The notes beneath the pieces were generated by a model. It saw only the letters and a program-made list of their open reading frames with translations. It did not search any database and had not been told where the DNA came from. Shown in pieces: positions 1-34,655 of a stretch of DNA of 34,655 nt. The stretch's first letter is position 1. Each line of letters opens with the position of its first letter. The position numbers were made by a program, and so were the translations under genes. Source of the DNA: an uncultured Acidimicrobiales bacterium (lineage in GTDB: Bacteria; Actinomycetota; Acidimicrobiia; Acidimicrobiales; UBA10347); assembly GCA_938015575.1 (NCBI GenBank), contig CALLPT010000200.1, forward strand, positions 1 through 34,655, in the 5' to 3' direction.

Positions 1-320
1 TTGTTACCGCCACCCTTGTTGTTGTTGCGGTTGCGGTTGTTTCCGCCGCCACCGCCACCATTGCGACCGCCGCCACCCTTGTTGTTGTTGCGGTTGCGGT
101 TGCGGTCATTGCGACCACCCCGGCGCTCTTCCTTGACCGGAGGTGCCTTTGGCTTGATGCGAGCACGAACCCGTGCTTCGCTCTTGGTGCGACCGAATAG
201 GCCAGTCTTGCCCTCTTCGATGACTTGAATTTCGGCATCGTCTTGATCAACGCCGAGCAAGTCGAGTGCACGCGATTGTGCTTCTTCGACCGTTCGAGCG
301 GTTGTAACAATCCACTCCAT
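1..320 (-). CDS. jag: Jag/KhpB RNA-binding protein, N-terminal part (truncated by window edge)
   Basis: Reading leftward from an ATG at 320, the frame stays open to the window edge (106 residues seen). Residues 1-55 match the Jag N-terminal domain: a VEEA helix followed by LLGVDQDDAEIQVIEEG and GLFGRTKSEARVRARI. The KH and R3H RNA-binding domains expected further on lie outside the window. Residues 66-106 form a low-complexity linker made almost only of N, R, K and G, encoded by a 33-bp perfect direct repeat (7-39 and 70-102). The gene starts 14 nt after the yidC stop, so the two are co-transcribed. In other bacteria KhpB/Jag is an RNA chaperone that acts with KhpA and sits next to yidC; that role is family knowledge. 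The Asn/Arg/Gly linker is longer and simpler than in the usual homologue and may be disordered. Confidence 0.85.
   Translation of the reverse strand, partial: MEWIVTTARTVEEAQSRALDLLGVDQDDAEIQVIEEGKTGLFGRTKSEARVRARIKPKAPPVKEERRGGRNDRNRNRNNNKGGGGRNGGGGGGNNRNRNNNKGGGN
7..102. repeat. 33-bp direct repeat pair inside jag linker
   Basis: Positions 7-39 and 70-102 are identical over 33 bp (CCGCCACCC, then four TTG triplets, then CGGTTGCGGTTG). They are separated by a related GCC/ACC-rich stretch. On the coding strand they encode two copies of an Asn-Arg/Lys-Gly block. Slippage or unequal exchange is the likely origin. Confidence 0.85.
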
Positions 321-334
321 AATGTTCCAGCTTT

Positions 335-1555
335 CTATTTCTTCTTCGGACGGCCCGATTCGCCCTTAGGCGTGACCCGGCGCGACGCCGGTTTCGAGGG
401 TTCGTCATTGTTCGATGTGGTCGAGCGCTTGGCTCGACCCCAACCCGAGGAGGTGTCATCCGCCTTGGACGAGCCAACTGCTCGATTCCGGCGGCCAGGA
501 GCCTCTTTGGTGGTGTCCGCAGACGTGCGGTCTCGGGGAGGTCGGGTGCGCTGGCGTCGCGACGAACCGTCAGAAACGGGTCGGCGACTGCCGTGGCGAG
601 AACTTGGGGCGGGTGTCGATGACTTGGAGCCACCGCCAAAGAGTCCAGCGAGCGGGTTCTCGGGCTCGTCGTCGTCATCGTCATCGTCGTCGTCATCGTC
701 GACTTCGATGGGCGTATTGAGCTCTTCGTCGGCATAGATGGTGCGCGTGAGGTATGCCTGCTGAATCACACGCAGCAGCGAGGACACGATGAAGTAAAGC
801 ACCAGGCCGCCCGGCATGGTAAAGGCAAAGATGGGCAGCATCCAAGGAATGATCTTCATGATCATCTGCTGTTGCGAGCTGATCTCGCCGGTTGATCGAC
901 CGGCAATTTGCTGTTGCTGGTACCAGCCCAAGCCGGCGACCAGCGCGACCATCAGCAGGTACGGAATGGAGCTCGCGATCGAGTCGCCCAAGACCTCGAG
1001 TGGCGTGCGGCTCAGGTCGATGCCCAGCCACAACATTTCATTGTCTTGGATCAGTGCTTGGTACAGGTCACTGCTCTGATCGAGGTATTCGGGATTGAAG
1101 TTCCGGGGCGCCTTGTCGACATCGGGGACAACAAAGCCGGCCGCACCCGAGGCCTGGGCTTCAGCACCTGAGCTCGCAATACGAGCCGCCTCGAACCCAA
1201 TGTCGGACGAACGCCGCGTGATACCGCGGATAACGCGGAACATCACGATGAACACGGGCGACTGGACCAAGATCGGCAAGCAGCCACTGAGCGGCGAGAC
1301 GTTGTGCTCCTGGTAGAGCGCCATCATCTCCTGATTCATGCGCTCGCGGTCGTCTTTGTACTTCTTCTGCAGCTTGCGTACCTGCGGCTGAATCCGGCGC
1401 ATGGACACCATCGACTTGGTGCTGCGATAGGTCAGCGGCGACAGCACCAACAACACGAGCGTGGTCAAGGCGATAATCGCAAAGCCGTAGCTCGGTACGA
1501 GGGAGTAGAACCAGGCCAGCAGGCCGGCCAAGAGATCGAAGATTGGATCAAGCAT
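335..1555 (-). CDS. yidC: Membrane protein insertase YidC (Oxa1 family)
   Basis: A 406-aa YidC of the Gram-positive/actinobacterial type, which inserts proteins into the cytoplasmic membrane alone or with SecYEG. Hydrophobic segments lie at about residues 22-42, 90-112, 195-213 and 235-262. The conserved groove arginine sits after the first segment (LTYRSTKSM), and the cytoplasmic charged hairpin follows (RKLQKKYKDDRERM). The C-terminus carries a run of 11 Asp (nt about 667-703) and then about 110 residues of Ser/Arg/Lys-rich tail, of the kind that contacts ribosomes in actinobacterial homologues. I chose the ATG at 1555 (MLDPIF), which matches typical family N-termini; an in-frame ATG at 1567 adds MRKT. 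It sits between yidD and jag in the usual rpmH-rnpA-yidD-yidC-jag operon. Confidence 0.95.
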   Translation of the reverse strand: MLDPIFDLLAGLLAWFYSLVPSYGFAIIALTTLVLLVLSPLTYRSTKSMVSMRRIQPQVRKLQKKYKDDRERMNQEMMALYQEHNVSPLSGCLPILVQSPVFIVMFRVIRGITRRSSDIGFEAARIASSGAEAQASGAAGFVVPDVDKAPRNFNPEYLDQSSDLYQALIQDNEMLWLGIDLSRTPLEVLGDSIASSIPYLLMVALVAGLGWYQQQQIAGRSTGEISSQQQMIMKIIPWMLPIFAFTMPGGLVLYFIVSSLLRVIQQAYLTRTIYADEELNTPIEVDDDDDDDDDDDEPENPLAGLFGGGSKSSTPAPSSRHGSRRPVSDGSSRRQRTRPPRDRTSADTTKEAPGRRNRAVGSSKADDTSSGWGRAKRSTTSNNDEPSKPASRRVTPKGESGRPKKK

Positions 1556-1588
1556 CGTTTTTCTCACGCATGGGCGTTGTCAGAGGTC

Positions 1589-1807
1589 TCACGTCGGGGG
1601 AGCGGGCACAGGGTCAAGTCCGTGGCCGCCGAGTGGATGGCACCGGCTGACGCGGCGGATCGACAACCAAAGGCCCCGGGCTACCCCATGGACTTCGACG
1701 GCTTCCGCGGCATACGCCGAGCACGTGGGTAGATAGCGACAGGCCGGTGGACGCAGTGATCGGTACTGTTGGTACCAACTCAACGCGCCAAGCACCGCCC
1801 TTTTCAT
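1589..1807 (-). CDS. yidD: Membrane protein insertion efficiency factor YidD
   Basis: A small (72 aa) YidD protein with the family signature: a short basic/amphipathic N-terminus, then [27 protein letters not shown] with its conserved cysteines, [15 protein letters not shown] and a GLDPVP end. YidD is a membrane-associated helper of YidC-dependent insertion, and the gene lies directly upstream of yidC here. The ATG at 1807 is preferred by position in the family; an in-frame TTG at 1816 has a GGGAG only a few bases upstream and adds three residues. The stop is 33 nt before the yidC start, consistent with one operon. Confidence 0.92.
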
Positions 1808-1866
1808 GCGAACCAACGCTCCCGCGTTGCAACACCACGGTGGTGGCGTGCGCCGCAGATCATTGT

Positions 1867-2226
1867 TCAGCTCGCCGTGTCGGCAGTGCCGTCCGGCCGC
1901 GCGACGGCGCGCACCAACGCCAGGACGTCGTCCTGGAGCGTGGCGAACTCGACCGAAGCAGCGTTGGCATGCTTGACACCGAACAGGTAGAGGCCCGGCG
2001 CGAGTTCATTCGAATGGGTGGCCAAAATGGCCCGCATTCGCCGACGGATGCGGTTGCGCTTGACGGCAGTACCGACCGACCGCCCGATCGCATACCCAAT
2101 ATAGGGTGCATGATCGTGGTCGGTGGGCAGTGGCGCCCATCGCAACCAGCACACACGGCCATTGCGTCGTCGGCCTGTCTCCGACAACGCATCGAATGAC
2201 GCGCGAGCGCTCAGTGCCTGAATCAG
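1867..2226 (-). CDS. rnpA: Ribonuclease P protein component, apparent CTG start
   Basis: RnpA is the protein subunit of RNase P, which trims the 5' leader of tRNA precursors. The RNR signature is clear ([25 protein letters not shown]), and the frame ends at TGA 1867-1869. The first ordinary start codon in frame is a TTG at 2187 (106 aa), but this would remove the first helix. The codons upstream of it read [14 protein letters not shown], which looks like the normal RnpA N-terminus (a basic-hydrophobic strand leading into RASFDALxxTGRRR). Reading back through rpmH in this frame, I find no ATG, GTG or TTG before 2226. The most economical start is CTG at 2224-2226, overlapping the rpmH stop as CTGA and giving 119 aa, the usual family length. 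CTG at 2214 is an alternative. The start assignment is inference; the product is secure. Confidence 0.85.
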
Positions 2227-2357
2227 GCCGAGAGCTTCTTGCGGCCCTGGCGGCGGCGGCCGTTCACAATGCGGCGGCCGGCCTTGGTCGACATCCGCGA
2301 GCGGAAACCGTGACGCTTGGAGCGGCGGCGTACGTTCGGCTGAAAGGTTCTCTTCAC
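2223..2357 (-). CDS. rpmH: 50S ribosomal protein L34
   Basis: A 44-aa basic protein with the whole L34 signature: [21 protein letters not shown], then [22 protein letters not shown]. It starts with GTG at 2355-2357 (VKRTFQ; read as Met), which is why it is easy to miss inside a longer frame. The stop TGA at 2223-2225 overlaps the proposed CTG start of rnpA, suggesting translational coupling. It is the first gene of the leftward rpmH-rnpA-yidD-yidC-jag operon, divergent from dnaA. Confidence 0.96.
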
Positions 2358-2714
2358 GATTCGTCCCAATCGTTCGATGGGCTCAGACGGTGGTCCGAGC
2401 AGGTGATGAACCGGGAGAAGCGGCAAACGAGGGTCCCGGCACAAAGGCTCCGCATAACGCTAGGCCCTTCCTGCAACAGCAACAACACCAGCCGCGAGCT
2501 TGGTGCCATCAGCGAGTGCGCCAATTGAAATCGCCCCTTGCACAAGAGGGCAATCGTGGTGATAAGTTCCCGAAGCTGCATGAGGGGGGGATCCCTCACG
2601 CACACCTTCAGGGACCAAATCTCAGTGATTGGTTGCGGTGGGTCCGGAGACCTCGCGACCGAGCACGCACATCTGCAGTGCGGCGCACGCGCACGCACGC
2701 TTTCGGGAGAAATC
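2358..2714. other. rpmH-dnaA divergent intergenic region
   Basis: This 357-bp spacer holds the divergent promoters of rpmH and dnaA. A possible dnaA promoter is TTGCAC (2538-2543), 17 bp, GATAAG (2561-2566). A 6-bp inverted repeat TGAGGG/CCCTCA (2581-2586 and 2593-2598) could fold in the dnaA leader. I see no convincing DnaA boxes here, unlike the dnaA-dnaN spacer. An in-frame extension of dnaA upstream to 2538 exists, but its protein sequence is unlike any DnaA N-terminus. Confidence 0.5.
2457..2485 (-). promoter_or_regulatory. Candidate rpmH operon promoter
   Basis: On the minus strand a -35-like TTGTTG (complement of 2480-2485) is followed after exactly 17 bp by TAGCGT (complement of 2457-2462). 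TAGCGT fits the actinobacterial TANNNT -10 pattern. It lies about 100 bp upstream of the rpmH GTG. This is a pattern match only. Confidence 0.4.
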
Positions 2715-4118
2715 TTGTCTACATCTGAGACGCTCTGGGCTGCCGTCGCCGAGCAAATTCGCCTGCAGCTCAACGACGCTGTCTGGCTCTCCACATTTGC
2801 TGGAGTGACAACCACAACTCGCCACGATCCGGACGGGGCGACCCATGTCCAGCTCGAAGTGCCGAGCGTGATCGCCAAGGATCGCATCAACAACCGGTAC
2901 CACGCGATGGTGCAAGACGCGTTCGACGAAGTCTGTGGCCCGACAACGACCTTTGGTGTAGTCGTGCACGTCAACGAATCGCCCGAATGGTCCGTCGAAG
3001 CTGATGACCTCGTTGCCGCCAACGAGCACCACCCCAAACTGACCGCGGTCGACTCGACGTCGGCCGGCAACGAAGCGCCGGCCCCGACGATCAACAACCG
3101 CTACACCTTTGAGCGATTCGTGACCGGATCGTCAAACCGGTTCGCACACGCGGCTGCGCTCGCAGTGGCCGAGACACCGTCGCGTTCCTACAACCCGCTG
3201 TTCATCCATGGACACGCCGGTCTGGGCAAGACCCACCTCTTGCAGGCAATTGCGCACTACGTCACCGAGAACTATCCGACGTATCGGGTTCGTTACGTGA
3301 CGACGGAGACACTCATGAGCGAGTTTGTCGACGCGATTCGATCAAGCACGACTACCGAGTTCAAGCGGCGCTACCGCGAGAACGATGTGCTGCTCATCGA
3401 CGACATCCAGTTCCTCGAGGGCAAAGACGCACTCCAAGAAGAGCTGTTCCACACCTTCAACACGCTTCATCAAGCCGATCGCCAAATCGTGTTGTCCTCA
3501 GATCGCCCGCCCGACGCGATCCCCACCCTCGAAGATCGTCTTCGCAGCCGCTTCAAGATGGGCCTGATCACCGATATTCAGCCGCCGGACATCGAAACCC
3601 GTCTCGCGATTCTGCGCACCCGCACCGAGAACGATCACATCAGCATCGACAGCGACATCCTCGAATTCATCGCGAGCAATATCACCAACAACATCCGCGA
3701 ACTCGAAGGTGCCCTCATTCGAGCGACCGCCTACGCGCAACTCACCAACGAACCACTCACGCTCGATGTCGCCAAGAAGGTCTTGTCGGATCTGGTCAAC
3801 GAGCCCGAGCCACGCACGATCACTCCGCAGATGATCCTCGAATCTTCTGCCGCCCACTTCGGTTTCTCGATCGAAGAGATCTGTGGCGCCAGCCGGCGCC
3901 GTCCACTCGTATCTGCTCGCCAAGTCGCCATGTATGTGATGCGCGAACTCACCGACATGAGCTATCCCGCCATTGCCCGCGAGTTCGGTGGCCGAGACCA
4001 CACAACGGTCATCCACTCGGTCGAAAAGGTGAAGAAGCTCATTGCCGAGCGTCGCCAGGTCTATGACCAAGTCACCGAGTTGATCCAGACCATCAAGTCC
4101 GGCCGCTCCGCGGCGTAG
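2715..4118 (+). CDS. dnaA: Chromosomal replication initiator DnaA
   Basis: DnaA is the AAA+ initiator that binds oriC boxes and melts the origin. The protein is 467 aa from the TTG at 2715, which has a strong GGGAGA ribosome-binding site at 2705-2710; the N-terminus then reads STSETLWAAVAEQIRLQL, the expected domain I start. Walker A (GHAGLGKT) is at about residues 166-173, Walker B (LLIDD) at about 226-230, and the DNA-binding signature GRDHTTVIHSVEKV of domain IV begins near residue 426. Domain II is short and Thr/Ala-rich. It is divergent from rpmH and followed by the origin and dnaN, the canonical layout. The TTG start is unusual but well supported by the Shine-Dalgarno sequence. Confidence 0.97.
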   Translation: MSTSETLWAAVAEQIRLQLNDAVWLSTFAGVTTTTRHDPDGATHVQLEVPSVIAKDRINNRYHAMVQDAFDEVCGPTTTFGVVVHVNESPEWSVEADDLVAANEHHPKLTAVDSTSAGNEAPAPTINNRYTFERFVTGSSNRFAHAAALAVAETPSRSYNPLFIHGHAGLGKTHLLQAIAHYVTENYPTYRVRYVTTETLMSEFVDAIRSSTTTEFKRRYRENDVLLIDDIQFLEGKDALQEELFHTFNTLHQADRQIVLSSDRPPDAIPTLEDRLRSRFKMGLITDIQPPDIETRLAILRTRTENDHISIDSDILEFIASNITNNIRELEGALIRATAYAQLTNEPLTLDVAKKVLSDLVNEPEPRTITPQMILESSAAHFGFSIEEICGASRRRPLVSARQVAMYVMRELTDMSYPAIAREFGGRDHTTVIHSVEKVKKLIAERRQVYDQVTELIQTIKSGRSAA

Positions 4119-4376
4119 CGTTACCCGTGTGCACCATCGCTGTTCCACAGCGCGCGCTGGACAAAGATGTGCACAACCTTGGTACAACCGTGGACAACGC
4201 GACCTTGTTCACCGGTCCCAGCTCCAATGCCCGCGAGCATGTGGAAGACCGCTCGCGGTACCCACAACCAACATCCGCATGAGCAGAACGGTTTCGGCGG
4301 TTCTGCACAAATCCACAGCACTACAACTACTACTAGTTTTCCTTAAGGAACTTGAGGGAAGAGGACACCGATCCCT
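4119..4376. other. oriC: Chromosomal replication origin oriC (DnaA-box cluster)
   Basis: The dnaA-dnaN spacer carries a dense set of 9-mers close to TT(A/G/T)TCCACA. On the plus strand these are TGTTCCACA 4141-4149, TTGTTCACC 4205-4213, GTACCCACA 4258-4266, TTCTGCACA 4301-4309 and AAATCCACA 4309-4317. On the minus strand they are TTGTCCAGC 4156-4164, TTGTGCACA 4168-4176, TTGTCCACG 4189-4197 and TCTTCCACA 4240-4248. Each matches consensus at 7 or 8 of 9 bases. Three inverted repeats are interleaved: CAGCGCGCGCTG (4148-4159); CCGCGAGC/GCTCGCGG (4231-4238, 4251-4258), which frames one box; and GCAGAAC/GTTCTGC (4283-4289, 4300-4306). The 3' end becomes AT-rich at 4320-4346, next to a trio-like element. 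Location and content together make this oriC. Confidence 0.9.
4321..4335 (-). other. DnaA-trio-like element of the origin unwinding region
   Basis: The plus strand reads CTA CAA CTA CTA CTA, so the complementary strand, read 3' to 5' away from the last DnaA box, is GAT GTT GAT GAT GAT. This is the pattern and polarity (3'-[G/A]A[T/A]-5' repeats) described for the bacterial DnaA-trio that DnaA uses to capture a single strand. It begins three bases after the AAATCCACA box (4309-4317) and runs into the AT-rich GTTTTCCTTAAGG. Four of five triplets fit. Confidence 0.65.
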
Positions 4377-5471
4377 GTGAAACTTCGTTGTGAGAGAGAC
4401 ACCCTGGTCGAAGCGCTCCAGACCGCTGGTCGCGCCGTCTCAGGTCGTGGTGGTCAGTTGCCGGTCCTTTCCGGCCTGTACTTGAGCCTCGAAGGTGATG
4501 AGCTTGCTGTCACCGGTAGCGATCTGGAGCTCACGATTGCTCGCCGGCTCACCGTCAATGGCGAAGTGGACGGCACCGCCGTCATCCCGGCCAAGTTGCT
4601 CATCGATGTGGTCCGTTCGCTCGAGCCAGGTGCCATCGAACTTGACCTCTCCGAGCTGGATCTCACGATTCGTGGTGGTCGATCCGAATTCACGATCCGC
4701 ACCATCCCGACCGACGAGTTCCCCCAGCTCGTGAGTGCCGAAGGTCCCGCGGTGGCCCTCGAAGCGGCGTCGTTCGTTGCTGCGCTCCGCCAGGTGGTTC
4801 CAGCGGCAAGCTCCGATGACTCCCGTCCGATTCTCACCGGCGTGCTGATGAAGCCCAGCGAAGCCGGTCTGCGTTTGACGGCCACTGACTCGTATCGCCT
4901 CGCCGTTGCGGACATTCCTGGTGCCACCGTGCTCGAAGGCGACCAGTCGGTGCTGGTTCCGTCGCGAGCACTCGCCGAAGTTCGTCGCGTGGTCGGCGAC
5001 GCGCCCGAAGTCACGCTTCGCCTGGGTGAAAACGATGCTTCCTTCGAAATCGAAGGCCTGGTTGTCACCACCCGTCTTATCGATGGTGATTTCCCCAAAA
5101 CCGATGCCCTGATTCCAACCGGTCCGTCGAACGAGCTCGCCGTCAATCGCGAAACCGTCCTCGACGCGGTCCGCCGCGTGCGACTGCTGGCACAAGAGAG
5201 CACTCCCGTACGCCTGGTGATGAACGCAGACGGCCTCGAGATCGTCGCGATCACCCAAGACGTTGGCGAGGGCCACGAGACCGTTGACGCCGTCTACACC
5301 GGCGATGAGCTCACGGTGGCGTTCAATCCTGCGTTCCTGCTCGACGGTCTCGACGTGGCACCGGGCGAAGACGTGACGCTCCAGACCATCGACTCGCTCA
5401 AACCAGCCGTACTGCGCTGCCCCGGCAATGAGCATTTCCTGTACCTGCTCATGCCGGTCCGGGTGCCCTAG
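4377..5471 (+). CDS. dnaN: DNA polymerase III beta subunit (sliding clamp)
   Basis: The ring-shaped processivity clamp that tethers DNA polymerase III and other clamp-binding proteins to DNA. The 364-aa length is normal for the family. Three repeated clamp domains are evident, with landmarks such as VSGRGGQLPVLSGLYL near the N-terminus, SDDSRPILTGVLM and TATDSYRLAVA in the middle, and the clamp C-terminus HFLYLLMPVRVP. The start is GTG at 4377, with a GAGGGAAGAGGA purine tract about 10-20 bases upstream in the last part of oriC. It is followed by recF after a 41-bp gap, as is common. Confidence 0.97.
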   Translation: MKLRCERDTLVEALQTAGRAVSGRGGQLPVLSGLYLSLEGDELAVTGSDLELTIARRLTVNGEVDGTAVIPAKLLIDVVRSLEPGAIELDLSELDLTIRGGRSEFTIRTIPTDEFPQLVSAEGPAVALEAASFVAALRQVVPAASSDDSRPILTGVLMKPSEAGLRLTATDSYRLAVADIPGATVLEGDQSVLVPSRALAEVRRVVGDAPEVTLRLGENDASFEIEGLVVTTRLIDGDFPKTDALIPTGPSNELAVNRETVLDAVRRVRLLAQESTPVRLVMNADGLEIVAITQDVGEGHETVDAVYTGDELTVAFNPAFLLDGLDVAPGEDVTLQTIDSLKPAVLRCPGNEHFLYLLMPVRVP

Positions 5472-5512
5472 CTCACGGTGATCTGCTGCGGCGTTGATCG
5501 CCGCCGTTCTTG

Positions 5513-6604
5513 ATGCGACTTCGCGACCTGGCCCTCACTGACTTCCGTAGTTACGCGTCGCTCGAGCTCACGTTTCCCGACGGACTGACCTGCATCGTCG
5601 GCGAAAACGGCATAGGCAAGACCAATCTGCTCGAGGCTGTCGGCTACCTCGTGCATCTGAAATCGTTCCGTGGCGCGGACAATCCGACCATGGTGCGCAT
5701 CGGTGCCGATCGGGCGTATGTGCGGGGGCAGGGGACCAGCAAGGGTCGCGAGCTCCAGATCGAATCGGAGCTACCACGCACCGGGCGCGGCAGGGTCCAG
5801 GTCAACCGGCAACGCCTGACGCGCTCAGCCGATCTTGCCGCGGCCGCTCGGATCAGCGTGTTCGCGCCCGATGATCTTGCGACGATCAAATCTTCGCCCG
5901 GCTTACGCCGAGATTTTCTCGACGACTCCGTCGTCTCGTTGTGGCCGCGACAAGACGACACGCGACGGACCTTGGCCCAGGTGTTGAAGCAGCGGAACGC
6001 GCTTTTGCGTCAGAATCGGTCGTCGCGGGGTCGCCTCGACAACGACACGGTCGTCATGCTCGATATTTGGGACGAACGTTTTGCCGCCGCCGGCGAGGCA
6101 CTCGGCGCGGCACGACTTTCGCTTGTCCAAGAACTCGCCCCCTTTGTCGACGCGGCCTATCGCCAGCTCTCCACTCGCAACGACGATGCGGTGTCGTTGC
6201 AGTACGCACCGGAATGGTTCGACCAGGGGCTCGATGTCGCGCTCGCCGCCTCGCGCGAAGAGGATGTCCGCCGCGGCACCACGCTCGTCGGACCCCACCG
6301 CGACGACTTGGTCGTCTTCCTCAACGGTGCGCCAAGTCGGACCCACGCTTCGCAGGGCGAGCAACGGACCTTGGCGTTGGCGCTACGACTCGGCGTGCAT
6401 TTGCTGTTGACCGAGCGCCACGGCGAGTCGCCGCTGTTGCTGCTCGACGATGTGTTCAGCGAACTGGATCGTTTTCGCACCGCAGCGCTGTTCGAAGCCC
6501 TGCCGCCGGGTCAGGCAATGCTGACGACCGCCGTGTCGTTGCCCGAAGGCGCAGACCCGGCCTGCGTGCTCGAAGCCACGCCCGGTACGGTGACCGAGCG
6601 ATGA
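5513..6604 (+). CDS. recF: DNA replication and repair protein RecF
   Basis: RecF is an SMC-like ATPase that loads RecA at single-strand gaps together with RecO and RecR. The protein is 363 aa from the ATG at 5513 (MRLRDLALTDFRSYASLEL), with a TTG directly before it. Walker A GENGIGKT is at residues 30-37, the ABC-type signature SQGEQRTLALAL starts at 280 and Walker B LLLLDDVFSEL at about 307-317. The length is typical. No clear ribosome-binding site precedes the ATG, so translation may depend on coupling with dnaN. The gene ends 19 nt before the DUF721 gene. Confidence 0.96.
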   Translation: MRLRDLALTDFRSYASLELTFPDGLTCIVGENGIGKTNLLEAVGYLVHLKSFRGADNPTMVRIGADRAYVRGQGTSKGRELQIESELPRTGRGRVQVNRQRLTRSADLAAAARISVFAPDDLATIKSSPGLRRDFLDDSVVSLWPRQDDTRRTLAQVLKQRNALLRQNRSSRGRLDNDTVVMLDIWDERFAAAGEALGAARLSLVQELAPFVDAAYRQLSTRNDDAVSLQYAPEWFDQGLDVALAASREEDVRRGTTLVGPHRDDLVVFLNGAPSRTHASQGEQRTLALALRLGVHLLLTERHGESPLLLLDDVFSELDRFRTAALFEALPPGQAMLTTAVSLPEGADPACVLEATPGTVTER

Positions 6605-6623
6605 TGATGTTGAAGCGGCAAGG

Positions 6624-6977
6624 GTGACGGGACACCGTCGCTCGCGGGGAACGGGTTCTTGGGAGCCGTTGCGTGGGCGCGCCGCGCCAGTGCCGGTACG
6701 CGATGCACTGGATCAATTGGCATCGACGATGGGTTTGGCCAGCGTCGATGGCATCAACCGATTGTTCTTGTCGTGGCCTGAGATTGTCGGCAGCGAGCTC
6801 GCTGCTCAGTGCTCACCGAAGCGGTTGACCGAAAAGGTTCTCACCGTCGAAGCAATCGATCAGCAGTGGGCAACCGAGCTGCGCTGGATGACCGCATTGA
6901 TTGCGCAGCGATGCTGTGAAGCCCTTGGCGAGGGCTCGGTGACCGATGTCAAAATTGTGCGTCCAACAACTCGTTGA
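6624..6977 (+). CDS. DUF721 (DciA-like) protein
   Basis: A 117-aa DUF721 protein. The conserved core runs from about residue 25: VRDALDQLASTMGL, LFLSWPEIVGSELAAQCSP, then LTVEAIDQQWATELRWMTALIAQR and a final VTDVKIV. DUF721 includes DciA, the replicative-helicase loader/operator of bacteria lacking DnaC or DnaI. In actinobacteria a DUF721 gene between recF and gyrB is standard, so a helicase-operator role is likely but not shown. The GTG start at 6624 is preceded by a weak AAGG; it lies 19 nt after the recF stop, consistent with an operon. Confidence 0.85.
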   Translation: MTGHRRSRGTGSWEPLRGRAAPVPVRDALDQLASTMGLASVDGINRLFLSWPEIVGSELAAQCSPKRLTEKVLTVEAIDQQWATELRWMTALIAQRCCEALGEGSVTDVKIVRPTTR

Positions 6978-9281
<2,304 letters not shown>

Positions 9282-9381
9282 CGACGATCTACCCAGCCGG
9301 TCCGACAACTCACACCGATGTCTGACCGGCGCTTGATCGATCCGAAGCAGCAGGACCTGACCGGAGGACTGAGAGCAAAAC

Positions 9382-12039
9382 ATGAGTGATACCGACGAGC
9401 CGACCGGCACCAATCCCGAAGAACCGAACCCGGGTACCGAGGGCGAACGCGCCGAGGTCGCAGGCAACCTGTTGACCAACGTCGAACCGATCGCCATCCA
9501 GACCGAGATGGAACAGTCGTTCCTCGACTACGCGATGTCGGTCATCGTCTCGCGTGCGCTCCCCGATGTGCGCGACGGTCTCAAGCCCGTCCATCGCCGC
9601 ATCATCTGGTCGATGTTCGACGGCGGTATCCGTCCTGACCGCTCGCACGTCAAGTGCGCTCGTGTGGTCGGCGACGTGATGGGCAAGTACCACCCACACG
9701 GCGACAGCGCGATCTACGAAGCGCTGGTCCGGATGGGTCAGACCTTCTCGCTGCGCCATCCGCTCATCGACCCGCACGGCAACTTCGGTTCACCCAACGA
9801 TCCGCCTGCGGCCATGCGCTACACCGAGTGCCGACTGTCCACGCTGGCGATGCGCCTCGTCGACGGGATCGACGAGAACACCGTTGACTTCAACGACAAC
9901 TTCGATGGCTCCGAAGAAGAACCCGAGGTTCTTCCGGCGCGTTTCCCGAACCTGCTGGTCAACGGCAGCCAGGGCATCGCCGTCGGCATGGCCACGAACA
10001 TTCCGCCCCACAATCTGGGCGAGGTCATCGATGCCACGCTGCATCTGATCGAAAACCCCGACGCTGATATCGACGACCTCATGCAGTTCGTCAAGGGCCC
10101 CGATTTCCCGACTGGTGCCCTCGTGCTCGGCACCAAGGGCATTCACGACGCCTATCACACCGGTCGCGGATCGATTCGCATGCGCGCCGTCGCGGAGATC
10201 ACCGAAACCAAGACCGGTGGCAACCAGATCGTCGTTACCGAGATTCCGTATCAGACCTCGGTCGAGTCGATCGAGGAAAAGGCCGCGACCATGGTCAACA
10301 ACGGTCGCATCGAGGGCATCCGCAAAATCCGCAACGAATCGGCCAAGGGCAAGACCCGCCTCGTGTTCGAGCTGCGCCGCGACGCAGTCCCCAAGGTCGT
10401 CCTCAACAACCTGTACAAGGTCACGCCGCTCCAGACCACGTTCAGCGTGAACATGGTTGCGCTCGACGATGGCGTGCCCCGCACGATGAACCTGCGCGAC
10501 GTACTCGTCGCGTACGTCGCTCACCAGGTCGAGGTCATCACCCGTCGATCGCAGTACCGCCTGGACAAGGCCAAGGCTCGCGAACACATCGTCGAAGGCC
10601 TGATCCGAGCCATCGACATGATCGACGAGATCATCGCCACGATCCGGGCTTCAGAAGATCGAGGCGCCGCTCGCGAAGCGCTGATGGCCGGAACGTTTTC
10701 CTTTAGCGAGGTTCAGGCCAACCACATTCTCGACATGTCGCTGGTCAGCCTCACCCGTCTTGGTGCCAGCCGCCTCCAAGAAGAGCTCGCGACGTTGCGA
10801 GAGACGATCGCCGACCTCGAAGAGATCCTCGGCAGCGAACAGCGCATGCGCAATGTCATCAGCGAAGAGTTGACCGAGGTTCGCGACGACTATGCGAACG
10901 ACCGTCGCACCGAGCTCACCTTCGATCCAGGCGAGTTCGACATCGAGGACCTCATCGATGACGAAGAACTGATCTTCACGCTGACCGATGGCGGCTACGT
11001 CAAGACAACGCCAGCCGACGAGTTCCGCACCCAAGGTCGCGGCGGTCGTGGCGTCAAGGGAGCCAAGCTCAAAGAAGGCGACCTCGTCGAAGTCATGATG
11101 CATACGACCGCGCACGCCTACATGCTGTTCTTCACGAACCAGGGCAAGGTCTACCAGCTGCGCGCCCACGAGATACCGGTGGGCAGTCGCACGTCGCGAG
11201 GCACCGCGATCGTGAACCTGCTGCAGCTCGACCCAGACGAGCAGGTCATGGCGGTGATCGATACCCGTGACTACGAGACGGTTCGCTACCTGCTGTTTGT
11301 GACCGCCGGGGGCATCGTCAAGAAGACGGCGTTCAGCGCCTATTCGAACATCCGCCAGAACGGTCTGCGAGCGGTCAACCTTCGCGAAGGCGACGAGCTC
11401 GTTCGCGTCGTCCCGATCAGTGGTGATTTCGACGTCTGCCTCATCACGAGCGATGGTCAGCTCATGCGCTTCAACCCCGAAGAAGCTCGCGAGATGGGAC
11501 GCGTCGCTTCGGGCGTCAAGGGCGTCAAGCTCCGTTCCGAAGATGCCGCGGTCGTCTCGTGTGCCGCAGCCCTAGAGGACCATGAATTGCTCGTCGTCAC
11601 CAGCAACGGTCTCGGCAAGCGGACTGCATTCGACGCATTTGGTGCCAAGCACCGCGGTGGCATGGGGATGCGGGTAATGAAACTTCGTGGCGAAGGCACC
11701 GAGATTGTGCGTGCCCTGTCGGTGCTTCCGGACGACGAGGTCATGTTGATCGCGTCGAATGGTGTGATCATTCGAATCCCCGTTTCCGAGATCTCGATGC
11801 AGGGACGCGACGCTTCGGGTGTCCGGGTCATGTCGGTACCCGAGGGCGAGCGGGTTGTCGCCGTCACCGTGGTGCGCGAGCCCGAGAGCGACGATGACGA
11901 TGAACAAGGCGATGTCGCCGCCGAAGCTGGCGGCGAGTCGGCGACGGCAATCGACACGACGGCAATCGACACGACGGCAATCGACAGCGAAGATGGTGCT
12001 GCGGCCGAGGCGAACGCTGACGCCACCGAAGAGGAATAG
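9382..12039 (+). CDS. gyrA: DNA gyrase subunit A
   Basis: The breakage-reunion subunit of gyrase. The protein is 885 aa, with an acidic 35-residue N-terminal extension before the conserved [21 protein letters not shown]. The active-site tyrosine is Tyr147 in AMRYTECR. The quinolone-resistance segment reads [14 protein letters not shown], with Ser and Glu at the two positions that commonly mutate, so a wild-type-like drug-sensitive sequence is expected. The GyrA box QGRGGRGV starts at residue 551 and six beta-pinwheel blades follow. The acidic tail ends in a tandem (AIDTT)2AIDS repeat. The ATG at 9382 has a good GGAGGACTGAGAG upstream. Confidence 0.98.
11943..11987 (+). repeat. 15-bp tandem repeat in gyrA tail
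   Basis: The unit GACGGCAATCGACAC occurs three times in a row (the last copy differs at its final base). It encodes AIDTT repeats in the acidic, probably disordered C-terminal tail of GyrA. Confidence 0.85.
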
Positions 12040-12127
12040 CTCGGTCGCCGGCGAGCGTCGGCGCCAAGCACACAGGTCGCGCTAGCGACATCGGCTTCCC
12101 CCGAGACCATCTCTCGAAGGGACAGCT

Positions 12128-12634
12128 ATGTCTCGATCTCGCGACCTTGGGTCGATGCCGGCAACTGAACAAGGACAGATCGTGGTCCTCGCCGCGGGTG
12201 CCCTTGGTCTGATCATGGCGATCGCGCTTGCCATCGGCCTGGTCGGCATTGCACTTGTTGATCGCACCAATGCGACCGTGGCGGCCGATGCGGTCGCCCT
12301 TGCCGATGCCGTCGATTCTCGGGCCGGTGCGACGCTCGCCGACTGGTATGAACGCCATGGCTACACGGTCGACGCCACCGACGGGTGGGCGAGCGCACTG
12401 GGTGATCGAGGCCGGGCCCGATCCCGAGCGATAGCGGATCGCGAAGTGCGGGTCGCACCCGTGGTGATCGCGATCGTCGCTCGCGCCGAACAGCTCCTCG
12501 GTCGTGAGTTGACCGTGCTGCACCTCGAGGACGTCTCGGTCACCTTCACCTCGACGAGCTCACGTCACTTCGATGCCGTGGCGGCCGAACTCGGTATGTG
12601 TCCGGGTGATTCGGACACATTCACCAGATGCTGA
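12128..12634 (+). CDS. TadE/TadG-like single-pass membrane protein
   Basis: A 168-aa protein beginning with a short basic/polar segment, EQGQ and one long hydrophobic helix (about residues 17-44), then RTNATVAADAVALADA. This N-terminal layout is typical of TadE/TadG-like proteins and of the small secreted TadE-like proteins common in actinobacteria; they assemble or line Tad/Flp pili or are exported through that system. The rest is soluble, mixed alpha/beta by appearance, with two cysteines near the C-terminus. AAGGGA lies upstream of the ATG. No other tad genes are in the window, so the role is uncertain. A GGGGTGCGC/GCGCACCCC inverted repeat follows the gene. Confidence 0.55.
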   Translation: MSRSRDLGSMPATEQGQIVVLAAGALGLIMAIALAIGLVGIALVDRTNATVAADAVALADAVDSRAGATLADWYERHGYTVDATDGWASALGDRGRARSRAIADREVRVAPVVIAIVARAEQLLGRELTVLHLEDVSVTFTSTSSRHFDAVAAELGMCPGDSDTFTRC

Positions 12635-12682
12635 ACGGCAATCGCGCTTCGCCGTTGCTGCGACTAGGGAATGATCCTGCTG

Positions 12683-12713
12683 GGGGTGCGCCCGTGGCCC
12701 CCTCGCGCACCCC
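12683..12713. terminator. Inverted repeat between TadE-like gene and DUF3566 promoter
   Basis: GGGGTGCGC (12683-12691) and GCGCACCCC (12705-12713) are perfect 9-bp complements with a 13-nt loop. There is no T-tract. It could terminate the upstream gene. Because its right arm abuts the -10 TAGACT (12715-12720), it could also be an operator for the next gene. Confidence 0.5.
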
Positions 12714-12714
12714 G

Positions 12715-12731
12715 TAGACTCGGCAACCGTG
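12715..12731 (+). promoter_or_regulatory. Leaderless-type -10 (TAGACT) and GTG of the DUF3566 frame
   Basis: TAGACT (12715-12720) is followed by 8 nt and GTG (12729-12731). A TANNNT box 6-8 bases before a start codon is the usual architecture of actinobacterial leaderless mRNAs. It suggests that translation begins at 12729, upstream of the in-frame amber at 12813. Confidence 0.5.
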
Positions 12732-12815
12732 GCCGACGACGAGCTGACACTCGATCCCGCAGATGACGCGCCAGCAGGTAGTACCGCGTCTACCGACAGC
12801 GCTGCCAACGGCTAG
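12729..12815 (+). other. 28-codon frame ending in amber, in frame with DUF3566 gene
   Basis: From GTG 12729 the frame encodes an acidic peptide (MADDELTLDPADDAPAGS...) and stops at TAG 12813-12815. The same frame continues without another stop as AREDRTVRHNPDDFSLDEQTLGRSAS and into the DUF3566 protein. Composition on both sides of the TAG is similar (acidic, Asp/Ala/Thr-rich, disordered). Either a nonsense mutation or sequencing error has split the N-terminal tail, or this is a short upstream peptide. Confidence 0.5.
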
Positions 12816-12917
12816 GCTCGCGAAGATCGCACCGTCCGCCACAACCCCGACGACTTCTCCCTTGACGAGCAGACCTTGGGTCGCTCGGCAAGCGTCTTCG
12901 ATTCCGGGGTCGATCTG

Positions 12918-13424
12918 ATGGCCCCGATGGCGCCGCCACAACCTGCACCGCCGCCCCAAGCGCCGAGCCAACCCGAGGTGCCGGTCGCGGTACCGATGAG
13001 CCAGCGCGAGCGTCGGCGCCGTGTGCGCCTCGAAGCCCGCCGTGTGCGCCGCATCGTGCGCCATATCGAACCCTGGTCGGTGCTCAAGATTTCGGTCATC
13101 TTCTACATCTGCCTGTGGATGATCTTTTTGTTGGCAGGCGTGCTTCTCTGGAGCTTCGCGGAATCATCAGGCACGCTCGAAAGCGTCGAGGAACTCATCG
13201 AGTCGTTGTTCAGCCTCGAGGAAGAAAACGAGTTCTTCAGCGGCGGGACCATCTTCAGGAATTACGCCATCGGCACGGCGATCTTGTCGATTGCTGGTGT
13301 CGCGTTCAACGTCTTGTTGTGCGTGCTGTACAACCTGATCAGCGATTTGACCGGCGGCATGCGAATCACGGTCATCGAAGAAGAATCGGCCCGCTTCCAG
13401 CCGCCGCGACGCCGTCGCCGCTGA
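12918..13424 (+). CDS. DUF3566 transmembrane protein
   Basis: A DUF3566 protein as is usual downstream of gyrA in actinobacteria. From the ATG at 12918 it is 168 aa: a Pro/Ala-rich N-terminus, a very basic stretch (RERRRRVRLEARRVRRIVRHIEPWS), a transmembrane segment (SVIFYICLWMIFLLAGVLLWSF), an acidic external loop (VEELIESLFSLEEENEFF), a second membrane segment (IGTAILSIAGVAFNVLLCVLYN) and a basic tail. The function of the family is unknown. The start is uncertain: TTG 12876 and a GTG at 12729 are in the same frame, but the latter is separated by an amber codon at 12813. The conserved domain is intact whichever start is used. Confidence 0.75.
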   Translation: MAPMAPPQPAPPPQAPSQPEVPVAVPMSQRERRRRVRLEARRVRRIVRHIEPWSVLKISVIFYICLWMIFLLAGVLLWSFAESSGTLESVEELIESLFSLEEENEFFSGGTIFRNYAIGTAILSIAGVAFNVLLCVLYNLISDLTGGMRITVIEEESARFQPPRRRRR

Positions 13425-13439
13425 TTCGCAAAATCCTTG

Positions 13440-13467
13440 TTGTCGTCTGCGGTCGCCCCGCTACGAT
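13440..13467 (+). promoter_or_regulatory. Candidate tRNA-Ile promoter
   Basis: TTGTCG (13440-13445), a 16-bp spacer and TACGAT (13462-13467) end 13 bp before the tRNA 5' end. TTGTTG at 13437-13442 is an alternative -35 with a 19-bp spacer. Confidence 0.55.
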
Positions 13468-13480
13468 GGCGCAGCACCTC

Positions 13481-13554
<74 letters not shown>

Positions 13555-13587
13555 CGTCGTGTGTCGCCCTGGCGGGCATCTCTCACA

Positions 13588-13613
13588 GAGTTGTTCGCTG
13601 GGGCTCACAACTC
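13588..13613. other. Hairpin after tRNA-Ile
   Basis: GAGTTGT (13588-13594) and ACAACTC (13607-13613) form a perfect 7-bp inverted repeat with a 12-nt loop, 33 bp beyond the tRNA. It may be a 3' processing or termination structure. Confidence 0.4.
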
Positions 13614-13623
13614 CGGTGTCGTG

Positions 13624-13659
13624 CAGCTTCTGGCCTCGGTCAGAAGCTGTTTGCGTTTT
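13624..13659 (+). terminator. Rho-independent terminator of tRNA-Ile transcript
   Basis: CAGCTTCTG (13624-13632), 8-nt loop, CAGAAGCTG (13641-13649) make a perfect 9-bp stem followed by the T-rich TTTGCGTTTT (13650-13659). Confidence 0.75.
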
Positions 13660-13687
13660 GCGAGCTTGTGGGTGTCAGAGCAACGCC

Positions 13688-13743
13688 CCGCGACCCAATG
13701 GTCGCGGACCGACAACCAGCTGCCGGTGTCAGACACCGCAGCT
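13688..13743. other. Two further hairpins before the 46-aa ORF
   Basis: CCGCGACC/GGTCGCGG (13688-13695, 13700-13707; 4-nt loop) is a perfect 8-bp stem. AGCTGCCGGTGT/ACACCGCAGCT (13718-13729, 13733-13743; 3-nt loop) pairs with one bulged C. The second contains the palindrome GGTGTCAGACACC and lies just upstream of the TAGGCT -10 of the next ORF, so it may be an operator or a terminator. Confidence 0.5.
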
Positions 13744-13751
13744 CGTCCTCG

Positions 13752-13766
13752 TAGGCTGGCGTGATG
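13752..13766 (+). promoter_or_regulatory. Leaderless-type -10 (TAGGCT) before the 46-aa ORF
   Basis: TAGGCT (13752-13757), six bases, ATG (13764). The spacing fits a transcript that starts at or next to the A of the start codon. Confidence 0.5.
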
Positions 13767-13904
13767 TTCACCATGCTGCGACGGGCGGTTTTCGGAGCGG
13801 TGATCGCCGCCCTGACCGGCGCGATCCTGCGAATCTTCGGCGGTGACGGGGCTCCACCCCAGCGTGGCGGGTGGCGAGAAATCTCGCCCGACGAACTGGG
13901 CTGA
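13764..13904 (+). CDS. Small hypothetical protein, 46 aa
   Basis: ATG 13764 to TGA 13902-13904. The product has a basic N-terminus, a hydrophobic segment (AVFGAVIAALTGAILRIF) and a polar tail GGDGAPPQRGGWREISPDELG. It looks like a small single-pass or membrane-anchored protein. It ends two bases before the GTG of the dehydrogenase-like gene, which argues for a real, co-translated ORF. A leaderless-type -10 lies at the right distance. The function is not recognised. Confidence 0.6.
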   Translation: MFTMLRRAVFGAVIAALTGAILRIFGGDGAPPQRGGWREISPDELG

Positions 13905-13906
13905 CC

Positions 13907-14938
13907 GTGCGTGTCGCCGTCCTCGGCGCTGGACTCGTCGGACAACGAGCCGCTCGTTACCTTCGTGACCTTGGCAGTGAGGTCACGCTGTATTCACGAG
14001 GGCGCCAGCTTCGCCCGATTGCCGGCATCGAAACCGTCGCCGGGTTCGACCCTGGGCAGCTCAGTACCGACCTCGCGATCTTGGCGACCGAAGCAATGCA
14101 CCAGGTCCAGGTTGCCGAACGGCTGATCCGGCGGGGTATCTCGGTGGTTGCGACGGCGGACCGTCCGCTCGCGGTCCGCACCTTGTGGACACTCGACTCG
14201 CTAGCCCAACAGCACGGTGCCGCGGTGGTTGTCGGCGCTGCGTGTGCGCCCGGCCTCTCCACACTCATGGTTGCCAAGCTGGCCGAAGGGCTTGACGGCG
14301 TTGACACGATCACGACCGCTCGCTTCGGTACCGGAGGCCCGGCCTGTGCTCGCGAGCATCATCGATCCATGGCCGCCGAGGCATGGGAGGTCCAGGACGG
14401 GGCCGGCCGCTGGGCTCGCGGCGGCTCGGGTCGCACGCTCGTGTGGTTCCCGGAACCAGCTGGCCCCCAAGATTGCTATCGAGCCGGGCTCGCCGAGCCG
14501 TTCCTTCTTCAACAGGCATTTCCCGACGTCCGGCGCATTCAATGCCTTCAAGCCGCCACGAGGCGCGATCGTGCCACCGCGCGACTGCCCATGCTGCGCC
14601 CGCCGCATGCTGAAGGTTTGGTCGGTTCTGTGTGGGTTGAGGTTCGGGGCCACACCACGGAACGTGGTGTTGAGCACCGGGTTTTGGCCGCAAGTGCACC
14701 CCAGGCGACCGCTGCGGGTGCCGTTGCGGCGCTGGTTGCTCATGACCTGGTCAACCGAACGTCGACTTTTCAAGGAACGCGTTCGGTGCTTTGGTCTACT
14801 TCTGTCACCCATCTGCTGCAGCGTCTACCCAAGGACATAGGCCTATGGGCTCATACCAGCGCAATCGGGGGACGCCCCCTGTCAGATAGCCCGATTCAGG
14901 CAGCCCGTAAATGGCGGTTTACCCGCGACTTCAGCTGA
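13907..14938 (+). CDS. Saccharopine-dehydrogenase-like NAD(P)-binding protein
   Basis: A 343-aa protein from GTG 13907, two bases after the preceding small ORF. The N-terminus is a Rossmann fold with the GxGxxG motif (VAVLGAGLVGQRAARYL), followed by an acidic/basic strand end (VTLYSRGRQ). The middle (GAACAPGLSTLMVAKLAEGL) resembles the hinge of saccharopine dehydrogenase-type reductases, where a substrate domain is inserted. Such proteins oxidise or reduce amino-acid-like or lipid substrates; the substrate here is unknown. The C-terminus overlaps a long inverted repeat (14876-14944). A longer in-frame start at 13871 would overlap the small ORF and is less likely. Confidence 0.7.
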   Translation: MRVAVLGAGLVGQRAARYLRDLGSEVTLYSRGRQLRPIAGIETVAGFDPGQLSTDLAILATEAMHQVQVAERLIRRGISVVATADRPLAVRTLWTLDSLAQQHGAAVVVGAACAPGLSTLMVAKLAEGLDGVDTITTARFGTGGPACAREHHRSMAAEAWEVQDGAGRWARGGSGRTLVWFPEPAGPQDCYRAGLAEPFLLQQAFPDVRRIQCLQAATRRDRATARLPMLRPPHAEGLVGSVWVEVRGHTTERGVEHRVLAASAPQATAAGAVAALVAHDLVNRTSTFQGTRSVLWSTSVTHLLQRLPKDIGLWAHTSAIGGRPLSDSPIQAARKWRFTRDFS

Positions 14939-14944
14939 CAGGGG
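14867..14944 (+). other. Potential mutually exclusive RNA hairpins at end of dehydrogenase-like gene
   Basis: CCCCTGTCAG (14876-14885) and CTGACAGGGG (14935-14944) are perfect 10-bp complements 49 bases apart. The same C-run can instead pair with GGGGG at 14867-14871 (loop ACG). Inside lies GTAAA-TGGCGG-TTTAC. The layout suggests either a terminator or an attenuator-like switch; part of it is coding. Confidence 0.45.
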
Positions 14945-14985
14945 CCGACTCAATGAATCCCTGCGAAGTATCGGGCACATTTGCC

Positions 14986-15012
14986 TAAAGTCAAGCCGCC
15001 CTTAACCGATTA
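14986..15012 (+). promoter_or_regulatory. FliA/WhiG/SigD-class promoter upstream of the sigma gene
   Basis: TAAA (14986-14989; extended as TAAAGTCAA), 15 bases, then ACCGATTA (15005-15012). The family consensus for sigma-28/SigD/WhiG holoenzymes is TAAA-N15-GCCGATAA. The expected transcript start is near 15019, and a strong stem-loop begins at 15021. The downstream gene encodes a sigma factor of this same class, so autoregulation is the likely meaning. Confidence 0.75.
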
Positions 15013-15020
15013 CTCTCTGT

Positions 15021-15066
15021 GAGTGGCGGCCCGTACGCATGGAGTGACGGGCCGGGGATGCCACTC
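15021..15066 (+). other. 5' stem-loop leader of the sigma-factor mRNA
   Basis: GAGTGGC (15021-15027) pairs with GCCACTC (15060-15066). Directly inside it GGCCCGT (15028-15034) pairs with ACGGGCC (15047-15053), with a 12-nt apical loop and a 6-nt one-sided bulge. The structure starts about where transcription should begin and ends just before the AGAGAGG ribosome-binding site. Confidence 0.65.
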
Positions 15067-15082
15067 AAGAGAGGAACACGGC

Positions 15083-15973
15083 GTGAGCGAAGAACTCGAG
15101 GCCGAGACAACCGAAACAACGTTGTCGCCTGAAGAAATCAATGATCTGATCGAACAGCATGTGCAGTTGGTAAAGCACATCGTGTTCCAGGTCGCCGTCC
15201 ACTTCCCCCGTCACGTGGAGCGTGAAGAGCTCGCACGGGCCGGGGCACTTGGACTGGTCGAAGCCGCTCAGCGCTACAGCCCAGATCGCGGGATTCCGTT
15301 CCAGCGCTTCGCTGCCCGCCGAGTACGGGGCGCCATGCTCGACGCGGTGCGTGCCGCTGACTGGGCACCTCGCTCCGTTCGCCGCCTGTCGCGTCGCTTC
15401 GACGCCATGGAACAGCAGCTTGCCAGCCAGCTCGGCCGCACACCGTCGACGAGCGAGACCGCAGAAGCGCTCGGCATGAATCCGAATGAGCTTTCGAAGC
15501 TCCGTTCGCAGCTCTACCGCTCGGTCGTGCTCGCACTGGAACATGAGGTCGATGGCGAGAACGGCGAGGAACTCAACCTTCTCGACGTGCTGCCGGACCG
15601 TGCCAACCTCGAGCCTGAAGAGCAGCTCGAAGGGCGTGAGCTCTACAGCTACCTCCAGGACGCAATCGCCCTGCTGCCTGAGCGCCACCGCCTGGTGATC
15701 GTGGGCTACTTCCTGGAAGAGCGCACATCGGTCGATCTGGCTCGCTTCCTCGGTGTCACCGAGTCCCGCGTGTCCCAGCTCCGCTCCGATGCTCTCGAGA
15801 TGCTCCGTACCGGCATCTCGTCGCAGTACGAGGACAACGACGACGACGAAGAGACCGGCCGCCGTGCCCAGCGTCGCAAGGCCTACGCCAACGCCATCGG
15901 CGGTGCCAGCGACTGGCGTGAGCGCCTCGACGAGGGTGCCGAGCTCAGCACCCGCATCCGCTCCGTCCTGTAG
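15083..15973 (+). CDS. FliA/WhiG-family RNA polymerase sigma factor
   Basis: A 296-aa alternative sigma factor (sigma-70 group 3). Region 2 runs from about residue 20 to 95 (HVQLVKHIVFQVA, EREELARAGALGLVEAAQRY, FQRFAARRVRGAMLDAVRAADWAPRS), region 3 from about 95 to 160 (LGRTPSTSETAEALGM) and region 4 at about 195-250 (LPERHRLVIVGYFLEERTSVDLARFLGVTESRVSQLRSDAL). The WAPRS/VPRS motif and the VTESRVSQ helix are characteristic of FliA, SigD and WhiG. Start GTG 15083 with AGAGAGGAA upstream. In related bacteria these factors control flagella or sporulation; none of those genes is here. A promoter of the same class precedes the gene. The C-terminal 45 residues are an acidic then basic tail, unusual for the family. 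Confidence 0.9.
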   Translation: MSEELEAETTETTLSPEEINDLIEQHVQLVKHIVFQVAVHFPRHVEREELARAGALGLVEAAQRYSPDRGIPFQRFAARRVRGAMLDAVRAADWAPRSVRRLSRRFDAMEQQLASQLGRTPSTSETAEALGMNPNELSKLRSQLYRSVVLALEHEVDGENGEELNLLDVLPDRANLEPEEQLEGRELYSYLQDAIALLPERHRLVIVGYFLEERTSVDLARFLGVTESRVSQLRSDALEMLRTGISSQYEDNDDDEETGRRAQRRKAYANAIGGASDWRERLDEGAELSTRIRSVL

Positions 15974-16023
15974 CCAATCAAGGTTCCGCCTGCGGAATCC
16001 CCCCAACGGCGACCACATCGACG

Positions 16024-16063
16024 ATGCCGTCGGCTTGAGTGACCACCTCAAGTCCGGCGGCAT
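16024..16063. terminator. Bidirectional hairpin terminator between sigma gene and acyltransferase
   Basis: ATGCCGTCGGCTTGAG (16024-16039) pairs with CTCAAG-T-CCGGCGGCAT (16047-16063) through about 16 base pairs with one bulged T, one G-U pair and a 7-nt loop. It lies between converging genes. A further small hairpin (TTCCGC/GCGGAA) follows the sigma stop. Confidence 0.65.
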
Positions 16064-16072
16064 TGCCGCGTT

Positions 16073-17134
16073 TTACGGAGAAGTTGCCAATTCGTTGGTG
16101 ACCCAGCGATCAATGCGCGCGTATTGGTCCATCAGCCACGTGGTGAACTCTTCGATCGTCTCTGGCACCTCGGCACGCGGGATTGTCCACGTCTCGACAA
16201 CGATCGGCCGGTCTGCGACCAGCGAGGTCTTGATCTCGTCCAATGTCCCGAACGGTTCGAGGCCGGTATTGACACAGAACACAATGTCGGCTTCGGGTGC
16301 GCCCCGGGTGAGGGCGAAGCTGCCCTGCGGTCGCGGTGGCAGAACATGTTGAAACTTGCTGGCCAGCGCCGCAAGGTCAGGGCTTCGCCGGCGCAGCCGC
16401 CGCAGTGCCCGTTCGAAGCGGCGAGGATCGCGAAACGTTCCTTCGGGGAAGATGATGGCGGCCGAATGGTCGTCGACGAACCTGGCGAGGCGCTCGATTT
16501 CGCCGAGTTCCGCGCTTCCGTCGCCGGGGGTACGGCGGATGAACCGGTTCGGGAATCGATGGCCGACCAGATCGATGCAGGGCATGTAGCGCAGTCCGGC
16601 GGTCAGGACGTGGTGTGGGACGCGGCGGTGGTGGTTGGCGAGCACGGTCGCCGGAATCAGGGCATCGAAGAAGCTCGTGTGCCGAGCCAACAAGATGACC
16701 GGTCCGTCCAGCTCTCGGTCGCGGGATCGCCATTCAATCCGGGTGCCGAGCACGCGGGCGATGAACCAGATCAACGTCGAGGTGTAGACGGCCATCAGTG
16801 GCCGATGCACGCGCCAGGCCCACGCTTGATTGCGGAACAGGCCGAACCCGGTCAGAACCCAGGTGATCCCGGCGCCAAGCACGCCGATGAGCTCGATGAA
16901 CAGTCCGCCCGTCACCAGGGTGACGAGCCGGACCCGCTGCCACGGTCGGCCTCGGTCCATGACCGCGGCGGTCGCGAGGGTGAGGGGAGCGAGTACGAGG
17001 CCGACGACTGCACCGATGGCGGTCAGTGGCAGCGTGATCAGTCGACGAGCAAATCGGCGTTCGAGCAACCGAACAAATCTAGAGGGCGTCGGCAATGCGG
17101 AAATCCACGGTCCGAGCGTCGATGTCGACGCCAT
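16073..17134 (-). CDS. PlsC-type phospholipid/glycerolipid acyltransferase
   Basis: A 353-aa membrane acyltransferase of the 1-acyl-glycerol-3-phosphate acyltransferase superfamily. The catalytic HX4D motif is HTSFFD at residues 152-157 and the FPEGT substrate motif is at 229-233. Hydrophobic segments at about 33-58, 70-100 and 112-130 anchor it in the membrane, more than in the simplest PlsC proteins. It could acylate lysophosphatidate or another lipid; the substrate is not readable. The ATG at 17134 makes it overlap the upstream RNB gene by 56 nt on the same strand, so either translation is coupled or the true start is a later in-frame TTG/GTG near residue 20. Confidence 0.8.
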   Translation of the reverse strand: MASTSTLGPWISALPTPSRFVRLLERRFARRLITLPLTAIGAVVGLVLAPLTLATAAVMDRGRPWQRVRLVTLVTGGLFIELIGVLGAGITWVLTGFGLFRNQAWAWRVHRPLMAVYTSTLIWFIARVLGTRIEWRSRDRELDGPVILLARHTSFFDALIPATVLANHHRRVPHHVLTAGLRYMPCIDLVGHRFPNRFIRRTPGDGSAELGEIERLARFVDDHSAAIIFPEGTFRDPRRFERALRRLRRRSPDLAALASKFQHVLPPRPQGSFALTRGAPEADIVFCVNTGLEPFGTLDEIKTSLVADRPIVVETWTIPRAEVPETIEEFTTWLMDQYARIDRWVTNELATSP

Positions 17135-18530
17135 GGAGTGTCAGGCGGACCGCGTCGCCGACATCGGGTTTGTCGTCGATGGCGGCCAGAACCGCCGGGT
17201 CACGCAGCTGGATAGAGGCACCCTTGCGCCGATGGGAGAGCACGACACCATCAAAGGTGTCACCAACGCGGCATTGCAAGGCGACCGCTTCGACAAAGTC
17301 GACGGTGGCCCGCTCGAGCGACCGGTCGCGTTGGCGCGAGGTCCCCATGATTCCCGGCAGATCGTCGAGGGCAGCGAGCGCCCATTCGGGAGTGGCACGC
17401 CCGGCGCAATGAGCGAGCACGATTTCGTTGGCGAAGCGGTCACAGACGCGCCGCAACGGTGCTGTCACATGCGCATAGATCGCGGCAATTGCGCCATGCA
17501 GCGGTTGGTCGGGAATGTTGCCGTCGCGGAACGCGTCGTAGCCAGCACCTCGGAAACTGCGAGCCGCCCGCACGAGCAGGGCGGCTTCGGGGCCGATGTT
17601 GGGGTCCAACCGCCGCACCCGCTCCGCGTAGCCCTCCTGGCTCGGCCAGTCGATATCGAGGGCCTTGGCCGCGCGCCGCACTTGATCGACGGTGCCGTCG
17701 TTGAGTGGCGGCAGCGTTCGCAACAATCCATGCCCGGCCTCGGTCATGATCTGGCCGGCGGCCATGCCGGTGAGCAACGAGATCTGCGCGTTCCACGCCT
17801 CGACCGGCATGCTCGTGTCGTAGTGCAGCTCGTAGTCACCGTTGGGTAGCTGGGTGATTTCTTGGGCGGGGAGTTGCAGGCTGATCGCGCCGCGTTCCGC
17901 CTCGAGCTTGAGTCGGAGTTCGCCGATCACCTTGAGTAGGCGCAGCGAGGGGTCGTCGTCGCCAGCGTCGATGCGCTCTTGGGCCTGTCGATAGCTGAGA
18001 CGTTGTCGGCTTCGGACCATTGCTCGTCGGGCGTGAGCGTCGAGTTGGCGGCCGTCATGGTCGAGGTCGATTTGCCACAACACCGCTGGTTTGGTGGTGT
18101 CGGGCAGCAGGCTGGCGGCGTCTTCGTTCAATGCCTCGGGATGCAACGAGGCCCGCATGTCGGGGGAGTAGAGGGTCACACCACGCTGGCGGGCTTCGGT
18201 ATCGAGCTCATCGCCCGGCGCTACGAACGACGCGACGTCGGCGATGGCGTACCACACCCGATATCCGCGATCGGTTGCCTCGGCTGCGAAGGCCTGATCA
18301 AGGTCGGTGCTACCCGGGGGATCGATCGTGAGAAGCGCCAAATCGGTGCGGTCGACGACGTCGTTGGGTGCTCCAGGTGGGACCTTTGGCCCACGGCGAG
18401 CGACTTCGGCCGCGGCGGCGAGCACGGGTTCGGGAAAGCCGATCGGGACGTCGAGTTCGCGTCGAATTGCTGCGAATCCCGCTTCGAGTTCGGCGCCGAA
18501 CGTGTCGGCGATCAAGCGAAGCGGTGGCAT
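17079..18530 (-). CDS. RNB-domain ribonuclease (RNase II/R family)
   Basis: A 483-aa RNB protein, a 3'-5' exoribonuclease fold. The metal-binding motif is LTIDPPGSTDLDQAF: Asp70, Asp76 and Asp78 correspond to three of the four acidic residues of E. coli RNase II, and the fourth is Gln79. The rest of the catalytic domain is recognisable (VWYAIADVASFV, GVTLYSPDMRASLHPEALNE, HGAIAAIYAHVTAPLRRVCDRFAN). There is no N-terminal cold-shock pair and at most a vestigial C-terminal S1-like domain, making it shorter than RNase II or R. Actinobacteria carry such compact RNB proteins. A leaderless-type -10 lies 7 bp before the ATG. Confidence 0.9.
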   Translation of the reverse strand: MPPLRLIADTFGAELEAGFAAIRRELDVPIGFPEPVLAAAAEVARRGPKVPPGAPNDVVDRTDLALLTIDPPGSTDLDQAFAAEATDRGYRVWYAIADVASFVAPGDELDTEARQRGVTLYSPDMRASLHPEALNEDAASLLPDTTKPAVLWQIDLDHDGRQLDAHARRAMVRSRQRLSYRQAQERIDAGDDDPSLRLLKVIGELRLKLEAERGAISLQLPAQEITQLPNGDYELHYDTSMPVEAWNAQISLLTGMAAGQIMTEAGHGLLRTLPPLNDGTVDQVRRAAKALDIDWPSQEGYAERVRRLDPNIGPEAALLVRAARSFRGAGYDAFRDGNIPDQPLHGAIAAIYAHVTAPLRRVCDRFANEIVLAHCAGRATPEWALAALDDLPGIMGTSRQRDRSLERATVDFVEAVALQCRVGDTFDGVVLSHRRKGASIQLRDPAVLAAIDDKPDVGDAVRLTLHGVDIDARTVDFRIADAL

Positions 18531-18543
18531 GACACAGACGCTA
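18528..18543 (-). promoter_or_regulatory. Leaderless-type -10 (TAGCGT) before RNB gene
   Basis: On the minus strand TAGCGT (complement of 18538-18543) is followed by 7 nt and ATG (complement of 18528-18530). No good -35 is seen. Confidence 0.45.
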
Positions 18544-18664
18544 AACGGTTCGTCCTTCGTTTCGGTGGCAACAACTCAGAAGGACGCCGCGGGTATGCTG
18601 AAGGTCCGGTCGCGGCGGGGTGTCGATCGGTTGACTACGAACACATGTGAAAGCGGGGCACAAC

Positions 18665-19309
18665 ATGCACTGGCGCCAGCGACTCGAGGAACTTCACCCC
18701 GAGTTAGTTTCCGCGGTGATGGCCAGCACGATCGAACGGCCATACGACTCGGACTCGGTCCTGTGTCGTGAAGGCGATCCACCAGACGGGATGTACCTAC
18801 TCGAGAGTGGCCGCGTGCTCGTCCAGTCGTTGACCGTCGATGGTGCCGCGGTCGGTCTTGATGTCGTCGACGAGGGCGACGTCGTTGGCGAACAGGCATT
18901 GCTCGCGGGCACAGCCCGTAGCGCGACCGTCGTCGCCGTGCGCCCAACCGTCGTGCGCCTGCTTCGCCCGACCCAGTTTCGCGAGCTTCGTGCCGAGCGC
19001 CCCGAGATCGATCAGTTCCTCGTGCATGTGCTCGACGCTCGCTTGCGCGAGATGTCTGCACGCCTGGCCGAGGCCGTGCATGCAACGGCAGAGGAGCGGG
19101 TCTGTCGCCGGCTCCTGGCGCTCGCATCGGCCTTTGATGGCACGATCCGCCTGAGCCAAGCAACGTTGGCTTCGCTCGCAGGTACCACTCGCCCCACCGT
19201 GAACCGGGTGCTCCAGGATCTGGTACGTGATGACATCGTGCGGCTGCGCCGGGCTCGGGTCGAGATCGTCGATCGCGACGCACTGCGTCACCGGATTCCG
19301 CCGCTGTAG
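18665..19309 (+). CDS. Crp/Fnr-family transcriptional regulator
   Basis: A 214-aa regulator from ATG 18665 (MHWRQRLEEL); a GTG at 18647 is the longer option. The N-terminal cyclic-nucleotide-binding-like beta-barrel covers about residues 15-115 (REGDPPDGMYLLESGRVLV, VVDEGDVVGEQALLAGTARSATVVA). The long dimer helix follows, then a winged helix-turn-helix (LSQATLASLAGTTRPTVNRVLQDLVRDDIV). There are no Fnr-type cysteines, so it is more likely to sense a small molecule or nucleotide than oxygen. It is divergent from the RNB gene and convergent with a hydrolase gene; its targets are unknown. Confidence 0.9.
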   Translation: MHWRQRLEELHPELVSAVMASTIERPYDSDSVLCREGDPPDGMYLLESGRVLVQSLTVDGAAVGLDVVDEGDVVGEQALLAGTARSATVVAVRPTVVRLLRPTQFRELRAERPEIDQFLVHVLDARLREMSARLAEAVHATAEERVCRRLLALASAFDGTIRLSQATLASLAGTTRPTVNRVLQDLVRDDIVRLRRARVEIVDRDALRHRIPPL

Positions 19310-19326
19310 CGAGTTACGCCGTTGCA

Positions 19327-20067
19327 CTAGCGAGGGTCGCATCTCCGAAGTTCGTTGCGCACGAGCGTCCAGCTCCGGTGCGTTGGGTCGATGACGTCGA
19401 AGTGATCAACCCCATGCAACGTGTGGACGATGTCGACGCGCCCATCGAGGTTCGTTGATTGCCACAGGGGCACATTGTCGTCGGCGGTGCCGTGAATCAA
19501 GAGCACACGACCAGCGAACTGGCCCGGATCCGGCTGCACGTGCTCGTAGCGATCGGGGAACTGGTCGGCCGATCCGCCAATGAAGTTGAGCGTGGCGTCG
19601 CGCCCGACAGCCTGGCGGTTCGCAGCAATCACGTCGGCGACCGGGGCCTGACCAACGGTGAGGTCCGGCGGCCGCAATGCTCCGAGACGGCTTGCGTTCC
19701 AGAGCGCCAGATGGCCACCCGCAGAATGGCCAACCACCGCCAGGCCACCGTCGGCCCAACCTTGCGCCGCAGCGTGGTCGATCGCGGTGGCGACATCGGC
19801 TGTCGTCGTATCCCAGCCGCCTCCGCTCGGGCCGACCCGCCGATACTCGATGTTCCAGACGCCATAGCCCGCGCCCGCCAGGTTGTCGCGCAGCGGGTGC
19901 ATGAGGTCGAGTCGGTACTGCTCGCGCCAGAAGCCGCCGTGAATCAGCACGACCAGCGGTAGTCCGTCGACGGTTGCGGCGACATGTTCACCGAACTGAT
20001 CAGGGAGCGTGCCGTAGGGGACGTGTTCGATCACGGTCGCCAGTCTGGTGCACGTAGTCTTGCGCAT
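19327..20067 (-). CDS. Alpha/beta hydrolase (esterase / kynurenine-formamidase-like)
   Basis: A 246-aa alpha/beta hydrolase. The oxyanion motif HGGFW is at 43-47, the nucleophile elbow GHSAG at 113-117 (Ser115), the acid is Asp196 or Asp197 in HGTADDNVP, and His222 lies in HGVDHFD. The HGG-W motif and size resemble BD-FAE and kynurenine-formamidase-type enzymes, which cleave small esters or formamides. The ATG at 20067 abuts the ATG of the divergent sulfurtransferase (20068); a GTG at 20034 (MIEHVPYG) also fits the family and would leave room for a promoter. It converges with the Crp-type gene, leaving 17 bp. Confidence 0.85.
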   Translation of the reverse strand: MRKTTCTRLATVIEHVPYGTLPDQFGEHVAATVDGLPLVVLIHGGFWREQYRLDLMHPLRDNLAGAGYGVWNIEYRRVGPSGGGWDTTTADVATAIDHAAAQGWADGGLAVVGHSAGGHLALWNASRLGALRPPDLTVGQAPVADVIAANRQAVGRDATLNFIGGSADQFPDRYEHVQPDPGQFAGRVLLIHGTADDNVPLWQSTNLDGRVDIVHTLHGVDHFDVIDPTHRSWTLVRNELRRCDPR

Positions 20068-20070
20068 ATG
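20055..20070 (+). promoter_or_regulatory. Leaderless-type -10 (TAGTCT) before sulfurtransferase gene
   Basis: TAGTCT (20055-20060), 7 nt, ATG (20068-20070). It lies inside the first codons of the divergent hydrolase if that gene starts at 20067. Confidence 0.5.
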
Positions 20071-20913
20071 GACATGTTTGGACCGCTTGTCGATGCACTC
20101 TGGCTCGAGGCCAACCTCGACCAGGTACGGGTCTTCGACTCTCGAAAGTACCTCGACGACCGATCCGGTCGGGACGAGTTCGAGCGAAGCCACATCGCCG
20201 GCGCCGTGTTCGTTGACCTCGATGCCGACTTGGCGGCACCTGCGGCGCTGCCGGGAACACCAGGTGGCCGTCACCCGTTTCCGACCGCGGCCGATTTTGC
20301 GGCGGCGATGGGGCGACTCGGCTACGACGGGTCGGTACCCGCGGTGATCTACGACGACGTCGGCGGCGGCATGGCCGGACGCATGCGTTTCATGTTGAGC
20401 TTGGTCGGTGTGCCCGCTGCGGTGCTCGACGGTGGCATCCAAGCTTGGGAGGGTCCTACCGAGTCCGGGCCGGTCGAGATCGTCGCTACGACATTCGAAG
20501 AACGCCCTTGGCCGACCGACCGTTTGGTCGATGCCGACGAAGTAGCCCGCCGTATCGAGGCAGGCGGATCCGTCGTCGATGCGCGCAATGCCTCTCGCTA
20601 CGCCGGCAAGGAGAATCGCATCGATGACCGGTTCGGCCACGTACCTGGCGCCATCAACCTGGCCTGGGAAGACAACATCGACGACTTCACCGGCACGATG
20701 CTGTCGCTCGACCAGCTTCGCGAGCGCTATGCCGCAGTGGTCGAAAACGCCGCCGGCGACGGACCAAAGCCCGTCGCCTATTGCGGTTCTGGCGTGACTG
20801 CCTGTCACAACCTGATGGCGCTCGAACTGCTGGGGATCGAGGCCGATCTGTATGTCGGTTCCTGGTCCGAGTGGGGCAGTGACGAATCACGCCCCCTCGA
20901 AACCGGCGGGTAA
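20068..20913 (+). CDS. sseA: Thiosulfate/3-mercaptopyruvate sulfurtransferase
   Basis: A 281-aa two-domain rhodanese. The N-terminal, non-catalytic domain has DSRKYLDDRSGRDEFERSHIAGAVFVDLDADL and GMAGRMRFML. The C-terminal domain holds the active-site loop CGSGVTACH with Cys239. The CGSGVTA form is typical of mercaptopyruvate sulfurtransferases, while thiosulfate-preferring enzymes usually have CRKGVTA. It transfers sulfane sulfur from mercaptopyruvate to an acceptor such as cyanide or thioredoxin. A leaderless-type promoter precedes the ATG. Confidence in the family is high; substrate preference is inferred from the loop. Confidence 0.92.
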   Translation: MDMFGPLVDALWLEANLDQVRVFDSRKYLDDRSGRDEFERSHIAGAVFVDLDADLAAPAALPGTPGGRHPFPTAADFAAAMGRLGYDGSVPAVIYDDVGGGMAGRMRFMLSLVGVPAAVLDGGIQAWEGPTESGPVEIVATTFEERPWPTDRLVDADEVARRIEAGGSVVDARNASRYAGKENRIDDRFGHVPGAINLAWEDNIDDFTGTMLSLDQLRERYAAVVENAAGDGPKPVAYCGSGVTACHNLMALELLGIEADLYVGSWSEWGSDESRPLETGG

Positions 20914-20935
20914 CACGCCTTTGGCGCTTCGCTCA

Positions 20936-21551
20936 CTACCCGCGGCTGCGATGTTCGCCGTTCACGCGAGCGGTGATGCGTTCCTCGATACGGGACTTGA
21001 GCTCGGTCGCCTTGTCCGGATCGATGCGATCGTTCGCGACGGCCTCGTCGATGCGAGCCGTTGCTTGGGCGACCATCTCGTCGATGATGCTCTGCACATC
21101 GACACCGTTGGCGACCGCGATGTCAGCGATCGACTGACCGTCCTTGAGTGCGGCCTTGAGCTCATCGGCGGTCGTTCCGAGGGTCGTGGCTAGCGAGTCG
21201 AGCCGTTCCTGACGATTGGCTTGGCGATTGGCCTGACGCTCAGTGCGGTCGTCGTGGGCCCGGGCCCGCCGTTCTTCGAACCGGGTGCGAAGCTCGTCGG
21301 CTTCTTCCTGGGTCAGCTTGCCGCTTTCGATCGCCGCGGCAACTCGTTCCTCGATGCGCTGTTGACGCTCGGCGAGACGTTGCTCGCGTTCCGCGCTGGG
21401 TGCTTCTTCTTGAGCCGTGGCGACGTCGGGACTGACAACGGCGGCGCCGAGCAGGGTAGACCCGGCCAGGAGAGCAGCGAGGACCTTGGTGCCCAATCGA
21501 TGGTGGAAGGGGGTGCGTACACGGGGTGATGTCATGGAACGCATGATCATC
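20936..21551 (-). CDS. Secreted, highly charged helical protein
   Basis: About 204 aa. The N-terminus is a Sec signal peptide: basic residues, then LGTKVLAALLAGSTLLGAAVV, with likely cleavage after VATA before QEEAP. The mature part is Glu/Arg/Ala-rich and almost surely helical. It contains two related segments with the pattern (I/L)-E-E-R-x-x-A-A-I-E-S-G-K-L-T-Q-E-E-A-D-E-L, and between them LGTTADELKAALKDGQSIADIAVANGVDVQSIIDEM, a segment common in secreted Gram-positive proteins of unknown function. Starts at 21551, 21545 and 21536 are all ATG; TACGTT lies five bases before 21551. Only this C-terminal part of a longer open frame is real; the upstream part is antisense-like shadow of the ABC ATPase gene. 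Confidence 0.7.
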
Positions 21552-21636
21552 GCCGAACGTAAGACCCAGTTGAGAAGCGCCTGAAAATCAGACCAGAAGC
21601 GCCGGCCGGCCCACGCGGCCCGGTCCAGAACTCGTG

Positions 21637-22416
21637 CTACAGGATCTGGCTGAGGAAGAGCTTGGTGCGATCTTCGGTCGGGTTCGTGAAGAAGTGCTCG
21701 GGCGTGCCGACTTCGACGATCTCGCCGGACTCCATGAAGATGATGCGGTCGGCGACCTCGCGGGCGAAGCCCATTTCGTGGGTCACCACCATCATCGTCA
21801 TACCGGAGTTTGCGAGCTCCTTCATGACGTCGAGGACTTCCTTGATCATTTCGGGGTCGAGGGCCGAGGTCGGCTCGTCGAAGAGCATGATCCGCGGTTC
21901 CATCGCCAACGCACGGGCGATGGCCACACGCTGCTGCTGACCACCGGACAGCTGGCCCGGGAACTTGTCCGCTTGCTCGGGGATGCCCACCCGCTCGAGC
22001 AGTTCGCGTGCGGTCTGCTCGGCCTCGCCGCGGGGCCGCTTGCGGACCCAGATCGGCGCCAGCGTGATGTTGTCGATCACGGTCAGGTGCGGGAACAGGT
22101 TGAACGACTGAAACACCATGCCGACTTCGGAACGGATCTTTTCGATGTTCCGAGTGTCGTTGGTCAGCTCCACACCATCGACGATGATCCGACCGCCCTG
22201 ATGCTGTTCCAGGCGGTTGATGCAGCGAATCCATGTCGACTTGCCCGAACCCGATGGGCCGAGCACCACGACGACCTCGCGCTCCTTGATCGTGGCGGTG
22301 ACACCCTTGAGCGCCTGGAAGTCGCCGTACCACTTGTCCACGCCATCACAGACGATGATGTCGTCGCGGCCGGCGAGTTCGGCATTTACGGCGGTGGTTG
22401 CGTCATTGATCGACAT
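21637..22416 (-). CDS. aapP: General L-amino-acid ABC transporter ATPase AapP
   Basis: A 259-aa ABC ATPase of the polar amino-acid (GlnQ/AapP) type. Walker [10 protein letters not shown] is at 53-61, the Q-loop at [10 protein letters not shown], the signature LSGGQ at 156-160, Walker [10 protein letters not shown] with Asp180/Glu181, and the switch His in VVTHEMGF. The gene starts 5 bp after the aapM stop, with AGGTAAG upstream of the ATG overlapping that stop. It is the last gene of the aapJ-Q-M-P operon and energises import of amino acids. Confidence 0.95.
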
Positions 22417-22421
22417 AAGAC

Positions 22422-24428
22422 TTACCTTTCACCGACCCCGAGCTGCTTCTCGAGGCGTTGTGAGTACTTGGACATGGCGTAGGCGCCTACGAAGTAGACG
22501 ACGCAGATGAAGAGAAGGCCGGGCTTGCGCACACCGAGGAACTCGGTTTGGGCCGGAATGACGTCGCGTGCCATGCGCAAGAAGTCGAAGACGCCGACGA
22601 TGGCCAGCAGCGAGGTCTCCTTGAACGTGGCGATGACCTGACCGACGAGCGGCGGGATCGACACGCGCAAGCCCTGGGGCAACACGATGAACGCGGTGCG
22701 TTGCACCGTCGTGAGACCGAGCGCATCGCTGGCCTCGTACTGGCCGCGCCGGATCGCTTGGAGACCACCACGCACGTTCTCGGCGAGATAGGCCGCCGAG
22801 AACAACACGAAGGCGACCACCACCGCCGCGAACAGCGAGAGCTCCATGCCTTCGGGCAGGAACAGGTTCACGAACACGGTGAAGAAGAACAGCATCGTGA
22901 TGAGCGGCACGCCACGGAACGACTCGATGTACACGGTCGACATGACTCGGAAGAGCGGCAGTCGAGAGGTACGGGCCAAGGCGAGCATGACGCCGAGTGG
23001 GAAACTGAAGATCATCGTGAAGATCGAAACGTAGATCGACACCATGAAACCGCCGGCGAAGTCTTCGGTCGGGACCTCGATCGACGACGGCGTGTTGATG
23101 AGGGTGACCATCACATGGAAGATCGTGATGAAGCCCAGCCACCCATAGATCAGCTTCATGCGTTGCTTTGCGTCGCCCTTGAAGTTCGGGGCGAGCAACG
23201 CGGCGAGGCCGAGGAACAGGATGCTCAACCGGATCTTCTGCAGCATCCCGAACCAGCCGAAGAACGCGCTGATCCAAGTGAATGCGGCGATCGCCAGGAT
23301 GACCACCGCGATGATTCGGCCGGCTTCGCCGATGTGTGGGTTGGTCAACATCCACAAGATGAGTCCGCCACCGACCGCGAACAGCAGGTACAGGGGAATG
23401 TCGACCGACGCGACGTAGCCCCAATCGAGTACCGGTCCACGCAGCACGGCCCAGAAGGTCACGAATGGTGCGAGCAGCCAGGACAGGTTGGTGATGGCCC
23501 GTACCGTGCCGGCGCGTTCCGTACGCTGGATGGCCCGGCCGACGATGTAGGCACCGACGAGGACCAGGAAGACGACCGTCCACGGGTTGCGTGTCGACGA
23601 GGCGACGAGCTCACCGGGTTCGTAGGTGAAGCCTTCTTCGCTGAACGTGTAGTTGCCCCAGCCGTACCACCAGGTGGTGGAGACCAGCAGGCCGACACCA
23701 GCGAGCCCAAACGGGATCGCGGGCACGAAGGTGTTGCGGCGGCGGAAGTCGCCGAGACCGAACCAGATCGCAGCACCGACGGCGAGCAAGAGCAGGCCGA
23801 TGATCCACCAACCAGTGCGGTTGCCCATGGCGGAGCCGAAGGATTCGCGAATCAGTTCGAGACCCTGCGACGGCGCTGGGTCGCCGTTTGCATACGCGAG
23901 CGAACCCAAGTCGTCGCGCACGAGCTCAACGCCGTTGGCGTCGGCGAACACCGACTCGCCCGAGGCATCGGTCTTGACCGAGGGTTCGCGCAGCAGCACG
24001 CCAAGGACGATGAGGCCGCCCCAGCCGAAGCACCAGGTAGCGATCTTCTTGAGCGAGAGCCCCCGGCCGACCTTGGACAGACCCAAGCTCAGACCGGCAA
24101 GCACGGCAACGATGGCGAGCGAGACCCAGACTCGGGTGTAGTTCTCGTCGGGGTACGCCTGGGTGAACATGAGACGCAAGTTGACGCGGACTGCGTCCCA
24201 CTGCGTGTTCTCGGAGAAGATGAAGTTCAGGATCGCCCGATAGGCCCACAGTGCGCCGAGCGCGAACACGATCGTGAGCACCGAGTTGAACGGCGTCGAG
24301 AACAGGTTCTTGCGCATCCACTCGCCGGGCGGAAGGCTCGGCTCGTCGGGGCGGAGTGTGATCTCATCTTCGTCGGCCTGGGCGATGATCGCTTCGAGGT
24401 CGACGTCGGACTTCAGCAGGTCTGACAT
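22422..24428 (-). CDS. aapM: General L-amino-acid ABC transporter permease AapM
   Basis: A 668-aa permease from ATG 24428, one base after the aapQ stop, with a GGAGCG ribosome-binding site. The C-terminal third is a typical polar-amino-acid permease ([46 protein letters not shown]). The first two thirds hold many extra membrane segments: a hydrophobic pair around residues 58-80, one at about 110-130, several between about 135 and 400, and another cluster to about 440. Usual AapM proteins are roughly 360-430 residues. A longer in-frame start at 24458 would overlap aapQ and is unlikely. Confidence 0.88.
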
Positions 24429-24429
24429 C

Positions 24430-26046
24430 TCAGCGCTCCACAATCGCAAGGCGGACATTGAAGAAGTTGACGACCACCGAGATCGTCAACGAACAGGCCA
24501 GGTAGAAGAGCATCCAAATGGAGAAGACCTCCAAGCTCTTGCCGGACTGGTTGAAGATGGTTTGACCGACCTGGACGAGGTCGGTGGCACCCACGGCGAT
24601 TGCGAGCGACGTGTTCTTCGTGAGGTTGAGGTACTGGTTGCCGAGCGGTGGCAGGCTGACTCGGAACGCCTGGGGCAGGATGACTCGGCGGAGCATGGTC
24701 GAGCGACGCAGGCCAATGGCCTGAGCGGCTTCGGTCTGGCCCTTGGGGACGGCCAAGATGCCGCCACGCACGATCTCGGCGATAAACGCTGCGGTGTAGA
24801 GCACGATGCCGAAGAAGACAGCGGCGAAACCGGTCGAGAAGTTGAGGCCGGCAGGGCCGGGATTGGCGAAGCGGCCGCGCTGTTCAATATCGGGGCGCAT
24901 GGCGTCGATCGGCGGATCCTCGGTCCAACTGCCGCGGCCATCACCGAACTTGTCGGCGGCGACTTCGAAGAAGTCACGACCCGAGTTGACGAGCCAACTC
25001 GATCCGCCGGGCCAGATCACCCAGATAAAGAGGGCCGCGATCATGGCGCCGACACCGGCGAAGATCATCCGGAACCAGTCGTCGTCGGTCAGCTTGGCTA
25101 GACCAGCCGGCGTGCGGCGACTATCCAAGAACCGTCGAATCCAGTTGATGGCGAACCCGACGGCGAGAACCGTCAGCACCACCTGCACCAGGCTCGGTGG
25201 GATCGCATCGACAAGCTCGGCGATCGCACCGAAGATGCCACCGACCCAACCGAAGATCGGGTGCAAGAACCAACCGATGACCCCGAACACGGCAATGACG
25301 CCGAGCATGGAGCCGTTCGGGTAGGTCTCGGCACCCGTCGAGTCCTGGACGGCTTGGCGGCGCTTGCGCACGAAGTTACCGATCAGCGCGCCGATGAGAA
25401 TGAAGACCAACCACTGGTAGAAACCATCGGCCGGGAAGACACGGGGGAACGAGACGCCCTTGTTCGAGACGTGCAACCAGCCGTTGATCGGGCCCTGGAC
25501 GGCCTCGAAGACTTCGGCTCCCTCGGCGTCGAGCGCCGGGGAACCGTCGTCGTTGAAGACTTGCTCTGTGTCGCCGAACTTGTCGAGCGACTGCAGGATC
25601 GCGAAGAACAAGATGATGTGCACGAGCAACGGGATGTTGCGCATGTACTCGATGAACACGCTGGCGATCTTTGAGACCATCCAGTTGCTGGACAGGCGGG
25701 CAACGCCCACCAAGATCCCGAGCAGCGTCGCGATGAAGATGCCGCCGATCGACAAGCGAAGCGTGTTCACCGCGCCGGCCCAGAGCGCTCGGCCACCGGT
25801 GTCCGGCTCGTTGTCGATCGTGCCGGTCAGGTTGATGCCCGGGTCGACTTCGAGGAAGTCGTAGCCGGTCTTGATGCCCTTGGCGGTCAGGTTGTCGCCC
25901 GCTTGCGACGCCAAGAAGAAGAGTGCGAAGAGCACCAGCAGCAACGTGACGACCTGCGCGAGCCACTTGACGACGACGGCGTCTCGGTAGAACGGTGGTC
26001 GCGCGGACGCGGCTGCAACGAGTGATTGTTGGGCGGTGTCAGACAC
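24430..26046 (-). CDS. aapQ: General L-amino-acid ABC transporter permease AapQ
   Basis: A 538-aa permease. The N-terminal part has a membrane helix (VVTLLLVLFALFFLASQ) and an AapQ-like block (NTLRLSIGGIFIATLLGILVGVARLSSNW, EYMRNIPLLVHIILFFAILQSL). A long insertion of extra helices follows (about residues 205-350). The classical C-terminal permease domain with the EAA loop (EAAQAIGLRRSTMLRRVILPQAFRVSLPP) and NLTKNTSLAIAVG closes it. AapQ is typically about 400 residues. The start is GTG 26044-26046; it lies within the palindrome GGTGTCAGACACC. The aapM start follows after one base. Confidence 0.9.
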   Translation of the reverse strand: MSDTAQQSLVAAASARPPFYRDAVVVKWLAQVVTLLLVLFALFFLASQAGDNLTAKGIKTGYDFLEVDPGINLTGTIDNEPDTGGRALWAGAVNTLRLSIGGIFIATLLGILVGVARLSSNWMVSKIASVFIEYMRNIPLLVHIILFFAILQSLDKFGDTEQVFNDDGSPALDAEGAEVFEAVQGPINGWLHVSNKGVSFPRVFPADGFYQWLVFILIGALIGNFVRKRRQAVQDSTGAETYPNGSMLGVIAVFGVIGWFLHPIFGWVGGIFGAIAELVDAIPPSLVQVVLTVLAVGFAINWIRRFLDSRRTPAGLAKLTDDDWFRMIFAGVGAMIAALFIWVIWPGGSSWLVNSGRDFFEVAADKFGDGRGSWTEDPPIDAMRPDIEQRGRFANPGPAGLNFSTGFAAVFFGIVLYTAAFIAEIVRGGILAVPKGQTEAAQAIGLRRSTMLRRVILPQAFRVSLPPLGNQYLNLTKNTSLAIAVGATDLVQVGQTIFNQSGKSLEVFSIWMLFYLACSLTISVVVNFFNVRLAIVER

Positions 26047-26047
26047 C
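26035..26047. repeat. 13-bp palindrome at the aapQ start (copy of intergenic element)
   Basis: GGTGTCAGACACC is identical to 13725-13737. The 9-mer half GGTGTCAGA recurs at 13671-13679 and, on the minus strand, at 28481-28489. This copy contains the GTG start codon of aapQ. Confidence 0.7.
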
Positions 26048-26107
26048 AGTGCGTCCCCCCCGGGTTGTCACACTTTTCGTACTGCTGACCGAAGATAGTG
26101 CCTCGGA

Positions 26108-26186
26108 CAGTGGCTCGGGGGCTGAGACGGTCGTTGACCGGCTCAGCCCCCTGGTCACTGTTCGCTCACCTGCAAGCAGATGAGCG
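26108..26186 (-). terminator. Double hairpin between aapJ and aapQ
   Basis: GGGGGCTGAG (26117-26126) pairs with CTCAGCCCCC (26142-26151), with an inner GGTC/GACC and an outer CAGTG/CACTG (26108-26112, 26156-26160). A second hairpin, closer to aapJ, is CGCTCA-c-CTGC/GCAG-a-TGAGCG (26163-26186). No strong T-run follows. The position, after a binding-protein gene and before permeases, is typical of mRNA-stabilising or attenuating structures that keep the binding protein in excess. Confidence 0.65.
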
Positions 26187-26211
26187 AGTCGTGCAGAAGG
26201 TGATCGTCAGA

Positions 26212-27429
26212 TCAGCGTGCTGGCGGTGCGTAGATGAGACCACCATCGGTCCACTGCGCATTCGCCGAACCCGCACGCTTGATGCCGAGCGGGGTGAGGT
26301 GACGATCGAAGATGTCACCGTAGTTACCGACCTGGCTGATGACCTGGTAGAACGCGTCGGACGGCAGACCCATAAGGCTCTGCAGTTCGCCTTCGCCACC
26401 GAGGAGACGGCCGATTTCGGCGGTCGGAGGATCAGCGAGAGCAGCGTCGACGTTGCTCTGGTCGATGCCATTCTCGTCAGCGATCATCGTTGCGTAGACG
26501 GTCCAGTTGACAGCATCGGCGAATGCCGAGTCGTTCTGGCCGTAGGTCGGGCCGAGAGGCTCCTTGGAGATTGGCGTACCTGGGAAGATCGCCCATTCCT
26601 GGTCAGCTGGCTGCTGCTCAGCCTTACGACCAACGAGGCCCGAACCATCGGTGGTGATGATGTCGCAACCACCGCTGATGAAGGTGTCGGTGACGATGTT
26701 GAAGTCTTCGAAGGTCTGGAGGTCGATCGAGACACCCGCTGCTGCAGCTGCGTCAGCGATGTTCTTCTCGGTCGTGGTACCAGCGTTGGTGCAAACCACG
26801 GCGCCGTCGATGTCAGCGACGGTGCTGTCGCTCGAGAAGCCGTCGCCAACGCGACCCATGAGCTGCTGACCATCGAAGTAGGTGGTCGGACCGAAGTCCA
26901 TACCAACGTCGGTGTCACGGCTCTGGGTCCACGTGGTGTTGCGGAACAGCACGTCGACCTGGCCGGTCTGGACTGCGGTGAAGCGCTCGGCTGCGGTCAG
27001 CGGCACGAAGTTCACTGCGTCGGCGTCGCCGAGGATGGCGGCAGCCGTTGCACGGCAGTAGTCAGCGTCGAAGCCGACCTGCGAGCCGTCAGGCTGGGTC
27101 ACCGAGAAGCCGATGCCAGCACCGGAGACACCGCAGTTGAGTTCGCCGCGCTCCTTGATGGCGTCGAGAACGCTGCCACCCTGGGTCAGCTCGACCTCTT
27201 CTTCGTCGTCCATTGCTTCTTCGTCGTCCATGGCTTCTTCGTCGTCGTCGCCGGTGACAGCGTCTTCGACCGCTTCGGCGGCGTCGCCAGCTGCATCAGT
27301 CGCAGCATCGGCGGCATCGCTCGCAGCATCCGTCACATCGTCCACGACGCTGTCGCTACCACATGCGGTGGCAATGAGAGCGACGGCGAAGATGAGCGAA
27401 AGCAGCTTGGTCAGCGTGCTCTTGTTCAT
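26212..27429 (-). CDS. aapJ: General L-amino-acid ABC transporter substrate-binding lipoprotein AapJ
   Basis: A 405-aa lipoprotein: basic MNKSTLTK, hydrophobic LLSLIFAVALIATA and lipobox Cys23 (ATAC-GSD). A flexible Ala/Asp/Glu linker (residues about 25-80, repeats of DAA and AMDDEE) spaces the domain from the membrane. The binding domain is AapJ-like: ELNCGVSGAGIGFSV, GFDADYCRATAAAILGD, FVPLTAAERFTAVQTGQVDVLFRNTTWTQSRDT, DGQQLM. It starts at ATG 27429 with the perfect site GGAGGG. It binds L-amino acids outside the membrane and delivers them to AapQM. An upstream in-frame start at 27474 lacks a ribosome-binding site. Confidence 0.94.
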   Translation of the reverse strand: MNKSTLTKLLSLIFAVALIATACGSDSVVDDVTDAASDAADAATDAAGDAAEAVEDAVTGDDDEEAMDDEEAMDDEEEVELTQGGSVLDAIKERGELNCGVSGAGIGFSVTQPDGSQVGFDADYCRATAAAILGDADAVNFVPLTAAERFTAVQTGQVDVLFRNTTWTQSRDTDVGMDFGPTTYFDGQQLMGRVGDGFSSDSTVADIDGAVVCTNAGTTTEKNIADAAAAAGVSIDLQTFEDFNIVTDTFISGGCDIITTDGSGLVGRKAEQQPADQEWAIFPGTPISKEPLGPTYGQNDSAFADAVNWTVYATMIADENGIDQSNVDAALADPPTAEIGRLLGGEGELQSLMGLPSDAFYQVISQVGNYGDIFDRHLTPLGIKRAGSANAQWTDGGLIYAPPAR

Positions 27430-27451
27430 GTTCCCTCCATAGGAAGACCCT

Positions 27452-27584
27452 CCCGGCAGGCACCGGGAAATCAAGGGCCGTTTGTTGGTGAAGCACTGTA
27501 ACGGGGTTGTAATGCGATCGGAAGGGGTAGCCGCAAGGTCGGCTACGGTTTAACGATTGGGTCATTTCGCTGAAACATGCGAAA
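27452..27584. promoter_or_regulatory. aapJ-SDR divergent control region with operator-like inverted repeats
   Basis: The perfect repeat GTAGCCG-N6-CGGCTAC (27527-27533, 27540-27546) lies midway between the divergent genes. TTTCGC-N8-GCGAAA (27565-27570, 27579-27584) follows, in the SDR leader. For aapJ a minus-strand -10 TACAGT (complement of 27495-27500) with a weak -35 TTCCGA (complement of 27518-27523) has a 17-bp spacer. CCCGG/CCGGG (27452-27456, 27463-27467) can fold in the aapJ leader. The centre repeat touches the aapJ -35, so it could be a shared operator. Confidence 0.5.
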
Positions 27585-27598
27585 GTGAGGGGGTTCAT

Positions 27599-28441
27599 AT
27601 GCGGTTTGAGGACATGGCGGCCGTTGTCACTGGCGGTGGCAACGGCATTGGGCGCGCTTGCTGTGTGCGTTTCGCGTCGGAAGGTGCGGCGGTCGTGGTC
27701 GCTGATCGCGACGTCACGGGAGCCGACGCGACCGTGGCCCAGATCGTCGCGGCCGGCGGTCGAGCGGTCGCGTGCTCGCTCGATGCAACGAGTCGCATCG
27801 ACAACGATGCAATGGCCCAGCTCTGCGTCGATACCTATGGCCGCCTCGACCATGTCGTCACGGCGGCTGGAGTCAGCCACGCCAAATACACCGGCGACGC
27901 CGAAGAAGAAGCGAAACGACTCATCGAACGAGTTGGCTATCGCGAACAGCCCCACCTCGAAGTCTTGGACTACGACGTCGATGAGTTCCGCACCGTGGTG
28001 GACATCAATCTGATCGGCAGTTTTCTGGCGGCCCAAGCATGTGCGGCACGCATGGTCGAGGGCATCGAAGCCGGGAAACAGTCCGGTGGAAGCATCGTGA
28101 CGATCGCATCGATTGCGGCCAAGCATCCCGATGCTGGGCCGCTCGCGTATGTGTGTTCCAAGTCCGCGGTCTGGATGATGACCAAGAAGCTTGCCCGCAT
28201 GCTGGCCAAGGCCGGGATCCGCGTGAACGCCATTGGGCCTGGCTTCATCGACACCAACATGACGCAAGTCATCGAAATGTTCCCGCCGGAGATCCTCGAG
28301 CCGTTCATGGCGCAGATCCCCATGGGCCGCAAAGGCCAGCCAGAGGACATCGCGGCAGCGGCAGCATTCCTGTGCAGCAACGACGCGTCGTACATGACCG
28401 GCGAAATCCTCCACCCCGACGGCGGCTACTTCACCGAGTAA
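27599..28441 (+). CDS. Short-chain dehydrogenase/reductase (SDR)
   Basis: A 280-aa classical SDR, NAD(P)-dependent. The cofactor motif TGGGNGIG is at residues 11-18, VVVADRD follows (Asp after the second strand favours NAD), and the catalytic Ser lies in IVTIASIAA. Tyr184 and Lys188 are in YVCSK (YxxxK). The C-terminal GRKGQPEDIAAAAAFLCSNDASYMTGEILHPDGGY is typical. It starts at ATG 27599 with GAGGGGG upstream. A 16-bp near-perfect tandem duplication spans its stop codon. It may oxidise an alcohol intermediate in the following catabolic block; the substrate is unknown. Confidence 0.92.
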   Translation: MRFEDMAAVVTGGGNGIGRACCVRFASEGAAVVVADRDVTGADATVAQIVAAGGRAVACSLDATSRIDNDAMAQLCVDTYGRLDHVVTAAGVSHAKYTGDAEEEAKRLIERVGYREQPHLEVLDYDVDEFRTVVDINLIGSFLAAQACAARMVEGIEAGKQSGGSIVTIASIAAKHPDAGPLAYVCSKSAVWMMTKKLARMLAKAGIRVNAIGPGFIDTNMTQVIEMFPPEILEPFMAQIPMGRKGQPEDIAAAAAFLCSNDASYMTGEILHPDGGYFTE

Positions 28442-28461
28442 GTGGTTCACCGAGTAACTGG
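28430..28461. repeat. 16-bp tandem duplication at SDR stop
   Basis: TTCACCGAGTAAGTGG (28430-28445) and TTCACCGAGTAACTGG (28446-28461) differ at one base. The first copy contains the codons F-T-E and the TAA stop; the second is in another frame and non-coding. Confidence 0.85.
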
Positions 28462-28518
28462 TTGTCGGTGGTTGCGTCGCTCTGACACCCGCAACTTTCG
28501 CCGCCGCGGCCGCGCACC

Positions 28519-28533
28519 TAACCTCGAGGAATG
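28519..28533 (+). promoter_or_regulatory. Leaderless-type -10 (TAACCT) before SMP-30 gene
   Basis: TAACCT (28519-28524), six bases, ATG (28531-28533). The intervening CGAGGA resembles a Shine-Dalgarno site but abuts the ATG, so leaderless translation is the better reading. Confidence 0.45.
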
Positions 28534-29385
28534 ACCCGACTCGAAGACGTGTGGACTGAACTCGTTGGTGGCCTTGACTTTGGGGAAGGGCCGCGCTGGC
28601 ACGACGGCGAGCTCTGGTACAGCGACTTCTACCAACAACGGGTGTACCGAGTTGCCGCCGATGGAACTCGCACCACGGTCGTCGAGATCGACGACCGGCC
28701 CTCGGGCCTTGGCTGGATGCCCAACGGCGACTTGCTGATCGTGGCGATGACCTCGAAGCGACTCCTGCGCTTCGACGGTGCCACGGTCACCACCCACGCC
28801 GAGCTCGGCGAGTTCGCGCCTGCCAACTGCAACGACACGGTCGTCGACGGCGCCGGCAATGCCTATGTCGGCCATTTCGGCTTCGACCTCGAAGCCGGCG
28901 ATGATTTCACGCCCGCGTCGGTCTTGCTCGTTCGCCCCGACGGGGCGGTGTCGGTAGCGGCCGACAACATGGCCTTTCCGAACGGTTCGGTCATCACCCC
29001 CGAGGGCGACACGCTGATCGTCGGCCAGTCCTTTGGCGGCGACTACATCGCCTTTGACATCGGCGCCGACGCGTCGCTGTCGAACCGGCGCCAATGGGCG
29101 GCGATTCCGGGCACCGCACCCGATGGATGCTCCCTCGATGCCGCCGGCGGCATCTGGTTCAGCGATGCCCGAGGTTCCCAAGTCGTTCGCGTCGTCGAAG
29201 GTGGTGAGGTCACCCACCGGCTTCCGACGCCCCAGCCGACCTTTGCGTGTGTGCTCGGTGGCGCCGATGGGCGCACGCTTCATGCGCTCTGCGCCGACGG
29301 CTCCCATCCGAACAAGGTCGCCGGTTCGCGCTCAGGCACGATCTTGACGACGCTCGTTGAGCACGCTCACGCCGGGTTGCCGTAA
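28531..29385 (+). CDS. SMP-30/gluconolactonase/LRE-family hydrolase
   Basis: A 284-aa six-bladed beta-propeller of the SMP-30 (regucalcin/gluconolactonase) family. Metal-ligand landmarks are in place: Glu in GEGPRWHDGELWYSD, Asn/Asp in CNDTVVDGAGNAYVGHFG, PNGSVITPEGDTLIVGQS and Asp in PDGCSLDAAGGIWFSDA. Such enzymes hydrolyse sugar or other lactones. The sequence follows an SDR and precedes an amidohydrolase-fold gene, so a lactone-opening step fits, but the substrate is unproven. The gene ends 5 bp before the amidohydrolase stop on the other strand. Confidence 0.88.
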   Translation: MTRLEDVWTELVGGLDFGEGPRWHDGELWYSDFYQQRVYRVAADGTRTTVVEIDDRPSGLGWMPNGDLLIVAMTSKRLLRFDGATVTTHAELGEFAPANCNDTVVDGAGNAYVGHFGFDLEAGDDFTPASVLLVRPDGAVSVAADNMAFPNGSVITPEGDTLIVGQSFGGDYIAFDIGADASLSNRRQWAAIPGTAPDGCSLDAAGGIWFSDARGSQVVRVVEGGEVTHRLPTPQPTFACVLGGADGRTLHALCADGSHPNKVAGSRSGTILTTLVEHAHAGLP

Positions 29386-29390
29386 CGGCG

Positions 29391-30245
29391 CTACAGATCC
29401 AAGATTCGCCGCGCATTGTCGCGGAGATACTTCCGCTCGACGGCCGCGGGTAGCTGCCACGACTCGACGATGCGACGAAGATCCGGCAATGGCCCGCAGT
29501 TGGGATAGACGCTGCCGAACAGCAGTTGGTCTTGGAGTAGGTGACGAAGTGCGGTGATGTAGTGCTCGCTGCCGGGAAAGCCGTAGTGGATGTACTGGCC
29601 GGGAACGACGGCGATGTTCGGCTGCTTGTATGCCGCACCGATTGCTTCGAGGGCATAGGGCCAACCGCCGTGCTGGATAACGATCGTCAAGTTCGGAAAG
29701 TCGGTGGCGACTCGGTCGGCGTACTCGGGTCGACAGTCATCCATGTAGGGGCCGAGCAGACTGCTCATCGTCGTGGTCACCACCAGCCCAAGGCGTGAGG
29801 CCTCGTCGAACAGCGGATAGAGCGAGCGATCGTCGAACCGACGATGGATCGTTGCGGTCGACGGATCGATTGTGACGCCGCGAAGCCCTGCCGCGGCGAG
29901 CTCGCCCAGGCGCCGCACGCCAGCGTCGATGTCACTCGGTTCGATCGATCCGAACCCGACAAACCGGTCGGGGTGCTCGGCGACGATGGCGGTGATTGCA
30001 TCAGCCGACGTGGGGTCGAGCCCACGGTCCTTGGTGGGACCGGGCACGCCAATCACACCCATCTCGATATCGGCCGCGGCCATCTCCTCGAACATCAGTG
30101 GCAACGACTGCTCCTCGAACGAGGGGCACGGGTCGAGGTTCATGCGCTCGAGGTAGTGATAGGTGGTCTCCGGTGTCCAGCTGCGGGCCCCGATCGGGCG
30201 GAACCGGAAGTCGACGGCTTGTACTCGGGCGGCGTCGGGTGTCAT
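29391..30245 (-). CDS. Amidohydrolase-2-family (ACMSD-like) protein with altered metal motifs
   Basis: A 284-aa TIM-barrel amidohydrolase-2 protein. The overall pattern is clear: a first-strand motif at residues 10-17 (AVDFRFRP), GVIGVPGP, FVGFGSIEP, GLRGVTIDPSTAT, PLFDEASRLGLVVT, NLTIVIQHGGWP with His192, and LLFGSVYPN. However, the usual DxHxH is replaced by D-F-R-F-R, and the usual catalytic Asp in FG(S/T)DYP is Val246. His192 remains. The protein may use fewer metals or act without one, or it may not be an enzyme. The subfamily with DFRxRP is known to exist among amidohydrolase-like proteins (recollection, not verified here). ATG 30245; no clear ribosome-binding site. Confidence 0.75.
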   Translation of the reverse strand: MTPDAARVQAVDFRFRPIGARSWTPETTYHYLERMNLDPCPSFEEQSLPLMFEEMAAADIEMGVIGVPGPTKDRGLDPTSADAITAIVAEHPDRFVGFGSIEPSDIDAGVRRLGELAAAGLRGVTIDPSTATIHRRFDDRSLYPLFDEASRLGLVVTTTMSSLLGPYMDDCRPEYADRVATDFPNLTIVIQHGGWPYALEAIGAAYKQPNIAVVPGQYIHYGFPGSEHYITALRHLLQDQLLFGSVYPNCGPLPDLRRIVESWQLPAAVERKYLRDNARRILDL

Positions 30246-30355
30246 GAGGTTGATCTTTGTCGGTCAAGCGTCGCGGCGACCAACGCGTTGGATCACACAA
30301 GCCGGAGAGCGCCAGCGACATCTCTGCTCCTCGACACGGCCACTAAACAGGGGCG

Positions 30356-31273
30356 ATGAAGATCGGCGTGAACCTCATCAACTTCGGCCCGAGTGCAGAC
30401 CCGGCATCACTCCAGGGTTGGGTCGACCTGACCCAAGACCTGGGTTACAACGGCCTGTTCACCTCGGACCACGTCACGATCACCGACGACGTGTCGGCGC
30501 GTTATCCGGCACCGTTCTACGAACCACACTCGTTGCTCGGCTGGCTCGCTTCGGCGACGAGCAACATCGCCATCGGCACGACCGTCAGCGTGCTTCCGTA
30601 CCGCAGCCCGCTCGAGACCGCCCGAGCGTTCGCGGTCGTCGACCAGCTCAGCGGTGGCCGATGCGTGCTTGGTGTCGGAGCGGGTTGGGCTGAAGAAGAG
30701 TTCAAGGTGTTGGGCGTGCCGTTCGAACAACGCGGGCCGATGACGACCGAGTACCTGCTGGCGATCAAGGAGCTCTGGGCCAACGACGTGGCCAGCTTCG
30801 ATGGCGAGTTCGTGACGTTCGACAAGGTGCACGCGACCCCGCGGCCACTCCAGCAACCGCATCCGCCGATCTGGGTCGGCGGTAACAGCGCACCGTCGAT
30901 GCGGCGAGCGATCTTGCACGGCACGACATGGCACCCGATCCGACCGACTGCCACCGGCTTCGCCGCCGAGATGCTTCCCGCGATCCGGGAGATGGCCGAA
31001 CGACTCGAACGACCAGTACCGGAGCTTGCGCCACGAATCCGACTACGCATCACCGCCGACGAGCGGCCCGATGACGAGCGCATCGCCGGCGAAGGAACGA
31101 TCGATCAGATCCGTCGCGACGTCGAAACCTTTCGCGAGCTGGGTTGCGCTTGGCTCGTGCTCGACACGTACCACGACTATCTCGTCGACGAACTCCGCGA
31201 CCCGGCATTCGCGTGGAACCAATTCGAGCGCTTCGCCGCCGAAATCTACGACCTCAGGTCAGGCGGCGAATGA
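30356..31273 (+). CDS. LLM-class F420-dependent oxidoreductase
   Basis: A 305-aa luciferase-like monooxygenase. Family marks: the N-terminal strand MKIGVNLINFG, GLFTSDHV, IAIGTTVSVLPYRSPLETARAFAVVDQLSGGR, LGVGAGWAEEEFKVLGVPFEQRG, PLQQPHPPIWVGGNS. The sequence fits the Rv-type F420-dependent class (TIGR03619-like) rather than FMN-linked luciferases, which is consistent with an actinobacterial host that makes F420. It would reduce or oxidise an organic substrate by hydride transfer. It converges with the next gene and their coding ends overlap by about 20 bp. TAAACA and GGGG precede the ATG. Confidence 0.88.
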   Translation: MKIGVNLINFGPSADPASLQGWVDLTQDLGYNGLFTSDHVTITDDVSARYPAPFYEPHSLLGWLASATSNIAIGTTVSVLPYRSPLETARAFAVVDQLSGGRCVLGVGAGWAEEEFKVLGVPFEQRGPMTTEYLLAIKELWANDVASFDGEFVTFDKVHATPRPLQQPHPPIWVGGNSAPSMRRAILHGTTWHPIRPTATGFAAEMLPAIREMAERLERPVPELAPRIRLRITADERPDDERIAGEGTIDQIRRDVETFRELGCAWLVLDTYHDYLVDELRDPAFAWNQFERFAAEIYDLRSGGE

Positions 31274-32027
31274 GCTCGACGCGTTCCTGACGCGCCGCGC
31301 CGCGCCCGAGATCAGCCGACGTGTTGTGGCGAGTGATGCGGACGGCGTTCGGAATGCCAAAGGCCAGTTCGCGCTCGGTTTCGCTGTCGACTCGTGCGTC
31401 GTCGTCGGCGACCTGTAGTTGCCATGTCGCGTCGGCCCCCACACGCAACGCAGCAGCGAGCGACTTCGAAGCCAATCCGTCGATCTGCGCGTCGGCCTGG
31501 TCGGGATCGACCCGCAAGCGGAACCCGGCAGCGATGCCGTGGGGTGAATCGCGCAGGAACGCGGCCCGGTCGAGCAAGGAACCAGCGGCTACGACAACTC
31601 GACAACCAGGTGTGCGGGAACCGAGGTGTCCGGCCACTTCGCCACCCATGCCGCGTCCGAGCAGGGCCAGGTGGCCATCGGCCGCGTCGGCGCGACCAGT
31701 GATTGCGTGGATCGCGGCGGCCGTGGTCACGGCCAGAGCGTCGAAGGCGCGCAGGTGGTCGCGTGCGCCGATCGCTTCGCGAGCCTCGGGGCAGTCGATC
31801 GCGATGCCCATGACCCCTTTGGCCGCGAGCGCCTTGAGGTCCGGCAACAGACTCGATCGATCACCGTTCTCCTCATGGACGGCCACGACGACCGGTCGGA
31901 CGTCGCCCGCGCGCCCATCATGGACCAAGTAGCCCTGGGCGGTGCCGTGTCCGACGACCTCGAAAGCGACTTCGTCGACGGCGATGCCGTTGCGGAGCGT
32001 CGAGGCGGTGATGTTGAGCTCAGCCAT
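31254..32027 (-). CDS. Dienelactone-hydrolase-like alpha/beta protein lacking the nucleophile
   Basis: A 257-aa protein with alpha/beta-hydrolase layout: GYLVHDG, PVVVAVHEENG, LAAKGVMGIAIDCPE (a typical post-strand motif), and LALLGRGMGGEVAGHLGS at the nucleophile elbow. The elbow reads G-R-G-M-G (residues 124-128), with Gly126 where Ser or Cys should be. Thus the usual hydrolase mechanism is absent. It may be a non-catalytic binding protein or use another residue. A TATCTT -10 (complement of 32036-32041) lies 8 nt before the ATG, so it could be leaderless. The end overlaps the LLM gene end. Confidence 0.6.
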   Translation of the reverse strand: MAELNITASTLRNGIAVDEVAFEVVGHGTAQGYLVHDGRAGDVRPVVVAVHEENGDRSSLLPDLKALAAKGVMGIAIDCPEAREAIGARDHLRAFDALAVTTAAAIHAITGRADAADGHLALLGRGMGGEVAGHLGSRTPGCRVVVAAGSLLDRAAFLRDSPHGIAAGFRLRVDPDQADAQIDGLASKSLAAALRVGADATWQLQVADDDARVDSETERELAFGIPNAVRITRHNTSADLGRGAARQERVELIRRLT

Positions 32028-32041
32028 CGAGGATGAAGATA
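32025..32041 (-). promoter_or_regulatory. Leaderless-type -10 (TATCTT) before hydrolase-like gene
   Basis: On the minus strand TATCTT (complement of 32036-32041), 8 nt and ATG (complement of 32025-32027). No matching -35. Confidence 0.35.
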
Positions 32042-32090
32042 CCGGCGCGAGCCCTCAGCAACCTTGTCGGTGCTGATACCTCTCGGGTGC

Positions 32091-33896
32091 CTATCCGGCG
32101 AGTGCGTCGACGAGCAGGTGCCCAACGGAGCAGATGCAGCCTCGACCATCGGACAACTCGGCCCGCTCGACGTCGGACAGCTGGCGGGCCGATAGGGCGG
32201 TGACCGAGGCTCGAGCTTCGGCGGGCACCGGATACCAGCGCCCCTCGTGCACCGTGGCGAGCACCGAGATCTTGTCGAGGTCCAACGGATCGACGCCAAG
32301 CGGGTCGGCGTCGACGATCGTCAGGTTGGCGATCTTGCCGGCGGTGATCGAGCCCAGTTCGTGTTCGCGTCGCCACGAGTGGGCGGCGTCGATCGTGACC
32401 GCCCGCAGCGCCTGCTCGGCCGTGATCCGCTGTTCGGGCCCGGCAACCCGACCCGACGGGGTGACCCGATTGACGGCACACGACATCATCACGAGTGGGT
32501 CGCTTCGTCCCATCGGTAGGTCACTGTGAAACGACAGCGGAATGTTGCGGGCCAAGACCGACGCATGACGCGTCATGACATCGGCACGTTCGGGTCCAAG
32601 CCCGACCTGGCCGAACTTGTCGGCGAAGCCGACCGGGTAATACGGGTTCGAACTCACGACGCAGCCAAGACGAGCGATCCGATCGATCTGGTCCTCGGTC
32701 GAGTTCGCAAAGTGGACGATGACGGTGCGGTGATCGGGTCGTGGGTTCTCACGCATTCGCCGTTCGACCGTGTCGAGCACCAACTCGAGCCCCAGGTCGC
32801 CGTTGACATGCACGTGGAGCTGGAACCCGTTGTCCCAGTACAGCTTCGCCCGTTCCTCGAACATGTCGGGCGGCATGATCCACTCGCCATGGTGATGCGG
32901 ATTCGGGTTGCCGTCGGCGTCGAGGTACGGGTCCTTCATCTGCATGAGCTGGCTGATGATCGCACCGTCCGCGAACAGCTTGACCTGTTTCTCGAAGAAG
33001 CTGACCTTGCCGCTCGGGGCTCGGGCCAGGTCCCGCTCGGCGCGGGCGAGCGTCTCGTCGTGGGACACGCCCGACTCGGCCGGCCCGCGACCGTCGGTCA
33101 AGAAGTAGCTCGAGAACGGGGTGTCATCGTCGCCGAGGATCTCGGTGTACAACTCCCACGCGCCGGGCACCAGGATCGCCCCCGGCTCGTTGAACGCCGT
33201 CACCCCGTTGCGATGCAGATACTCGACCATCTGATGCAGACCGCGGCGCAGCCGTTCTTCGCTGAACAGATGCGCGGCGACCTGGCCGAAGACGTGGGCG
33301 AAGAACCCGCGTTCCCAGAAGTGGCCGCGCTCGACGTCATAGGTCGCGGCTACGTCGGGGTCGTCAGGGCGCGTCTGCTCACTGATGCCGAGCGCCTGCA
33401 GGCCGGCCGAGTTCAGGTAGAACTCGTGACACGACCGCTGCCAGATGCCGATCGGTCGCTCCGCGCTGATCGAGTCCAGGATCGACCGGTCGAGTTCGCC
33501 GTGCCACAGCGAGTGGTAGCCCCAGGAGAAGAGCCATTCATCCGCAGGTAGGCGCTCGTGTGCGGAACGCAGCGCGGCGAGATAGGAATCGTGGCTGTCG
33601 GCGGCGGGATAGGTGCGATGGGGAAGCACCCAGTCTTCGGTTGCGATGACCTCGGTCGCGAGCGTGCCGGCGCCCAGGATCGGATGCAGGTGCTGGTCGA
33701 TGAGACCAGGCAGGATCACATCGTTGGCGTGGGTCGTGTCGATCTCGTACTCGGCATCGCCGAGCGCGGACCGGACCTCGTCGAGCGACCCGACGGCAAC
33801 GATGCGGTCGCCGCGGATGGCCACGGCGGTCGCGCTCGGGCAGCGATCGTCGACGGTCACGATCTTTGCGGCGGTGAGCACCCGCAGTTCGCTCAT
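32091..33896 (-). CDS. Amidohydrolase-3 (YtcJ-like) metal-dependent hydrolase
   Basis: A 601-aa amidohydrolase of the YtcJ/NfdA class. The metal-binding motif GLIDQHLHP places His69 and His71; HVHVNGD, a later His-Phe-Ala-Asn-Ser segment and FHSDLPMG supply further ligands, so the site looks complete. The family cleaves C-N bonds of N-substituted amides, formamides or hydantoin-like rings. The C-terminal region (GSITAGKIANLTIVDADPL, VLATVHEGRWY) is the usual composite beta-sandwich. Its ATG overlaps the acyl-CoA synthetase stop as ATGA. The exact substrate is not predictable. Confidence 0.88.
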   Translation of the reverse strand: MSELRVLTAAKIVTVDDRCPSATAVAIRGDRIVAVGSLDEVRSALGDAEYEIDTTHANDVILPGLIDQHLHPILGAGTLATEVIATEDWVLPHRTYPAADSHDSYLAALRSAHERLPADEWLFSWGYHSLWHGELDRSILDSISAERPIGIWQRSCHEFYLNSAGLQALGISEQTRPDDPDVAATYDVERGHFWERGFFAHVFGQVAAHLFSEERLRRGLHQMVEYLHRNGVTAFNEPGAILVPGAWELYTEILGDDDTPFSSYFLTDGRGPAESGVSHDETLARAERDLARAPSGKVSFFEKQVKLFADGAIISQLMQMKDPYLDADGNPNPHHHGEWIMPPDMFEERAKLYWDNGFQLHVHVNGDLGLELVLDTVERRMRENPRPDHRTVIVHFANSTEDQIDRIARLGCVVSSNPYYPVGFADKFGQVGLGPERADVMTRHASVLARNIPLSFHSDLPMGRSDPLVMMSCAVNRVTPSGRVAGPEQRITAEQALRAVTIDAAHSWRREHELGSITAGKIANLTIVDADPLGVDPLDLDKISVLATVHEGRWYPVPAEARASVTALSARQLSDVERAELSDGRGCICSVGHLLVDALAG

Positions 33897-34655
33897 TGAT
33901 CGGAGCCCTTCCGCAACAGAACTTTTTGCACCTTGCCCATCGCGTTGCGAGGAAGCTCGGGCAATTCGTGGAACGACTTGGGGTGTTTGAATCGCGCGAG
34001 CGGAGCGAGTGCAGTGTCGAGCGGCAGGGCGTCGATCGTCGTTCCGACTTCGAGCACGAGGTACGCGGTCACGGCTTCGCCGAAGTCCGGGTGGGGCAGG
34101 CCGACGACGGCCGACTCGACCACGCCGTCGAGTTCGTCGAGCACCATCTCAATCTCCTTGGGGTAGATGTTGAGCCCCCCTGAAATGATCATGTCGCTCG
34201 ATCGCCCTTCGAGTGTGATGCGTCCGGTTTCGTCGGCGAAGCCCACATCGCCGGTCGAGAACCAGCCATCGGCGGTGCGCGACTCGGCGTCGGCGTCGGG
34301 TCTTCCCCAATAGCCCCGGCACAGGCTCGGCCCGCGCACCTCGACGGTGCCAGTCTCATTCGCAGCGACCGGTGAGTGCGCATCGTCGACGACGCGTACC
34401 TCGTAGCCGGGCAGAGGATGACCGACCGAGCCGGCCAGCACGTTGTCCATCCGATTGCTGGTGATGACGCCCGCTTCGCTCATGCCATAGCGCTCGACGA
34501 TCTGGCGACCGGTGCGTTCGGTGAACTCGGCGTGGGTGAGCTCGGTCATCGGTGCGGAGCCGCTGGTGAAGAGACGCATCGAGGCGCACACCTGGGGCCC
34601 GAAGCGATCGTCGGCGAGGAGTCGGTGGTAATAGGTGGGCACGCCCATGAGCACG
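33893..34655 (-). CDS. Acyl-CoA synthetase (malonyl-CoA-synthetase/MatB-like), 5' part missing
   Basis: The C-terminal 253 residues of an ANL-family adenylating enzyme are in the window; the start and the N-terminal domain lie beyond the right edge. Visible motifs: YYHRLLADDRF, FTSGSAPMTELTHAEF, ERYGMSEAG, PLPGYEVRVVD, WFSTGDVGFADETGRITLEGRSSDMIISGGLNIYPKEIE, and the C-terminal LPRNAMGKVQKVLL with the catalytic Lys of the A10 motif. These resemble malonate- or methylmalonate-CoA ligases and other short-chain acyl-CoA synthetases. It activates a carboxylic acid to its CoA ester with ATP. The 4-bp ATGA overlap with the downstream amidohydrolase gene implies an operon. Confidence 0.88.
   Translation of the reverse strand, partial: VLMGVPTYYHRLLADDRFGPQVCASMRLFTSGSAPMTELTHAEFTERTGRQIVERYGMSEAGVITSNRMDNVLAGSVGHPLPGYEVRVVDDAHSPVAANETGTVEVRGPSLCRGYWGRPDADAESRTADGWFSTGDVGFADETGRITLEGRSSDMIISGGLNIYPKEIEMVLDELDGVVESAVVGLPHPDFGEAVTAYLVLEVGTTIDALPLDTALAPLARFKHPKSFHELPELPRNAMGKVQKVLLRKGSDQ

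Follow-up and report, generated by a model that had tools for sequence, protein, structure and literature searches.

A FliA-class promoter recurs before a FliA/WhiG-family sigma factor gene across the Acidimicrobiales and probably serves a positive autoregulatory loop

Introduction

Autoregulation of FliA-class sigma factors is, as such, already known from fliA and sigD. In Salmonella, a class 3 promoter of fliAZ precedes fliA itself and is read by FliA (sigma-28) (PMC4173784). In Bacillus subtilis, a promoter that depends on SigD allows this sigma factor to boost its own expression, which constitutes a positive feedback (PMC4173784). WhiG of Streptomyces and Rubrobacter, another member of the family, is associated with RsiG, an anti-sigma factor armed by c-di-GMP, and the consensus published for the FliA/WhiG class is TAAA-N15-GCCGATAA (PMC8325347).

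Here, we analyse a stretch of 34,655 nucleotides (the window) from an uncultured Acidimicrobiales bacterium, whose best named relatives are MAGs of uncultured Acidimicrobiales and Acidimicrobiaceae. The window covers an origin region with dnaA, dnaN, recF, gyrB and gyrA, and a sigma factor gene follows after gyrA. What appears to be new is the sigma subfamily with a probable self-promoter across the order, together with its distinctness from WhiG/RsiG and from flagella and a possible link to a phage.

The sigma factor gene and its neighbourhood

The sigma factor gene (15083..15973, forward strand) begins with a GTG codon, is preceded by the ribosome-binding site AGAGGAA (15070..15076, forward strand) and encodes 296 amino acids. 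TIGR02479, Pfam, the orthologous loci and a protein tree assign the product to the FliA/WhiG family, in a subfamily that we call type A. The protein scores 195.8 bits with TIGR02479 (FliA_WhiG, cut-off 189.6), and the Pfam sigma regions 2, 3 and 4 are all found. Regions 2 and 4 are conserved, and the promoter-contacting regions align closely with those of FliA and WhiG, for instance in RVRGAMLDAVRAADWAPRSV and ESRVSQL. The narrower cut-offs for WhiG and FliA are both missed.

Orthologous loci of the gene were found 80 times; the counts of upstream regions given below use 78 of them. The order gyrA, DUF3566 gene, oxidoreductase-like ORF and sigma gene is widely kept. The third of these genes, a Rossmann-type ORF (13871..14938, forward strand) described from its relatives and a weak Pyr_redox match, adjoins the sigma gene and has a relative in 75 of the 80 loci.

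The region between the -10 element and the start codon (15013..15082, forward strand) includes a 5′ leader predicted to fold into a stable hairpin at about 15020-15067 (-31.4 kcal/mol, z -3.6), which is strong in the window species only. An outer stem akin to that of the hairpin was noticed by eye in some members of the genus. Across the family, leader RNA structure was not significant (mean z -0.41 versus -0.17 and -0.22 in the controls), and an Rfam search gave one match at chance level.

A third subfamily, apart from WhiG and flagellar FliA

In a tree of 81 proteins, some long branches of which make deep placements uncertain, Streptomyces WhiG falls among a second group of Acidimicrobiales sigma factors, type C (support 88/84), and the window's type A stands apart. 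The type C proteins are 31-38% identical to the window's sigma factor, which reaches 183.9 with the WhiG equivalog PRK06288 where the cut-off is 343. On the grouping and the missed cut-off taken together, it is not a WhiG orthologue.

The distribution of RsiG leads in the same direction. RsiG was recognised by an invariant E...S..RR..Q...D motif plus a second motif, E...S..R, and a search with the corresponding alignment (A1) matched in 38 of 59 relatives. About 35 genomes combine RsiG with a type C sigma factor, and type A does not follow RsiG. No RsiG (E(X)3S(X)2R(X)3Q(X)3D motifs) was detected in the six genomes of the window's genus, which are 60-94% complete; together with the single-contig genome G007, these make up the 7 of 19 type A genomes that are missing RsiG. 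Because of these missing cases and of the pairing with type C, a c-di-GMP/RsiG switch is unlikely to control the type A sigma factor, and a WhiG/RsiG switch was rejected for it on the RsiG distribution combined with the tree. Separately, we observe that the twin-motif RsiG (A1; L201-L226) is widespread in Acidimicrobiales and tracks the WhiG-like type C, its second motif mostly lacking the conserved Q.

Flagellin (PF00669) was found in none of the six genus genomes, and the same search was positive in 14 of 59 relatives and in 4 of 14 control genomes. A flagellar FliA, or flagellar control in the genus, was rejected since no flagellin was found. On these sequence comparisons, we regard type A as a third FliA/WhiG subfamily which is neither a WhiG orthologue nor a flagellar FliA.

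The promoter element and its conservation

The box reads CTAAAG-TCAAGCCGCCCTTAA-CCGATTA at 14985-15012. Its -35 element is TAAAG (14986..14990, forward strand; CTAAAG counting the C at 14985) and its -10 element is ACCGATTA (15005..15012, forward strand; YCGAWA in its order-wide form in alignment A2). Within the layout, TAAA (14986-14989) is followed by 15 bases, ACCGATTA, 70 bases and the GTG at 15083, and a transcription start at 15018..15020 on the forward strand is predicted from how far starts typically lie from the -10 element. The CTMAAG core is invariant in the 57 sequences of A2, partly by selection as the rows were chosen for having this core.

The first-pass annotation had described such a box ahead of a sigma gene of the FliA/WhiG class; its sequence and coordinates proved exact, and the gene does score above the TIGR02479 cut-off. 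It had further called the box very close to the consensus. The box is real and its sequence is that of a FliA-class promoter, with two mismatches to TAAA-N15-GCCGATAA; however, when upstream regions of 300 bp are shuffled, about 1% (0.9 of 78) equal it, so that this single instance is modest evidence and the strength of the case comes from conservation. The literal pattern occurs once in the window, with 0 expected, and a scan of the 4.2-Mb assembly for CTAAAG-N13-16-NCGAWNA gave a single match.

Against the external consensus with at most two mismatches, 29 of the 78 orthologue upstream regions match; the reverse strand gives only 1 such region, and shuffled sequences give 0.9. A stricter form, CT[AC]AAG[GT][TC]N13-16[CT]CGA[AT], which was refined on these same upstream sequences, is present in 40 of 78 regions, where shuffling predicts 0.04, and has no match on the reverse strand. 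The loosest form, CTMAAG-N15/16/17-NCGA, lies at most 300 bp upstream of 64 of the 78 orthologues. The remaining 14 are without a box and include L005 of the window's genus, with a degenerate-looking -10 element, and L004, with a partly masked region. A spacing of 16 is found in 54 boxes, one of 17 in 16 boxes and one of 15 in 4; the window's genus has 15.

The upstream regions hold further features. Two boxes about 60 bp apart precede the sigma gene in L012, L013, L018, L019, L021, L027, L033, L036 and L061, an arrangement which could represent either tandem promoters or another regulatory arrangement. An AT-rich stretch ahead of the -35 element also recurs among orthologues. The BldD consensus is TNAC-N5-GTNA, and the segment 15010-15022 (TTACTCTCTGTGA), which overlaps the -10 element, fits a BldD-like site; it is kept in L003 and, as read by eye, missing in L006 and L007.

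Specificity for the sigma gene and search for a host regulon

Around the orthologues, 832 kb of flanking DNA contain no CT[AC]AAG-N15-17-[CT]CGAT box. When 41 sources totalling 551 kb were scanned with a sequence model of the box at E up to 5, the only matches were sigma upstream regions and one phage contig. Among 19 type A genomes, seven (G017, G021, G022, G023, G031, G046 and G056) have the sigma gene's own upstream region as the top genome-wide match of the model; these ranks are partly circular given that several of the matched promoters trained the model, which does not apply to the lack of matches elsewhere.

A genome search for TAAA-N15-CCGAT boxes, put forward earlier as a way to define the regulon, returned 11 matches versus 9 for the reversed pattern and revealed no host regulon. 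Other pattern searches in the window genome likewise gave counts near the reversed-pattern control, and, among the model matches examined elsewhere, no target gene recurred. Neither patterns nor the sequence model thus found a conserved host regulon beyond the sigma factor's own gene, as far as predicted sites can indicate.

Isolated candidates were observed. In the window genome, a second good box, CTAAAGTTCCCCTCAAGGCGTCCGAT (L196 9215-9892; L002), precedes a response-regulator gene (G000:C247), its start lying 34 bases away. In G018, a TadE-like gene follows one box of a divergent pair (L327 1500-2180) at a distance of about 50 bp. In G056, the candidate is a gene after an ftsX-like ORF, named by eye.

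A positive autoregulatory loop and its alternatives

We consider it highly probable that the sigma gene is transcribed from this box by RNA polymerase carrying the gene's own product, which would close a direct loop of positive autoregulation. Holoenzyme containing the type A sigma factor would bind the box before the type A gene and transcription would start near 15018-15020, so that more sigma factor would be made; the sign of the loop is presumed positive, and a priming promoter would be needed to set it going. This reading draws on the match between promoter and sigma class, on their co-inheritance and on the absence of further close members of the family from the window genome. As the box recurs at this gene order-wide and almost nowhere else nearby, the sigma factor is most likely self-activating. 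The window genome holds three matches to the sigma factor, the second and third being weaker than ~1e-10 and below the listed range; with no other close FliA/WhiG-class member there, positive autoregulation is the simplest reading. The feedback loop proposed in the first-pass annotation is consequently supported: the box tracks the sigma gene across the order, is missing before the paralogues and has no other close candidate reader in the genome.

In genomes with several FliA/WhiG-class sigma factors, another one could read the box. It might then be a genuine FliA-class promoter read mainly by a WhiG-like type C or a type B sigma factor, in a cascade and not in a self-loop. Many members of the order do have several such sigma factors, promoter specificity is common to the family (PMC8325347) and, the window assembly being 80% complete, a paralogue could have been missed. 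Nevertheless, the window's genus keeps the box without type B or C among the matches listed, and the box accompanies type A genes only: CT[AC]AA[AG]-N14-18-CGA[AT] was found before none of the 15 type B and none of the 20 type C genes. We therefore hold a cascade to be improbable.

Less probable still is that the element is the site of another DNA-binding protein and resembles a sigma-28 promoter in appearance only. The paired boxes of some orthologues could be tandem operators, and the recurring AT-rich stretch would suit such a site as well; however, both halves and their spacing agree with the promoter known for precisely this class of sigma factor, and the element keeps one orientation, some 50-190 bp upstream of the gene.

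That the box matches by chance, in intergenic DNA that contains AT, might have been suggested by the two mismatches and the frequency among shuffled regions; this is very improbable, being contradicted by an order-wide conservation that exceeds shuffles, reverse strand, paralogues and flanking DNA and that we judge decisive against chance on the sequences compared. The self-activating promoter hence remains our preferred reading.

A phage contig with the same boxes

The phage contig matched by the model, G004:C7 (115.7 kb; L192-L195, L197-L199), was binned with a genome of the same genus. It encodes a tape measure protein, a portal protein, a head-tail adaptor and a dNMP kinase, and carries 12 tRNA genes. 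It holds 19 CT[AC]AAG-N15-17-[CT]CGAT boxes versus 0.62 in shuffles, mostly of the form CTAAAGGTTCCCC...YCGATAATATATATA, with the spacing of 15 bases that is specific to the genus and an AT run after the box; some are without an obvious same-strand ORF just downstream. Neither Pfam region 4 nor the FliA/WhiG-family model detected a sigma gene on the contig. The 19 boxes and the lack of a detectable sigma gene suggest that the phage uses the host type A sigma factor; binning and promoter resemblance are the grounds for taking the window's genus as its putative host. More tentatively, and with the odds against it in our estimate, the host regulon of type A may be nearly empty and consist chiefly of the sigma gene itself, at least one large tailed phage having adopted its promoter code such that phage expression depends on a self-amplifying host sigma factor.

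Searches of IMG/VR returned no relatives of this phage by its portal protein and no strict phage-promoter patterns, and the first 50 kb of the Actinomycetia phage DSL-LC01 contain no box. Four IMG/VR contigs (L351, L354, L378 and L360) carry 3-6 sigma-28-like boxes each (CTAAAG...CCGATA or TCGATA) in 11-14 kb, as raw counts on putative phage contigs.

Comparison with known systems

The analysis defines an order-wide, origin-linked sigma subfamily in the Acidimicrobiales, a group with little genetics, and the promoter code of this subfamily can be read from sequence alone. It also sets type A apart from WhiG/RsiG, with which annotation at the family level lumps it together. If the phage reading is true, a phage would depend on an alternative host sigma factor of the flagellar class.

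Type A and Salmonella FliA have in common their sigma family, their promoter class and a self-read promoter, which is predicted here. In contrast, Salmonella FliA serves a flagellar regulon with the anti-sigma factor FlgM and its loop is reported to act mainly via FliZ, whereas the window's genus is without flagellin and the type A gene without flagellar linkage. With Bacillus subtilis SigD, type A would share positive self-feedback. However, sigD is part of a large flagellar operon that contains its promoter, while the type A gene lies close to gyrA and has its promoter immediately upstream. WhiG belongs to the same family, and its consensus, TAAA / GCCGATAA (PMC8325347), would be shared by type A, but it groups with the Acidimicrobiales type C, which co-occurs with RsiG as type A does not.
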